A stretch of 64,000 nt of DNA from Candidatus Accumulibacter sp. ACC003 (lineage in GTDB: Bacteria; Pseudomonadota; Gammaproteobacteria; Burkholderiales; Rhodocyclaceae): assembly GCF_907163085.1 (NCBI RefSeq), contig NZ_CAJQTX010000011.1, positions 327,599-391,598 of the forward strand. The letters run 5' to 3'. Made by a program: the position numbers and the translations under genes. Below the pieces are notes generated by a model. The model did not search any database, was not told the origin of the DNA, and worked only from the letters and a program-made list of their open reading frames with translations. The first letter of the stretch is position 1. Each line of letters begins with the position of its first letter. Positions 1-64,000 of this stretch are shown one piece after another.

Positions 1-1416
1 GGCAAAGCCCCGCGCAAGCTGCTCTACTACCGCAACCCGATGGGCCTGCCCGACACCTCGCCCGAGCCCAAAAAAGACTCGATGGGGATGGACTACATCG
101 CCGTTTACGCGGACGAGGGCGGTGACGGGCCTGACGACAGCGGCGTCGTCAAGGTCAGTCCGGCGCGCCTGCAAACGCTCGGCGTCAAGACCGCGCGTGC
201 CGAAATGACGATGCTCGACGCGGCGCTGCGCGCGGTCGGCCGCGTCGAGGTCGACGAGCGCCGGACGCACGACGTCGCGCCACGCTTTGAGGGCTGGATC
301 GAGCGCCTGTACGTCAACGCCACCGGCGACCCGGTGCGGCAGGGGCAGCCGCTGTTCTCGGTGTACAGCCCGGAACTCGTTTCGGCGCAGAAGGAACTGC
401 GCATCGCCGAGGAGCTCGAGCGCGGCGCCGGCGACGCCGATCCGGCGGCACGTGCGGGTGCCCGGCGCCTCGCCGAAGCGGCGCGCGAGCGCTTGCGCAA
501 CTGGAAGGTCGGCGCCGCCGCCGGCAAGCAGGGCGACACCGTCGTCTTCGCGTCGCCGGCCAGCGGCGTGGTGCTCGAAAAGAAGGCCGTCGAGGGAATG
601 CGCTTCATGGCCGGCGCGGTCATTTACCGCATCGCCGACCTGGCCAGCGTCTGGGTGATCGCCGACGTGTACGAGAAGGATCTGGCGCGCGTCAAGCTCG
701 GCGAAGCCGCGCGGGTGGTGATCGACGCCTTCCCCGGGCAGCACTTCGACGCCAGGGTCACCTATCTCTATCCGACGCTCAACGCCGCGACGCGAACGAC
801 GCCGGTTCGTCTCGAGCTGAAGAACCACGACGGCCTGCTGCGGCCGGGGATGTTCGCGCACGTCGAGATTGCCACCGCCGGCAAGGCCGCCCGCCTGACC
901 GTTCCCAAATCGGCCGTGATCGATAGCGGTGACCGGCAGGTGGTCCTGCTGGTGCTCGGCGAGGGCAAGTACAAACCGCAGGCCGTGCAGCTCGGCTTGC
1001 GCGGCCGCGACGCCGTCGAGATCCTCGACGGCGTGCAGGTCGACGACCAAGTCGTCGTCGCGGCAAATTTCCTGATCGACGCCGAAAGCAACCTGAAAGC
1101 GGCGCTGGCGACCTTTACCGCGCCCGAGGCCAAGGCGGCCGCGGTGAAGGGCGCCAAGGCCGCCAAGGCGTATCAGACCACGGGTTCGCTTGATTCGCTG
1201 GACGTCGCGGCCAACACCGTCTCGGTGACGCACGAACCGATCCCGGCCTTGAAGTGGCCGGCGATGACCATGGAGTTCGGGCTGGCAAGCCCCGAAGTGG
1301 CGAAGGGAATTGCCCCCGGCGCGCCGATTCGTTTCGACTTCGAGGATCGCGGCGACGGCGAATTCGTCATCACCCGCATCCACCAGGCGCCTAAAGCCCA
1401 GCACGAGGCTCACTGA
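1..1416 (+). CDS. cusB: CusB-type RND efflux periplasmic adaptor with C-terminal CusF-like domain (5' partial)
   Basis: This is the membrane-fusion subunit of a Cu(I)/Ag(I) RND efflux pump, linking inner-membrane CusA to an outer-membrane channel in the periplasm. The reading frame is open from base 1, so the gene starts outside the window. The first codons encode a heavy-metal-binding segment (YYRNPMGLPDTS then DSMGMDY) common at the N-terminus of CusB relatives. The lipoyl/beta-barrel core follows (GWIERLYVNATGDPV, then VWVIADVYEKDL). The last ~70 residues form a CusF-like copper-chaperone domain with the expected His (VTHEPIPALKW), Trp and two Met (KWPAMTMEF). Its stop is one base before the cusA ATG, so the two are co-transcribed. 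The CusB-CusF fusion means the chaperone is tethered to the adaptor. Confidence 0.93.
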   Translation, partial: GKAPRKLLYYRNPMGLPDTSPEPKKDSMGMDYIAVYADEGGDGPDDSGVVKVSPARLQTLGVKTARAEMTMLDAALRAVGRVEVDERRTHDVAPRFEGWIERLYVNATGDPVRQGQPLFSVYSPELVSAQKELRIAEELERGAGDADPAARAGARRLAEAARERLRNWKVGAAAGKQGDTVVFASPASGVVLEKKAVEGMRFMAGAVIYRIADLASVWVIADVYEKDLARVKLGEAARVVIDAFPGQHFDARVTYLYPTLNAATRTTPVRLELKNHDGLLRPGMFAHVEIATAGKAARLTVPKSAVIDSGDRQVVLLVLGEGKYKPQAVQLGLRGRDAVEILDGVQVDDQVVVAANFLIDAESNLKAALATFTAPEAKAAAVKGAKAAKAYQTTGSLDSLDVAANTVSVTHEPIPALKWPAMTMEFGLASPEVAKGIAPGAPIRFDFEDRGDGEFVITRIHQAPKAQHEAH

Positions 1417-1417
1417 G

Positions 1418-4400
1418 ATGCTCGATCGGCTGATTGAATGGTCGGCGCGCAACGTCTTCCTGGTGCTGCTGGCGACGCTGGCGGTCGTCGCCGGCGGCAT
1501 CTACGCGGTCAAGAAAACACCGCTCGACGCCTTGCCGGATCTTTCCGACGTGCAGGTGATCGTGTTCACGCCCTACGCTGGGCAGGCGCCACGGGTCGTC
1601 GAGGATCAGGTGACGTATCCGCTGACGACCGCCATGCTGGCGGTGCCGAAAGCCAAGGTGGTGCGCGGTTTCTCGATGTTCGGCGCGTCCTACGTCTATG
1701 TGATTTTCGAGGACGGCACCGACATCTACTGGGCGCGTTCGCGCGTTCTCGAGTACCTCAGCTCGGTGCAGGGCAGCCTGCCACAAGGCGTCTCGCCGCA
1801 GATGGGACCCGACGCGACCGGCGTTGGCTGGGTCTTCCAGTACGCGCTGACCGGCAAGGATCAGACGCTGGCCGACCTGCGCAGCGTCCAGGACTGGTAC
1901 GTCCGTTACCAGCTGAGCAAGGCCGGCGGCGTCGCCGAAGTCGCCAGCGTCGGTGGCTTCGTCAAGGAGTACCAGGTCACCGTCGACCCGCACCGGCTGG
2001 CCAGCTACGGCATCCCGCTGGCGCGCCTGTCGCAGGTGATCCGTGAATCGAACCGCGACGTCGGCGGCCGCGTCGTCGAGCTCGCCGAGAAGGAGTACAT
2101 GGTCCGCGGCCTCGGCTACCTCAAGGGCGTCGCCGATATCGAGACGCTGGTCCTGAAGAGCGACGGCGGCACGCCGGTGCTGGTGCGCGACGTCGCGCGC
2201 GTCGAAATCGTCCCGGCCGGCCGCCGCGGCATTACCGAACTCAACGGCGAGGGCGAGGTGGTGTCCGGGATCGTCATGGCGCGCTTCGGCCAGAACGCGC
2301 TCGACGTCATCGCCAACGTCAAGACCAAGATTGAAGAGCTGCTGCCGGGTCTGCCGGCAGGGACAGAGATCGTTCCCGTCTACGACCGTTCGCAGCTGAT
2401 CGAGCGCGCCATCGACAATCTCAAATGGACGCTGTTCGAAGAAAGCCTGATCGTCGGCGCCGTCTGCGTGATCTTCCTGATGCACGTCCGGAGCGCGCTG
2501 GTCGCCATCCTGACGCTGCCGATCGGCATCCTGATCGCCTTCATCGCCATGCGCAGCATGAACATGGGTTCGAACATCATGAGCCTCGGCGGGATCGCGA
2601 TTGCCATCGGCGCGATGGTCGACGCCGCCATCGTGATGATCGAGAACGCCCACAAGCGGCTCGAACACCTGCCGCCGAATGCGACCAGACACGACCGCGC
2701 GGCGACGATGATTCGCGCCTGCAAGGAGGTCGGGCCGGCGCTCTTCTATTCGCTGCTGATCATCACCGTCTCCTTCCTGCCGGTGTTCACGCTCGAGGGC
2801 CAGGAAGGGCGCTTGTTCAGCCCACTGGCCTTCACCAAGACCTTTGCCATGGCCGGCGCGGCGGTGCTGTCGGTGACGCTGGTGCCGGTGCTGATGATGT
2901 TCTTCATTCGCGGCCGGATCATGCCCGAGCAGAAGAACCCGGTGAACCGCTTCCTGATCTGGGTCTATCGGCCGATCATCAAGTCGGTGATGCGCAACAA
3001 GATCGTCACGCTGCTACTGGCTGGCGTCGTCATGGCGATCACCGTCGTGCCGGCCAGCCGCATCGGTTCGGAGTTCATGCCGACGCTCAACGAAGGCTCG
3101 CTGTTCTATATGCCGGCGTCGCTGCCCGGCATGTCGGTGACCGAAGCCGCGCGCCTGCTGCAAACGACCAACCGGGTGATCAAGACCTTCCCCGAAGTCG
3201 AGTCGGTGTACGGCAAGGCCGGTCGTGCCGCCAGCGCCACCGACCCGGCGCCGATCGAGATGTTCGAGACGGTGATCAACCTCAAGCCCGAGAAGGAATG
3301 GCGGGCGGGAATGAACGTCGACAAGCTGATCGCCGAGATGGACGCCGCGCTCAAGTTCCCCGGCCTGGCCAATTCCTGGACGATGCCGATCAAGGCGCGC
3401 ATCGACATGCTGTCCACCGGCATTCGCACGCCGGTCGGCGTCAAGGTCTTCGGCAAGGAGCTGGCGGTGATCGAGAAGGTCGCGCGCGAGATCGAACAGG
3501 CGGTGAAGGACGTTCCCGGCACCTCGAGCGCCTACGCCGAACGCGTCACCGGCGGTTATTACCTGGACATCACGCCGAAACGCGAGCAGCTGGCGCGCTA
3601 CGGGATCACCGTCGGCGACTTCCAGCAGGTGATCAGCAGCGCCCTCGGCGGCGCGCTGGTGACCACCGCCGTCGAAGGTCTCGAGCGCTACGGCGTCACC
3701 GTGCGCTATCCGCGCGCGCTGCGTGACGATCCGCAGCGCATCGCCAACGAGGTCTTCGTTCCGAGCCAGTCGGGGATGATCCCGCTTGGCCAACTGGCGA
3801 GCATCGAATTGCGCAACGGCCCGTCGGCAATCAAGACCGAGAATGCGCTGCTCGCCGCCTACGTCTTCGTCGACATCCGCGATCGCGACGTCGGTTCCTA
3901 CGTCAGGGACGCGCAGAAAGCCGTCGCCGACAAGGTCACTTTCCCGCCCGGCTACTACGCCACCTGGTCGGGCCAGTTCGAGTACATGGAGCGCGCCAAG
4001 GCCAAGCTGGCGGTGGTCGTGCCGCTGACGCTGGCGATCATCTTCGTGCTGCTCTACCTCAACTTCCGCCGCCTCACCGAGACGCTGATCGTCATGTTGT
4101 CAGTCCCGTTCGCGCTCGTCGGCGGTATCTGGCTGATGTGGTGGCTGGGTTACAACATGAGCGTGGCGGTGGCCGTCGGCTTCATCGCGCTGGCCGGCGT
4201 CGCCGCCGAGACCGGCGTCGTGATGCTGATTTACCTCGACCAGTCGTGGCAGGAGGTCACCGCCAAGCGCCGCGCCGAAGGCGTCGATCCGAGCGCCGCC
4301 GACCTCTACTTGGCGATCATGGAAGGCGCCGTCGAACGCGTGCGCCCGAAGATGATGACCGTGGTGGCGATCATGGCCGGCCTGCTGCCGATCATGTGGT

Positions 4401-4576
4401 CGAGCGGCACGGGCTCGGAAGTGATGAGCCGCATCGCCGCACCGATGGTCGGCGGCATGGTGTCGTCGACGGTGTTGACGCTGTGCGTGATTCCGGCGCT
4501 GTATGCGTTGGTCAAGCAGTGGCAGTTGCGGCGCGAGCTGGCGAAAGCGCCGGTGCTGCCGTTGAGCGAGGCTTGA
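1418..4576 (+). CDS. cusA: CusA-type heavy-metal RND efflux pump
   Basis: This is the inner-membrane proton-driven RND transporter of the Cu/Ag (HME) type, about 1052 aa, the normal length. I chose the ATG at 1418, one base after the cusB stop, because it gives the usual MLDRLIEWSARN N-terminus; a longer frame upstream only overlaps cusB. The three methionines that pass Cu(I) in E. coli CusA are conserved: M565 (LFYMPASLP), M615 (PIEMFET) and M664 (DMLSTG). The TM4 region (MSLGGIAIAIGAMVDAAIVM) carries the proton-relay acidic residue. The protein ends VKQWQLRRELAKAPVLPLSEA. Two eroded relatives of this gene lie downstream (5540-5732 and 9932-10133). Confidence 0.96.
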   Translation: MLDRLIEWSARNVFLVLLATLAVVAGGIYAVKKTPLDALPDLSDVQVIVFTPYAGQAPRVVEDQVTYPLTTAMLAVPKAKVVRGFSMFGASYVYVIFEDGTDIYWARSRVLEYLSSVQGSLPQGVSPQMGPDATGVGWVFQYALTGKDQTLADLRSVQDWYVRYQLSKAGGVAEVASVGGFVKEYQVTVDPHRLASYGIPLARLSQVIRESNRDVGGRVVELAEKEYMVRGLGYLKGVADIETLVLKSDGGTPVLVRDVARVEIVPAGRRGITELNGEGEVVSGIVMARFGQNALDVIANVKTKIEELLPGLPAGTEIVPVYDRSQLIERAIDNLKWTLFEESLIVGAVCVIFLMHVRSALVAILTLPIGILIAFIAMRSMNMGSNIMSLGGIAIAIGAMVDAAIVMIENAHKRLEHLPPNATRHDRAATMIRACKEVGPALFYSLLIITVSFLPVFTLEGQEGRLFSPLAFTKTFAMAGAAVLSVTLVPVLMMFFIRGRIMPEQKNPVNRFLIWVYRPIIKSVMRNKIVTLLLAGVVMAITVVPASRIGSEFMPTLNEGSLFYMPASLPGMSVTEAARLLQTTNRVIKTFPEVESVYGKAGRAASATDPAPIEMFETVINLKPEKEWRAGMNVDKLIAEMDAALKFPGLANSWTMPIKARIDMLSTGIRTPVGVKVFGKELAVIEKVAREIEQAVKDVPGTSSAYAERVTGGYYLDITPKREQLARYGITVGDFQQVISSALGGALVTTAVEGLERYGVTVRYPRALRDDPQRIANEVFVPSQSGMIPLGQLASIELRNGPSAIKTENALLAAYVFVDIRDRDVGSYVRDAQKAVADKVTFPPGYYATWSGQFEYMERAKAKLAVVVPLTLAIIFVLLYLNFRRLTETLIVMLSVPFALVGGIWLMWWLGYNMSVAVAVGFIALAGVAAETGVVMLIYLDQSWQEVTAKRRAEGVDPSAADLYLAIMEGAVERVRPKMMTVVAIMAGLLPIMWSSGTGSEVMSRIAAPMVGGMVSSTVLTLCVIPALYALVKQWQLRRELAKAPVLPLSEA

Positions 4577-4714
4577 CTGGCGAGAGCGTGCTCTCGGCAG
4601 GCCACGCCCTTTGCGCGCGCGGGCGACACGAGAAGTGGCTGCTTGGCCGGCTACTCCCGCTTTGATAATCACTCCTTGAAAACAGCTTGACCAGCCAATG
4701 TCGTTCGATCATAT

Positions 4715-4729
4715 TGACCCGTCTGGTCA
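4715..4729. promoter_or_regulatory. Inverted repeat upstream of phd-type antitoxin, candidate operator
   Basis: TGACC and GGTCA flank a 5-base spacer (CGTCT) and end 16 bases before the antitoxin ATG. Flanking ATAT/ATAT bases extend the symmetry imperfectly. Phd/YefM antitoxins repress their own operon by binding such dyads, so this is a reasonable operator. The assignment rests on position and symmetry only. Confidence 0.4.
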
Positions 4730-4745
4730 TATCGATGGAGGCATC

Positions 4746-5039
4746 ATGATCACCGAAACCAGCGCGGTCAGCTTGCAGAAGAACCTGGGCGAGATGCTCG
4801 AGCAAGTGCAGTACCGGCACGATAGCGTGGTAATCAACAAGGACGGGAAGCCGGTTGCAGTGCTTGTTGACGCCAGATTATTTGAGCGCATCCGCCGCAT
4901 GCAGAGCCGTTTTGACGCTCTGTGCCAACGCCTGGAGGCCGGATTTTCTGAAGTGCCTGAGCCAGAGGGGCTGGCTGAAATAAATGCCGCCATCGCGGCT
5001 GATAGGGCAGCGGCGCCCATGCCGGCGAAAACCCGCTGA
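4746..5039 (+). CDS. Phd/YefM-family type II antitoxin
   Basis: A 97-aa antitoxin. The start is the ATG at 4746, which has GGAG at 4737-4740 five bases upstream and gives MITETSAVSLQKNLGEML; an in-frame ATG at 4698 has no such signal. The N-terminal half is the Phd/YefM DNA-binding fold (SLQKNLGEMLEQVQYRHDSVVI then GKPVAVLVDARLFERI). The C-terminal half is Glu/Ala-rich and would wrap the toxin. The PIN toxin gene begins 6 bases after its stop. The pair sits between intact cusA and a cusA C-terminal remnant, so it appears to have been inserted at that locus. Confidence 0.88.
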   Translation: MITETSAVSLQKNLGEMLEQVQYRHDSVVINKDGKPVAVLVDARLFERIRRMQSRFDALCQRLEAGFSEVPEPEGLAEINAAIAADRAAAPMPAKTR

Positions 5040-5045
5040 TTTGCC

Positions 5046-5477
5046 GTGGCCACTCTGCGAGTGGTGCTTGATACAAATGTGCTGCTCTCGGGGATTGCTT
5101 ATCCAGCCAGCGTGCCTGGAAAAATATTGGCGGCCTGGCGTCACGGTTCGGTCGACGTACTCCTCTCTTCGTACATCGTGGAGGAGTTGCGGCGCGTATT
5201 GCCCCGCCTGGTTAACCGCCACGGATTGACCTTGGCGGAAGTCGACGATCTGGTCGATGCCCTTTCCATACAGGCCGAAATCATTGAACCGCTCGCCAGT
5301 GTTGAACCGGCATTACGCGATGCCGATGATCAACCGGTGCTTGCTACCCTGCTTGCGGCGCTGAAGATATCGGGAGCCGATTATCTCATCACAGGCGATA
5401 AAGACTTGCTCGCCTTGGCCGACCGTTACCCAATTGTGACTCCTGCGAACTTCTGGGCAAGCCACGCGGCGCTTTGA
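5046..5477 (+). CDS. PIN-domain toxin (VapC-like putative RNase)
   Basis: A 143-aa PIN-domain protein, likely a Mg-dependent endoribonuclease toxin neutralised by the preceding antitoxin. It starts with GTG at 5046, six bases after the antitoxin stop. The PIN acidic residues are visible: RVVLDTNVLLSG at the N-terminus (first Asp), ELRRVLPRL (Glu region), DADDQPVLATLLAA and the closing DYLITGDKDLLAL. It belongs to the group often labelled 'putative toxin component, PIN family'. Pairing a Phd-type antitoxin with a PIN toxin is common for this group. The RNA target cannot be told from sequence. Confidence 0.88.
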   Translation: MATLRVVLDTNVLLSGIAYPASVPGKILAAWRHGSVDVLLSSYIVEELRRVLPRLVNRHGLTLAEVDDLVDALSIQAEIIEPLASVEPALRDADDQPVLATLLAALKISGADYLITGDKDLLALADRYPIVTPANFWASHAAL

Positions 5478-5539
5478 GCGTTGAGCAAGTCTTGGGCAGC
5501 GCAGCGAGGAGGGTCAGTTCTCTCCCCAAACCTCACTTT

Positions 5540-5732
5540 GCTGGCGATCGTGTGCTCGAGCGGCAGCGGTTCAAAAGTGATGAGCCGCATCGCCGCAGCG
5601 ATGGTCGGCGGCATGGTGTCGTCGACGGTGTTGACGCTATGCGTGATTCCGGCGCTGTACGCGTTGGTCAAGCAGTGGCAGTTGCGGCGGAGTTTGGCAA
5701 GGCCGGCGGCGCAGGTGCTGAGCGCGGACTGA
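5540..5732 (+). pseudogene. Remnant of a cusA 3' end
   Basis: The translation (SKVMSRIAAAMVGGMVSST and onward to LVKQWQLRR) is a diverged copy of the last ~60 codons of the intact cusA (4399-4576), with many silent and some replacement differences. It is therefore the stub of a second, paralogous cusA rather than a recent duplicate. At its 5' end one of two nearby CGATCATG repeats present in cusA, with the 21 bases between, is missing. No start or upstream body remains, so it is not functional. Confidence 0.85.
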
Positions 5733-5740
5733 CCGCTAAC

Positions 5741-5860
5741 GATCATGACCTGTTGAGATTCCCCAGATCATGAAAGTCATGACCGATTCCCTCTTTCCCA
5801 ACCCTTCTCCCGCGAGGGGAGAAGGGAGCTTCGTGAGTCGCTTGCGCGACTTTCACATTT
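5741..5860 (+). repeat. Dispersed intergenic repeat, copy 1
   Basis: Contains TCATGAC, then ATGAAAGTCATGACCG, then a perfect hairpin at 5802-5826 (CCCTTCTCCC, loop GCGAG, GGGAGAAGGG) and a second, imperfect hairpin (GTGAGTCGC...GCGACTTTCAC) ending in CACATTT. Other copies are at 8752-8950, 19355-19450 (partial), 46739-46860 and 61291-61417 (inverted). It lies downstream of the merR-type gene, whose transcripts would run into it. Confidence 0.8.
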
Positions 5861-5901
5861 GGTCGCCTCAGAAAACGAAGAGCAAGGCACGCCAAGGCCA
5901 C

Positions 5902-6333
5902 TTAGCCGAGGTGTGTGTGCCGTTCATGCCGAGCTTCGGTTGCCATCGACGCCAGCCCCTGCAAGATTCCACAGGCGTCCATGGCCTGCTCGCTCTGGCA
6001 GCGCTGACGCAGCTCACTGAGCTGTTGCTTGAGCTGGGAGAGCTCGGCCATACGCACGTCGACGTGGGCAATGTGTTCGTCGACTAGTTGATTGACGCCA
6101 CCGCAATCACCGGCGGGTTGATCCATCAGACCCAGCAGCGTGTGGATTTCCGCATGCGTCATATCCAGGGCACGACAATTCCGTATAAAGCGAAGCCGCT
6201 CGACGTGGAACTCGTCATAGCTGCGGTAGTTGGCCATCGTCCGTGCCGGCGCGGATAGCAGCCCTTCCTTTTCGTAGTAACGCACGGTTTCCACCGTGCA
6301 TTGTGCCACTTGGGCGAGTTCACCGATCTTCAC
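5902..6333 (-). CDS. MerR-family Pb/Cd-responsive regulator (PbrR/CadR type)
   Basis: A 143-aa MerR-family activator that untwists a long-spacer promoter on metal binding. The N-terminal winged HTH is typical (MKIGELAQVAQCTVETVRYY, then YRSYDEFHVERLRFIRNCRALDM). A dimerisation helix follows. Metal-binding cysteines sit where PbrR/CadR proteins have them: CGG near residue 78 and a C-terminal cysteine pair (RCQSEQAMDACGIL). It is divergent from the P-type ATPase gene, with the shared operator/promoter between them at 6352-6382. Pb, Cd and Zn specificity cannot be separated by eye. Confidence 0.92.
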   Translation of the reverse strand: MKIGELAQVAQCTVETVRYYEKEGLLSAPARTMANYRSYDEFHVERLRFIRNCRALDMTHAEIHTLLGLMDQPAGDCGGVNQLVDEHIAHVDVRMAELSQLKQQLSELRQRCQSEQAMDACGILQGLASMATEARHERHTHLG

Positions 6334-6351
6334 GGGTAGTCTCCAAAACAG

Positions 6352-6382
6352 TTGACCCTATAGGAACTTCAGGGTGTGCAAT
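6352..6382 (+). promoter_or_regulatory. MerR-type promoter of the metal ATPase gene, 19-bp spacer
   Basis: A -35 TTGACC at 6352-6357 and a -10 TGCAAT at 6377-6382 are separated by 19 bases, the long spacing that MerR-family regulators act on. Within the spacer ACCCT (6355-6359) and AGGGT (6371-6375) form a dyad, very like known PbrR/CadR operators. The expected transcription start is about 6389. This rules out the GTG at 6376 as the ATPase start and supports the ATG at 6412. Confidence 0.82.
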
Positions 6383-6411
6383 GCGCAGCATACCAACAAT
6401 TGGACAACGCC

Positions 6412-8703
6412 ATGGCCTCTCGCCCCGTGAAAATCACGCATGCTCACCACACATGCGGCGACGATCATGCGCATGCTCACGACGCCTTGCCCGCGCATCA
6501 CGATCATGGGCATTCGCTGGACCATGGCCAGGCGTGTTGCGCTGCCGATCCGTTAGCAACATCGCCATCAGGCAACGCCAGTCCAGTCTCCGCAAAAATT
6601 CCGGCCGGCTACACACTCACTCGTCTACGCGTTGCCCAGATGGATTGCCCGACCGAGGAGGCTTTGATCCGCAATAAGCTGGGTGGCATAGCCGCGGTGC
6701 GCGGGGTGGAATTCAACCTCATGCAGCGAGTCCTGACCGTTGTCCATCAAAACAACGCGCTAGCTGCCGTTGAGACGGCGATTCGCGACCTGGGCATGAG
6801 TACCGAGCCAATGCAGGCAGGCAGCCAGGGCAGCGCGCCCGCCGAGGCAGTCGGCAAGCCCTGGTGGCCGTTGGCGCTGGCCGGGCTTGCCGCTCTGGGC
6901 GCGGAAATTGTCCATTGGCTTGGCTTGCCGGAATGGTTGTCCGGATTGCTGGCTCTCGTCGCCATCACAATCAGCGGTATCGGCACTTTCAAGAAGGGCT
7001 GGATTGCGCTGCGCCACGGCAATCTCAATATCAACGCCCTGATGAGCATTGCCGTGACGGGTGCGGTATTGCTGCGCCAGTGGCCAGAGGCGGCCATGGT
7101 CATGGTCTTGTTTACTGTTGCCGAGTTGATCGAGGCGAAGTCCCTGGATCGGGCACGCAATGCCATTCGCAGCCTGGTGCAGTTGACGCCGGAAATGGCA
7201 ACAGTACGGCAAGCGAACGGTGCGTGGGCCGAACTGCCAGCCAAGGATGTCACCATTGGCCAAATCGTGCGCGTCAAACCAGGCGAGCGCGTCGCCCTCG
7301 ATGGTGTGGTGACGGCGGGGCGATCAAGCATCAACCAGGCGCCTATTACCGGCGAGAGCTTGCCGGTCGACAAGTCGGCTGGCGACAGTGTATTCGCTGG
7401 AACCATCAACCAGTCTGGCTCCGTCGAATTCCGGGTCACTGCCGAATCCACGCATTCGACCTTGGCACGCATCATTCACGCGGTCGAAGAGGCGCAAGGC
7501 GCACGTGCGCCAACGCAGCGCTTCGTCGATCGGTTTGCCAGGATCTACACGCCGGCGGTGTTCGTCTTCGCCATCGCGGTAGCTCTTGTGCCGCCGCTGC
7601 TACTTGGTGGCGGCTGGCACGATTGGGTGTATCAGGCGCTGGTTCTGCTGGTCATAGCCTGTCCCTGCGCCCTGGTCATTTCCACTCCCATCACCATCGT
7701 CAGCGGCCTGGCAGCAGCAGCCCGCCACGGCATTCTGATCAAGGGAGGTGTTTATCTTGAGGAAGGTCACAAGCTCGCGTGGCTGGCATTCGACAAGACC
7801 GGCACCATCACGCACGGCAAACCGGTATTGACCGATACGGTCTTGCTCGATCAGCCGGCCGGAGTGGATGCCGTCCGAGTGGCCACCAGCCTTGCCGCGC
7901 GCTCCGATCACCCGGTTTCTCACGCCATAGCCACAAGCGGACAAGGGAACGGCACCATCCTGCTTGATGTCGCCGACTTCGCTGCCATTCCTGGGCGAGG
8001 TGTGCTCGGAACCGTTGGCGGCGTGCCTTATCAGCTTGGCAACCATCGCTTGATCCACGAGCTTGGCGTCTGTACGCCGCTCCTGGAGGTTCGCCTTGGC
8101 GAGTTGGAAGAGCAAGGCAAGACGGTCATTCTGCTCACCGATGGCGAGCGCGTGCTGGTCCTGTTTGCCGTGGCCGATACGGTCAAGGACGGTAGCCGCG
8201 CCGCGATCCGGGCACTGCACGAGTTGGGCATCAAGACAGTCATGCTCACCGGCGACAACGAACACACTGCGCGAGCCATCGCCGCCCAGGTTCAAATTGA
8301 TGAAGCTTTGGGCGATCAACTGCCAGAAGACAAGTTGCGCGCTATCGAACGCTACGCACAACGCGGCAAGGTTGGCATGGTCGGCGACGGCATCAACGAT
8401 GCACCAGCGCTGGCGCGAGCTGACATCGGCTTTGCCATGGGTGCGGCGGGTACCGATACGGCTATCGAGACTGCTGACGTGGCACTGATGGATGACGACC
8501 TGAACAAGATCGCGCGTTTCGTCCGCCTGTCGCGCACCACCCGAACGGTCCTGGTACAGAACATCACTTTGGCATTGGGCATCAAGGCCGTTTTTCTGGT
8601 ACTCACGCTGCTCGGCATGGGCACCATGTGGATGGCGGTATTCGCTGATATGGGAGCGAGTCTGCTGGTGGTGGCTAATGGTCTAAGGCTGGTGCGTCAG
8701 TAG
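6412..8703 (+). CDS. Zn/Cd/Pb-translocating P1B-type ATPase (ZntA/CadA/PbrA family)
   Basis: A 763-aa inner-membrane ATPase exporting divalent soft metals. The ATG at 6412 is chosen because the in-frame GTG at 6376 falls inside the promoter. The N-terminus is very His/Cys-rich (HAHHTCGDDHAHAHD, HHDHGHSLDHGQACC). One heavy-metal domain of the ZntA kind (MDCPTEE) follows. TM helices surround the CPC motif (VIACPCALVIS). The phosphorylated Asp is D461 in DKTGT. MLTGDN and the hinge MVGDGINDAPALARAD complete the catalytic core. CPC plus MDCPTEE points to Zn/Cd/Pb rather than Cu. It is divergent from the regulator at 5902-6333. Confidence 0.94.
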   Translation: MASRPVKITHAHHTCGDDHAHAHDALPAHHDHGHSLDHGQACCAADPLATSPSGNASPVSAKIPAGYTLTRLRVAQMDCPTEEALIRNKLGGIAAVRGVEFNLMQRVLTVVHQNNALAAVETAIRDLGMSTEPMQAGSQGSAPAEAVGKPWWPLALAGLAALGAEIVHWLGLPEWLSGLLALVAITISGIGTFKKGWIALRHGNLNINALMSIAVTGAVLLRQWPEAAMVMVLFTVAELIEAKSLDRARNAIRSLVQLTPEMATVRQANGAWAELPAKDVTIGQIVRVKPGERVALDGVVTAGRSSINQAPITGESLPVDKSAGDSVFAGTINQSGSVEFRVTAESTHSTLARIIHAVEEAQGARAPTQRFVDRFARIYTPAVFVFAIAVALVPPLLLGGGWHDWVYQALVLLVIACPCALVISTPITIVSGLAAAARHGILIKGGVYLEEGHKLAWLAFDKTGTITHGKPVLTDTVLLDQPAGVDAVRVATSLAARSDHPVSHAIATSGQGNGTILLDVADFAAIPGRGVLGTVGGVPYQLGNHRLIHELGVCTPLLEVRLGELEEQGKTVILLTDGERVLVLFAVADTVKDGSRAAIRALHELGIKTVMLTGDNEHTARAIAAQVQIDEALGDQLPEDKLRAIERYAQRGKVGMVGDGINDAPALARADIGFAMGAAGTDTAIETADVALMDDDLNKIARFVRLSRTTRTVLVQNITLALGIKAVFLVLTLLGMGTMWMAVFADMGASLLVVANGLRLVRQ

Positions 8704-8751
8704 GAGGCAACTCACGAAACGGAAAATGGAGTACGCTAAGGCTTCCCTAAC

Positions 8752-8950
8752 GGTCATGACACGTGATATCACCTCAAATTATGAAAGTCATGACCGTTCC
8801 CCTCTCACTTGCAGTGCGCATACCGGCTTGCACGCCGGAATCGTTCGCCGGGCAGGGAGCAGGCTCCCTGAATTCCCCGCCTCACCCCGGCCCTTCTCCC
8901 GCAAGGGGAGACGGGAGTTTCGTGAGTCGCGTACGCGACTTTCACATTAA
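8752..8950 (+). repeat. Dispersed intergenic repeat, copy 2 (longest)
   Basis: Same order as copy 1: TCATGAC, ATGAAAGTCATGACCG, then an extra middle block with GGCTTGCACGCCGGAATC (a CCGGC/GCCGG hairpin) and CGCCGGGCAG, then CCCTTCTCCC with a near-complementary GGGGAGACGGG arm, then GTGAGTCGC and GCGACTTTCACATT. It lies just downstream of the ATPase gene. Together with copy 1, in the same orientation, it brackets the regulator-ATPase cassette. Confidence 0.8.
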
Positions 8951-9205
8951 CGCGAGCTGCCGTGCGCGCGGCGTGTCAGCAATCTGTTGAAGCCTGCAGG
9001 ATCAGCGATGCCTACGCCATTCCCGGCGAGTTCCTTATCGGCTACGGTGTCAAACGGCAGCAGCCTGAATTGGTCCGGCCCGGACAACGGCAGAACAGTA
9101 GTAAGGCAGCAGTAAACACACATCAGCGTCATCGTGTTTGGGGAGCATGCGATCGCGTACGCCCGACGGTGCGATGAATCGACAGGCAATCACCTCGTCT
9201 TTTGC
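8951..9205. other. Intergenic, no gene recognised
   Basis: About 255 bases between the repeat and the HTH antitoxin. Short open frames exist on both strands, but none has a convincing start, ribosome site or recognisable domain. A decayed reading frame on the minus strand cannot be excluded. Confidence 0.4.
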
Positions 9206-9541
9206 TCAGCTGAGTGCAGCGAGCGCCGCCTCGGGCGCCCGGTCCAGCACCGTCAGCAAGGCTTTCGCGGCGCCTGTTGGGCAGCGCTTCCCCTGTTCCC
9301 AGTTGCGGATCGTTTCGAGAGAAACATCGATCTTCTCGGAGAACTCGGCTTGGCTGAGCCCGAGACGTTTGCGCACACGACGGGCGAATTTGCCGGCATC
9401 CTGAAGGGCAAGGGCTTTGTCGGCCACGCGTTGCGCAGCAATTTCGTCCTCCGTCGTGTCGTCCACACGAGCGGCGTCGATACGCCCCACCTTTAGCGAG
9501 TTGGGCACCGCGGGGTCAATCGTCAGTCGTACTGTCTTCAT
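9206..9541 (-). CDS. HTH (XRE-type) antitoxin partnered with BrnT
   Basis: A 111-aa protein starting at the ATG at 9541. An N-terminal region that may contact the toxin (MKTVRLTIDPAVPNSLKVGR) is followed by an XRE-type helix-turn-helix (LGLSQAEFSEKIDVSLETIR, then NWEQGKRCPTG). Its first 26 bases overlap the end of the BrnT gene, so translation is probably coupled. BrnT toxins usually pair with ribbon-helix-helix BrnA; HTH partners like this one are a known variant. It probably neutralises BrnT and represses the operon. Confidence 0.85.
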   Translation of the reverse strand: MKTVRLTIDPAVPNSLKVGRIDAARVDDTTEDEIAAQRVADKALALQDAGKFARRVRKRLGLSQAEFSEKIDVSLETIRNWEQGKRCPTGAAKALLTVLDRAPEAALAALS

Positions 9542-9797
9542 AAGGTTGGTTCTCACGTTGGTTCGCCTTGCGGGCGGAAATGATGCGAATCGCCTCGTCG
9601 CGAAAGGTGTAGATGACGACGAAGAGGCGCGATTCGATCTTCCCCAGCAACTCGAAGCGCTCCTCACCATAGCTATAGCGAGTGTCGGCCCGTACCAAGC
9701 GGCCTGGATCGAAGAACGCTCGCGCAGCGTAAGCAAAATCGAACCCCCGCTCACGAAAACAGGCGTCGCTCTTGCTCTCATCCCATTCAAGGTTCAT
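9516..9797 (-). CDS. BrnT-family toxin (RelE-like RNase)
   Basis: A 93-aa toxin. The ATG at 9797 gives the family's usual start MNLEWDESKSDACFRERGFD, followed by FAYAARAFFDP, an RYSYGEERFELLGKIESRLF segment and the C-terminal FRDEAIRIISARKANQRE, where the catalytic Arg and neighbouring residues lie. In known members it cleaves RNA and arrests growth. It is the first gene of the operon and overlaps the antitoxin gene by 26 bases. Confidence 0.88.
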   Translation of the reverse strand: MNLEWDESKSDACFRERGFDFAYAARAFFDPGRLVRADTRYSYGEERFELLGKIESRLFVVIYTFRDEAIRIISARKANQRENQPYEDSTTDD

Positions 9798-9931
9798 CAG
9801 CGCAGTGTAGTTCAGTGGCCTACCCGGAGCAAGGGCCGCCAGAATCGTTCGAAAGAGACGCCGCTGGCAGAGGGAAGGGCTGGCGCTTGACCGCGAGACT
9901 CGGACCTTGGCCTGATTGGCCAAGGCATTCG

Positions 9932-10133
9932 TCGCATCACGCTGGCACCGGCCGGCGCCGTCATGGCAGCCACCATCGTGCCGGCCAACCGCATCACTTC
10001 GGAATTCATACCGACGCTCAACGAAGGCTCGCTGTTCTACATGCCGGCGTCGCTGATCGTCATGCTCTCGGTGCCTTTCGCGCTGGTCGGCGGCATGGTG
10101 TCGTCGACGGTGCTGACTCTCGGCGTGATTCCG
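9932..10133 (+). pseudogene. Internally deleted cusA remnant (mosaic of three cusA segments)
   Basis: Three pieces of a cusA-like gene are joined in frame. The first matches cusA about 3010-3122 (NEGSLFYMPASL), the second about 4085-4124 (LIVMLSVPFALVGG) and the third about 4449-4490 (GGMVSSTVLTL). The first junction falls on CGCTG and the second on GTCGGCGG, short sequences present at both parental points. The sequence differs from the intact cusA, so it came from a diverged paralogue. It encodes no complete domain. Confidence 0.85.
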
Positions 10134-10176
10134 AAATGGTACGCGCCGGCCCGGACCTCGGCACCAGGGGGAACGA

Positions 10177-10506
10177 TTAGCTGCTCGAAGTAGCGCGACG
10201 TTTCGCTGCTGGCTTCCGAGCTGACCTGGCGGCTGGAGCTGGCTGCTCGGCGAGGCGACCGGTAACGTACTTATGAAGGATGCTCGCCATGAGCGTTTGG
10301 TACGGCACCCCTTCCTCCAAGGCCTTGACCTGAATGTCGCTCAGATCGCCGGCGGACAGGCGAATGTTCACTCGACGGTCCTTGGTGGCGGTCGCGTGCG
10401 CTGCCGCCTTGAACCTGGCAAGTTCGGCCTTGGTGGCGACAGACTTCAACTGCCCTTCCTCAAAGGCGGTCAGGACTTCGAGCTCGTAGTCATCAACTTT
10501 CGGCAT
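10177..10506 (-). CDS. CopG/RHH-like antitoxin, partner toxin truncated
   Basis: A 109-aa protein starting at the ATG at 10506 (MPKVDDYELEVLTAFEEGQL). The middle holds a ribbon-helix-helix-like segment (KDRRVNIRLSAGDLSDIQVK then ALEEGVPYQTLMASILHKYV), typical of BrnA/CopG-like antitoxins. The C-terminus is a basic Ala/Arg/Lys tail. It overlaps by 14 bases the end of an upstream toxin frame of which only the C-terminal third remains, so it may now be an orphan. Confidence 0.78.
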   Translation of the reverse strand: MPKVDDYELEVLTAFEEGQLKSVATKAELARFKAAAHATATKDRRVNIRLSAGDLSDIQVKALEEGVPYQTLMASILHKYVTGRLAEQPAPAARSARKPAAKRRATSSS

Positions 10507-10630
10507 CTGCTTCACCTTGACTTGGATAGTCTCGGGTCGCCTGGCGACTCGGGATGACGGTCTTGAGGAAGAAGTAGTCCTTTTCTTCGACAAATGGTAG
10601 CAAGCACGCGTAGTTGTCGCAGGCTGGGCG
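10493..10630 (-). pseudogene. C-terminal remnant of the cognate toxin
   Basis: The frame ending at 10493 encodes a tail (CDNYACLLPFVEEKDYFFLK then TVIPSRQATRDYPSQG) of the kind found at the end of ~95-aa toxins lying upstream of such antitoxins. Upstream of about 10630 the frame runs into non-coding, repeat-bearing sequence, so the N-terminal two thirds and the start are gone. I infer the family from the tail motif FLKT-PSR and the position only. Confidence 0.6.
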
Positions 10631-10675
10631 GGCTTCGGGAACACTCGCATTCCACCGCGTCGACCACGGCCCAGG

Positions 10676-10715
10676 CTCTGGATTGCCGCGTCGGCTGCAC
10701 CTCCTCGCAATGACG
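10676..10715 (-). repeat. REP-like palindromic repeat, copy A1
   Basis: CTGGATTGCCGCGTCGGC ... CTCCTCGCAATGACG. It is an inverted partner of the copy at 10818-10858, and two further copies lie at 31338-31469. This 'GTCATTGCGAGGAG' type of repeat is widespread in bacterial genomes. Confidence 0.75.
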
Positions 10716-10817
10716 CGTGGGCGGGTGTGGCGCTGCGGCATTCTTGCCCCGACCTTCAACAGAGCACGCCTGAAAGCCGCGCCAAACCCCTGCGCCAGCG
10801 ACCCCGCCGGCACTCGC

Positions 10818-10858
10818 CGTCATTGCCAGGAGGCGTAGCCGACGCGGCAATCCACTGC
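10818..10858 (+). repeat. REP-like palindromic repeat, copy A2
   Basis: CGTCATTGCCAGGAGGCG ... GACGCGGCAATCCACTG, the opposite orientation to 10676-10715, about 100 bases away. The intervening and flanking sequence (10507-10936) contains no gene beyond the toxin remnant. Confidence 0.75.
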
Positions 10859-10936
10859 CAGCCATCCAGGAAGCAAGCGCGCAAGTCGATGGTCTCCTGG
10901 CGAGCGCCGGCAGCGAGCGCGGGATTGGCAGGCCGA

Positions 10937-13549
10937 CTAGGCCACCGGCTCGCGGCGTGCGTCGCTGGCCTCTGACAGCCAATCGGAACGATCGAGCAAA
11001 GCCCGGAAGTCTTCGGCGGGGACGGGCTTGCTGATCAGGTAACCCTGAATGGAATCGCATCCAAGCTCAGCGAGGATGCGCAACTGTTCCTCGCTTTCGA
11101 CGCCTTCGGCGACCACGCGCAAGCCGAGGCTCTTGCCCATGCGTATGGCGGCAGCGACCAGCGCGCGGTCGTCGCTGTTGTCGGCGAGGTCGCGGATGAA
11201 CTCGCGGTCGATCTTCAAAGTGTGGAAGGGGAAACGCTTGAGGTAGCTGAGCGAGGAATAGCCGGTGCCGAAATCGTCCATGGCAATGCGCACCCCCAAG
11301 GTCTCGATTTCCTGCAGGATTTTCAGCACCTCGCTGCGATTGCGAATCAGCAGACCTTCGGTTACCTCGATCTGCAGACTGCCCTGCGGCAGCCGGTGCC
11401 GTTGCAGGCAAGCGCGTATCGTTTCCGTTATTCGACTGTCGCGAAACTGCCGTGGCGAAACGTTCACCGCCATTTGTAAGGGCTTGTCGTGCATCGTGAG
11501 CCACGTACGCAGTTCGCCGCAGGCGGTCTCCACGACCCAGTCGCCGATGTCGACAATCATTCCGGTTTGCTCGGCGATGTGAATGAACGAATCGGGTGTC
11601 AGCAATCCGAAATCCGGGCTGGCCCAGCGCAGTAGCGCCTCGGCTCCGATCACGCGATGCGTGAGCACGTCGACCAGTGGTTGGTAGACCAGGCGCAGCT
11701 CCTTGTTGCTCAGCGCGCTACGAAGCCGGTGCTCGATGGCCAGACGCCGGACCGAATGATCGTGTACGTCCTGATTGAAGAAGCGATAAGTGTTGCGGCC
11801 GGAGTCCTTGGCGTCGTACATCGCGAGGTCGGCGTTGCGCAACAGCGTGCTCGGTGAATCGCCGTCGTTCGGGTAGACCGCGATGCCAATGCTCGGCGAG
11901 ACGAACAGTTCGTGCTGATCGATCAGGAAGGGTGGCGCAAAGGCGCTGATGATCTTCATCGCCAGCATCTGAGCATCGCTGGTCGCGTGCAGATTGCCGA
12001 GAATCACCAGGAACTCGTCACCGCCCTGGCGAGCTACGGTATCTTCGGCGCGGATACTCGCGCCGAGCCGGCTGGCGGCTTCGACGAGCAGGGAATCTCC
12101 GACGTCGTGTCCGAGTGAGTCGTTCACCTTCTTGAAATCGTCGAGATCGATGAACATGACGATCACCTGGCCGCCATCGCGGGTGGCCACGGCGATCGCC
12201 TGGCCCAGCCGGTCCATCGCCAGCAGGCGATTGGGCAAGTGCGTCAGGCCATCGTACTGCGCCTGATGGATGATCTGTTGCTCGTGCTGACGACGCAGGG
12301 TGATGTCTTCGTACACCACCAGGAAGTGCGTGATGCTTTCATGATCGCCGACCACCGGCGAGATGCGAACGTGCTGGCAGTAGGCGCGGTCGTTTCGCCG
12401 TCCCTCGACAGTCGCTTGCCACTCGCCGGACTGGCGAACCGCAGCCAATGCTTCCTCGAGCTCGCGGGGGCCACATGACTGACCACAGACGATCTCGGCG
12501 AGATTTTGCGGGAAGGCGTTGCCGTCGAGCCCGGCCATCTCGTGCAGGGTGGCATTGGCGTATTCGATGTCGCCGTCGACGGCAATGATCATCACCCCTG
12601 CCGGGCTGTGCTGGATGGCCTCCGATACCAGTCGCAGTCGGCTTTCGGCGACGTGGCGTTCGTCGATTTCGCGGCGCAGCAGAAGGTTCGATTCGTGCAG
12701 CTCGCGCGTTCGCTCGTCGATACGATCCTCCATTCGGGAGTTGGCTTCGCGCAGGCTGCTTTCGCGGGCATGGACCTTCTCCTGCATGGCGTTGAAGGCG
12801 TCTGCGAGGTCGGTGAGTTCGTCGCTGCCGGTCGAAAACAGTGGCTGGTCGGTGCGGTTTTCAGCCATTTCCCGGGCTGCCAGGCCGAGTCGCGAAATCC
12901 GGCTGGAGAGTGAGCGGGCTTGCAGAACACCGAGCAGCGCGATGATCAGCAAGCCGACGCTGGAAATGGCCAGGAAAATGCGGCGCTGGCTCTGGTGTTC
13001 GCTGAGCGCACGTTCGAAGCCTATGCCGGCGTGGGTTTCGGTGTCTTCGGCGAGTTGCCGCAGCGTGTCGGAGAGCCAACGAAAGCGAGTCGCCGACTCG
13101 AAAATGGAAATCCGCTCGGCGTCGATCATTTGCATCGCCTCGGCACGGTCGATGACCTGGATCAGGTCGGCGCGATAGCGTGTCCAGGATTCGTGCAGTT
13201 GTCTGGCGACGAGCTCGTCCTCGGCCACGAGATGGGCGCTGCGGGCATCGAGCTCGGCAGAAAACTCGGCCATTTCGGCTTGCAACTGGGCGACGTGAGA
13301 CGATACGGCGAAGTAGTCTGTCAGTTTCGATATCTCAATTTCAATGACCCGAATGCGGTTGATCCGGGTCTGCAATCGATTGAGCTTGGCGAGCGGTCTG
13401 ACCTGTTGAGTCAGCGTCGTTTCCAGACGTTTTGCGGCGTCGCGAACGACCAGTTCGCCCACCCCTAGCAAAGTCAGGACCAGCAGGCCGACAGCGCCGA
13501 AGCCAAGCGTCAGCTGGCGCGCGATGGTCAGCCGTGGGCTTCGGGTCAT
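10937..13549 (-). CDS. Membrane GGDEF-EAL protein with HAMP and PAS domains
   Basis: About 870 aa, a cyclic-di-GMP cyclase/phosphodiesterase sensor. A TM helix (residues ~10-35), a periplasmic helical domain, a second TM (~195-215) and a HAMP segment are followed by a coiled coil, a PAS domain (SEAIQHSPAGVMIIAVDGDI), GGDEF (RQGGDEFLV) and EAL (IGAEALLRW, DDFGTGYSSLSYLKRFP). Both catalytic motifs look intact. The ATG at 13549 is chosen; an in-frame TTG at 13561 would overlap the upstream stop as TTGA and allow coupled translation. The upstream gene encodes a periplasmic binding protein that could be its ligand-sensing partner. Confidence 0.93.
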   Translation of the reverse strand: MTRSPRLTIARQLTLGFGAVGLLVLTLLGVGELVVRDAAKRLETTLTQQVRPLAKLNRLQTRINRIRVIEIEISKLTDYFAVSSHVAQLQAEMAEFSAELDARSAHLVAEDELVARQLHESWTRYRADLIQVIDRAEAMQMIDAERISIFESATRFRWLSDTLRQLAEDTETHAGIGFERALSEHQSQRRIFLAISSVGLLIIALLGVLQARSLSSRISRLGLAAREMAENRTDQPLFSTGSDELTDLADAFNAMQEKVHARESSLREANSRMEDRIDERTRELHESNLLLRREIDERHVAESRLRLVSEAIQHSPAGVMIIAVDGDIEYANATLHEMAGLDGNAFPQNLAEIVCGQSCGPRELEEALAAVRQSGEWQATVEGRRNDRAYCQHVRISPVVGDHESITHFLVVYEDITLRRQHEQQIIHQAQYDGLTHLPNRLLAMDRLGQAIAVATRDGGQVIVMFIDLDDFKKVNDSLGHDVGDSLLVEAASRLGASIRAEDTVARQGGDEFLVILGNLHATSDAQMLAMKIISAFAPPFLIDQHELFVSPSIGIAVYPNDGDSPSTLLRNADLAMYDAKDSGRNTYRFFNQDVHDHSVRRLAIEHRLRSALSNKELRLVYQPLVDVLTHRVIGAEALLRWASPDFGLLTPDSFIHIAEQTGMIVDIGDWVVETACGELRTWLTMHDKPLQMAVNVSPRQFRDSRITETIRACLQRHRLPQGSLQIEVTEGLLIRNRSEVLKILQEIETLGVRIAMDDFGTGYSSLSYLKRFPFHTLKIDREFIRDLADNSDDRALVAAAIRMGKSLGLRVVAEGVESEEQLRILAELGCDSIQGYLISKPVPAEDFRALLDRSDWLSEASDARREPVA

Positions 13550-13557
13550 CTCGGCGT

Positions 13558-15060
13558 TCAATCAGCGAGACGCTGAGCACTGACAGCGCGCGGGAAGCTC
13601 TTCCGGAAGTGCTGCCAGTACGCTATCTGTTGCGCACGCCCCAGACCTTCGGTGATCGCCTCCCATGCACGGGCGGTTTTTGCCATGGCCTCGGCGGCAT
13701 TCTGCTTGCCCGTCGCGGCTAGAGAAAGCTGCTGGCCGAGAGCCGCCAGATAGTCGGCGTCGCCCGGCAGTCCGGTGCCGGCCGGCAGGGTGTCCGGCAG
13801 TGCGGCGCGCAAGGCCTCGAGCGCTTGCGGCGAGTAGACCTTGCGGATCTCTTCGTTGGCCAGATGGTTGTATCGGTAGGGGTCGGCAAATCCACCGCTG
13901 ACCATCACCGAGCGGATCGAGTTGTCAGGGTCGGTCTGCCACATGGCGTAAAGGAAGGCGAGTTCCTTGTTCTTGCCCGATCGCGGCAGGACGAGGTTAT
14001 TGCCGTACATGATCGTCGACCGGCGCAGCAGGCGATCGCCGTCGAGGCGGCCGGGCAGCGGCGCGGCGATGAACTTGCCTTTGATCGCCGACTTGTCGAG
14101 GTTGGCGAGCTTGGCACCGGCCGGCGTGATCAGCGTCGAGAAGCCCTTGCCGCGCAGAAAATAGGGCAGGGTGTAGCTGTAGTCCTTGCCGTCACTGTTT
14201 ATTTCCGGTGGCGAGAACGGAATCGTCGCCAGCCAGCTTTCGGTCGCCGCGATGCCGGCGGCTGAGTCGATCAAGGGCTTCATCCGGGAATCGAAAAGGT
14301 ATTGTCCTGGTGCGGCGAACGCGGCATAGCGTGGCAGCCAGTACATCCAGGCGGTCAGTTTCTCACGTGGCTCGAGGGCGCCATAAAAGCCTTCCTGCGG
14401 GCGGTTGAAGAAGCGCACAAGTTCCGTGTACTCCTGCCACGTCTTCGGAACGGCCGGATCTCGACCGTGCGTCTTGCGGAAACGCCTTCTTTCTTCGGGG
14501 TCTTCGAGCAAATCCTTGCGTAGATAGATCAGTTGCACATCGAGGTCAGCCGGGATGGCGACGACGCGATCTCCCAGATACGCCTGCTCACGGAGCAGCA
14601 TGTAGCCGCTGTGGGTATCCTCCGCCAGCGTGAACCCGAAGCGCTTGAGGAACGGCGTCAAATCCTCGATCAGATCTTCATTGAGCAGGTCGGGATACTC
14701 GTGGTTGCGGGCTATCGTGATATCAATACCCGGGGTCTTGCGGATCGCTTCGCGCGAAGCAAGTTGCGGCATCACGACGGCGTCGAGCAGGATTCCCGTT
14801 GCTTTTTCCCAATCGTTCTTGAGTTCATTGTCGCGGCCAAGAAAGGCGGCGATGTTCCCCTGCTTGAGATTGAGCCGGATGACCGTGCCGGGCTTGACCT
14901 CGCCCGATGCGAGCAATTGCTTGACAGCCGCAATGGCGCGCTCGGCCTGCTCACCGGCAAAGCAGGCCGTCGCGGGCAGCAGCGCCAGCGTCAGGCTCAG
15001 CAGGCGAACGCAGAGGCGGCCAAACAGGCGACGCGGTGCAGCCGTAAACGGAATGTGCAA
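13558..15060 (-). CDS. Periplasmic sugar-type solute-binding protein
   Basis: About 500 aa, an extracellular solute-binding protein of the ABC sugar-binding class. The TTG at 15060 is preferred over a TTG at 15129: it has GGGAG six bases upstream and puts a signal peptide at the N-terminus (RLFGRLCVRLLSLTLALLP, cleavage near ACFAG). Binding-protein signatures include GNIAAFLGRDNELKNDWEKA and a C-terminal Trp/Tyr-rich lobe. No permease or ATPase gene is nearby. The next gene is a membrane GGDEF-EAL protein that starts within a few bases, suggesting this protein serves as its periplasmic sensor rather than in transport (inference). Confidence 0.82.
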   Translation of the reverse strand: MHIPFTAAPRRLFGRLCVRLLSLTLALLPATACFAGEQAERAIAAVKQLLASGEVKPGTVIRLNLKQGNIAAFLGRDNELKNDWEKATGILLDAVVMPQLASREAIRKTPGIDITIARNHEYPDLLNEDLIEDLTPFLKRFGFTLAEDTHSGYMLLREQAYLGDRVVAIPADLDVQLIYLRKDLLEDPEERRRFRKTHGRDPAVPKTWQEYTELVRFFNRPQEGFYGALEPREKLTAWMYWLPRYAAFAAPGQYLFDSRMKPLIDSAAGIAATESWLATIPFSPPEINSDGKDYSYTLPYFLRGKGFSTLITPAGAKLANLDKSAIKGKFIAAPLPGRLDGDRLLRRSTIMYGNNLVLPRSGKNKELAFLYAMWQTDPDNSIRSVMVSGGFADPYRYNHLANEEIRKVYSPQALEALRAALPDTLPAGTGLPGDADYLAALGQQLSLAATGKQNAAEAMAKTARAWEAITEGLGRAQQIAYWQHFRKSFPRAVSAQRLAD

Positions 15061-15591
15061 GAGGTGCTCCCGGTCTTGTTCGCTCAGTGGCGCCGCCGAC
15101 CCGAAATCGGACCCGACGATCGCGCTCAACTACATCCTGCCAGATGGCTGAGCTGCGATGCGCTCTGGTAGACCTCGGCGCGCCTCATCTCGTTCTATTC
15201 TGGCCTGTCAGGGATGATGTGGCTGTGACAAACTGCCCGAAGCGGCGCTCATCGTCTTCGCGCCCCGTCACTGGCGCCGGTCGTGCCTCGCCTTCGCGCA
15301 CGGCGAATGGGCAAGCGCCAGCGTGAGTGGCGTGATGGCGCCAGCGCCGGCATTCACGGCGGAGCGCGGGATGCGGTCGGTGACGGCGAAGCCACCGGCA
15401 ACGGCACCTGGCCCGATTGTCCGGCGCCGAGAGCCGGCAGCTCCGGGTCGGCGAACACGCCAGACCGCTAGCATAGCCACGGCGAGCCGTCGCCGGTCGA
15501 TGCCGCGGTCCTTGGCGGCATCGTGAATGCTGGCGTTGCCCGCCCAGCGGCAAGACCGGGCGACGGCTTGTTCGCCGGCGTTGCAGCGGTT
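15061..15591. other. Intergenic region without recognised gene
   Basis: About 530 bases of GC-rich sequence. Open frames on both strands are typical high-GC shadows with low-complexity Arg/Ala/Pro content, and none has a start with a ribosome site. I recognise no repeat of the families seen elsewhere. Confidence 0.45.
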
Positions 15592-16281
15592 TCAGTGTTT
15601 GCCGCTGCCCTCAGCTCTGTGCCCAAACGCGTTCGCCACCTCTTCCATCCGCAGTATCGCCTTGGAGACATCCTCGCCGGCGGGCTTGTCGAGATAGGAA
15701 GACTCGCCGGGAATAAGCAGCAGGATCCCGGAAAGTCTGAAGAGTTCGAGGATCGTCTTGTTCGCTTCTTCCTTGTAGGACTCAGCTTCGCCGATCATCC
15801 TCCTGGGTATCTCGCGGCGTAGCATTTCGAAGCGGTACAGCGATCGGTGCCGATACGCATTGGCTACGTAATTATGCCAGTGTGAGCGGTAGTGCTTTGA
15901 GGCCCAATACCAGGCAAAAGCAAACAAAGCGTAGACCAGACCATGGTGGAGATAGTTGTTGAGCATCGTCACTAACATGACTGAGAAGTCCTTAGTGCCG
16001 TCCTCGACGCCATGCGCGCTGTTGTAAATCGCATAGGTCACGCCACTGAGGAATATCGCGACGCACCAGCTGAACCAAAGTTGAGCCCATTCTTTGTGTG
16101 ATTGCGCGAGTGAGTGGAAAGCGTAGGGACCCGACCAGTCACTGTCGGTCTCAGGTGGGTGCCAACGCTTGTCACGTTCATCGATAATTACGAGGCGCCA
16201 ATACGATTGTATCGCCCATATAATCGCCAGTAAGGCACAAATGCCAACGACTATCAGAGCCGGAGCGGTCAAGCTTGGCAA
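15592..16281 (-). CDS. Unknown three-TM membrane protein
   Basis: A 229-aa protein I do not recognise. TM segments are at about residues 8-27 (APALIVVGICALLAIIWAI), 68-88 (LWFSWCVAIFLSGVTYAIYN) and 110-128 (YLHHGLVYALFAFAWYWAS). A charged cytoplasmic C-terminus follows (SHWHNYVANAYRHRSLYRFE, then MLRREIPRRMIGEAESYKEE and a final helix). The start overlaps the end of the upstream membrane-protein gene by 13 bases, so the two form a translationally coupled pair. Base composition is clearly less GC-rich than the surrounding genes, suggesting transfer. Confidence 0.72.
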   Translation of the reverse strand: MPSLTAPALIVVGICALLAIIWAIQSYWRLVIIDERDKRWHPPETDSDWSGPYAFHSLAQSHKEWAQLWFSWCVAIFLSGVTYAIYNSAHGVEDGTKDFSVMLVTMLNNYLHHGLVYALFAFAWYWASKHYRSHWHNYVANAYRHRSLYRFEMLRREIPRRMIGEAESYKEEANKTILELFRLSGILLLIPGESSYLDKPAGEDVSKAILRMEEVANAFGHRAEGSGKH

Positions 16282-17114
16282 CTTGTGCTTGTCGGTTGAG
16301 TTATTGCCTTGGCCGGCTCCAGAGGTGTCTGAAGGGGGCTTTTTTGCTCTTTGTCGGTAGCTAACTGATTTTTTGGTTTGGACTCTGTCCCACCTATTTC
16401 AAGGTTTTGCGGGATGACGACGACTATCGGCGCCGAGAACTCGGCCTTTGGCATGTTGTGTGCGTCGCTTGAACCATTGCTATTGGCGGGGGCATCCGCG
16501 GCACTGGCTGATGTAGGCGCATCCGCATTGATTTTGCTTTTAGTTACGTCGCTTATAGAGAACAAAAGGTAAATAATAAACGCAGCGGTAAAAATGGCAA
16601 AGGCAACAAGACCCAAGACGCTTATCCGGCAGCAAAATCGGTGCTGTGGAGGTAGTTTGGCCCTTTCTCGCGCGAGCTTTTCATATGTGTGATTCTCGGC
16701 AAGTGTTAGTATTTTTAGTACATTCGCCAAGTGGTGAAAAAAGAATGCTTTAGCTGCCTCTGGCGACAGAGGCTTGGCAACATTGCCTTTGCTCTCAAGT
16801 GCCAAGGCTGAGCGCAAATACGGGATCTCGTCCTCAATGTCTTTTCCCATAGAGCCATCGTGAAAGACATCCTTGAAAGTCGCAGAGATATCTTGGACTT
16901 CGTCGATAAGCTCTTCTCTCGTTGCCTCAACTTGGAGCGCGTGTGTCGGGAGGTGGAAGTGCGCCGAGGCATTGGTTTCCAGCGCGATGCACCTTTGGGC
17001 AAGTGCCTTTAGCGCATGCAATTGTCTTTCCAGCTTGTACTCTCGCGTCAACAACAGGGGGGCGTCGTCTTCCAGGAGCAATTTCTTGATGCAATCGTTT
17101 GTGAAGCAGTTCAT
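16269..17114 (-). CDS. Unknown single-TM protein, first gene of a two-gene module
   Basis: About 281 aa, not recognised. The ATG at 17114 is preferred, with GGAG six bases upstream; a TTG at 17126 is possible. Residues ~1-165 are helical and soluble-looking (EYKLERQLHALKALAQRCIA; EELIDEVQDISATFKDVFHD). One TM helix follows (ISVLGLVAFAIFTAAFIIYL, residues ~168-188), then a Ser/Ala/Pro/Gln-rich low-complexity tail. It overlaps the next gene by 13 bases. Low GC relative to neighbours. The effector-like soluble half plus a membrane partner is compatible with a defence or stress module, but nothing in the sequence proves this. Confidence 0.72.
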   Translation of the reverse strand: MNCFTNDCIKKLLLEDDAPLLLTREYKLERQLHALKALAQRCIALETNASAHFHLPTHALQVEATREELIDEVQDISATFKDVFHDGSMGKDIEDEIPYLRSALALESKGNVAKPLSPEAAKAFFFHHLANVLKILTLAENHTYEKLARERAKLPPQHRFCCRISVLGLVAFAIFTAAFIIYLLFSISDVTKSKINADAPTSASAADAPANSNGSSDAHNMPKAEFSAPIVVVIPQNLEIGGTESKPKNQLATDKEQKSPLQTPLEPAKAITQPTSTSCQA

Positions 17115-18256
17115 TTCTATCTCCAACTGAGGTCGACAGAATATCGGAAAGCATTTACCACTGCACGAACCTCGTTACAGCATTTTTCGTCTCGGAGTCC
17201 GCTCATGGAGATACACGAAAAGTATCCAGACTCAGCGCCTTAGCCGATTTCTGGCGCTGTCAAACTGTAGGTACGCACTCATTCAACAAGCCCTAAACGA
17301 AACGCAGATCAAGGTCATTAGGCTGTTCACCGCATGATTCGGCGATCGCGTGAATTGCGCAGCAAGCTTAGAGCTTACCGTCTTGTCATTGATACTCGCG
17401 CTGACCCGCCGCCAGGGGCGTAGGAGTTGCTCTCCATGGGCTGGCGTCGAAAAAGCGATCACATTGATTGAGTGTTGTTGGCGAGCTGCCGATAAGCGCG
17501 TCGCCTATTGTCCCTTGTCCCCTGCAGACATTCTAGGATCACCAGGGGGAAAGTGCCAGTCTGTTTTTGCTGTTTTTCGACGCGTCATCTGATGCCCATT
17601 GTCGGCCGTCTGAGTGCCCTAAGCGCGTTAGCTCGAATGCCGCGTTGCGACCTTCAAGCTATGTCGACTCCGCTGCTGACAGGCGCCGCCTTCCGCATTG
17701 AAGTTTGCTGGACTGGTGGCGAGCAAAGCCCCTTGGCTTGCTCTCGCCCAGGAACGGCGCGATGCACCGACAAGCTAGCGAAGCCGGCTTTCGCCTGGAC
17801 GCTCTCGTCGGCACAATCCCCGGTTCGTTCTCGACAAAGTGCGGCGGCTTATCGAGGAAAACGAAGCGCGCATCGCGCGCGGCGACGGCGGGCCTCTCTG
17901 TTGGTCGACGAGTGATTACAATCTGCTGGCATTGCCGCAAGCGCTGCCGGCCGTCGAGGCGATCGGCGCCGTCACATGCCTGCTGGCTATCGAGGGCGAT
18001 ATGAGAATTTGGCTTGCCAGACCGTCGGCCTTGCTGCAGCAGCGATTATCGGAACAGCAGCGAGTCGGCAGCCAAGAAAAAGCGCGTGCGCAAGGCCATT
18101 CGCCAGGTCGGCCGACTCTGCCGTGAGTTCGCCCACGTTGCCACAGCCGGGGCCGCTTTTTGTAGTGGCGCTCGGAGTTAATTGACATTCACAACGGTGC
18201 GGGTAGATACTCGCGACGCGTTTTCCCTGGTCCCCAACTGCGAAGGAGAAGCTCTC
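17115..18256. other. 1.1 kb without a convincing gene
   Basis: Contains several short frames. The best is on the plus strand at about 17839-18126 (MRRLIEENEARIARGDGGPL, CWSTSDYNLLALPQALPAVE), which starts without a ribosome site and reads like the middle of a decayed gene. Just after it another frame encodes a basic stretch (AAKKKRVRKAIRQVGRL). I read the region as remnants of one or more lost genes. Confidence 0.45.
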
Positions 18257-18724
18257 ATGACTCAGAATATGATCTCGATATCGTTTAGCGCCGATGATCT
18301 CGCCACCATTCACGCGGCGGTCGGGACGCTGGAAGAGAAATTGGCCGGGCTTATTGAACTCTCGGTCGATGAGCGGCGCGGCCTCAACAAGATGGGCGAC
18401 AAGACCGAAGCGGCGTGCCGCCAGACGCTGATCGTTCTCGCCCAGAATCGGCAGATTCTGCCGCCGAGTTTTGATTTCGCCGAAGCCGAACGCGATCTCG
18501 CCGCGTTCGATCAACTGCGACCGCTTGCCGTGCGCATCAAGCAGCTGGCTGAGCGGGTCGCCGACACCGAGATGGCATTGGGCAGCGATATCCTGAGCTC
18601 GGCGCTCGAGGGCTATGCCATAGCCAAGGCAGCCGGCAAGGGCGCGGCGCTCGACGTGATGCGCGAATCAATGAGCGCGCGCTATGGCCACCGCCGCAAG
18701 GCCAGCAAGCCAGCCGCCATCTGA
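18257..18724 (+). CDS. Small conserved-looking hypothetical protein
   Basis: A 155-aa soluble protein of unknown function. The ATG at 18257 has a strong AAGGAGAA at 18243-18250; an upstream in-frame start lacks one. The N-terminus (MTQNMISISFSADDLATIHA) precedes a helical domain (ELSVDERRGLNKMGDKTEAA, CRQTLIVLAQNRQILPPSF). A second helical half follows (ALGSDILSSALEGYAIAKAA). I recall similar short proteins in other environmental bacteria but cannot assign a role. No operon partner is evident. Confidence 0.72.
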   Translation: MTQNMISISFSADDLATIHAAVGTLEEKLAGLIELSVDERRGLNKMGDKTEAACRQTLIVLAQNRQILPPSFDFAEAERDLAAFDQLRPLAVRIKQLAERVADTEMALGSDILSSALEGYAIAKAAGKGAALDVMRESMSARYGHRRKASKPAAI

Positions 18725-18951
18725 ACGGCGTGTGGCTCTGTAAACGCGCGCGCCGGCCGCAGCAAGCCGGCGCGCGAGCGTCGAAGCCCTTACGGTGACC
18801 GTCCGACACGCCGCCTTGACTCGCGAAGCGATGACTTTAAGTCAAGATCACTGACAGCTGATTGCCGGAGGAATGAAACTCGGTCTTTGAGACTAGCCGC
18901 TGACTATCGGAGTCACGAACCTGACTCTTTGCAAGGCACGGTTGAGGTGCA

Positions 18952-19308
18952 GAGCTATGAGCTTGAGGTTCAGAGCTTCGAAGTCAAGGCTCAGAGCTTC
19001 GAAGTCAAGGCTCTGAGCTTCGAAGTCAAGGCTCTGAGCTTCGAATTCAAAGCTCAGAGCTTCGAAGTCAAGGCTCTGAGCTTCGAAGTCAAGGCTCAGA
19101 GCTTCGAAGTCAAGGCTCTGAGCTTCGAAGTCAAAGCTCTGAGCTTCGAAGTCAAAGCTCTGAGCTTCGAAGTCAAGGCTCTGAGCTTCGAAGTCAAGGC
19201 TCTGAGCTTCGAAGTCAAGGCTCTGAGCTTCGAAGTCAAGGCTCTGAGCTTCGAAGTCAAAGCTCTGAGCTTCGAAGTCAAGGCTCAGAGCTTCGAACTT
19301 GAGTCGGC
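18952..19308. repeat. 17-unit 21-bp tandem array, open on both strands
   Basis: Seventeen head-to-tail 21-base units, 15 nearly identical and one degenerate unit at each end. Each unit is GAGCTTCGAAG followed by TCAAGGCTCT; variation is confined to a few positions (A/G in AAGG, A/T at the end). The plus strand reads (FEVKALS)n and the minus strand (SLDFEAQ)n or (SKLRALT)n, with no stop through the array on either strand. TTCGAA makes every unit partly palindromic. A GGAGGAATG at 18868-18875 lies upstream but opens a five-codon frame that stops at once, so I do not call a gene. Confidence 0.9.
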
Positions 19309-19354
19309 GAGCCTCGTGCAGCCGTCTAGCCGTCATTACGTGTCGAGAGATCGC

Positions 19355-19450
19355 GAATCTTGCAAGTCGTCACCGTCCCCTTCACTGGTGCCGCGCCTTT
19401 CGGCTTGCACGCCGGAATCATTCACCGGGCAGCGAGCCGGCTGGCTGATT
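19355..19450 (+). repeat. Dispersed intergenic repeat, copy 3 (partial)
   Basis: Matches the first half of copy 2: GCAAGTCGTCACCGTCCCC, then GGCTTGCACGCCGGAATC, then TTCACCGGGCAGCGAGCCGG. The hairpin tail is missing. It sits directly upstream of the 510-aa protein gene and ends next to its probable -10 box. Confidence 0.7.
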
Positions 19451-19454
19451 TCGC

Positions 19455-19460
19455 TATAAT
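19455..19460 (+). promoter_or_regulatory. Probable -10 box (TATAAT) for the 510-aa protein gene
   Basis: A consensus TATAAT 37 bases before the ATG at 19498. No good -35 lies at the correct distance. Its position argues against a longer protein starting at 19360. Confidence 0.45.
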
Positions 19461-19497
19461 CGATTGCCAGGAATCACCAAACTACTATCGGACTGGT

Positions 19498-21030
19498 ATG
19501 GGCACTTCGACTTCTCTCGTCGCAGATCACTACTGCGTCAGCCATATTTCCGCGGCAACGATTCCCGGCTCGCGCCTGAGCACTATCCTCGCGCGCATGC
19601 ATCAGGGGCACCCACTAACGAAATTCGCGCTGGACTTCCTGCGGGAGCAGGGTCTTCCCGGCCTTTTGCGACTGGCCTGCGGCGAGATCACCCACGAGGC
19701 TTACCTCGCTGAGCTCGACGCCGACTGTTTGAAAGAAAACCAGGCCGCGAAGGCGGCGCATCAAGCCAGGGAAGCCGAGGCGCAGGCACGTGAAGCCCAC
19801 TACCTTCCCCGCAGGACCGACTACCTGGCTCGCAGGAGCAAGTATCTGGCCGCCAAGGTGGCCTCAGAAGCGGAGTGGGAAGCTTCGCGCCCGCTCCGGC
19901 GCCAGCGCGAGCGGGAGGCCAGTGAAGCCGTTCTTAAGGCGCAAAGGGCTCGCCAGGCCGAATGGAAAGCACAGCGTGAATGCAATTCCAGACTGGCCGC
20001 CGCCGCTTACCAGGCGCGTGCGATGACTGCCGATTACGCCGCGCCGACTGCCGACGAGATCGCTCGTCACTTCCAGCTGAGCCACATTTCCGGTGTGCTT
20101 TGTCCACCCATGAGCGACATTCTGGACGCTCTCTTCGAGGGCCGACCGCTAAGCGATGATCAACTCAGCGAGCTCAAGAACAAGGCACCCGACGAGCTTT
20201 ACCGGCTCGCGTTTGGTCAACTGAGCTTCGACGCATACATCGGGCCAGCAAAAACCGCCGCGGCCGAGTTGGCCGCGCGCAAGCACAAAGAGGAGGCCGC
20301 CGAGGCCGCCCGCATCGCTCGCGAAAGCGACCCCGAGTACATCGCGATGATGCAGGAGCAAAGCTTGTACAGAAAATATGGGGTAGCGCTGACCGATAAG
20401 TCATTGATGCCACGAATGACCAAGCTGCTCCAACAGATCGATGGCGGTAAGCGCCTGCCCCAAGACGAGCTTGTCTGGCTCGGCACCGAAGCCAAAGATC
20501 TCTTCACGAAGCCAATTCGGGACGCTTACCATCTTCTCGAAGCAGAATTCCATGCCGACCAGTATCGCCGTAGCGGCGATCCCTGGCAGGTCGTCAACGC
20601 CAGCGGGCACTACCGGAAGTGCAAGCGCCCAGAGACCGCGCTCGAACTGCTTGAGAGCCTTGCACTTGATCGCCTAAAGCAGCCAAAGCTTCGCTCCGCC
20701 GTGCTCACCACTCACGGTGGGGTGATGCGCGACCTCAATCGACGGCCCGAAGCGATTCAGATGGGTGAGACGGCGCACTCCCTGATGCCTCGCGATTATC
20801 GCCCGTGCACTTTGCTTGGCGCCGTGCACATGGAGCAAGGCGACTTTGAACGTGGTCACGCATGGTATGAAAAAGCGCGAGAGCGCGGCGCAACCGAAAA
20901 GAGCATCGATTCAGAACTGCGAAGCATCTATCACCGGCTGGATGCGGATGGCCGCGAGGCCATGAAGCGCTTTTTGCTGGCCGAAGATCCGCATCGATAT
21001 GGTTGGTTAAACACGACGCGAAAAGAATAG
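19498..21030 (+). CDS. Unknown 510-aa protein with three copies of a ~65-residue domain and a TPR-like C-terminus
   Basis: Not recognised. The ATG at 19498 follows a TATAAT and avoids coding through the repeat element. I see three related segments at residues ~10-75 (HYCVSHISAATIPGSRLSTI ... HQGHPLTKFALDFL ... CGEITHEAYL), ~185-250 (HFQLSHISGVLCPPMSDILD ... EGRPLSDDQL ... GQLSFDAYI) and ~290-350 (YRKYGVALTDKSLMPRMTKL ... GGKRLPQDELVWL). Long Arg/Ala/Glu coiled-coil linkers join the first two. Residues ~365-470 look like TPR helices (HYRKCKRPETALELLESLAL; MEQGDFERGHAWYEKARERG). It is 121 bases upstream of the SIR2-STAND gene in the same direction, so a functional link is plausible but not shown. 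Confidence 0.75.
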   Translation: MGTSTSLVADHYCVSHISAATIPGSRLSTILARMHQGHPLTKFALDFLREQGLPGLLRLACGEITHEAYLAELDADCLKENQAAKAAHQAREAEAQAREAHYLPRRTDYLARRSKYLAAKVASEAEWEASRPLRRQREREASEAVLKAQRARQAEWKAQRECNSRLAAAAYQARAMTADYAAPTADEIARHFQLSHISGVLCPPMSDILDALFEGRPLSDDQLSELKNKAPDELYRLAFGQLSFDAYIGPAKTAAAELAARKHKEEAAEAARIARESDPEYIAMMQEQSLYRKYGVALTDKSLMPRMTKLLQQIDGGKRLPQDELVWLGTEAKDLFTKPIRDAYHLLEAEFHADQYRRSGDPWQVVNASGHYRKCKRPETALELLESLALDRLKQPKLRSAVLTTHGGVMRDLNRRPEAIQMGETAHSLMPRDYRPCTLLGAVHMEQGDFERGHAWYEKARERGATEKSIDSELRSIYHRLDADGREAMKRFLLAEDPHRYGWLNTTRKE

Positions 21031-21151
21031 GGCTCAGACCATAATAACAGCGCCGACAACCCTGGTTTTCTCCTGGTTGCGTGGCGTTCCCGCTTGCGCA
21101 CACCGGATTGCGAGAAACGGTACAATCGAACATCATCTATGAAAGTCCGCT

Positions 21152-23596
21152 ATGCCTATCGAGTTATCCCGTCTCGCTTCCGAGATCGACCCAGCTCAAA
21201 CCGTCCTGTTCTTCGGTGCAGGTGCGAGCATTCCGTCTGGCGCGCCGTCCGTCGAAAAACTTATCAGCGTGCTTGAGGCCTTACTAGGCGAGCAATGTGA
21301 TGGCTACACGCTTCGTGAATTTACTGGAATTCTAGAAGACAAATACTCGCGGAGGCAACTCATTGAAGCCTTGCGCAAACCATTTGGGTCCCTCCGGCCC
21401 ACAGGGAGCCTACTTAACCTTCCTTTATACAAGTGGAAGGCGATTTACACGACGAACTACGAAACGCTGATTGAGCAATGCTACAAAAAGTCCGAGGCCC
21501 CGTTGGAGGTTTATGAGTCGAATTTTGACTTTACTGTCCACGGACATCCTGATGCCGTCAAGCTTTTCAAGTTGCACGGCTCAATCAATAAGGACGTTTG
21601 CGACGGGAATGCTGCTCGCATTGTTCTTACAGATAACGACTATGATCATACTCAAACGTTTCGAGAAACTCTTTATGACCGTTTACGTGCCGACGTAAGC
21701 AGCGCTAACCTAGTAGTCATCGGGCATTCTCTAGCGGATGAGCATATTCGCGAAATCGCCAATCGTGCAGCAGAAATTGCCGGCAAGGCAGGTGGTATCA
21801 GCCGAATTACACTCCTCATGTATACGCACGATGCCAATCGCGCAACGCTCTGGGAAAAGCGGGGTATTCGTGTTTGCTTCGGCGGCCTCGACGAGTTCTT
21901 CGCAGCCATCGCAAGCAAGCTGCCGGCAACGTTTCCTGTGTATAGCGCAACAGGGCATCTGTTCGATCATCGCCCGGGATTGTGGCCAGTAACCATCGAT
22001 GTGGCCCACGCCGTCTGTTGTGAGAGCAATTCGGCAAGGATGTTTAATGGCTGGCCAGCGACTTACGCCGACATTCACGCGGGGCTAACGTTCAGCCGGA
22101 ACGTCGTTCCAGAAATCGTAAAATTTCTTGATGGTGGACAGCTATGCGTCGTTATCCTCGGCGCAGGTGGTATGGGGAAGACTACTGCTGCTCGCCAGGC
22201 ACTACTGAGCTTGAGAGAGCGGGGTCATTTCGGCTGGGAGCACAAGAACGATTTCCAGCTGCAGGTAAATGACTGGATCTCAGTTGCCCAAGCGATGCGC
22301 TCCCAGGATGCCAAGGGCGTGTTATTCATCGACGATGCGCATTCTCACCTCCATGAGATCAGTCAGTTACTCGACGCTCTTTACGCCGAGCGGCTCGGCA
22401 CGCTGAGGCTCGTTCTTGCCACTAGCCGTAACCATTGGAACCCACGTGTCAAGTCAGTTGTTGTTCATAGAGCCGGTCGCGAATTCGGCATGGGACGCCT
22501 GCGACCGGCGGAGATCGATGGGTTGCTCAACCTCGTTGAGTCTAACCCGTGTGTGCGGGCGCTAGTCGGCGACGATTTCAGTGGCTTCTCGCGCTTCGAG
22601 AAACGCAGGCGACTAACAGTGCGCTGCGAGTCCGAGACTTTCGTATGCATGAAAAATATATTTTCAACCGAAAAATTTGATGACATCATATTGCGCGAGT
22701 ATGCTGCACTCCGTCCCGAGCTTCAAGAGATATATCGCTTCGTGGCCGCCATGGAGAGTTCTGGCATCCGTGTACACCGCCAACTCGTGATCCGCCTGCT
22801 TGGCATACCTGTGATGAGTATTGCCGCGATACTCGATAACCTTACCGATATTGTCAGTGAGTATCCTATCGACCCGCGAGAGGGAATTTATGGTTGGCGC
22901 GGCCGCCACAACGTCATCGTCGGGATCCTGACGCGCTACAAGTTCCACGACACTGGTCAGATCATCGAGCTTTTTGATAAGGTTATCGACTCGATATCGC
23001 CAACCTACGACATAGAAGTGCGAACTATTCGGGAAATGTGTAACCTCGAGACCGGTCTATCGCGAATTCAGGACAAGGGAATGCAGAATCGGCTGCTACG
23101 CAAGATGATCTCAATTGCACCCGGCGAGCGCGTTCCTCGTCATCGCCTGATCCGCAATATGATCGAAATGGGTGAGTTTGAGAAATCGGACGCGGAAATC
23201 CGCATCTACGAAAAGGACTTCCGCCGCGACCACACGATTGCGCGCTACAGGATAAAGCTCCTAATGTGCCGAGCGATCTACACACCTGGTATCCTGCTTG
23301 AGGATCGTGTCGCCATACTCAACCAAGCCAAGGATGCCGCCCTTCAGAGTATATCGCGAATCCAGAACCAGAACCACAGGCACCTACTTGCCGCCTATTG
23401 TGAGATAGGGATCGAGATGCACCGACTTACTAGTAAATACAGCATCTACGACGACGCCATGAAGCTTCTGAAGGCGTCAGAGGCCGAGATTGGCGACCCA
23501 GAGATTAGTAGGACAATACGGCACTATGAACGGAGAATGGCTGGGCAGCCGGATGAAACAGAGCATGATTCCACACCCGAGCTCACTTACCCTTGA
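21152..23596 (+). CDS. SIR2 domain-STAND NTPase protein, candidate anti-phage NADase
   Basis: 814 aa. Residues 1-270 form a SIR2-like NAD-consuming domain: FFGAGAS (20-26), TTNYE with N102 (100-104), KLHGS with H142 (140-144) and a GHSLAD motif. Asn and His are the residues used for NAD cleavage in ThsA-like proteins. A P-loop NTPase follows: Walker A GAGGMGKTT (337-345) and Walker B VLFIDDAH with D394-D395, then LATSR as a sensor. The C-terminal ~270 residues are helical, probably the ligand-sensing part. SIR2-STAND proteins (Avs5-like and relatives) abort phage infection by depleting NAD; I infer that role here. It is less GC-rich than flanking chromosomal genes. Confidence 0.88.
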   Translation: MPIELSRLASEIDPAQTVLFFGAGASIPSGAPSVEKLISVLEALLGEQCDGYTLREFTGILEDKYSRRQLIEALRKPFGSLRPTGSLLNLPLYKWKAIYTTNYETLIEQCYKKSEAPLEVYESNFDFTVHGHPDAVKLFKLHGSINKDVCDGNAARIVLTDNDYDHTQTFRETLYDRLRADVSSANLVVIGHSLADEHIREIANRAAEIAGKAGGISRITLLMYTHDANRATLWEKRGIRVCFGGLDEFFAAIASKLPATFPVYSATGHLFDHRPGLWPVTIDVAHAVCCESNSARMFNGWPATYADIHAGLTFSRNVVPEIVKFLDGGQLCVVILGAGGMGKTTAARQALLSLRERGHFGWEHKNDFQLQVNDWISVAQAMRSQDAKGVLFIDDAHSHLHEISQLLDALYAERLGTLRLVLATSRNHWNPRVKSVVVHRAGREFGMGRLRPAEIDGLLNLVESNPCVRALVGDDFSGFSRFEKRRRLTVRCESETFVCMKNIFSTEKFDDIILREYAALRPELQEIYRFVAAMESSGIRVHRQLVIRLLGIPVMSIAAILDNLTDIVSEYPIDPREGIYGWRGRHNVIVGILTRYKFHDTGQIIELFDKVIDSISPTYDIEVRTIREMCNLETGLSRIQDKGMQNRLLRKMISIAPGERVPRHRLIRNMIEMGEFEKSDAEIRIYEKDFRRDHTIARYRIKLLMCRAIYTPGILLEDRVAILNQAKDAALQSISRIQNQNHRHLLAAYCEIGIEMHRLTSKYSIYDDAMKLLKASEAEIGDPEISRTIRHYERRMAGQPDETEHDSTPELTYP

Positions 23597-23986
23597 GCAG
23601 GGCCTTTACCTCCATGTTTCGTGGGTGGCTATTTAAAATGTTGAATGAATGCTATCGCTAGAAGTACTCACCCTACGTGCAATGGGTGGCGCCACATCAG
23701 ATAGGTGGCTTGCATAACGTGAAATGCGGATGGTTCATATGGGACGGATCTTACAGTAAGGCGATTGCCAAATCGGCCCTTCGCCGCGAATTTTAGCTCG
23801 ATATTCGGTTATGGACTCATGCCGGCCGCTGACGTCAATGGGCATCAACGGCAGCTAAGAACAATAAGTATGAGCATAATAGGCAGACCACGTTTCAGAA
23901 TATTTGTACCGAAACCGTTGTCTGTCCATCTTTCCCCCGGAAAAGTCTTCGGAGGAAATTTCGGCAAAGCAAGAAAGCCGCCGCAA
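23597..23986. other. Intergenic region, no gene recognised
   Basis: 390 bases downstream of the SIR2-STAND gene. Only a short plus-strand frame without ribosome site is present. It carries one arm of a direct repeat (23898-23914) whose other arm is at 24583-24599. Confidence 0.45.
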
Positions 23987-24599
23987 TCAGCACCCCAGCG
24001 CAAACCGCTGATCCATTAGCTTCCTTCGTTCCTCGGTTAGATAGTCGCCCAGCTGGGCTGAATGAGGCTGTCGTAACTCCGAGTCCTTGGTGGCGATCGT
24101 GGCGTCAATCCATTCGCATTGATTCGCCTTGGTTTGACTCGCCATTCTCGCGTGTGCTTGGCTCTGGTTTTTGCTGGCGATTTCTGCGTGTAGTCGAGCG
24201 CGTTCTTGAGATTTTTCCGCTTCGACGTTCTCGACCTGCTGGTCGAAAGTCATTCTATCCGGCACGGTCCAATTCCGGACACTGACCCCCTTGCTCTGAG
24301 AACAGTAGTTGTTGGAGAGGAAATTGCTCCCGTCGTAGGCGCGGCATTCGTAGAGGGTAGCAGCGTAAGTGGAGAAGCTGTAGAGCATTAATGGTGCGGT
24401 AAGTAGGCGATGTAATGAGATCATTGTCATTCTCGGATTGGACAGTGTTCGGATAATTGCCGCTCTTGAAAAACACGCTTTGTAGCGCTGAGTTATTTTC
24501 CGCTGTGGTGGGCGAAGAAAGACGACGCTGGTGCGCATTTCTGGCGTGATGGAGTGAACATACAGGTGGCAGACTACGTTGCGAATATTAGTACCGAAA
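23898..24599. repeat. 17-bp direct repeats flanking the small secreted-protein gene
   Basis: GAATATTTGTACCGAAA at 23898-23914 and GAATATTAGTACCGAAA at 24583-24599, 16 of 17 identical, with weaker matching on both sides (ACGTT before; CG..GT..TGTC after). They enclose the gene at 23987-24430. They may mark a small inserted cassette or a duplicated regulatory site. Confidence 0.4.
23987..24430 (-). CDS. Small secreted protein of unknown function
   Basis: 147 aa with a signal peptide (MTMISLHRLLTAPLMLYSFS, cleavage near TYAA). The mature part begins LYECRAYDGSNFLSNNYCSQ and contains further cysteines (QCEWIDA, C-terminal GC), so disulfides in the periplasm are likely. The middle is a charged helix (FDQQVENVEAEKSQERARLH). 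I know similar short 'C-x-Y ... C' secreted proteins in betaproteobacteria but no function. The ATG at 24424 is an alternative start. It is flanked by short direct repeats. Confidence 0.7.
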   Translation of the reverse strand: MTMISLHRLLTAPLMLYSFSTYAATLYECRAYDGSNFLSNNYCSQSKGVSVRNWTVPDRMTFDQQVENVEAEKSQERARLHAEIASKNQSQAHARMASQTKANQCEWIDATIATKDSELRQPHSAQLGDYLTEERRKLMDQRFALGC

Positions 24600-24630
24600 G
24601 CGCGTTTTGTCACCGCTTCTTGTCACCATA

Positions 24631-25530
24631 TCACGGGCGCACCGCATCTCTCAACGCGGCACCAATTCTCGCGATGGCCTGATTGCTCGCTTGCATGGAC
24701 GCGCTGGTTTGCGTGACGTAGATGCCAACAACCAGCGCTTGCTTTGATGGCGGCCAGATCACGGCGACTATCGAGCGAGAGCCGTAGCCACCAGCGCCTG
24801 TTTTGTCGGCAATTTTCCAGTCGGCTGGCAGTGCGGCGCGCAACAAGGCGTCGGCGACTTGGTCGTCGAGCATCCATTGTTTCAGTTCAGCTCTGGAGCG
24901 AGCCGACAAGGCGTCGCCAAGAAGAATTTTTCGTAAGCTTTCGACGATAGCGTCGGGCGTGGTGGTGTCGTGTTCGTCGCCCGGCCTTGCTTCGTTCAAG
25001 TCGGGCTCGTGGTGATCAATCCGGGTTTTTTTATCGCCGATCGATCGCATGTAGGCGGTGAATCCGCTCGTCCCACCAATGGCATCCAGGACGACGTTGG
25101 CTGCGGTGTTGTCGCTATAACTTACCGCAGCATGGCAAAGCTCGCGCAATGTCATGGTTTTGGGGGCCAGCGATTTCTCGGTGATTGGCGAATACGTGAC
25201 CAGCATCTGCTTGCGAATCGATACGGTTTGATCGAGTGCGATAGACTCTCGATCCACCTTCGCCAGAAATGCGGCGCAACTGAATGCCTTGTGGGTGCTA
25301 TTCAGCGGAAAGCGCTCGTTGCCCCGGTATTGCCAGGTCTCGCCGGTATTGGCGTCGAACACGGCCATGCCTACTCTGGCTTGCAAGAGTTTCTCTTCAG
25401 CCTGCACCGCTTCGGTCAGCTTTGCGGTGTCGAGTGCGGACGCTGCAGTAGCAAAAGAAGACGCACAAACACATGCAAGCGCGATGAGCACGATACGATG
25501 AGTCTTGGTATTCAAGTCTACGTTCTCCAT
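24631..25530 (-). CDS. Class A beta-lactamase (CARB/PSE-like)
   Basis: 299 aa, periplasmic serine beta-lactamase. The signal peptide is THRIVLIALACVCASSFATA. Catalytic elements are complete: S78-T-H-K81 (Ambler S70xxK73), S139-D-N (S130DN), E175 in HEPDLNEA (E166 loop) and K243-T-G (KTG). Similarity to carbenicillinases shows in VTYSPITEK, SDNTAANVVLDAIGG, DTTTPDAI and ADKTGAGGYGSRSI. The ATG at 25530 gives MENVDL; a TTG at 25515 lies 9 bases after GGAG and may be the true start. No ampR-like regulator is adjacent. It lies at the edge of a low-GC island, consistent with acquisition. Spectrum cannot be deduced. Confidence 0.9.
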   Translation of the reverse strand: MENVDLNTKTHRIVLIALACVCASSFATAASALDTAKLTEAVQAEEKLLQARVGMAVFDANTGETWQYRGNERFPLNSTHKAFSCAAFLAKVDRESIALDQTVSIRKQMLVTYSPITEKSLAPKTMTLRELCHAAVSYSDNTAANVVLDAIGGTSGFTAYMRSIGDKKTRIDHHEPDLNEARPGDEHDTTTPDAIVESLRKILLGDALSARSRAELKQWMLDDQVADALLRAALPADWKIADKTGAGGYGSRSIVAVIWPPSKQALVVGIYVTQTSASMQASNQAIARIGAALRDAVRP

Positions 25531-28215
<2,685 letters not shown>

Positions 28216-28408
28216 ATCCTGATCGGGACCGTGGCTGCCGGCGTCGCTGAGCAGGTGGTGCGGCGATGCCTGGCGCCGGGTAGCGGCGGCTCAGGCGCGA
28301 AAATCGACAGCCCCGGACGCCGCGCCGCGTCTCGGCGACTACCAAGGACGGCGGCGGTGGGCGCAGGCACCGACGAGCTCCGGCCTCTTCCTGTAGAATC
28401 CTCGACCC

Positions 28409-30724
28409 ATGACTACTGCCCGCATCGAGGCGCCGAGCGGCGCTGCCCGTCCTCTTTTTTCTTACCGCAAATTCTGGGCCAGCCGTTTCGGCACGGCGCC
28501 TTTCCTGCCGATGTCTCGCGCCGAGATGGACGAGCTCGGCTGGGATTCGTGCGACATCATCCTGGTTACCGGCGACGCCTACATCGACCACCCGAGCTTC
28601 GGGATGGCGCTGATCGGCCGGCTGCTCGAGGCGCAGGGTTTTCGCGTCGGCATCATCAGCCAGCCCGACTGGCTGTCGGCGAACGCTTTCCGCGAGCTCG
28701 GCAAGCCGAATCTGTTCTTCGGCGTCACCGCCGGCAATATGGATTCGATGGTCAATCGCTATACCGCCGATCGCAAGCCACGTTCCGACGACGCCTACAC
28801 GCCGAACGCCGAGCCGCACCGGCGCCCCGATCACGCGGTGGTCGTTTATGCGCAACGCTGCCGCGAGGCTTTTGCCGGCGCCAACGTCGTGATCGGCTCG
28901 ATCGAGGCCAGTCTGCGGCGCATCGCGCACTATGACTACTGGTCGGACAAGGTGCGGCGCTCGGTGCTGCCCGATTCGAAGGCCGACCTGCTGATCTTCG
29001 GCAGCGCCGAGCGGGCGATCGTCGAACTCGCGCACCGGCTGGCGGCCGGCGAAGCGATCGCCACCATCCGCGATCTGCGCGGCACGGCGTTCATGGTGCC
29101 GCGCGGCCAGTTGCCGGGCAGCGACTGGGCCGAGATCGATTCCAGCGAGGTCGATACGCCGGGGACGCTGGTTCGCCATCCCGACCCCTATGCGATGACC
29201 GGGGTGAGTGATGCCGACGGCGACGAGCCGGCGTGCGCGTCGAGTGGTGGCACTGGTGGCACTGGTGGCAATAGCGGCAATGGCGGCAAGGCCGCGAACG
29301 CCGCCGGGCAGCCGCGGGCGCAGGTGATCAAGGTGCAATTCCAGCTGCACCAGCGGATGCCGAAGCTCGACCGGGCGCGGACCGCGGTGCGCCTGCCGTC
29401 GTACGAGCAGGTGGTCGCCGACCCGGTGCTCTACGCGCACGCGTCGCGCACCTTCCATATCGAGTCGAACCCGGGCAACGCGCGCGCGCTGATCCAGGCG
29501 CACGGCGAACGCGACGTCTGGCTCAACCCGCCGCCGCTGCCGTTGAGCACGCCGGAAATGGACGGCGTCTTCGCGTCGCCTTTCCAGCGCCGGCCGCATC
29601 CCTCGTACGGCGACGCCAGGATTCCGGCCTTCGAGATGATCCGTTTCTCGATCAACATCATGCGTGGCTGCTTCGGCGGCTGTACTTTTTGCTCGATCAC
29701 CGAGCACGAGGGACGGATCATTCAGAGCCGTTCCGAGGAGTCGATCGTGCACGAGATCGAGGAGATTCGCGACAAGACGCCGGGCTTTACCGGCGTCATC
29801 TCCGATCTCGGCGGTCCGACGGCCAATATGTATCGGCTGGCGTGCAAGGACCCGAAGATCGAGTCGTCATGCCGGCGCCTGTCCTGCGTCTTTCCCGGCA
29901 TCTGCGAGAACCTGGGCACCGACCACACGCCGCTGATCAATCTCTACCGCAAGGCGCGCGCGGTGCCGGGCGTCAAGAAGGTGCTGATCAGTTCGGGTCT
30001 GCGCTACGACCTCGCGGTGCGCGATCCGGCCTACGTCAAGGAACTGGTCAGCCATCACGTCGGCGGCTATCTCAAGATCGCCCCCGAGCACACCGAGGAA
30101 GGGCCGCTGGCGCACATGATGAAGCCCGGCATGAGTTCCTACGAGCAGTTCAAGGCGATGTTCGAGAAGTTCTCGAAAGAGGCGGGCAAGGAGCAGTACC
30201 TGATCCCGTACTTCATCGCCGCGCATCCGGGAACGACCGACCGCGACATGCTCAACCTGGCGCTGTGGCTCAAGCGCAACAAGTTCCGGCTCGATCAGGT
30301 GCAGACTTTCCTGCCGACGCCGATGGCCATCGCCACGGCGATGTACCACAGCCAGCGCAGTCCGCTGCAGAAGGTCAGCCGCGACGGCGCGCTGGTCGAC
30401 ACCGTTCGCGCCAGCCGGCAGCGGCGCCTGCACAAGGCTTTCCTGCGCTATCACGACGCCAACAACTGGCCGCTGCTGCGCGAAGCGCTGAAGCAGATGG
30501 GGCGCGCCGACCTGATCGGCAACGGCCTGCAGCAGTTGATCCCGAGTTTCCAGCCGCCGGGGACGGGTACGCTGCGGGTTGGCGGTGCGCGCGACGCGAG
30601 AGCGGCAGCGAAAGTCGCGCCGGGAGGTGCACCGAAAGTCGCAGCGAAAGCCGCAGCCGCGCGTCCGCCGTTGCGTGGCCCGGCGCGTGCTGCGCCGGCA
30701 GCGACGCGGGGTCGCCCGCGCTGA
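28409..30724 (+). CDS. ygiQ: YgiQ-family radical SAM protein
   Basis: 771 aa. It has the family's N-terminal region ([20 protein letters not shown]), then the radical SAM Cys motif CFGGCTFC (C421, C425, C428), followed by [15 protein letters not shown] and [19 protein letters not shown]. The natural substrate of YgiQ is not established. Two oddities are a Gly/Ser/Asn low-complexity insert at residues ~280-300 and an Ala/Pro/Arg-rich C-terminal tail of about 55 residues. A TAGAAT at 28394-28399 is a likely -10 box, which would put the transcript start only a few bases before the ATG. Confidence 0.93.
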
Positions 30725-30784
30725 CTCCGGCGGCGTTGCGCCAGTCGTCGGTTTCGCCTCGTCGTCTGGCCGGCGGGTGCTGCC

Positions 30785-31123
30785 TCAGCCCGGGTCCGCT
30801 GCCAGGCCGTAGTGCACGGCCAGCCAGATGGTGATCTCTTGCGCCGGCGTCCAGTCGACGCGGTGCCGCCGCAGCGCGGCGATGTCGAGGTAATCGCCGG
30901 GCTTGAGGTGCCGCGCCTGCGCCTCGTCGGCGAAGCGCAGGCGCGCTTCGCCCTGCAGCAGCAAGACCCATTCGCCCAACTCCTGTTCGTACCAGAAATC
31001 CGGCGGGCTGCACTGGCCGGTCGACACGATACGTTCGATGCGCAGGCCGGGCCGCGCCAGCAGTTGGCAGAATTGTTCGCTGGCGGCGTTGGGCAGCGGT
31101 AGATCGGACGAGATGTTGGGCAT
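30785..31123 (-). CDS. Cupin-domain protein
   Basis: 112 aa, a single small cupin barrel. Motif 1 is partly visible in WVLLLQGEARLRFAD and motif 2 in LKPGDYLDIAALRRHRVDWT. One His of the usual metal set is present (RHRVDW). It is similar to stand-alone cupins of unknown substrate in proteobacteria. It is convergent with ygiQ. A G-rich tandem repeat begins 27 bases upstream of its start codon and so overlaps its promoter region. Confidence 0.85.
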   Translation of the reverse strand: MPNISSDLPLPNAASEQFCQLLARPGLRIERIVSTGQCSPPDFWYEQELGEWVLLLQGEARLRFADEAQARHLKPGDYLDIAALRRHRVDWTPAQEITIWLAVHYGLAADPG

Positions 31124-31149
31124 CGGCGGCAGTGTTTCGAGTATGGAGT

Positions 31150-31192
31150 GGGGGGCTGGGGGGCTGGGGGGCTGGGGGGCTGGGGGGCTGGG
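31150..31192 (+). repeat. Five-unit GGGGGGCT repeat, potential G-quadruplex
   Basis: GGGGGGCT occurs five times in a row, then GGG. Six runs of at least three G with CT loops fit the intrastrand G4 pattern on the plus strand. It lies 27-69 bases upstream of the cupin gene start, on its template side. Confidence 0.85.
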
Positions 31193-31337
31193 CGCCTGCG
31201 GCAGGGCGGTCGGCCAGCGGCGTCAGCTGACGAAGATGGTAGCGCAAGTCGAGCGCCGGCGTGTCGGGCGCGACGACGCGACAGCGACGCCGAGAATCGG
31301 TATCCTGCGACTTTTGCTGGCGTGGACCGCCCGCGCC

Positions 31338-31469
31338 CGTCATTGCGAGGAGGCGCAGCCGACGTGGCAATCCAGAGATTGTTCTCTTGACGCCGGCGAT
31401 GCGTCGGCCGTGTAGATATCAGACGGTGGCGCTGGATTGCCGCGTCGGCTTTGCCTCCTCGCAATGACG
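31338..31469. repeat. Inverted pair of REP-like repeats, copies B1 and B2
   Basis: B1 at 31338-31377 is CGTCATTGCGAGGAGGCGC ... GACGTGGCAATCCAG; B2 at 31432-31469 is its inverse (TGGATTGCCGCGTCGGC ... CTCCTCGCAATGACG). They are the same family as 10676-10858. No gene lies between the cupin start (31123) and the cti start (31555); that 430-base gap is filled by repeats. Confidence 0.78.
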
Positions 31470-31495
31470 GTGACGGTGACGGTGACGGTGACGGT
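31466..31495 (+). repeat. GACGGT hexamer microsatellite, five copies
   Basis: Five exact GACGGT units start exactly at the outer end of REP copy B2, whose last bases (GACG) seed the repeat. It lies 60 bases upstream of the cti start codon. Confidence 0.85.
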
Positions 31496-31554
31496 GTGGG
31501 TGCGTGCCGTGTGTCGGCTGTGGCGTTCGGCGCATTTGCGGAGGAGATTTGGTC

Positions 31555-33912
31555 ATGCGCAGCAACTGGAAGTCACTACTCCTGTTTATCGTCGTGCTCA
31601 GCGGCTGTGCGGCGCTGACCCGGCACACGCTGAACGAGGAGTACGGTGCGGCCGACCCGGCGCGCTTCGATACGCCGCTCGCGCCACCGGCAGGATTCTC
31701 GTACCGCGACGACGTGCAGCCGATCGTCGAGCGGCGCTGCGTCGTCTGCCATGCGTGTTACGACGCGCCGTGCCAGCTCAAATTCACCGCCTGGGAGGGC
31801 GTTGCCCGCGGTACCAGCAAGGAGCAGGTCTACGACAGCGGGCGCTTGCTCGAAGCGCCGTTGACGCGTTTGTTCACCGACGCGCAGAGCGCTTCGCAGT
31901 GGCGCGCCAAGGGCTTCGCGGCGGTCCTCAACGAGCGCCAGCAGACGCCGACGGCCAATCTCGCGGCGAGCGTTCTCTATCGCGCGCTCAAGCTCAAGCA
32001 GGACCATCCCTTGCCGGCTGGCCCGATCCTGCCGAAGACCTTTGACTTTTCGCTGGACCGCGCCGAGCAGTGTCCGCGCCTCGACGAGTACGACGCCCTG
32101 GAGCGCAAAAATCCCTTGTGGGGGATGCCCTTCGGCCTGCCGGGCCTGAACGACGCCGAAATGGCCACAATGCGCCGCTGGCTCGAACTCGGTGCGCCGT
32201 TTGAGGGGCGGCCACCGCTGCCGGCGCCGCTGCTCGCGCAGGTCAGCGACTGGGAAGTTTTCCTGAATGGCGACTCGCTGAAGCAACAGCTGGTCAGCCG
32301 CTACATCTACGAACATCTCTTCCTGGGCCACCTGTATTTCGACAGCGACGCCGAACATCATTACTTCCGGATGGTCCGCTCGCGGACGCCGCCGGGGCAG
32401 CCGATCGACTTGATCGCCAGCCGTCGGCCTTACGACGACCCGGGCGTCGAGCGCGTTTATTACCGCCTGCAGCGCGAGGAAGAAAGCATCGTCGACAAGA
32501 CGCACATGCCGTACGCGCTCGGGCCGAAGCGCATGGCGCGCTGGCGGCAGCTCTTCATCGAGCCCGACTACACGGTCGACGAACTACCGTCGTACGCGCT
32601 GGAAGCGGCTTCCAATCCCTTCGTGACCTTCCGGGCGCTACCGACGACGGCGCGCTATCGCTTCATGCGCGACGAGGCCGAGTTCACGATCATGGGCTTC
32701 ATCAAGGGGCCCGTCTGTCGCGGCCAGGTGGCGCTGAGCGTCATCGAGGATCGCTTCTGGGTCTTCTTTCTCGACAATGCCAACGATGCCGACCTGCAGC
32801 AGCAGGGCGGCGAGTTTCTCGACCGCGAGTCGAGCCTGCTCGCCTTGCCGGCGGCGCAGGGCAGCGACGCCGATATCATCGGCCCGTGGCGCCAGTACGC
32901 GAAGCGGCAGGCCGAGTATCTGCGCGCCAAGTCGAAGTTCGTCACGCGCTACGCCGAAAGCGCCGGCGGGCTCAAGCTCGACATGATCTGGGACGGTGAC
33001 GGCAACAACGCCAACGCCGGTCTGACGATCTTCCGCCATTTCGACAATGCGTCGGTGGTCAAGGGCTTGGTCGGCGGGCCGCCAAAAACCGCCTGGGTGA
33101 TCGGCTACGGCCTGCTCGAACGCATTCATTATCTGCTGGTCGCCGGTTACGACGTCTATGGCAACGTCGGCCACCAGCTGCTGTCGCGGCTGTACATGGA
33201 TTTCCTGCGCATGGAAGGCGAGTTCAACTTCATCGCCTTCCTGCCGCTCGACGATCGCCGGAAGGTGCGCAACTACTGGTATCGCGGCGCCAGCCAGGAG
33301 GTCAAGAACCATGTCTATGGGACGCTCGCCAGCTTCGACGTCGCGTCCGGCATCCGCTTTCGCAGCAAGGACCCGCAAGGCGAGTTCTACGGCCTGCTCG
33401 AGCGCCGCCTGGCGCGCGTTGTCGATCATCGTTACGATCTCGCGCAGGTCAGCGATCCGGCGCTGCGCAAGGATCTGGCGGCGCTGGGCGCCTTGCGTGG
33501 GGCGCCGCTGTCGTGGTTTCCCGAGATGGTCTTCGTGCGCCTCGAAGACCCGCCGCGGCCACCGCGCTACTTCACGCTGTTGCGCAACACCGGCCACCTC
33601 AGCGTCTCCAGCCTGCTGCGTGCAGGACGCGAGCTGATTCCGGCAGAGAACACGATGACCGTCGTGCCGGGCTTCATCGGCGCCTACCCGAGTGCCATCT
33701 ACCGCGTGCAACGCTCGGAACTGCCGGCCCTCGCCAAGGCCATTGGCGGCTTGTCGGCGGAGGCCGATTACCGCGCGCTCGCCGACCGCTTTGTCATTCG
33801 CCGCAGCAATCCAGCATTCTGGCAGGCCAGCGACGAGTTGCAGGACGCGCACCTGCAGCTGGCGCCGATCAGCGCCGGTTTGCTCGACTACAACCGCCTG
33901 GAGAACCGCTGA
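31555..33912 (+). CDS. cti: Fatty acid cis/trans isomerase (Cti)
   Basis: 785 aa. Periplasmic heme enzyme that converts cis- to trans-unsaturated membrane fatty acids under solvent or heat stress. GGAGGAGA at 31540-31547 supports the ATG at 31555. The N-terminus is a lipoprotein-like signal (LLLFIVVLSGCAAL). The c-type heme motif C62-V-V-C-H66 is followed by the large family domain (NNANAGLTIFRHFDNASVVK; VIGYGLLERIHYLLVAGYDV; YGNVGHQLLSRLYMDFLRME). Length matches the family. It stands alone with no regulator beside it. Confidence 0.93.
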   Translation: MRSNWKSLLLFIVVLSGCAALTRHTLNEEYGAADPARFDTPLAPPAGFSYRDDVQPIVERRCVVCHACYDAPCQLKFTAWEGVARGTSKEQVYDSGRLLEAPLTRLFTDAQSASQWRAKGFAAVLNERQQTPTANLAASVLYRALKLKQDHPLPAGPILPKTFDFSLDRAEQCPRLDEYDALERKNPLWGMPFGLPGLNDAEMATMRRWLELGAPFEGRPPLPAPLLAQVSDWEVFLNGDSLKQQLVSRYIYEHLFLGHLYFDSDAEHHYFRMVRSRTPPGQPIDLIASRRPYDDPGVERVYYRLQREEESIVDKTHMPYALGPKRMARWRQLFIEPDYTVDELPSYALEAASNPFVTFRALPTTARYRFMRDEAEFTIMGFIKGPVCRGQVALSVIEDRFWVFFLDNANDADLQQQGGEFLDRESSLLALPAAQGSDADIIGPWRQYAKRQAEYLRAKSKFVTRYAESAGGLKLDMIWDGDGNNANAGLTIFRHFDNASVVKGLVGGPPKTAWVIGYGLLERIHYLLVAGYDVYGNVGHQLLSRLYMDFLRMEGEFNFIAFLPLDDRRKVRNYWYRGASQEVKNHVYGTLASFDVASGIRFRSKDPQGEFYGLLERRLARVVDHRYDLAQVSDPALRKDLAALGALRGAPLSWFPEMVFVRLEDPPRPPRYFTLLRNTGHLSVSSLLRAGRELIPAENTMTVVPGFIGAYPSAIYRVQRSELPALAKAIGGLSAEADYRALADRFVIRRSNPAFWQASDELQDAHLQLAPISAGLLDYNRLENR

Positions 33913-34044
33913 GCGAGATCGGCGCGGGAACACCGGGGCGTTTTGGTGGCGCGACGCCCGGCGCGAAGGTCGCGCCGCCGAAGGTCAAGTAACTGTCCGC
34001 GACGCGGCCTCGATCGTCGCGCCGCTGTCCTGCGCGAGCGCGGC

Positions 34045-34635
34045 CTACTGCTTCTGCTTCATCATCTCCTGCAGCCGCGGGTCGTTGAGCATTTCCTTAA
34101 CGCGCGGGTCTTTCATCATCTCGTTGACGTTCATGCCGCCCATTCCCGGCAGGACGACGTCGCCGGCTTTCTGGCCGGGCTTGCAGGGACCGGTCCAGCG
34201 TGCGTCGAGTGTCATTCTGGATTCGCTGATGCCTTCCATCGGCGGACTGAAGCGGGTCAACACCGTTCCCTTGTAGGCCGTGTCAAAGCTGCCGACGAAG
34301 CTCGCGTCGGTCGTCGCCGTGCTGCCGTCGACCTGGCACACCGCGTGCACGCTCGCCTTGTTGCCGTTGATTTTCACGTCGAGGACGCTGCACTTGTGGT
34401 TTTCCTTTTCGGCCTGCTGCATCAGCAGGTCGTCGCTGTTGCGGTCTATGCATTGCTGAATCGCGCCGATCGACGGCATCCCTTCCATTTTCGTCTTGAG
34501 TTCCCACAAGCCGGGTTTGCGTTTCGGTAGCTCGGTGGCGCTCAGAGGCGCGGCGAAGCTGCTCGCCAGTAGTGCGACGAGAAGCAGCAGCGAAGGCTTG
34601 CCAAGGGTGGCGGGCCGGGCGGTCGTTTCTTTCAT
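34045..34635 (-). CDS. DUF3617-family secreted protein
   Basis: 196 aa with a signal peptide (LGKPSLLLLVALLASSFAAP, cleavage near LSA). The mature protein starts with the DUF3617 hallmark KRKPGLWELKTKM and has the paired cysteines (QQCIDRN, HKCSVLDVKI, HAVCQVDG, GPCKPGQ). The C-terminus has three related motifs (EMMKDPRVKEMLNDPRLQEMM). Function unknown; likely periplasmic. Convergent with cti. Confidence 0.88.
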   Translation of the reverse strand: MKETTARPATLGKPSLLLLVALLASSFAAPLSATELPKRKPGLWELKTKMEGMPSIGAIQQCIDRNSDDLLMQQAEKENHKCSVLDVKINGNKASVHAVCQVDGSTATTDASFVGSFDTAYKGTVLTRFSPPMEGISESRMTLDARWTGPCKPGQKAGDVVLPGMGGMNVNEMMKDPRVKEMLNDPRLQEMMKQKQ

Positions 34636-34815
34636 GTGGGCTTCCAGGTTGATGAGGAGGGAGTGCGAGCTACAGGCAGGCGCGCGATATTAAACCCGAA
34701 TGCCACGCGATCGGAAACGCGTGGCGGCGGCTGCTGCAGCTGCCGGCCGCCGTCGCAGTCGTGCACGGCGCTCGGTTTGCCTCGTCGCCAGTCCGGCGGC
34801 GGCGCTGGCCGCTGG

Positions 34816-34821
34816 TAGAAT
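34816..34821 (+). promoter_or_regulatory. Probable -10 box (TAGAAT) for mtnA
   Basis: TAGAAT ends 7 bases before the ATG at 34829, so transcription would start at or within a base or two of that codon. No clear -35 is visible. Confidence 0.45.
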
Positions 34822-34828
34822 GGCGGCC

Positions 34829-35909
<1,081 letters not shown>

Positions 35910-35917
<8 letters not shown>

Positions 35918-36581
35918 GCTTCGCCAGCAGCTGATCGACAGCGCGATGGGCATGGCTGGCGCCGGCCTCAACCGCGGTAGCGCCGGCAACGTCAGCGTGC
36001 GCGCGCAGCTCGGCGGCAGCGATGGCTTCCTGATCACGCCGACCGGCATGGCCTGCGAATCACTGCACGTCGACGACGTCGTTTTCATGCGTCTCGACGG
36101 GACCTCCGAAGGGCGGCGCCAGCCCTCGTCGGAATGGCGCTTCCACCGCGATCTCTACCGCCATCGCGCCGACGCCGGCGCGATCGTGCACGCGCACTCG
36201 CCGTTCGCCACCAGTCTGGCGTGCCTGCGCCGCGACGTGCCGCCGTTCCACTACATGATCGCGCGCTTTGGCGGCGACAGCCTGCGCTGTGCGGCATACG
36301 CGACCTTCGGCACGCAGGCGTTGTCCGACGCGGTTGTCGCGGCAATGGTCGACCGGCGGGCTTGCCTGCTGGCCAACCACGGCATGCTGGTGTGCGGCGA
36401 CGATCTCCGGCAAGCGCTGGATCTTGCCGTCGAACTCGAAGCGCTCTGCGAACAGTACTGGCGCGCTTGCCAGCTCGGCGAGCCAGTTTTGCTCGACGCC
36501 ACCGAGATGCGCCGCGTGCTCGACAAGTTCGCTGGCTACGGGCAGCAGGTGGGCGTGCCGGCGCCGCATTTTCAGGAGTAG
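35910..36581 (+). CDS. Class II aldolase (methylthioribulose-/fuculose-phosphate type)
   Basis: 223 aa of the FucA/AraD family. Catalytic Glu in SSEWRFHRDLY; zinc His pair in VHAHSPFAT; third His in LANHGMLV. The overlap with mtnA indicates coupled translation. In organisms with the same pair the aldolase cleaves methylthioribulose-1-phosphate to DHAP and methylthioacetaldehyde. MtnB dehydratase belongs to the same superfamily, so sequence alone does not settle the reaction. No other salvage gene (mtnC, mtnD, mtnK) is nearby. Confidence 0.85.
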
Positions 36582-36592
36582 GGCAAGCGATC

Positions 36593-38203
36593 ATGTTGCG
36601 TCTCAGCGAAATTCGTCTGCCGATCGATCATCGGCCCGAAGAGTTGCCGGCGGCGGTTGCCGCGCGGCTGGGAGTCGCGCTGAGCGAGGTCGGCGAGATC
36701 AGCGTCTTTCGGCGCAGTTGCGACGCGCGCCGGGCGAGCGTGCTGATCTTCAGCTATAGCGTCGACGTCGCGGTTGCCGACGAAGCGCTGCTGCTCGGCA
36801 AGTTTGCCGGCGACCAGCGCGTGCAGCAGGCGCCCGATCAGCACTACCACTTCGTCGGGCACGCACCGGCGCGGCTGGCTTCGCGGCCGATCGTCGTCGG
36901 CTTCGGCCCGGCCGGTATTTTCGCCGCGCTGATCCTGGCGCAGAGCGGTTTTCGGCCGATCGTCCTCGAGCGCGGCAAGGCCGTTCGCGAGCGCACGCAG
37001 GATACCTGGGGGCTGTGGCGCAAGAAGGTACTCGACCCCGAGTCGAACGTGCAGTTCGGCGAAGGCGGTGCCGGGACCTTTTCCGACGGCAAGCTGTACA
37101 GCCAGATCAAGGATCCGCAGCAGCACGGCCGCAAGGTGCTCGAGGAATTCGTCAAGGCCGGTGCGCCCGAGGAAATTCTCTACGTCGGCAAACCGCACAT
37201 CGGCACTTTCCGGCTGGTCGGCATGGTCGAGCAGATGCGGCGCGAGATCGAGCGCCTCGGCGGCGAGGTCCGTTTCCAGCAGCGGCTTAGCGGCCTGCAG
37301 ATCGAGGACGGCCAGCTGCGCGGCGTGACGCTGGCTTCCGGCGAGGAGCTGGGCGCCGAGCACGTCATCCTGGCGCTCGGCCACAGCGCCCGCGATACCT
37401 TCGCGATGCTCGCGCAGGCGGGCGTGTTCATGGAAGCCAAGCCGTTTTCGATCGGTTTTCGCATCGAACATCCGCAAGCGCTGATCGACCAGGCGCGCTT
37501 CGGCAAGCACGCCGGCAATCCGCTGCTCGGCGCCGCCGACTACAAGCTGGTGCATCACTGCCGCAACCGGCGTTCGGTGTACAGTTTTTGTATGTGCCCA
37601 GGTGGCACGGTCGTCGCGGCGACGTCGGAAGAGGGGCGGGTGGTGACCAACGGCATGAGCCAGTATTCGCGCAATGAACGCAACGCCAACGCCGGCATCG
37701 TCGTCGGCATCACGCCGAGCGACTATCCGGGCGGGCCGCTGGCCGGCATCGAACTGCAGCGGCAGTTGGAAAGTCACGCCTTTGAGCTCGGCGGCGGCAC
37801 TTACGAGGCGCCGGCGCAGCTGCTCGGCGACTTCCTCGCCAATCGACCGTCTACGGTTCTCGGCGCGGTGCTTCCCTCGTATCAGCCGGGCGTCCGTCTG
37901 ACCAACCTGGCCAGCGCCTTGCCGGACTACGCGATCGCCGCGATTCGCGAAGCATTGCCCGCTTTCGACCGCCAGCTCAGGGGTTTCGCGATGGCCGACG
38001 CGGTGCTCACCGGCGTCGAGACGCGCACCTCGTCACCGCTGCGGATGACGCGCACGGCCGATTTTCAGAGTGTCAATGTCAGGGGTTTGTATCCGGCCGG
38101 CGAGGGCGCTGGCTACGCTGGCGGAATTCTCTCGGCCGGCGTCGACGGGATTCGTGTGGCCGAGGCCGTGACGCGGCAAATCCTCAAGGCGGCGCCGGCC
38201 TGA
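36593..38203 (+). CDS. FAD-dependent oxidoreductase (COG2509-like)
   Basis: 536 aa. The ATG at 36593 (MLRLSEIRLPIDHRPEELPA) is 11 bases after the aldolase stop; a longer frame upstream only overlaps that gene. A ~100-residue N-terminal domain precedes the Rossmann FAD motif VVGFGPAGIFAALILAQSGF. The family signatures are NVQFGEGGAGTFSDGKLYS and the closing LYPAGEGAGYAGGILSAGVD. The cofactor is FAD. The substrate is unknown. It may be co-transcribed with the two salvage genes, without obvious functional link. Confidence 0.9.
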   Translation: MLRLSEIRLPIDHRPEELPAAVAARLGVALSEVGEISVFRRSCDARRASVLIFSYSVDVAVADEALLLGKFAGDQRVQQAPDQHYHFVGHAPARLASRPIVVGFGPAGIFAALILAQSGFRPIVLERGKAVRERTQDTWGLWRKKVLDPESNVQFGEGGAGTFSDGKLYSQIKDPQQHGRKVLEEFVKAGAPEEILYVGKPHIGTFRLVGMVEQMRREIERLGGEVRFQQRLSGLQIEDGQLRGVTLASGEELGAEHVILALGHSARDTFAMLAQAGVFMEAKPFSIGFRIEHPQALIDQARFGKHAGNPLLGAADYKLVHHCRNRRSVYSFCMCPGGTVVAATSEEGRVVTNGMSQYSRNERNANAGIVVGITPSDYPGGPLAGIELQRQLESHAFELGGGTYEAPAQLLGDFLANRPSTVLGAVLPSYQPGVRLTNLASALPDYAIAAIREALPAFDRQLRGFAMADAVLTGVETRTSSPLRMTRTADFQSVNVRGLYPAGEGAGYAGGILSAGVDGIRVAEAVTRQILKAAPA

Positions 38204-38244
38204 CACCGCGTCGGGCCGACGCGGGCCGGCGAATCTACCGCGGT

Positions 38245-38676
38245 TCAGCCGCCGAAGCGGCGTTTGGCCTGCTCGCGACGCTCCTGCGCTTCCAGGCACA
38301 GCGCTGCCGTCGGCCGCGCCAGCAAGCGCGCGATGCCGATCGGCTCGCCGGATTCTTCGCACCAGCCGTACTCGCCGTCGTCGATGCGGCGCAGCGCTTC
38401 ACGGATCTTCTGCAGCAGCTTGCGTTCGCGGTCGCGAACCCGCAGCTCCAGGGTGTGCTCTTCTTCGGCGCTGGCGCGGTCGTTCCAGTCGGAACTGACT
38501 TCGCTCTCCTGCAGGTGGCCGGCGGTCTCCTTGACGGCCGAAAGCAGCGCTTTTTCCTCGTCGAGCAAGCGCCGACGAAAGAACGCCAGTTGTCCGGGAG
38601 ACATGTACTCGTCCTGCGAGGCGGCGCGTACCGTCTCCTCGGTCTCGGTGCCAACTTGCTCGGCAAGCTTGTCCAT
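38245..38676 (-). CDS. dksA: DksA-family RNA polymerase-binding factor
   Basis: 143 aa. DksA inserts its coiled coil into the RNA polymerase secondary channel and acts with ppGpp. The ATG at 38676 (MDKLAEQVGTETEETVRAAS) is chosen. The coiled-coil tip acidic pair is kept (SDWNDRAS: D63, D66). Of the four zinc cysteines only two remain: C106-x-x-S109 and C127-x-x-A130, so zinc is unlikely to be held in the classical way. Such Cys-poor forms are common in betaproteobacteria. Convergent with the FAD oxidoreductase. Confidence 0.93.
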   Translation of the reverse strand: MDKLAEQVGTETEETVRAASQDEYMSPGQLAFFRRRLLDEEKALLSAVKETAGHLQESEVSSDWNDRASAEEEHTLELRVRDRERKLLQKIREALRRIDDGEYGWCEESGEPIGIARLLARPTAALCLEAQERREQAKRRFGG

Positions 38677-38920
38677 CTTTCTCACTCCATCACTTGGTGA
38701 CCGGCTACCGGGAAGATCCACAGGTGGTTGCACGTTTGACAGGGTACACCGTACTCCAGCAAGCGGGGAATCATGTTAGCGCATTGCGTGGCGCGGGCAA
38801 AGCCGGCTGCCGATGGTACGACCACTGGCGCGATCGCTGGGCAAGCCGCCGCTGCTTCGTCGACGTCGCTGGCGTTTGTCGCTTACCATGCGCCGAGAAC
38901 GAGCACGAGGTAAGCCGCAG

Positions 38921-40150
38921 ATGACAGCACCCGCAAGCGACAGCAGCGCTGTCGAAGCCAGCAGGCCATGGACGGTGTTCCTGATCTTCCTGCGTTTGGG
39001 ATTGACGTCCTTCGGTGGCCCCGTCGCCCACCTGGGCTATTTCCGGGAAGAGTTCGTCAAACGTCGTCGTTGGCTCAGCGATCGCGCCTACGCCGACCTG
39101 GTCGCGCTGTGCCAGTTCCTGCCCGGTCCGGCGAGCAGTCAGGTGGGAATCGCCATTGGTTTGTCGCGCGCCGGTTACGGCGGTGCGCTGGCGGCGTGGA
39201 CGGGCTTTACCCTGCCGTCGGCGCTCGCCCTGATCGTCTTTGCCCTCGGTATTTCGAGCGCCGGCGACGCGCTGCCGGCTGGCGTCGTCGAGAGCCTCAA
39301 GGTGGTCGCCGTGGCGGTTGTCGCGCAAGCCGTCTGGGGGATGGCGCGCAGTCTGTGTGGCGGAACGGCGCGGGTCACGATCATGGCCGCGGCGACGTGT
39401 ATCGTCCTCGCCTGGCCGAGTGCCGGCGGCCAGGTCGGAGTGATCGTCGCCGCCGCCGCGCTTGGACTGCTGCTCTTCAAGCTTGCTCCCGAGGCGACGC
39501 ACGAGCCGCTGCCAATGGTCATCAGTCGCCGTGCCGGCGCTCTCTGGCTGCTTCTTTTTCTGCTCCTGCTGGGCGTCCTGCCGATCGTCGCGCAAGCGCA
39601 GCCCGACGGTACGCTGGCGCTGATCGACGCCTTCTACCGCGCCGGCTCGCTGGTCTTCGGCGGCGGTCACGTCGTCCTGCCGCTGCTGCAAGCGGCGGTG
39701 GTGCCGAGTGGCTGGGTGAGCAACGAGTCCTTCCTGGCCGGCTACGGCGCCGCGCAGGCGGTCCCCGGGCCGCTGTTCACCTTTGCCGCTTTCCTCGGCG
39801 CGTCGATGAACGACGCACCAAGCGGCTGGCTGGGTGGTTTGATCTGCCTGGTCGCGGTCTTCGTCCCGTCGTTCCTGTTGGTCTTCGGCGCCTTGCCGTT
39901 CTGGGAACAACTGCGCCGCAGCCACCACACGCAAGCGGCGCTGGCCGGCGTCAACGCCGCCGTCGTCGGCCTCTTGCTGGCCGCGCTCTATCAGCCGGTA
40001 TGGACCAGCGCCATCCACCGGCCGGCCGATTTTGGCCTGGCGCTGTTTGCCTTGATCGCTCTGATGTTCTGGAAGCTGCCGCCGTGGCTGGTGGTGCTCG
40101 GCAGCGCCGTCGTTGGCGCGCTGTTGGCGGCCGTTGGCGGCGCGGCCTGA
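38921..40150 (+). CDS. chrA: Chromate transporter ChrA (two-domain)
   Basis: About 409 aa, inner-membrane chromate efflux protein. Two CHR domains are visible: GLTSFGGPVAHLGYFREEFV near the N-terminus and GSLVFGGGHVVLPLLQAAVV in the second half, with FLPGPASSQVGIAIG and GYGAAQAVPGPLFTFAAFLG as the paired second motifs. There are about ten TM helices. The ATG at 38921 is chosen; 38888 is possible. No chrB regulator is adjacent. A short chrA-like fragment lies at 43848-43889. Confidence 0.92.
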   Translation: MTAPASDSSAVEASRPWTVFLIFLRLGLTSFGGPVAHLGYFREEFVKRRRWLSDRAYADLVALCQFLPGPASSQVGIAIGLSRAGYGGALAAWTGFTLPSALALIVFALGISSAGDALPAGVVESLKVVAVAVVAQAVWGMARSLCGGTARVTIMAAATCIVLAWPSAGGQVGVIVAAAALGLLLFKLAPEATHEPLPMVISRRAGALWLLLFLLLLGVLPIVAQAQPDGTLALIDAFYRAGSLVFGGGHVVLPLLQAAVVPSGWVSNESFLAGYGAAQAVPGPLFTFAAFLGASMNDAPSGWLGGLICLVAVFVPSFLLVFGALPFWEQLRRSHHTQAALAGVNAAVVGLLLAALYQPVWTSAIHRPADFGLALFALIALMFWKLPPWLVVLGSAVVGALLAAVGGAA

Positions 40151-40297
40151 AATCCGACCTCGGAGGAAGTCTGACGCCAGAGAGCTTGGCCCGCGCGACG
40201 GCGGTCGCCGCCTTCCCGGTCTGGCGCAGTTCGTCCCGTTCGCCTGCGACGCCGGGGTCCGGTCACCGTTCCTGGCCGGCCTGGGTCAGCTCCAAGA

Positions 40298-40327
40298 TTG
40301 ACAGTGCTTGATGGCGGTGCATATACT
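40298..40327 (+). promoter_or_regulatory. Sigma-70-like promoter
   Basis: TTGACA at 40298-40303, 18-base spacer, TATACT at 40322-40327. It points toward the receiver/CheC/cyclase operon 430 bases downstream, with a transposase remnant between, or may be outward-reading from that element. Confidence 0.5.
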
Positions 40328-40349
40328 CCCGACGATTCGGTTCCCCCTA

Positions 40350-40680
40350 TGGAAGCGCTGATTTGCGCACTTTTGCAGCCCACCCAATGCCCGGCATCCA
40401 GCGTTCGGCGGAGCCCGACATTCCTGGCTGTGAATGGGGCATGAATTGGGTCAATCCAACATGGATAAGCGCCGTTTTCCGCCTGTTTCCGAGCACTTTT
40501 CGTTGATCGGGGCGAAACTTGGCCGTTGATTGCCGCCAACACCTTCTTCGTCAACCCATGTTTCTCCAGCAGTTGCCGGAACTGCAGCCGCGTCGTTCGC
40601 TTGTTGCGCTCGACTTCTGCTTTGGAAAAACTGATCTTCTTGGTCTCGCTACTCCGGGTGCGTTGGCATCTCCGAATCAT
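40350..40680 (-). pseudogene. IS5-type transposase remnant
   Basis: The minus strand encodes TTRLQFRQLLEKHGLTKKVL then AAINGQV, matching the N-terminal part of IS5-group transposases ('ILRFRHLLEKH...I...N'). It is preceded by a basic stretch (ETKKISFSKAEVERNKR) and followed by sequence that no longer resembles a DDE domain. It is a decayed fragment, unrelated to the intact element at 41716-42833. The rest of 40151-40762 holds no gene. Confidence 0.5.
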
Positions 40681-40762
40681 ACCGTGCGAGTGCGAAGCGA
40701 TTGAATTGGTGACCCACTTGTCGATTATATGTACTCCTTATTGGAAATATTGACAACCTGTC

Positions 40763-41146
40763 ATGATAAAAAAAATACTTCTCGTTGATGATTCGCCGAT
40801 CTCCAGAAAAATGTTGAAAAGCTGCATTCCGAAAGACCGTGGCTACGAATTGTTCGAAGCCGGCGATGGCTTGGCCGGGTTCGAGGCCTATAAAGAGATC
40901 CGGCCCGATGTAACCTTCATGGACCTGACCATGCCGGTCATGGATGGCAATGAAGCCACCGCAAAGATCATCGAGGTGGCGCCGCGAGCCATCGTCATTG
41001 CCTGTACCGCAGACATCCAGGTCAAGTCGATTTCCAGGATGCTGGCCTTGGGGGCTTTGTTGGTTGTAAGAAAACCCTCGTCAAAGGCCTCTATTGAAGA
41101 CGCGCTGGCAAAAGCCGAAGAGAAGATAGGGCAGGCCTGTGAGTGA
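40763..41146 (+). CDS. CheY-like single-domain response regulator
   Basis: 127 aa, receiver domain only. The acidic pocket is D9-D10 (LLVDDS), the phosphorylated Asp is D54 (FMDLTMP), T82 (ACTAD) and K104 (VRKP) complete the set. It lacks an output domain, so it works by protein contact like CheY. The start of the next gene (CheC-like) overlaps its end by 8 bases; a CheC-type phosphatase would dephosphorylate this receiver. The local sequence is AT-richer than its surroundings. Confidence 0.93.
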   Translation: MIKKILLVDDSPISRKMLKSCIPKDRGYELFEAGDGLAGFEAYKEIRPDVTFMDLTMPVMDGNEATAKIIEVAPRAIVIACTADIQVKSISRMLALGALLVVRKPSSKASIEDALAKAEEKIGQACE

Positions 41147-41715
41147 GCACTCTCTCGATGTTATATCGAATGAAGAAAAGGATATTCTTCAGGAAATAAT
41201 GAACATCGCCTTCGGTAAAGCCGCTGCAGACCTTGCCGAGGTGATCAATATTTTCGTCGTCCTGAGCATACCCGACATCCAGATACTCAAGGCGCAGGAC
41301 CTTCCCAACTATCTTCAGAAACAGGTCGGCGCGCACGATCACCTCACTATTATTGAACAGAATTTCTGGGGAGACTTCAAAGGCAGTGCTTTTCTTGCTT
41401 TTCAAGCCAATGCCGGCAGGGAGTTGATCTCGCTTTTCGGCGATGATTCAGAAAGCCTCGGATCGGAGTCAATTGACGGATTGGAAAAGGAAACCCTGAT
41501 GGAGGTCGGTAATATTCTCATCGGCGCCTGCGTCGGCAAACTGTCCGAGCTTCTCGGTGACTCGGTAACCTATTCGCCCCCCCCGTGTGGTCACTGAAAA
41601 CAAGGCCGATGGCGCTATCCCGAGCCGTATTTTTGAAAGCCACTCCTCGGCGATCGTGCTGAAAACGACCTTCTGTTTCAACGAGCGCAACGTCGAGGCG
41701 TTGGTGCACTATTAG

Positions 41716-42833
41716 CAACTACTAATATACGATATGACTAATCCAGCCATTTTGGGCGCGAACTCCCCCTATCCCCGTGCTACTTCATGCGGCAGGCGCA
41801 ATTTGCCCAACCCCGACGGATTGCGGCATGCCCAGATAGGTGAAGGTGTTGATGATGGCGGCGCGGACGTGCGCTTCGGTCACTTGCCGCTCGAAGGTTC
41901 GAGAGTACAGGCTGTCGCCCAACTGCTTCAGCCGGTACATCATGTTTTCGGCAATGCTGCGCCGGTGATAGTCGCTATCGTTCTTCCAGCCGGCGCTGCC
42001 CTTGGCGGCGATCTCTTCGAGAATGCCGTCACGGGGATGATCGTCGCCCCAGGGAACCGCGCCGTCCCGCGGGGGAATGGTGGCACGGGCGTCGCGGTCG
42101 GCAATGGCGGCATGGCAGCCTTTGGTGTCGTAGGCGCCATCGGCGGACACTTGAGAGACTTCGCCTTCGACCTGGTCAAGCAACCCGGAGAACACTTCGC
42201 TGTCGCCCCAATCGGCCGTCGTCACTTCAATGCCGATGATGTCCTTGGTGGTCTCGTCGACGGCCAAGTGGATCTTCCGCCAGGTGCGGCGCTTACCGAC
42301 TCCGTGCTGACGGACTTTCCATTCGCCTTCGCCGAAGATCTTCAGGCCGGTCGAGTCCACCACCACATGCGTTGGCCCTTTGCGCGGCCGACGCGGAATT
42401 TTCACCGAGATCTCACCCGCGCGCCGGGACATGTGGGTGTGGTCCGGTACGGGAAGGTCCAGTTGACTCAAGCGCATCAGCGACTTCACCAGTCCTTCCG
42501 TGGCGCGGTACGGCAACTGGAACAGCGCCTTGATCGTCAGACAGGTCTGGATGGCCGTCTCCGAGTACAGCCCGGGCTTGCCCCGACCGACCGGCGGTGG
42601 CGGTGTCCAGTTGTCTTTGATACTGGCGACGTCCAGCCAGATCGTCAGGTTGCCCCGGTTGACCAGCGAACGGTCGTACTCCGACCAGTTCGTCACCCGA
42701 TACCGCTGCTTCGACGTCGCCTCGCCAGTGTCTGGCCTGACCCTCGCTGCCATCCGAGCTCTCCTCTATCGCCGCTGAGCCCCGACTCTGGGGCGCATGC
42801 CATTATACTGCGCCAACGCCCAACGTCGACGGT
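41716..42833 (-). mobile_element. IS5-family insertion sequence inside the CheC-like gene
   Basis: About 1.1 kb inserted between codons TAT (41710) and TTC/ATG (42834-42839) of the host gene, carrying one full-length transposase on the minus strand. I could not identify terminal inverted repeats or a target duplication by eye, so the exact ends are uncertain by several bases. A perfect palindrome (TATTAG, CAACTA, CTAATA) sits at the left junction, 41710-41727. Confidence 0.8.
41785..42753 (-). CDS. IS5-family DDE transposase
   Basis: 322 aa, complete. The N-terminal part has the subgroup signature NWSEYDRSLVNRGNLTIWLD. The catalytic triad is visible: Asp in HVVVDSTGLKIFGEGEW, Asp in QVSADGAYDTKG, and Glu in YHRRSIAENMMYRLKQLGDS. 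There is no frameshift or internal stop, so the element may still be active. Confidence 0.93.
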   Translation of the reverse strand: MAARVRPDTGEATSKQRYRVTNWSEYDRSLVNRGNLTIWLDVASIKDNWTPPPPVGRGKPGLYSETAIQTCLTIKALFQLPYRATEGLVKSLMRLSQLDLPVPDHTHMSRRAGEISVKIPRRPRKGPTHVVVDSTGLKIFGEGEWKVRQHGVGKRRTWRKIHLAVDETTKDIIGIEVTTADWGDSEVFSGLLDQVEGEVSQVSADGAYDTKGCHAAIADRDARATIPPRDGAVPWGDDHPRDGILEEIAAKGSAGWKNDSDYHRRSIAENMMYRLKQLGDSLYSRTFERQVTEAHVRAAIINTFTYLGMPQSVGVGQIAPAA

Positions 42834-42910
42834 TTCATGTTTCTGGTCACCAGCAATGAGTCGCTTATGTGGCTGAAGAAATCGCTCGCGACCTTCATGA
42901 AGCAATACGA

Positions 42911-43816
42911 GTGACCCTCAGTAAGTTTGCCCAGATCTTCGATACGATCAACTTCGGTTTGGTCGTTTTCGACAGGGATCTGACCGTTCAGCACTGGAAC
43001 CGCTGGATGGCGATGCATAGTGGAATATCCGCAACACAGATTGTCGGCGAAGCCGCTTTCGATTTTTTTCCGCAATTGAATACAGCCAGTTTCAAGAAAA
43101 ACTGCAAATCGGTTCTGGCCTTTGGCAATTTCGCATTCTTTTCCCAAAAACTGCACGGTTTTCTTTTTCCATTCAAGCCGGATAGTTCGTTCGGTTCGCG
43201 CTTCGACATGATGCAGCAGAGCTGCAGCATGGGGCCGCTCCGCTCCGAAGACAATTCCATATCCGGCATCTTCCTGATTGTTCAGGACGTCACCGAGCTT
43301 GCCAATTACGAGCATAAATTGGTCGAGATGAATACCAAGGATGCGCTAACCGGGATATACAATCGACGATTTCTGGAGTCGCGCCTGAAGGATGAGTGCG
43401 CCAGGCAGCAGAGGTATCAGCGTCCCTTGAGCCTGATCATGATCGACATCGATTTCTTCAAGAAAGTTAACGACAGCTATGGCCACCAGGGTGGGGATTT
43501 TATTCTGCAAGCCGTTGCCGCAAGAGCGGCATCTGTAATCCGGAAGACCGACTTTTTCGCCCGCTACGGCGGCGAGGAATTCTGCTGCCTGCTGCCGGAA
43601 ACGGGCGCCGAGGCCGCCGAAAGCGTGGCCGAAAGTCTCAGAGTACATATTGCGGAGATGGAGAACCGCTTCGACGACAAGATCATCAAGGTCACCATCA
43701 GCCTGGGAATTTCAGCCCTGCTTGCTGATGACTCCCCCGATACGCTGCTGAAAAGGGCTGATGACGCTCTGTATCAGGCAAAAAATTCAGGTAGAAACCG
43801 GTTTGTGAGAATTTGA
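42911..43816 (+). CDS. PAS-GGDEF diguanylate cyclase
   Basis: 301 aa. The GTG at 42911 overlaps the CheC-like gene's stop as GTGA, so I prefer it to the GTG at 42869. Residues ~8-130 form a PAS-type sensor (QIFDTINFGLVVFDRDLTVQ). Residues ~140-300 are a GGDEF domain: DALTGIYNRRFLESRL, DIDFFKKVNDSYGHQGGDF and the catalytic RYGGEEFCCLLP. It makes cyclic-di-GMP, probably in the cytoplasm as no TM is seen. Its translational coupling was to a gene now interrupted by an IS, so its expression may have changed. Confidence 0.92.
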   Translation: MTLSKFAQIFDTINFGLVVFDRDLTVQHWNRWMAMHSGISATQIVGEAAFDFFPQLNTASFKKNCKSVLAFGNFAFFSQKLHGFLFPFKPDSSFGSRFDMMQQSCSMGPLRSEDNSISGIFLIVQDVTELANYEHKLVEMNTKDALTGIYNRRFLESRLKDECARQQRYQRPLSLIMIDIDFFKKVNDSYGHQGGDFILQAVAARAASVIRKTDFFARYGGEEFCCLLPETGAEAAESVAESLRVHIAEMENRFDDKIIKVTISLGISALLADDSPDTLLKRADDALYQAKNSGRNRFVRI

Positions 43817-44224
43817 TCGGGCCGGCGTCGCCGGGTTCACCAGGCGTCCACGCAAGCGGCGCTGGCGGGCGTCGACGCCGTCGTTGGCGACTCGCGAATC
43901 TCTCTTGTCCGTGGCTGCGGGAGAAGGTACGGTGTAGAGCGAAACGCCGACGCAGCCTGAGCGATCGCCCGAAGGCGGCTGGCAGAAGCGGCCTGCCTGC
44001 TTGGCGACGAGATTGCCGTCGCTTCGAGGGGCCATCGACAGCACCGGAATGGCATCGTTGCCGACGCCGAAGAAGTGATCGCGCAGCGCCTCGACGCGGC
44101 CTTCCCGGTCTTGCCCGGCGGCCGTGCAGGACGCGCGCAATCTGCCTACACCCGCTACAATGCGCGACAATCACGATGTTCAGCCAGCGACGTTCGCGGA
44201 GCGCGCAATAAACAGGGGAGCCGG
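43817..44224. other. Intergenic with a chrA-like fragment
   Basis: About 410 bases. At 43848-43889 the sequence matches part of chrA (39929-39970, encoding TQAALAGVNAAVVG) with a 3-base deletion. The rest has only shadow frames. The motA ribosome site (GGGGAG, 44215-44220) is at the end. Confidence 0.5.
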
Positions 44225-45082
44225 ATGTTTCTGATTGTTGGGTATGTAGTCATTTTGGTGTCGGCGCTCGGGACCTACGCGGTCCACGGTAGCCTGGCGG
44301 CGCTGTGGGTGCCATTGGAATACATCGCCATCATCGGCTTGACGATCGGTGGCTTTGTCGCCAGCAACGACGTGAAGACGATCAAGGCGACCATCGCCGC
44401 CTTGCCGGGGATCTTCAAGGGCTCGAAGTTCACCAAGGTGCTCTATGTCGATCTGCTGGCGATGCTTTTCGAGGTGCTGGCGAAGGTCCGCAAGGAAGGC
44501 CTGATGTCGATCGAGAACGACGTCGAAAATCCACACGACAGCCCGATCTTCGGCAAGTATCCAGCGCTCGCGAGTGATCACCACGTCATGGAATTTATTA
44601 CCGATTACCTGCGCATGATGGTCGGCGGCAACCTCAATGCGATCGAGATCGAGAACCTGATGGATATCGAAATCGAGACCCATCATCACGAGGTAGAAAG
44701 CCCGGGCCACGTGGTTTCCAAGGTCGCCGACGCGGTCCCGGCATTCGGTATCATCGTCGCCGTGATGGGCGTGGTCAATGTCATGGGCTCGGTCGGCGAG
44801 CCGCCGGCGGTGCTCGGCAAGATGATCGGCGGCGCGCTGGTCGGGACCTTCCTCGGTATTCTGATTGCTTATGGCTTCGTCTCTCCGGTCGCTAACCTGC
44901 TTGAACAGAAGGCGCACGACGGGTCGAAAATCTACCAGGTGATCAAGGTCGTCTTGCTGGCGTCGATGTCGGGTTATGCGCCGCAGGTGGCGGTCGAGTT
45001 TGGTCGCAAGACGCTGGTCGCGGGAGTTCGTCCGAGTTTTACCGAGCTTGAGGAAGAGCTCAAGAATCGCAAGGGCAAGTAG
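44225..45082 (+). CDS. motA: Flagellar motor stator protein MotA
   Basis: 285 aa. GGGGAG four bases before the ATG at 44225. Four TM helices are expected: residues 1-20 (MFLIVGYVVILVSALGTYAV), 30-50, then ~170-190 (FGIIVAVMGVVNVMGSVG) and ~205-225 (MIGGALVGTFLGILIAYGFV). The cytoplasmic loop contacts the rotor. The conserved Pro in DAVPAFGI is present. It forms the proton channel with the MotB encoded 26 bases downstream. Confidence 0.95.
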   Translation: MFLIVGYVVILVSALGTYAVHGSLAALWVPLEYIAIIGLTIGGFVASNDVKTIKATIAALPGIFKGSKFTKVLYVDLLAMLFEVLAKVRKEGLMSIENDVENPHDSPIFGKYPALASDHHVMEFITDYLRMMVGGNLNAIEIENLMDIEIETHHHEVESPGHVVSKVADAVPAFGIIVAVMGVVNVMGSVGEPPAVLGKMIGGALVGTFLGILIAYGFVSPVANLLEQKAHDGSKIYQVIKVVLLASMSGYAPQVAVEFGRKTLVAGVRPSFTELEEELKNRKGK

Positions 45083-45108
45083 GCCATGCCGTCGACGGGA
45101 GTGGCTGA

Positions 45109-46077
45109 ATGAGCGACGACGTACGCCCGATAGTCATCAAGCGCATCAAGAAGGTCGCCGGCGGTCATCACGGCGGGGCGTGGAAGATCGCCTACGCCGA
45201 CTTCGTCACGGCGATGATGGCCTTCTTCCTGCTGATGTGGCTGCTCGGTTCGACGGCCAGCGGTGATCTGCAGGGAATCGCCGATTATTTCCAGAACCCG
45301 TTGAAGATCGCCTCGCAAGGCGGCTCGGGGACGGGCGACAGTTCGAGTGTGCTGAAGGGCGGCGGCAAGGACCTGACACGCGCCGCCGGGCAGGTCAAGG
45401 GCGGTGACATCGACGCCAAGAGCAAGACCGTGAACCTCAAGGAGACCAACGCCGAGGCGGCGCGCAAGGTCTTTGAAGAACGCGAGAAGCTGGTGCTCGG
45501 CGAGCTCAAGCAGAGCATCGAAAAGCTGATTGAAAGCAATCCGGCGCTCAAACAATTCAAGAGTCAGCTGTTGATCGACATTACCAGCGAGGGTTTGCGG
45601 ATCCAGATCGTCGACGAGCAGAACCGTCCGATGTTCGACACCAGCAGCGCCGATCTTAAGGCGTATACGCGCGTCATTCTGCACGAGATCGGCAAGGCCT
45701 TGAACGCCGTCCCGAACAAGGTCAGCCTGTCTGGCCATACCGACGCGGCGCAGTTCAGCGGTGGCGACAGGGGCTTCTCGAACTGGGAGTTGTCGGCCAA
45801 CCGGGCGAACGCTTCGCGGCGCGAGCTGGTCGCCGGCGGTATGGACGAGTACAAGGTGTTGCGCGTCGTCGGGCTGGCGTCTACGGTGTTGTTCGACAAG
45901 AACGATCCGCTGAGCTCGATCAATCGGCGGATCAGCATCGTCGTTCTCAACAAGCGAGCCGAGGAGTCCTTGCTGCTGGAAGACAGCAAGGCCGGCACGG
46001 TCGAAGTCGGTTCCGAGGGACTCGACGCGAATTCGATCACGGCGCCGCCTACGGGCAAGGCCGGCGGCAAGCCTTAG
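45109..46077 (+). CDS. motB: Flagellar motor stator protein MotB
   Basis: 322 aa. A short cytoplasmic N-terminus is followed by the single TM with the proton-binding D31 (AYADFVTAMMAFFLLMWLLG). The plug/linker region is next, then an OmpA-like peptidoglycan-binding domain (VSLSGHTDAAQFSGGDRGFS, NWELSANRANASRRELVAGG). The C-terminal tail is Gly/Pro-rich. No other flagellar or che gene except the receiver/CheC pair upstream is in the window. Confidence 0.95.
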   Translation: MSDDVRPIVIKRIKKVAGGHHGGAWKIAYADFVTAMMAFFLLMWLLGSTASGDLQGIADYFQNPLKIASQGGSGTGDSSSVLKGGGKDLTRAAGQVKGGDIDAKSKTVNLKETNAEAARKVFEEREKLVLGELKQSIEKLIESNPALKQFKSQLLIDITSEGLRIQIVDEQNRPMFDTSSADLKAYTRVILHEIGKALNAVPNKVSLSGHTDAAQFSGGDRGFSNWELSANRANASRRELVAGGMDEYKVLRVVGLASTVLFDKNDPLSSINRRISIVVLNKRAEESLLLEDSKAGTVEVGSEGLDANSITAPPTGKAGGKP

Positions 46078-46111
46078 CTCGCCACCGGCATCGCGCGTCG
46101 GCTGTAGTCGC

Positions 46112-46720
46112 TCAGCCCTGCGGGATGCTGTCGGCGAAAGCCGCGCGGGCCATCAGCTTGTCGTACAGGCGTGCCAGGTTGGGGTGCTTTTCCTGCCAGA
46201 TGATCTCGGGAAATCGCAAAACGAGATAGCCAAGCGCGCAGCCGACAGTGACATCGGCGAGCGAAAAATGCATTCCCATGCACCAGGCGGTTTGACCGAG
46301 TTCCTCGGACATGAACTCCAGGCTGCGGGCGATCTTCTCTTCCTGGCGCAGGATCCAGTCGGCACTCTGTTGCGCGACCGGGCGTTTTCTTTCGAGGAAG
46401 GTCAGCGCCGCGGCGTCGCAAACGCCGTCGGCCAGCGCCTCCCAGCGCTTGACTTCAGTGCGCTCGCGATTGGCGCCGGGCATCAGCTTGTTGTTCGGGG
46501 CGACGTTGTCGAGGTATTCGACGATCACTCGCGAGTCGAACAGGACGGTGTTGTCGTCAAGCACCAGCACCGGGATCTTGCCCAGCGGATTGACGTTGCC
46601 AACCTGCGTTTCCGGTGTCCATGGCGAGTCGACTGCAAACTCGTAGTCGATTTTCTTTTCGGCCAGAACGACGCGCACCTTGCGGACGTAGGGACTGGTC
46701 AGTGATCCGATGAGCTTCAT
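46112..46720 (-). CDS. Glutathione S-transferase family protein
   Basis: 202 aa. The ATG at 46720 gives the standard thioredoxin-fold start MKLIGSLTSPYVRKVRVVLA with the glutathione-binding NPLGKIPVLVLDD and FDSRVIVEYLD. The C-terminal helical domain ends WQEKHPNLARLYDKLMARAA. Similar to the YibF-like group. Cytoplasmic; substrate unknown. Divergent from purB. Confidence 0.9.
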   Translation of the reverse strand: MKLIGSLTSPYVRKVRVVLAEKKIDYEFAVDSPWTPETQVGNVNPLGKIPVLVLDDNTVLFDSRVIVEYLDNVAPNNKLMPGANRERTEVKRWEALADGVCDAAALTFLERKRPVAQQSADWILRQEEKIARSLEFMSEELGQTAWCMGMHFSLADVTVGCALGYLVLRFPEIIWQEKHPNLARLYDKLMARAAFADSIPQG

Positions 46721-46738
46721 TGCTTTTCCGAGACAAAG

Positions 46739-46860
46739 GGTCATGACAACTTGAGATAGCCCCGATGATGAAAGTCATGACCGTTTCTTTCATCGCCGGC
46801 CCTTCTGACGCCGTGGCGAGAAGGGAAATTCGTCGGTCGCGCAAGCGACTTCTACCTTAA
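46739..46860 (+). repeat. Dispersed intergenic repeat, copy 4
   Basis: TCATGAC at 46741, then ATGAAAGTCATGACCG, then a hairpin CCCTTCT...AGAAGGG, then GGTCGCGCAAGCGACTTCTAC. It lies between the divergent gst and purB genes. Confidence 0.75.
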
Positions 46861-48404
<1,544 letters not shown>

Positions 48405-48405
<1 letters not shown>

Positions 48406-48740
48406 TGGCCCGGGAGAACGCTCCAGCGGCGCTGCCGACGCAGCCGACCGACTCCGAAGAGCTGGCCAAGATGCTCGTCTGCAGAAGCTGCGAACGGGCG
48501 CTGCCGGCTGGCTCGCTCTACTGCCCATCGTGCTGCGGCGAAGACGGCCGCCGTGGCGCGACCGGACGAGGTATTTTTCTCGGCGGTTTGTTTGGCCTGT
48601 TGGCCGGCGGTTTGATCAGCGCCGTCTGGTCTTCGCTGGTCGGCGTCGAGCAGACCACCTGGAGTTCAGTGCTGACGATCGTCGCGGCTTGCCTGACGAC
48701 CGGCGCGGTGCTCGGCGTGATCTCGAGTCGAAAGGGCTGA
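48405..48740 (+). CDS. Zinc-ribbon membrane protein, unknown
   Basis: 111 aa, starting within the purB stop (TGATG overlap). A CxxC zinc ribbon (LVCRSCERALPAGSLYCPSC) is followed by two TM helices: GIFLGGLFGLLAGGLISAVW and SVLTIVAACLTTGAVLGVIS. Function unknown. Coupled to purB and the next gene. Confidence 0.78.
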
Positions 48741-48742
48741 AA

Positions 48743-49063
48743 ATGGCACGTTTTGCCGAGAATCTGAAGAAATTGCCAGGGGTATCGCACGTCGCGGCGA
48801 TCAACTTGCTCGACGCCGCCGGCGATGTGCTGGCGACGATAGAAAACAAGGCCGGGAGCCAGGGATCGCTGGCGGTCTACAACCATCTGGCGCAGACCTA
48901 CGGCGCGATCACCCCCGAGGCGGCGAGGAAAGGCCTGGAGATGTTTGCCGAGCACACCGACGACGCGCGTGCCAATCCCGGCAAACACGCCAATATCGAT
49001 CGCTTGCTGCGGCTGATTGAAGAGCGCCAGACGCTGCGCACCAAGCACGTTTTCGCCGTCTGA
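48743..49063 (+). CDS. DUF2322-family protein
   Basis: 106 aa. The ATG at 48743 is 2 bases after the previous stop. It matches the DUF2322 pattern: FAENLKKLPGVSHVAAINLL, GSQGSLAVYNHLAQTYGAIT and ARANPGKHANIDRLLRLIEE. Small soluble protein with no known activity. Last gene of the purB unit; convergent with secF. Confidence 0.85.
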   Translation: MARFAENLKKLPGVSHVAAINLLDAAGDVLATIENKAGSQGSLAVYNHLAQTYGAITPEAARKGLEMFAEHTDDARANPGKHANIDRLLRLIEERQTLRTKHVFAV

Positions 49064-49149
49064 ACGGGGGGCGGCGCCCGGGTGGGCTTTTCTCGGCTGC
49101 TCGGTTTGGCGGTCTGCTGCGACACGTGCGGGCGCGTGCGACGTAAAAA

Positions 49150-50094
49150 CTAGACGACAGCGCCGTCCTCGTTGGCGCCCGGGATCTGCTTTTTCGGCCT
49201 GACGAACTGCTCGCGTGAGACGCCGAGCCACATCACCAGCGGACTGGCGACCAGCACCGACGAGTAGATGCCGAAGCAGATGCCGATGGTCAGCGCCAGG
49301 GCGAAGTAGTACAGCGTCTCGCCGCCGAAGACCAGCATCGACAGGACCATGATCTGCGTCGACCCGTGCGTGATGATGGTCCGCGAGATGGTGCTGGTGA
49401 TTGCGTGGTCGAGGACTTCGGAAGTGCTCAGGCCGCGCGTCTTCTTGAAGGTTTCGCGCACGCGGTCGAAAACGACCACCGACTCATTGACCGAGTAGCC
49501 AAGCACGGCGAGTACTGCCGCCAGCACCGACAGCGAGAACTCCCACTGGAAAAATGCGAAGAAGCCGAGAATGATGACCACGTCGTGCAGGTTGGCGATG
49601 ATCGCCGACACCGAAAAGCGCCACTCGAAACGGAAGGCCAGGTAGACGACGATACCGATGATCACCACCAACAGTGCCAGGGCACCGTTTTCTGCCAGTT
49701 CCTTGCCGACCTGCGGGCCGACGAACTCGACCCGGCGCAGGGTCGCTCCGGGAGCTTCTACGGTCAGCGCTTTGAGCACCGATTCGCCGATGCTGGCGGT
49801 GTTCTGATCGGCCTTGAGCGGCAGGCGGATGAGTACGTCCTGGCTCGATCCGAAACGCTGTACCGAGACGTCGGTGAAGCCCGCCTGGTCGAGGCCGGTG
49901 CGGACTTTCTCGATGTCGGTGGCTTGCTCGTAGTGCAGTTCGATCAGCGTCCCGCCGGTAAATTCGACCGACAGATGCAGTCCGCGGCTGAACAGGAACA
50001 GCACCGCCAGCAGGAAGGTAAGCAAGGAAATCACGTTGAACACCAGGGCATGGCGCATGAACGGGATATCTTTTCTGATGCGGAAGAATTCCAT
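49150..50094 (-). CDS. secF: Protein translocase subunit SecF
   Basis: 314 aa. Works with SecD in the inner membrane to help release and pull proteins after SecYEG transport. The ATG at 50094 gives MEFFRIRKDIPFMRHALVFN. The signature FTGGTLIELHYEQA marks the first periplasmic domain and GYSVNESVVVFDRVRETFKK the conserved TM/loop. Six TM helices fit. It is 12 bases downstream of secD in the tgt-yajC-secD-secF operon. Confidence 0.97.
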   Translation of the reverse strand: MEFFRIRKDIPFMRHALVFNVISLLTFLLAVLFLFSRGLHLSVEFTGGTLIELHYEQATDIEKVRTGLDQAGFTDVSVQRFGSSQDVLIRLPLKADQNTASIGESVLKALTVEAPGATLRRVEFVGPQVGKELAENGALALLVVIIGIVVYLAFRFEWRFSVSAIIANLHDVVIILGFFAFFQWEFSLSVLAAVLAVLGYSVNESVVVFDRVRETFKKTRGLSTSEVLDHAITSTISRTIITHGSTQIMVLSMLVFGGETLYYFALALTIGICFGIYSSVLVASPLVMWLGVSREQFVRPKKQIPGANEDGAVV

Positions 50095-50106
50095 CGTGAC
50101 GCTTCC

Positions 50107-51987
50107 CTATTTGACTGCTGCTGTACGGGTACTGGCAGTCGGCTTCCAGACCTGCCCGATGGCCAGCGATTCGACCTTGCGGCGACGGCCGTAGATCAGG
50201 TTGATCAGTGCCCGTGAGACGACCACCGCCGAGAACAATGAAGTCATGATCCCCAGGCAATGGACGACGGCAAAGCCGCGTATCGGGCCGGAGCCGAAGA
50301 TCAGCAGCGAGACACCGGCAATCAGGGTGGTGATGTTGGAGTCGAGAATCGTTCCGAAGGCGCGCTCGTAACCGGTGTGGATTGCCGCCTGCGGCGTCGA
50401 GCCATTGCGTAGCTCCTCACGGATGCGTTCGTTGATCAGGACGTTGGCGTCGATCGCCATGCCCAGCGTCAGGGCGATGGCGGCGATCCCGGGCAGGGTC
50501 AGCGTCGCCTGCAACAAGGACAGCAGGGCAACCAGAAACAGCAGGTTGGACGCCAGGGCGATCACCGACACCAGACCAAAGAGCACGTAGTAGGCGATCA
50601 TGAACACGGCAATGGCGGCGAAACCCCACATTGTCGACTGAAAACCCTTGGTGATGTTTTCGGCGCCAAGGCTCGGGCCAATGGTCCGCTCCTCGATGAT
50701 TTCCATCGGGGCCGCGAGCGAGCCGGCGCGCAACAGCAGCGCCGTGTCGTTGGCTTCCATGGTGCTCATGCTGCCGGTGATCTGTACCCGGCCGCCGCCG
50801 ATCTCGGCACGGATCACCGGTGCGGTGACGACCTCGCCCTTGCCTTTTTCGATCAGCACGATGGCCATCCGCTTGCCGACGTTGTCGCGCGTGATGTCCT
50901 TGAAGATGCGCGCGCCGGCTGAGTCGAGAGTCAGATGCACGGCGGCTTCGTTGGTCTGGTTGTCGAAGCCCGGCTGCGCGTCGGTCAGGCGGTCGCCAGT
51001 CAGGACCACTTGCTTCTTGACCAGCAGCGGTCTGCCGCCGCGTTCGACGTAGAGCTCGCTCGAGAAGGGTACCTGGCCGGCCAGTGCCGCTTCGACGGCG
51101 CCGGGAGTCTCGTCGACCATCCGGATTTCCAGCGTTGCGGTACGGCCGAGGATGTCCTTGGCTTTGGCCGTGTCCTGCACGCCCGGCAACTGCACGACGA
51201 TGCGATCGGCACCCTGCTGGGCGATGACGGGTTCGGCGACGCCGAGTTCGTTGATCCGATTATTGAGCGTCGTGATGTTCTGCTTGATGGCGAATTCCTG
51301 GATTCGCTTGATCGCTGCCGGTTGCAGCGTCGCCACCAGTTTGAGGTCGTCGCCTTCGCCCTGATCGGCCAGGAGCAGGTCGGGGACGTTGTCCTCAAGG
51401 ACTTGTCGTCCCTTGAGGCGTGCCTCGTTATCGCGGAAGCGAATCAGCACGCGCTCGCCCTCGCGGCTGATGCCGGAGTGGCGAACGTTTTTGTCGCGTA
51501 GCAGGCTTCGGAGGTCGGCGCCGATCGAGTCCAGGCGCTTGGTCAGAGCGCCAGGCATGTCCACCTGCAGCAGGAAGTGCACGCCACCGCGCAGGTCGAG
51601 TCCGAGGTACATCGGCAGGGCATGCAGATTGGTCAGCCACTGCGGCGAGCTCGACAGCAGGTTCAGTGCGATCACGTACTGCGGGTTGCTGGCGTCGGGG
51701 TTGAACTGTTTCTCGAGGACTTCCTTGGCGTGCAGCTGACTATCGGTGTTCAGCAAGCGCACCTTGACGCCGTTCGTGTCGAGAAAGATGCCGCTGTTGT
51801 CGATCGCTGCGGCTTGCAGGGTGCTGGCGACGCGTTCGCGCGTCTGAGCATCGACCTTCAGCGTCGCCTTGGCGCTGGAAACCTGCACCGCAGGCGATTC
51901 ACCGAAGAAATTCGGCAGCGTGTAGACCAGGCCGAACAGCAGGGCGACGGCGACGAGGACGTATTTCCAGAGCGGATAGCGATTCAT
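50107..51987 (-). CDS. secD: Protein translocase subunit SecD
   Basis: 626 aa. N-terminal TM (MNRYPLWKYVLVAVALLFGL), large periplasmic domain with DLRGGVHFLLQVDM, and a C-terminal RND-like membrane part (GLVSVIALASNLLFLVALLS; TLGMAIDANVLINERIREEL). Length normal. Second-last gene of the operon on the minus strand. Confidence 0.97.
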   Translation of the reverse strand: MNRYPLWKYVLVAVALLFGLVYTLPNFFGESPAVQVSSAKATLKVDAQTRERVASTLQAAAIDNSGIFLDTNGVKVRLLNTDSQLHAKEVLEKQFNPDASNPQYVIALNLLSSSPQWLTNLHALPMYLGLDLRGGVHFLLQVDMPGALTKRLDSIGADLRSLLRDKNVRHSGISREGERVLIRFRDNEARLKGRQVLEDNVPDLLLADQGEGDDLKLVATLQPAAIKRIQEFAIKQNITTLNNRINELGVAEPVIAQQGADRIVVQLPGVQDTAKAKDILGRTATLEIRMVDETPGAVEAALAGQVPFSSELYVERGGRPLLVKKQVVLTGDRLTDAQPGFDNQTNEAAVHLTLDSAGARIFKDITRDNVGKRMAIVLIEKGKGEVVTAPVIRAEIGGGRVQITGSMSTMEANDTALLLRAGSLAAPMEIIEERTIGPSLGAENITKGFQSTMWGFAAIAVFMIAYYVLFGLVSVIALASNLLFLVALLSLLQATLTLPGIAAIALTLGMAIDANVLINERIREELRNGSTPQAAIHTGYERAFGTILDSNITTLIAGVSLLIFGSGPIRGFAVVHCLGIMTSLFSAVVVSRALINLIYGRRRKVESLAIGQVWKPTASTRTAAVK

Positions 51988-52044
51988 GGATGCTTGCAGC
52001 CAGAGGACGCGGCCGCCGGTTGAAGGTCGGCGGCCGGCAGGTGA

Positions 52045-52371
52045 TTAGAGTGCCTTCAGCGTGCCTTTTGGCAAGAGTAGCGTAACGGCCTGCTTTTGAA
52101 CCTGGATTTCGACCGCGTTGGCGATCTCGAGGCCAATGAAGTTCTCGCTGACCTTGGTAATGCGGCCGGCGATGCCGCCGCCGGTGACGATTTCATCACC
52201 CTTGGCCAGCGCTTCGATCAGCGCCTTGTGTTCCTTGGTGCGCTTCATCTGCGGCCGAATCATCAGGAAATAGAGGACGACGAACATCAGAATGATCGGC
52301 AGTAGCTGCATCAAACCACCAGTTGGGTCGGTGGTGGCAGCCGTTTGGGCGTGGGCAGTGCTGATCAACAC
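52045..52371 (-). CDS. yajC: YajC, SecDF-associated subunit
   Basis: 108 aa with GTG start at 52371 and GAGGAG six bases before it. One TM (LLPIILMFVVLYFLMIRPQM) and the family motif RTKEHKALIEALAKGDEIVT with GGGIAGRITKV. Sits between tgt and secD as in most proteobacteria. Confidence 0.96.
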   Translation of the reverse strand: MLISTAHAQTAATTDPTGGLMQLLPIILMFVVLYFLMIRPQMKRTKEHKALIEALAKGDEIVTGGGIAGRITKVSENFIGLEIANAVEIQVQKQAVTLLLPKGTLKAL

Positions 52372-52411
52372 ATCAGTCTCCTCATTCGAAAGGGTTAAAT
52401 TAAACAGGGGA

Positions 52412-56512
<4,101 letters not shown>

Positions 56513-56683
56513 AAATACCTCGTGGGAGATTGAACAGGAAAAGGAAAAAGCCCTGCGAGCGGCACGCTCGAAGGATCCCTGGAGTGGGTGACCCGGGCAG
56601 CTGCACCGGGTCACGGAGTTTACGCGCTCCCGACCGCTAATCGGGTCAGGAGCGAGGAGCTTGCGGCGCTGGCGCCGCAGCGA

Positions 56684-58306
56684 TCAGATCTCTTCTGCCT
56701 CCATCTTGATCGCACCGCAGGGACATTCGGCGACGCACATGCCGCAGCCCTTGCAGTAGTCATAGTTGAAGGCAAAACGCTTGCCGGGGCCGAGCTTGAT
56801 CACCGCATTGTCCGGGCAGACGCCGTAGCAGTTGTCGCATTCGAAGCAGTTGCCGCAAGACAGGCAGCGGCGCGCTTCGAACAGTGCGGTGCTTTCGTCG
56901 AGCCCACCCTGGACCTCGTCGAAGGTCGATTGACGACGAATGATGTCGAGCATCGGCCGCATCGTTTTCGGTGCGTCGGCGTAATACCAGGTATTGAGCT
57001 TCTCGAACACCGCGACTTCATGCTGCGGTGCGGGGACGTGCTTCTCGCCACGCAACCAGGCGTCGATGTGCCGTGCCGCTTGCTTGCCATGACCGATGCC
57101 GACGGTGACGTTGCGCTCGGCGGGAACCATGTCGCCACCGGCGAAAATGCCCGGATGACCGGTCATCATGTTCGGCCCGACCTGGACCACGCCGTCGCTC
57201 AATTCCAGGCCGGGAACTCCCTGGAGTAGTCCGAGATCGACGTCCTGGCCGAGAGCCAGCACCAGCGAGTCGGCTTCGATGGTCTCGAATTCGCCGGTGG
57301 GCTGTGGGAAGCCCTTTTCATCAAGGGCCATTTTTTCAATGGTCAATGACGATTCATCCGCCTGGGTGATGGTCGACAGCCACTTGACCATGATCCCTTC
57401 CTGGATCGCTTCTTCCATCTCGAAGTCGTGCGCCGGCATCTTGTCGCGGGTACGGCGATAGACGATCAGCGGTTCGGCACCCATCCGTTTGGCGGTACGG
57501 GCGACGTCGATGGCCGTATTGCCGCCGCCATAGACGACGACGCGGCGACCGAGCATCGGCTTTTCTTCGCCCTCCATGCTGCGCAGCATCGAGATGGCGT
57601 CGACGATCTTCGCGGCGTCACCAGCCGGGATGCGCGCCCGTTTGCCGATGTGCGCGCCGACGGCCAGGAAAGCCGCGTCGAACTTGCCTTCCTGCATGGT
57701 GGTCAGGATGTTGTCGACCTTGCTGTTCAGCTTGACCGTGACGCCCAGTTCGACGACGCGCTGCATTTCTGCCTCGAGCACGTCGCGTGGCAGGCGGTAC
57801 TTGGGGATGCCGAAGCGCATCATGCCGCCGAGCAGCGGTCCGGCCTCGTACACCGTGACCTGGTGACCCTGCCGGCGCAGGTGGTAGGCGGCCGACATGC
57901 CGGAAGGTCCGGCGCCGACAACCAGGACATGCTTGCCGGATTCGCTGCTCGGTGGCGTCAGCTTCCAGCCGCGCTTGAGTGCCTCGTCGCCGAGGAAGTG
58001 CTCGACCGAATTGATGCCGACTGGCGCGTCGATCTGGCCGCGGTTGCAGGCACCCTCGCAGCTGTGGTAACAGACGCGGCCCATGATCGCCGGGAAGGGG
58101 TTGTCGCGGGTCAAGTGCCGCCAGGCACTTTCGTAGTCGCCCGATTCGGCGTGAAACAGCCAGCCTTGAATGTCTTCACCCGCCGGGCACTGCTTGTTGC
58201 AGGGCGGCAAGCGGTCGACATAGACCGGCCGCGAAGTCCGCCACGAACCGGTGTGGTTGGCCAGCGAAGAGCCGGGGTCTAGGGTAATGGCAAAGGGTTT
58301 TTCCAT
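56684..58306 (-). CDS. NAD(P)H oxidoreductase with Fe-S domains, POR-linked (GltD-like plus PorD-like ferredoxin)
   Basis: 540 aa. N-terminal GltD-type Fe-S region (C36, C40; C79, C83, C87), Rossmann FAD site VLVVGAGPSGMSAAYHLR and NADPH site VVVYGGGNTAIDVARTAKRM. The C-terminus has two 4Fe-4S clusters (CLSCGNCFECDNCYGVCP; CKGCGMCVAECP), like the PorD ferredoxin subunit. It starts at the porB stop (1-base overlap), so it should pass electrons between the POR and NAD(P). It has the electron-transfer half of a bifurcating or NAD(P)-linked POR; which cofactor it uses is not clear. Confidence 0.88.
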   Translation of the reverse strand: MEKPFAITLDPGSSLANHTGSWRTSRPVYVDRLPPCNKQCPAGEDIQGWLFHAESGDYESAWRHLTRDNPFPAIMGRVCYHSCEGACNRGQIDAPVGINSVEHFLGDEALKRGWKLTPPSSESGKHVLVVGAGPSGMSAAYHLRRQGHQVTVYEAGPLLGGMMRFGIPKYRLPRDVLEAEMQRVVELGVTVKLNSKVDNILTTMQEGKFDAAFLAVGAHIGKRARIPAGDAAKIVDAISMLRSMEGEEKPMLGRRVVVYGGGNTAIDVARTAKRMGAEPLIVYRRTRDKMPAHDFEMEEAIQEGIMVKWLSTITQADESSLTIEKMALDEKGFPQPTGEFETIEADSLVLALGQDVDLGLLQGVPGLELSDGVVQVGPNMMTGHPGIFAGGDMVPAERNVTVGIGHGKQAARHIDAWLRGEKHVPAPQHEVAVFEKLNTWYYADAPKTMRPMLDIIRRQSTFDEVQGGLDESTALFEARRCLSCGNCFECDNCYGVCPDNAVIKLGPGKRFAFNYDYCKGCGMCVAECPCGAIKMEAEEI

Positions 58307-59319
58307 CAGTTCGCCTCCTGGTCGAGCAGTCCGTATTTCCGAATATTCTTGTCTGCCGCCGCTTGCAGGCGGGCGATCGTTGCTACCGCCGGGTTCTTTC
58401 CGAAGAGGTGCGCGTAGCGCTTCTGCAGCCGCAGATATTCCTCGACGGGTTGCTTACGGCGAATCTTCAGTACGTCGGTGACCTCGCCGTTCTCTGCCTC
58501 GAAGACCGGGAAGATACCGGTTTCCTTGGCCAGGCGTGCCAGTAGGATGGTGTTTTCGGAAGCCGCTCCCCAGCCCAGAGGGCAGGGCACCAGAATGTGG
58601 ATGTAGCGTGCACCACGCATGCCCATGGCCTTGGTGACCTTGTATTCGAGATCGCGAAGGTCGGCAACGGTGGCCGTGGCAACGTAGGGAATCTCGTGCG
58701 CCATGGCGATTGCCGGGACGAACTTGCCCTGGCCGAAGGCGTTTCCGGGTTCGGGACCGACCGGCATGGTCGTTGCCGTGCGCGCGGCGGGTGGCGTCGC
58801 AGAACTGCGTTGCACACCGGTGTTCATGTAGCCACCGTTGTCGTAACAGATGTAGAGGACGTCGTCATTGCGCTCGAACATCCCCGAGAGGCAGCCGAAA
58901 CCGATGTCGGTGGTGCCGCCGTCGCCGCCCTGGGCGACGACGCGGACGTCGTCCATCTGGCCTTTGTGTCTTTTCACCTTGATCGCTGCGGCGATGCCGG
59001 TGGCCACCGCGGCGGTGTTGCCGAACAGCGAGTGAATCCACGGGATCTGCCAAGACGTTTCCGGGTAGGGCGTCGAGAAGACCTCGAGGCAGCCGGTGGC
59101 GTTGGCGGCAATCAGGCGACCACTGGCGGCTTTCATCGCCGCATCGATGGCGTAGCGTGCGCCGAGTGCTTCACCGCAGCCCTGACACGCGCGGTGTCCG
59201 GAGTTCAGTGAGTTGGTGCGCTCGATATTGGCCTGGACGCTGCGTTCTGCCGGTTCGAGCAGGCGATTGCCGACGGTGAAGGTGCCGGTCTGATAGAAGT
59301 GAACGGGTTGGAAGCTCAT
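58306..59319 (-). CDS. porB: Pyruvate:ferredoxin oxidoreductase beta subunit
   Basis: 337 aa, thiamine-diphosphate subunit. HRACQGCGEALGARYAIDAA carries the Fe-S cysteines; the TPP motif is GGDGGTTDIGFGCLSGMFER with DNGGYMNTG. ATG at 59319, AGGAG just upstream on the coding strand. It overlaps the next gene by one base. Substrate pyruvate is inferred from the neighbouring ppdK; other 2-oxoacids are possible. Confidence 0.92.
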   Translation of the reverse strand: MSFQPVHFYQTGTFTVGNRLLEPAERSVQANIERTNSLNSGHRACQGCGEALGARYAIDAAMKAASGRLIAANATGCLEVFSTPYPETSWQIPWIHSLFGNTAAVATGIAAAIKVKRHKGQMDDVRVVAQGGDGGTTDIGFGCLSGMFERNDDVLYICYDNGGYMNTGVQRSSATPPAARTATTMPVGPEPGNAFGQGKFVPAIAMAHEIPYVATATVADLRDLEYKVTKAMGMRGARYIHILVPCPLGWGAASENTILLARLAKETGIFPVFEAENGEVTDVLKIRRKQPVEEYLRLQKRYAHLFGKNPAVATIARLQAAADKNIRKYGLLDQEAN

Positions 59320-59330
59320 GGTGGTTCTCC

Positions 59331-60584
59331 TCAGCCCATCCGGGCGGCGATGACGCCGACGTCGCGCAGCATGCTTTCAGCTGCCGGACCCGAACGGCGC
59401 GTCGTGCGCTCGCGTTCGAGTTGCTTGTTGACCACGTCCCAGTCGAGATCGAGAAAGGTCAGGCGTTCGAGTTCGTCGCGGACGGCTTTGCCAAACAGCG
59501 CGTGCAGTGACTTCATGGTGATCGCTCGCCCGCCGAGTCCAGCAACCACGGTATAGCCTTCGAGCTGCAGCCCGGACATCGCCATGCGCACGTCGGTCGA
59601 CACGACGCCGCCGATGCCGACCGCCAGACTCTTCTCGAGGACCACCACGCGCTTGGCGTTCTGCAGTGCCGCGCGGACGTTCTCGAGTGGGAAAGGACGG
59701 TATGAACCGATTCCCAGAACGCCGATTTTCACGCCCGCCTGGCGCATTTCGTCGACGACGTCCTTGATCGTTCCGAGAATCGAACCCATCGCGACGACGA
59801 TGGTTTCCGCGTCGTCGGTCAGATAGGAGTGCGTCAGACCGCCCGAATCGCGACCAAATATCGCCTTGAACTCGGCGGCCAACTTCGGGATCAGTTCGAG
59901 AGCCTGCATCTGCTTGGCGTGCGCGAGGTAGCGGACTTCGGAGAAAGCTTCCGGGCCAACCATCGCGCCGATCGATACCGGATCCCTGGGGTCGAGTACC
60001 TGGCGTGGTTCGTAAGGTGGCAGGAACTCGTCGACCTGTTCCTGGGTGGGTACATCGACGCGCTCGTAAGCGTGCGTAAGAATGAAGCCGTCCATGCAGA
60101 CCATCACCGGCAGGCTCACTTCTTCGGCCAGCTTGAAGGCCAGAATGTGCAGATCGAGCGCTTCCTGGTTGGTCTCGGCGAAGAGCTGGATCCAGCCGCT
60201 GTCGCGCTGCGAGAGCGCGTCGGTGTGGTCGTTCCAGATGTTGATCGGCGCGCCGATGGCACGGTTGGCGACGGTCATGACGATCGGCAGGCCGAGGCCG
60301 GAAGCGTTGTAGACCGCCTCGCACATGAACAGAATGCCCTGCGAAGCCGTTGCGGTATAGGTGCGGGCACCGGTTGCCGACGAGCCGATGGCGACGCTCA
60401 TCGCGGCAAACTCGGACTCGACGTTGATGAACTCGCAGTCGGCGACCTCTCCTGACTTGACCATCTCGCCCAGGCCTTCGACGATGTGCGTTTGCGGCGA
60501 AATCGGGTAGGCGCAAATGACCTCGGGCCGGCAAAGGCCGACGGCCTCGGCAACGGCGTGTGAACCTTCAGTCTGTTTAAGCAT
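59331..60584 (-). CDS. porA: Pyruvate:ferredoxin oxidoreductase alpha subunit
   Basis: 417 aa. Substrate-binding and dimer subunit with PEVICAYPISPQTHIVEGLG (the usual YPITPST-like site), then GARTYTATASQGILFMCEAV and PIVMTVANRAIGAPINIWND. Start at 60584 overlaps the porG end by 8 bases, so translation is coupled. Stop 12 bases before porB. Confidence 0.92.
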   Translation of the reverse strand: MLKQTEGSHAVAEAVGLCRPEVICAYPISPQTHIVEGLGEMVKSGEVADCEFINVESEFAAMSVAIGSSATGARTYTATASQGILFMCEAVYNASGLGLPIVMTVANRAIGAPINIWNDHTDALSQRDSGWIQLFAETNQEALDLHILAFKLAEEVSLPVMVCMDGFILTHAYERVDVPTQEQVDEFLPPYEPRQVLDPRDPVSIGAMVGPEAFSEVRYLAHAKQMQALELIPKLAAEFKAIFGRDSGGLTHSYLTDDAETIVVAMGSILGTIKDVVDEMRQAGVKIGVLGIGSYRPFPLENVRAALQNAKRVVVLEKSLAVGIGGVVSTDVRMAMSGLQLEGYTVVAGLGGRAITMKSLHALFGKAVRDELERLTFLDLDWDVVNKQLERERTTRRSGPAAESMLRDVGVIAARMG

Positions 60585-61173
60585 GTGCGGCCTCCTGCTG
60601 ACTTGCCCCGGCGATCTCGTCGGTGACGAACTGATAAGCCTCTTTGGCGGCAGCGATATTGTTGCTGGCTATCTTCTCCGAGAACTTGGCGTTGATCGCC
60701 TTGATCACGGACTCCAGGCGGATGATTCCCGACGCGGCGGCAAAGCCCGCCAGCAAGGGGACGTTGGGCATTGGCCGGCCGACGTGCTTGCGACTGATAT
60801 CGGTCGCGGGGACCGTACAGAGCCGCTCTTTCGGCCAATCACGGACGAAGTCGCCGAGGCCGAGCTCGGTGAAGCTGCGGCTGGTGTTGATCAGGATGAA
60901 ACCGCCTTTTTTGAGGCCGGAGAAGACATCGACCTGGAACAGCAGCGTCGGATCCTGAATGATCAGCGCGTCGGGCTCCATGATGGGCTCACGCAGCCTG
61001 ATCTCCTGGTCGGCGATCCGACAGAAAGCGACTACCGGAGCGCCGGTGCGCTCCGATCCAAAACTCGGGAAGGCCTGCGCATGGCGACCTTCCTCGAATG
61101 CGGCAATCGACAACATCTCGGCAGCGGTGACCACGCCTTGGCCACCGCGACCGTGTATTCGGACTTGGAACAT
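60577..61173 (-). CDS. porG: Pyruvate:ferredoxin oxidoreductase gamma subunit
   Basis: 198 aa. ATG at 61173 with AGGAA three bases upstream; gives MFQVRIHGRGGQGVVTAAEM, the family's N-terminus. RAKGEXT-like middle: FPSFGSERTGAPVVAFCRIA. First gene of porG-porA-porB-oxidoreductase, transcribed leftward. A repeat copy lies upstream, within its promoter region. Confidence 0.92.
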   Translation of the reverse strand: MFQVRIHGRGGQGVVTAAEMLSIAAFEEGRHAQAFPSFGSERTGAPVVAFCRIADQEIRLREPIMEPDALIIQDPTLLFQVDVFSGLKKGGFILINTSRSFTELGLGDFVRDWPKERLCTVPATDISRKHVGRPMPNVPLLAGFAAASGIIRLESVIKAINAKFSEKIASNNIAAAKEAYQFVTDEIAGASQQEAAHA

Positions 61174-61290
61174 GTTTCCTCCAGTGTTGAACTGCGGTTG
61201 TACATCGCTGTCGTTTTTTTGGTCGCCAGCATAGCTCAGTTCGAGTTCATTGAAAACAACGATACGGTGCGTTATCAGCAGACTCGCGTT

Positions 61291-61417
61291 TGGTGACAAT
61301 GAAAGTTGCGTCCGCGACTCATCAATCTTCCTTCTTGTCGCCCGCCGAACGATCCCGGCGTACAAGCCGGAATGCGCACGGCAAGTGGCAGGAGAAGGTC
61401 ATGACGGCCATTATGAG
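61291..61417 (-). repeat. Dispersed intergenic repeat, copy 5 (inverted)
   Basis: Read on the minus strand it has TGGCCGTCATGACC, GCATTCCGGCTTGTACGCC, GATCGTTCGGCGGGC and GATGAGTCGCGGACGCAAC then TTTCATTGTC, the same order as copy 2. The 430-base gap 61174-61601 has no gene; this repeat is its main content. Confidence 0.75.
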
Positions 61418-61601
61418 GGGCTCGACACACGACGACCGTTGGCAAGCGCGGTAACCTCTGCCGCCGGCAGACGGCGTCAGTTCTGCGCGTCGTCCAGGGA
61501 ACGGCGGCCTGCGGCCGAAGGCGTCCCAGGTGTTGCCGATGCGCCGCGCGCTGCCACTCGCTTGCCTGCGTGCTGACGCCGCAGTCCTCGCCGGCAATCG
61601 C

Positions 61602-62666
61602 CTACGCCCCCGGTCTCTTCGGCATCAGGACCGTATAGTCGAAGTCAAGGAGCACGCTTGGATCGTAGCTGCCGTCTGCCTGCTTGTACGGGAAGTCGGC
61701 ACAGCTGCGGTCCTTGGTCGCCACCGTCCGCACGCGCAGCGCGCCAAGGTCATGGCGGCCAGGCAAGGACATCTGTTCGACGATTTCTGACCAGGCGTAC
61801 ACCGTGTCGCCGGCGAAAGCCGGCGCGACATGCCGGCCGGCGTTGATCGCCGCGACGCTGAAGGCATTGGCCAGGCCGTTGAACGACAGCGAGCGCGCCA
61901 GGCTGATGATGTAACCACCGTAGACGATCCGGCGTCCGAAACGCCCGCTCTTTTCCGCGTGCTGGTTGAAGTGCACCCGCGCCGTGTTCTGGTACAGGCG
62001 GGTGGCCATCATGTGCTCGCTTTCTTCGATGGTCATGCCGTCGACGTGATCGATTCTTTCGCCGACGCGATAGTCGTCCCATAGGTCGGTGCTACCCGAG
62101 AGGGTGGTGTCGTAGCCGTCCACCCGGATGCCGGCGGGAATCACCAGGTCGCTCGCCGCAACGGCGTCGTGAAGCTCGGGAATCACCGTTTCGGGCGCCG
62201 GCGACGCCGGATCGCGCTTACGAACCATCACCCAGCGGCAGTAATCGAGCGCGATCTGGCCACGCTGATTGACGCCACACGAGCGCACGTAGACGATGCC
62301 GGTTTTGCCGTCGCGATTTTCCTTGAGCCCGATCACCGTCGAATCCGCGGTGAGTGTGTCTCCGGGATAGACGCGGTGGCCGAAGCGCCCGGTCGAGTAG
62401 CCGAGGTTGGCAATAGCGTTGAGCGAGATATCGGGAACGGTCTTGCCAAATACCACGTTGAAGGCCAAGAAACTGTCCACCGGTGAACGCGGGAAGGACA
62501 AGCTGTGGGCGAAGGTGTCGGCCGACGTCAGGGCAAAACGCGAGCCGGTCAGCGCGGTGTACAGCGCCACGTCACCTTCGGTAATCGTCCGCGGCGTCGC
62601 ATGCACGATCGTCTGACCGACGTGGAAATCCTCAAAGAAATTGCCCCATCTGGTTTTTTCACTCAT
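61602..62666 (-). CDS. mch: Mesaconyl-CoA hydratase (MaoC family)
   Basis: 354 aa with two hot-dog folds. It hydrates mesaconyl-CoA to beta-methylmalyl-CoA in the ethylmalonyl-CoA and 3-hydroxypropionate routes. Features: [48 protein letters not shown] and the second half's [20 protein letters not shown] with [19 protein letters not shown] at 62666. It follows the malyl-CoA lyase gene by 33 bases on the minus strand, as in related clusters. Confidence 0.9.
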
Positions 62667-62699
62667 TGTCGATTGTCCTCGCCACTTCGCGTGGCCGCT

Positions 62700-63744
62700 C
62701 TACAGTCCATACGCCGCCGCCAGGTCCGGATCGCGCCGGGCAACCAGTTGCGCCAGATCGACGATCACCCGGGCCTGCTTCCAGGTCGCATCGTCCTGCA
62801 TTTTGCCGTCGATTGTCGCCACGCCGCTGCCATCCGGCATCGCTTCCAGAATGCGCTTGGCAAACAGTACTTCCTTGACGTCGGGGCTGAAGACGCGTTT
62901 GGCGATGGCGATCTGGTTGGGCGCCAGCGACCAGGCACCCGAGCAGCCCATCAGGAAGGCGTTGCGGAACTGCGCTTCGCAAGCGGCTTCGTCCTTGAGA
63001 TCGCCGAACGGTCCGTAGAACGAGCGCAGGCCGTGCGCGACGGCTGCGTCGACCATTCGCGCGACGGTGTAATGCCAGAGGTCCTGCTGAAAGAAAGCGC
63101 GCTGCTCGCGTCCTTCTTCGGGGTCGGCAAGGACGCCGTAGCCGGGATTGCCCGCCGCCTACCCGTGTCGTCTTCATGCCACGTGAGGCCGCCAGATCGG
63201 CCGGGCCGAGGCTCAGACCGTGCATCCGCGGACTGGCGCCGCAGATCGCCTCGACGTTGGTCACCCCCCTGCGCGGTCTCGAGCAGAGCGTGCAGGAGGA
63301 TCGGCTTGCGGACGCCATACCTGGCTTCGAGCAGCGCGACGTATTGATCGACGAAGTGGATGTCCCACGGCCCTCGACTTTGGGAATCATGATCACGTCA
63401 ACTTTGTTGCCGACGTGCTTGATGATCTCGGTGATGTCGTCGAGTACCCACGGGCTGTTCAGAGCGTTGATCCGCACCCACATGCCGGTGTCGCCGAAGT
63501 CGTGTCCGCTCAGCAGCTCGATGAAGCCGGCGCGCGCGGCGTCCTTGGCGTCGATGGGAATGGCGTCCTCGAGGTTGCCGCACATGACGTCGCATTTGGT
63601 CGCCGTTTCGGGTGCCTTGCTGCGGATCTTCTCGATGTGCGGAGGAAAGAAATGGATCATTCTCTCGGGTCGCACCGGCAGTTCGCGCAGCGGTTGTGGT
63701 GCGCCAATGGCGAGCGGCTTGTAGAAATGAACGGGTAGCTTCAT
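62700..63744 (-). pseudogene. mcl: Malyl-CoA/beta-methylmalyl-CoA lyase with three frameshifts
   Basis: The protein would be about 347 aa of the citrate-lyase-beta/HpcH family ([80 protein letters not shown]). The frame breaks at about 63370 (one base missing in GGCCC), is restored at 63264-63269 (six C where five fit), and breaks again at 63151-63153 (an extra C), after which it runs to the stop at 62700. Correcting those three gives one continuous normal-length protein. All three are in short homopolymers, so error is as likely as decay. Confidence 0.85.
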
Positions 63745-63809
63745 GGCATTTTTCCTGGTGAAAGAAGTGTCTGATAGCGAAAGGCGGCAAAGCCGTCGTT
63801 GACGAAGGG

Positions 63810-64000
63810 TTCAGGCTGGTCCGGCGACCACGCCGGCGTCGTGCAGACGGCCGACTTCGGCTTCACTCATGCCGAGAACGTCGAGCAGTATCTGGTCGGT
63901 GTGCTCGCCGAGCAGCGGCGCCGGCTGCGCCGGCACGCGTGGCGAGCGAGAAAAGTCGAGTGGCGTCGTCGGCATCAAATAGGAGCCACGCCAGGCTGCT
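63810..64000 (-). CDS. CoA-transferase (CaiB/BaiF family), C-terminal part
   Basis: The frame is open to the window edge and stops at 63810. The residues ([55 protein letters not shown]) are the typical ending of class III CoA transferases, including the G-E-H-T motif. Adjacent to the lyase and mesaconyl-CoA hydratase it could be a mesaconyl-CoA C1-C4 transferase, but only the last ~63 residues are visible, so this is inferred from context. Confidence 0.8.

What the first reader, a model, noticed from the sequence alone, without database searches (positions are those of the whole stretch)
21152..23596. SIR2-STAND protein as candidate anti-phage NADase
N-terminal SIR2 motifs (FFGAGAS, TTNYE, KLHGS) with catalytic Asn102/His142, then a complete Walker A/B NTPase and a helical C-terminus. 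This layout is that of STAND immune proteins that deplete NAD on phage sensing (Avs5-like). It lies in a lower-GC island with other unknown genes. Sequence shows the domains; defence activity is inference.
Basis: partly seen in the sequence, partly recalled or inferred. Interest (0 to 1): 0.75.

Follow-up and report, generated by a model that had tools for sequence, protein, structure and literature searches.

The report
SIR2-STAND immune receptor, compact family
The gene encodes a bacterial immune-receptor-like protein that probably destroys the cell's NAD+ when it senses an invader; it belongs to a compact, scattered family related to the anti-phage protein Avs5 and, on the evidence so far, distinct from it.

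Summary
In detail: 21152-23596 (+) is an intact 814-aa gene with a SIR2_2 domain, a STAND NTPase, a probable winged helix and a helical C-terminus; N102, H142, K343 and D394 are kept in every one of 28 aligned sequences that has the position. The nearest whole-length solved folds are EfAvs5 and human SAMD9, and residues replaced in KomC mutant structures align with N102 and H142. But the NTPase passes Pfam's nSTAND5 cut-off, not nSTAND3 as printed for Avs5, and PADLOC's Avs5 model does not hit it (no positive control; no Avs5 sequence was in our tree). Close relatives (45-54% identity, ~800 aa) occur in 28 of 30 named loci from several phyla, also on plasmids and an IMG/VR contig, without a recurring partner gene. 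At least 7 of 31 loci have restriction or other defence genes within 5 kb. In a sister genome the same slot holds an Mrr-nSTAND3 gene. Unusually, residues 534-700, behind the NTPase, are more conserved than the SIR2 domain, while longer relatives end in a fast-evolving TPR/OB region. Best reading: a STAND-gated NADase of anti-phage or anti-mobile-element immunity, in a compact SIR2-nSTAND5 family. Activity untested.

The parts
21152..23596 (+). SIR2-STAND gene, 814 aa
   Evidence: aligned with 27 relatives
21152..21928 (+). SIR2-like (SIR2_2) effector domain, residues 1-259
21455..21457 (+). N102, predicted catalytic Asn
   Evidence: 27 of 27 rows; aligns with the Asn replaced by Ala in the KomBC mutant chain 9v12
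21575..21577 (+). H142, predicted catalytic His
   Evidence: 28 of 28 rows; aligns with the His replaced in 9v12 and in KomC H146N, 9xvc
22040..22447 (+). STAND NTPase core, residues 297-432
   Evidence: PF25199 64.4 bits, residues 298-432
22160..22186 (+). Walker A GAGGMGKTT, residues 337-345
   Evidence: G337, G340, G342, K343 in 28 of 28 rows
22322..22336 (+). Walker B LFIDD, residues 391-395
   Evidence: D394 in 28 of 28 rows
22715..22903 (+). Probable winged-helix domain, residues 522-584
   Evidence: three helices then two strands in the model; label inferred
22910..23542 (+). Helical C-terminal region, residues 587-797, presumed sensor
   Evidence: row of helices in the model; the profile of residues 440-800 finds no PDB sequence below E 0.1
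18840..21051 (+). Shared block upstream: 21-bp repeats (18966-19297) and a 556-aa gene (19360-21030); the match to a sister genome ends here
   Evidence: 86% DNA identity to G022 over 19197-21051 and 80% over 18840-19066; in G022 an Mrr_cat-nSTAND3 gene follows

Best explanation
A single-gene immune receptor. The C-terminal helical region is thought to sense an invader-related signal; the STAND NTPase then exchanges ADP for ATP and oligomerises, and the SIR2 domains in the assembly hydrolyse NAD+, stopping infection at the cost of the cell's growth. Shown here: domain order, conserved active-site and NTPase residues, whole-length fold similarity to EfAvs5 and SAMD9, scattered occurrence, defence or mobile neighbours in part of the loci, no recurring partner gene in the flanks held. 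Inferred: NADase activity, oligomerisation, trigger, anti-phage or anti-mobile-element role. I treat it as a compact SIR2-nSTAND5 family of its own; that it lies outside Avs5 rests on profile scores, not on a tree.
For: Pfam SIR2_2 and nSTAND_NTPase5 over cut-off, both matched by 28 of 28 rows at E<=0.01. The SIR2 part aligns with KomC, ThsA and DSR2; PADLOC's best models for it are ThsA (E 3.7e-18, SIR2 part). No CxxC pair in the first 260 residues of 28 of 28 rows (one row starts at 137), so the zinc ribbon of sirtuin deacetylases (recalled) is absent. Foldseek: EfAvs5 9jap E 1.5e-19, AVAST5 filament 9nc9 1.9e-16. Relatives: 30 loci, plasmid copies, IMG/VR contig; the tree does not group by phylum. 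8 of 20 singly scanned neighbours, in 7 of 31 loci and within 5 kb, match defence models. Sister genome G022 has an Mrr_cat-nSTAND3 gene in the same slot. In print the Avs5 SIR2 domain hydrolyses NAD+ on infection and N110A is the inactive control (PMC12931631, parts 1-2 and passages).
Against: 7 of 7 scanned neighbours in the window match no PADLOC model, and 12 of the 20 singly scanned neighbours of relatives match none. Several relatives sit beside ordinary genes, e.g. ribonucleotide reductase or glutathione synthetase. Random control ORFs also hit some defence models (16 families, among them DrmC, MzaA and TIR models). Part of the presumed sensor is more conserved than the effector, unlike a typical arms-race sensor. 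No experiment.
Confidence: 0.72

Rival explanations
1. It is a divergent Avs5 (AVAST type 5), recognising phage proteins through its C-terminal repeats as Pseudomonas Avs5 does.
For: Top Foldseek hit EfAvs5; profile match to 9jap over SIR2, NTPase and the part behind it; 24 of 28 rows also match nSTAND3 at E<=0.01.
Against: Window protein 25.0 bits to nSTAND3 against a cut-off of 27.2, but 64.4 to nSTAND5; the PADLOC Avs5 model does not hit it at E<=0.1 and hits relative L022 only weakly over the SIR2 part; the C-terminal profile finds no PDB relative. The paper's homologue table was not seen and no Avs5 sequence could be put in a tree.
Confidence: 0.2
2. A guard-type receptor: it watches a conserved host process or a universal by-product of infection rather than a variable phage protein, so its sensor is under purifying selection. 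(This can be true together with the best explanation.)
For: Mean pair identity 0.578 for 534-700 and 0.560 for 433-533 against 0.477 for SIR2 (433-700 against SIR2: 2 of 10000 permutations as high). In five longer relatives the TPR and OB ends are the most variable parts (22% against 33% for SIR2), and the stretch taken as equal to 534-700 is at 31.5%.
Against: In the longer relatives the stretch next to the NTPase is also the most conserved (37.7%), so conservation of 433-533 is not special; 534-584 includes the winged helix and may be kept for autoinhibition; 701-798 is at 0.428; the scan used two exact 7-mers, one at 507-513.
Confidence: 0.25
3. A stabilisation module of mobile elements, or a host stress or signalling NADase, not immunity.
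For: Copies on plasmids and beside recombinases.
Against: No partner gene recurs in the 32 loci compared, flanks as held; closest solved whole-length folds are immune proteins.
Confidence: 0.1

Closest known systems
Avs5 (AVAST type 5; EfAvs5 9jap, AVAST5 filament 9nc9; PaAvs5, PMC12931631)
   Same: SIR2_2 effector, STAND NTPase, helical C-terminus; top whole-length Foldseek hit
   Different: NTPase over the cut-off for nSTAND5 rather than nSTAND3; no PADLOC Avs5 hit; a conserved stretch behind the NTPase, where the paper reports poor conservation for Avs5
SIR2-nSTAND5 long form (about 1050 aa, e.g. WP_068039562, WP_125320575)
   Same: SIR2_2 and nSTAND5 over cut-off in 5 of 5; profile-profile match over 700 columns, E 7.6e-48
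   Different: Long form carries further TPR and a cold-shock-like (OB) end: Pfam CSD below cut-off in 2 of 5, PDB cold-shock domains found by its profile; these lie beyond the aligned part. Tree branch to the compact form 4.38 changes per column, SH-aLRT 100
SAMD9 (human antiviral STAND-like protein)
   Different: No AlbA_2 or OB match in the window protein; Walker A lysine present, against GGT/S in SAMD9 (PMC5445408, parts 1-2 read); not found by the sequence profile
DSR2, ThsA (Thoeris), KomC
   Same: SIR2 domain of the NADase type
   Different: No STALD match and no TIR match in the window protein and the 8 other proteins; DSR2 model 16.6 bits against cut-off 1400

Membership tests
Avs5 (AVAST type 5) | N-terminal SIR2_2 effector with catalytic Asn and His | tested here: met
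Avs5 (AVAST type 5) | nSTAND3 (PF20720) as the NTPase, as reported in PMC12931631 | tested here: not met
   25.0 bits, cut-off 27.2, in the window protein; nSTAND5 64.4. In the family 24 of 28 match nSTAND3 at E<=0.01 (best 1.3e-8), so the boundary is soft
Avs5 (AVAST type 5) | Match to PADLOC Avs5 model PDLC02170 | tested here: inconclusive
   No hit at E<=0.1; L022 2.8e-6, best stretch in the SIR2 part; no positive control: 0 of 369 genomes at E<=1e-20, 0 of 359 at 1e-15, 0 of 14 controls
Avs5 (AVAST type 5) | Whole-length fold as in solved Avs5 | tested here: met
Avs5 (AVAST type 5) | Falls into one of the published Avs5 clades | not tested
   no Avs5 sequences could be obtained for a tree
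Avs5 (AVAST type 5) | Phage-triggered NAD+ hydrolysis | not testable with these tools
   needs an assay
Pfam nSTAND_NTPase5 (PF25199) | score over the curated cut-off | tested here: met
   64.4 against 34
SAMD9 family | AlbA_2, SIR2-like, STAND-like P-loop with GGT/S, TPR, OB | tested here: not met
   No AlbA_2 or OB Pfam match at E<=1, Walker A is GKT; the fold from SIR2-like to repeats matches
DSR2 | NCBIfam equivalog NF041819 over cut-off | tested here: not met
   16.6 against 1400
Thoeris ThsA | SIR2 followed by SLOG (STALD) domain | tested here: not met
   No STALD match at E<=1 in the window protein; ThsA control L061 matches STALD at 176.8 bits

The most novel reading that the evidence does not exclude
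A widely transferred family of compact SIR2-nSTAND5 receptors that lacks the fast-evolving TPR/OB sensor of its longer, SAMD9-like relatives and keeps a strongly conserved C-terminal stretch, so that it reads an invariant signal (a guarded host state or a universal infection product) and fires NAD+ depletion: a bacterial guard-type STAND with a core shared with SAMD9.
Probability: 0.22. Interest if true: 0.75.

Novelty: new variant of a known kind. Interest (0 to 1): 0.5.

Why it matters
It adds a compact (about 800 aa) SIR2-STAND family that the 2023 PADLOC models match only in the SIR2 part or weakly in the NTPase in the three members scanned, with a conserved stretch behind the NTPase that makes the trigger question directly testable. 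The long form joins SIR2, nSTAND5, TPR and a cold-shock-like end, the core order described for SAMD9, which bears on the origin of an animal antiviral protein. The slot that holds a SIR2-nSTAND5 gene in one genome and an Mrr-nSTAND3 gene in its sister is a small natural example of exchange of STAND effectors at one site.

Tried and rejected
Full-length copies among 60 relatives (27 of the genus, 9 of the family, 24 of the order): none; weaker hits to the SIR2 part in 3. Class sample of 369 genomes at E<=1e-8: own copy and 2 SIR2-part hits in longer frames. Phage records: no match. The first viral-contig scan with the single protein found nothing; with alignment A2 one contig, L052.

A conserved partner was sought by all-against-all comparison of 556 ORFs in 32 loci; outside the family the largest cluster spans 5 loci and holds an annotated EAL-domain protein, so none was accepted. 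14 of 31 relatives' loci have less than 5 kb or so of DNA on one side, so a partner could be missed there. The 556-aa gene upstream (19360-21030) occurs without the SIR2-STAND gene in G022 and G004 and in 1 of 349 genomes of the order sample, the own one: rejected as an obligate partner.

Count of PADLOC model families near relatives against control: 104 families for 121 ORFs against 16 for 120. I do not use this as proof of enrichment: many models recognise one protein (four proteins alone account for 51 hits), 25 of the 104 families were shown, the control hosts are not matched, and hits per protein were not counted. No restriction or methylase model is among the 16 of the control. Rows dropped: 3 of the nearest 124 ORFs (two of L017, one of L032), 73 further ORFs within 5 kb, and one 4358-aa ORF of the control.

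Positive control for the PADLOC Avs5 model: not found. SAMD9 by sequence profile: not among the hits of the A4 profile at E<=10, nor among the 60 shown of 171 hits of the A5 profile at E<=1. Sirtuin-type deacetylase rejected for lack of CxxC pairs. A katG homologue also lies near the gene in L034; judged chance, as katG occurs in 21 of 28 genus genomes. Papers: 'nSTAND5' 0 papers; no paper on a SIR2-nSTAND5 family in the listings (some capped); passages of PMC8195603 and PMC10952713 gave none. Supplements could not be read.

Full report
Observation. The ORF at 21152-23596 (+) is an intact 814-aa gene, far longer than shuffled sequence gives (longest run 284 codons in 200 shuffles). Pfam finds SIR2_2 (residues 97-241, 86.8 bits) and nSTAND_NTPase5 (298-432, 64.4 bits), both over their cut-offs; nSTAND3 reaches 25.0 bits, below its cut-off of 27.2.

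Relatives. A scan of the genome-contig collection (one genome for each of 84,980 species) with two conserved 7-mers gave 30 loci, a lower bound. 27 of them match from residue 4 or earlier to 795 or later at 45-54% identity; L044 (50%) is cut by a contig end, L050 is partial, L051 is a 41-residue match. L047 and L048 are split into two frames. Plasmid copies in Pseudomonas savastanoi 1448A and Pseudomonas sp. KBS0707 (51%) are split over three annotated ORFs in both. One IMG/VR contig holds a 39% relative. In 398 genomes of a phylum sample there are two full copies, one of them the window's own, one 110-position fragment and four SIR2-part hits. Alignment A4 holds the window and 27 relatives; L047, L048, L050, L051 and the split plasmid copies were left out. 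28 of 28 rows match SIR2_2 and nSTAND_NTPase5 at E<=0.01, 24 of 28 also nSTAND3. N102 is kept in 27 of 27 rows, H142, K343 and D394 in 28 of 28. The tree does not follow phylum: Pseudomonadota rows need 5 changes against a shuffled mean of 5.5 (quick tree; titles of binned genomes can be wrong). The rows carry record titles of Nitrospira, Acidobacteria, Fimbriimonadaceae, Desulfobacteraceae, Phycisphaerales, Saccharibacteria and several proteobacterial groups.

Active site. In PDB chain 9v12 (KomBC mutant) the replaced Asn and His align with N102 and H142, and in 9xvc (KomC H146N) the replaced His aligns with H142. No CxxC pair occurs in the first 260 residues of 28 of 28 rows. This supports a NADase-type SIR2 rather than a zinc sirtuin (the latter point from general knowledge). 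PADLOC's best models are ThsA (E 3.7e-18) and other SIR2 proteins, over the SIR2 part.

A longer sister form. Five proteins of 1034-1051 aa from the plasmid collection (one cut by the stretch fetched) carry SIR2_2 and nSTAND5 over cut-off in 5 of 5, TPR_19 at E<=0.01 in 5 of 5 (over cut-off in 2), and a cold-shock match below cut-off in 2; their profile also finds cold-shock domains of known structure (E 1.3e-5 and weaker). Profile-profile comparison with A4 aligns 700 columns (E 7.6e-48). SIR2, STAND-like P-loop, TPR and a cold-shock-like OB fold is the core order described for SAMD9, whose Walker A has GGT/S instead of GKT (PMC5445408, parts 1-2 of 4 read). PMC12931631 (parts 1-2 of 13 and passages read) already notes that PaAvs5 resembles SAMD9, so that link as such is not new.

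Conservation. With four near-duplicates or neighbours in the tree left out (L035, L044, L046, L049; 24 rows), mean pair identity is 0.477 for SIR2, 0.448 for the NTPase, 0.560 for 433-533, 0.578 for 534-700 and 0.428 for 701-798; the linker 260-296 (0.277) and the tail (0.131) are variable; 433-700 exceeds SIR2 by 0.094 (2 of 10000 column permutations as high). In the long form (five sequences) SIR2 is at 33.0%, the stretch taken as equal to 433-533 at 37.7%, that taken as equal to 534-700 at 31.5%, and the TPR and OB ends at 22%. So high conservation right behind the NTPase is common to both forms, while that of 534-700, and the lack of a fast-evolving C-terminal domain, are marks of the compact family. 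Caution: the scan selected relatives with exact 7-mers at 297-303 and 507-513, which raises conservation there but not in 534-700.

Neighbourhood. No partner gene recurs in the flanks held. 20 neighbour ORFs, picked by size or motif, were scanned singly against PADLOC: 8 match, in 7 of 31 loci and 5 kb or less away: L030 Tmn, L036 type IV restriction, L043 type I restriction, L037 type I restriction and methylase, L033 type I methylase, L040 a DpdF/PsyrT-like helicase, L032 a type II methylase (distances); 12 match none. A tally over 121 of 197 ORFs within 5 kb hit 104 model families, against 16 for 120 ORFs of arbitrary stretches of ten single-contig genomes; because many models recognise one protein this overstates the contrast, and the control itself hits DrmC, MzaA and TIR models. 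Mobile context: a tyrosine recombinase next to the plasmid copies, phage integrase in 3 of 121 neighbours; integrase-like genes next to L033 and L052 and a terminase-like gene next to L046 were judged by eye. Ordinary genes flank several others.

The window's own site. 7 of 7 scanned neighbours have no PADLOC hit. The block 18840-21051 (21-bp repeats and a 556-aa gene) is 86% identical over 19197-21051 in sister genome G022, where the match ends about 100 bases before the SIR2-STAND start. There the next gene in the same orientation, 618 bases behind the 556-aa homologue, is a 750-aa protein with Mrr_cat (25.5 bits, cut-off 21) and nSTAND3 (172.2 bits), with no clear similarity to the window protein outside the Walker region. 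In G004 a cell-wall synthase (transglycosylase/transpeptidase) follows the homologue. So two different effector-STAND genes occupy one slot. To the right, DNA identity with three sister genomes resumes only at katG (26071 onward). No call names the organism.

Mechanism. Shown: domains, conserved catalytic residues, fold kinship with immune NADases, scattered distribution, defence and mobile neighbours at part of the loci. Inferred: sensing by the C-terminal region, nucleotide exchange and assembly, NAD+ hydrolysis, arrest of infected cells. I put 0.72 on a STAND-gated NADase of anti-phage or anti-mobile-element immunity. As to filing: it works like Avs5 on anatomy, but the nSTAND3 feature was tested and not met, so I file it as a compact SIR2-nSTAND5 family among SIR2-STAND proteins, a new variant of a known kind; a tree with Avs5 sequences is still owed.

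Noticed in passing
window 18966-19297: Array of about 16 copies of a 21-bp repeat, open in a frame on both strands, before and into the 556-aa gene region; sister genome G022 has a shorter, less regular 21-bp array of about 4 copies there.
   Followed up: partly
window 19360-21030: 556-aa gene of unknown function with a weak TPR match; close homologues in 2 of 27 other genus genomes (83% in G022, 57% in G004), a 32-residue match in G014, and only the own copy in 349 genomes of the order sample.
   Followed up: partly
L094:5393-7645: Mrr_cat-nSTAND3 gene in sister genome G022 in the slot of the SIR2-STAND gene; a candidate defence gene of its own.
   Followed up: partly
window 24631-25641 (-): Beta-lactamase family gene (Beta-lactamase2, E 3.2e-47) at the right side of the low-GC stretch.
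   Followed up: no
window 41785-42753 (-): IS5-like transposase, named by eye from the translation, in a second GC dip at 40-44 kb.
   Followed up: no
G000:C1:112203-112586 (L002): A second, weak SIR2-part relative in the same genome (33% over residues 80-206, open frame 336 aa).
   Followed up: no
L018, L019, L020, L021, L060: Long SIR2-nSTAND5-TPR proteins of about 1050 aa in the plasmid collection, two with a weak cold-shock match at the end; resembles the SAMD9 core order.
   Followed up: partly
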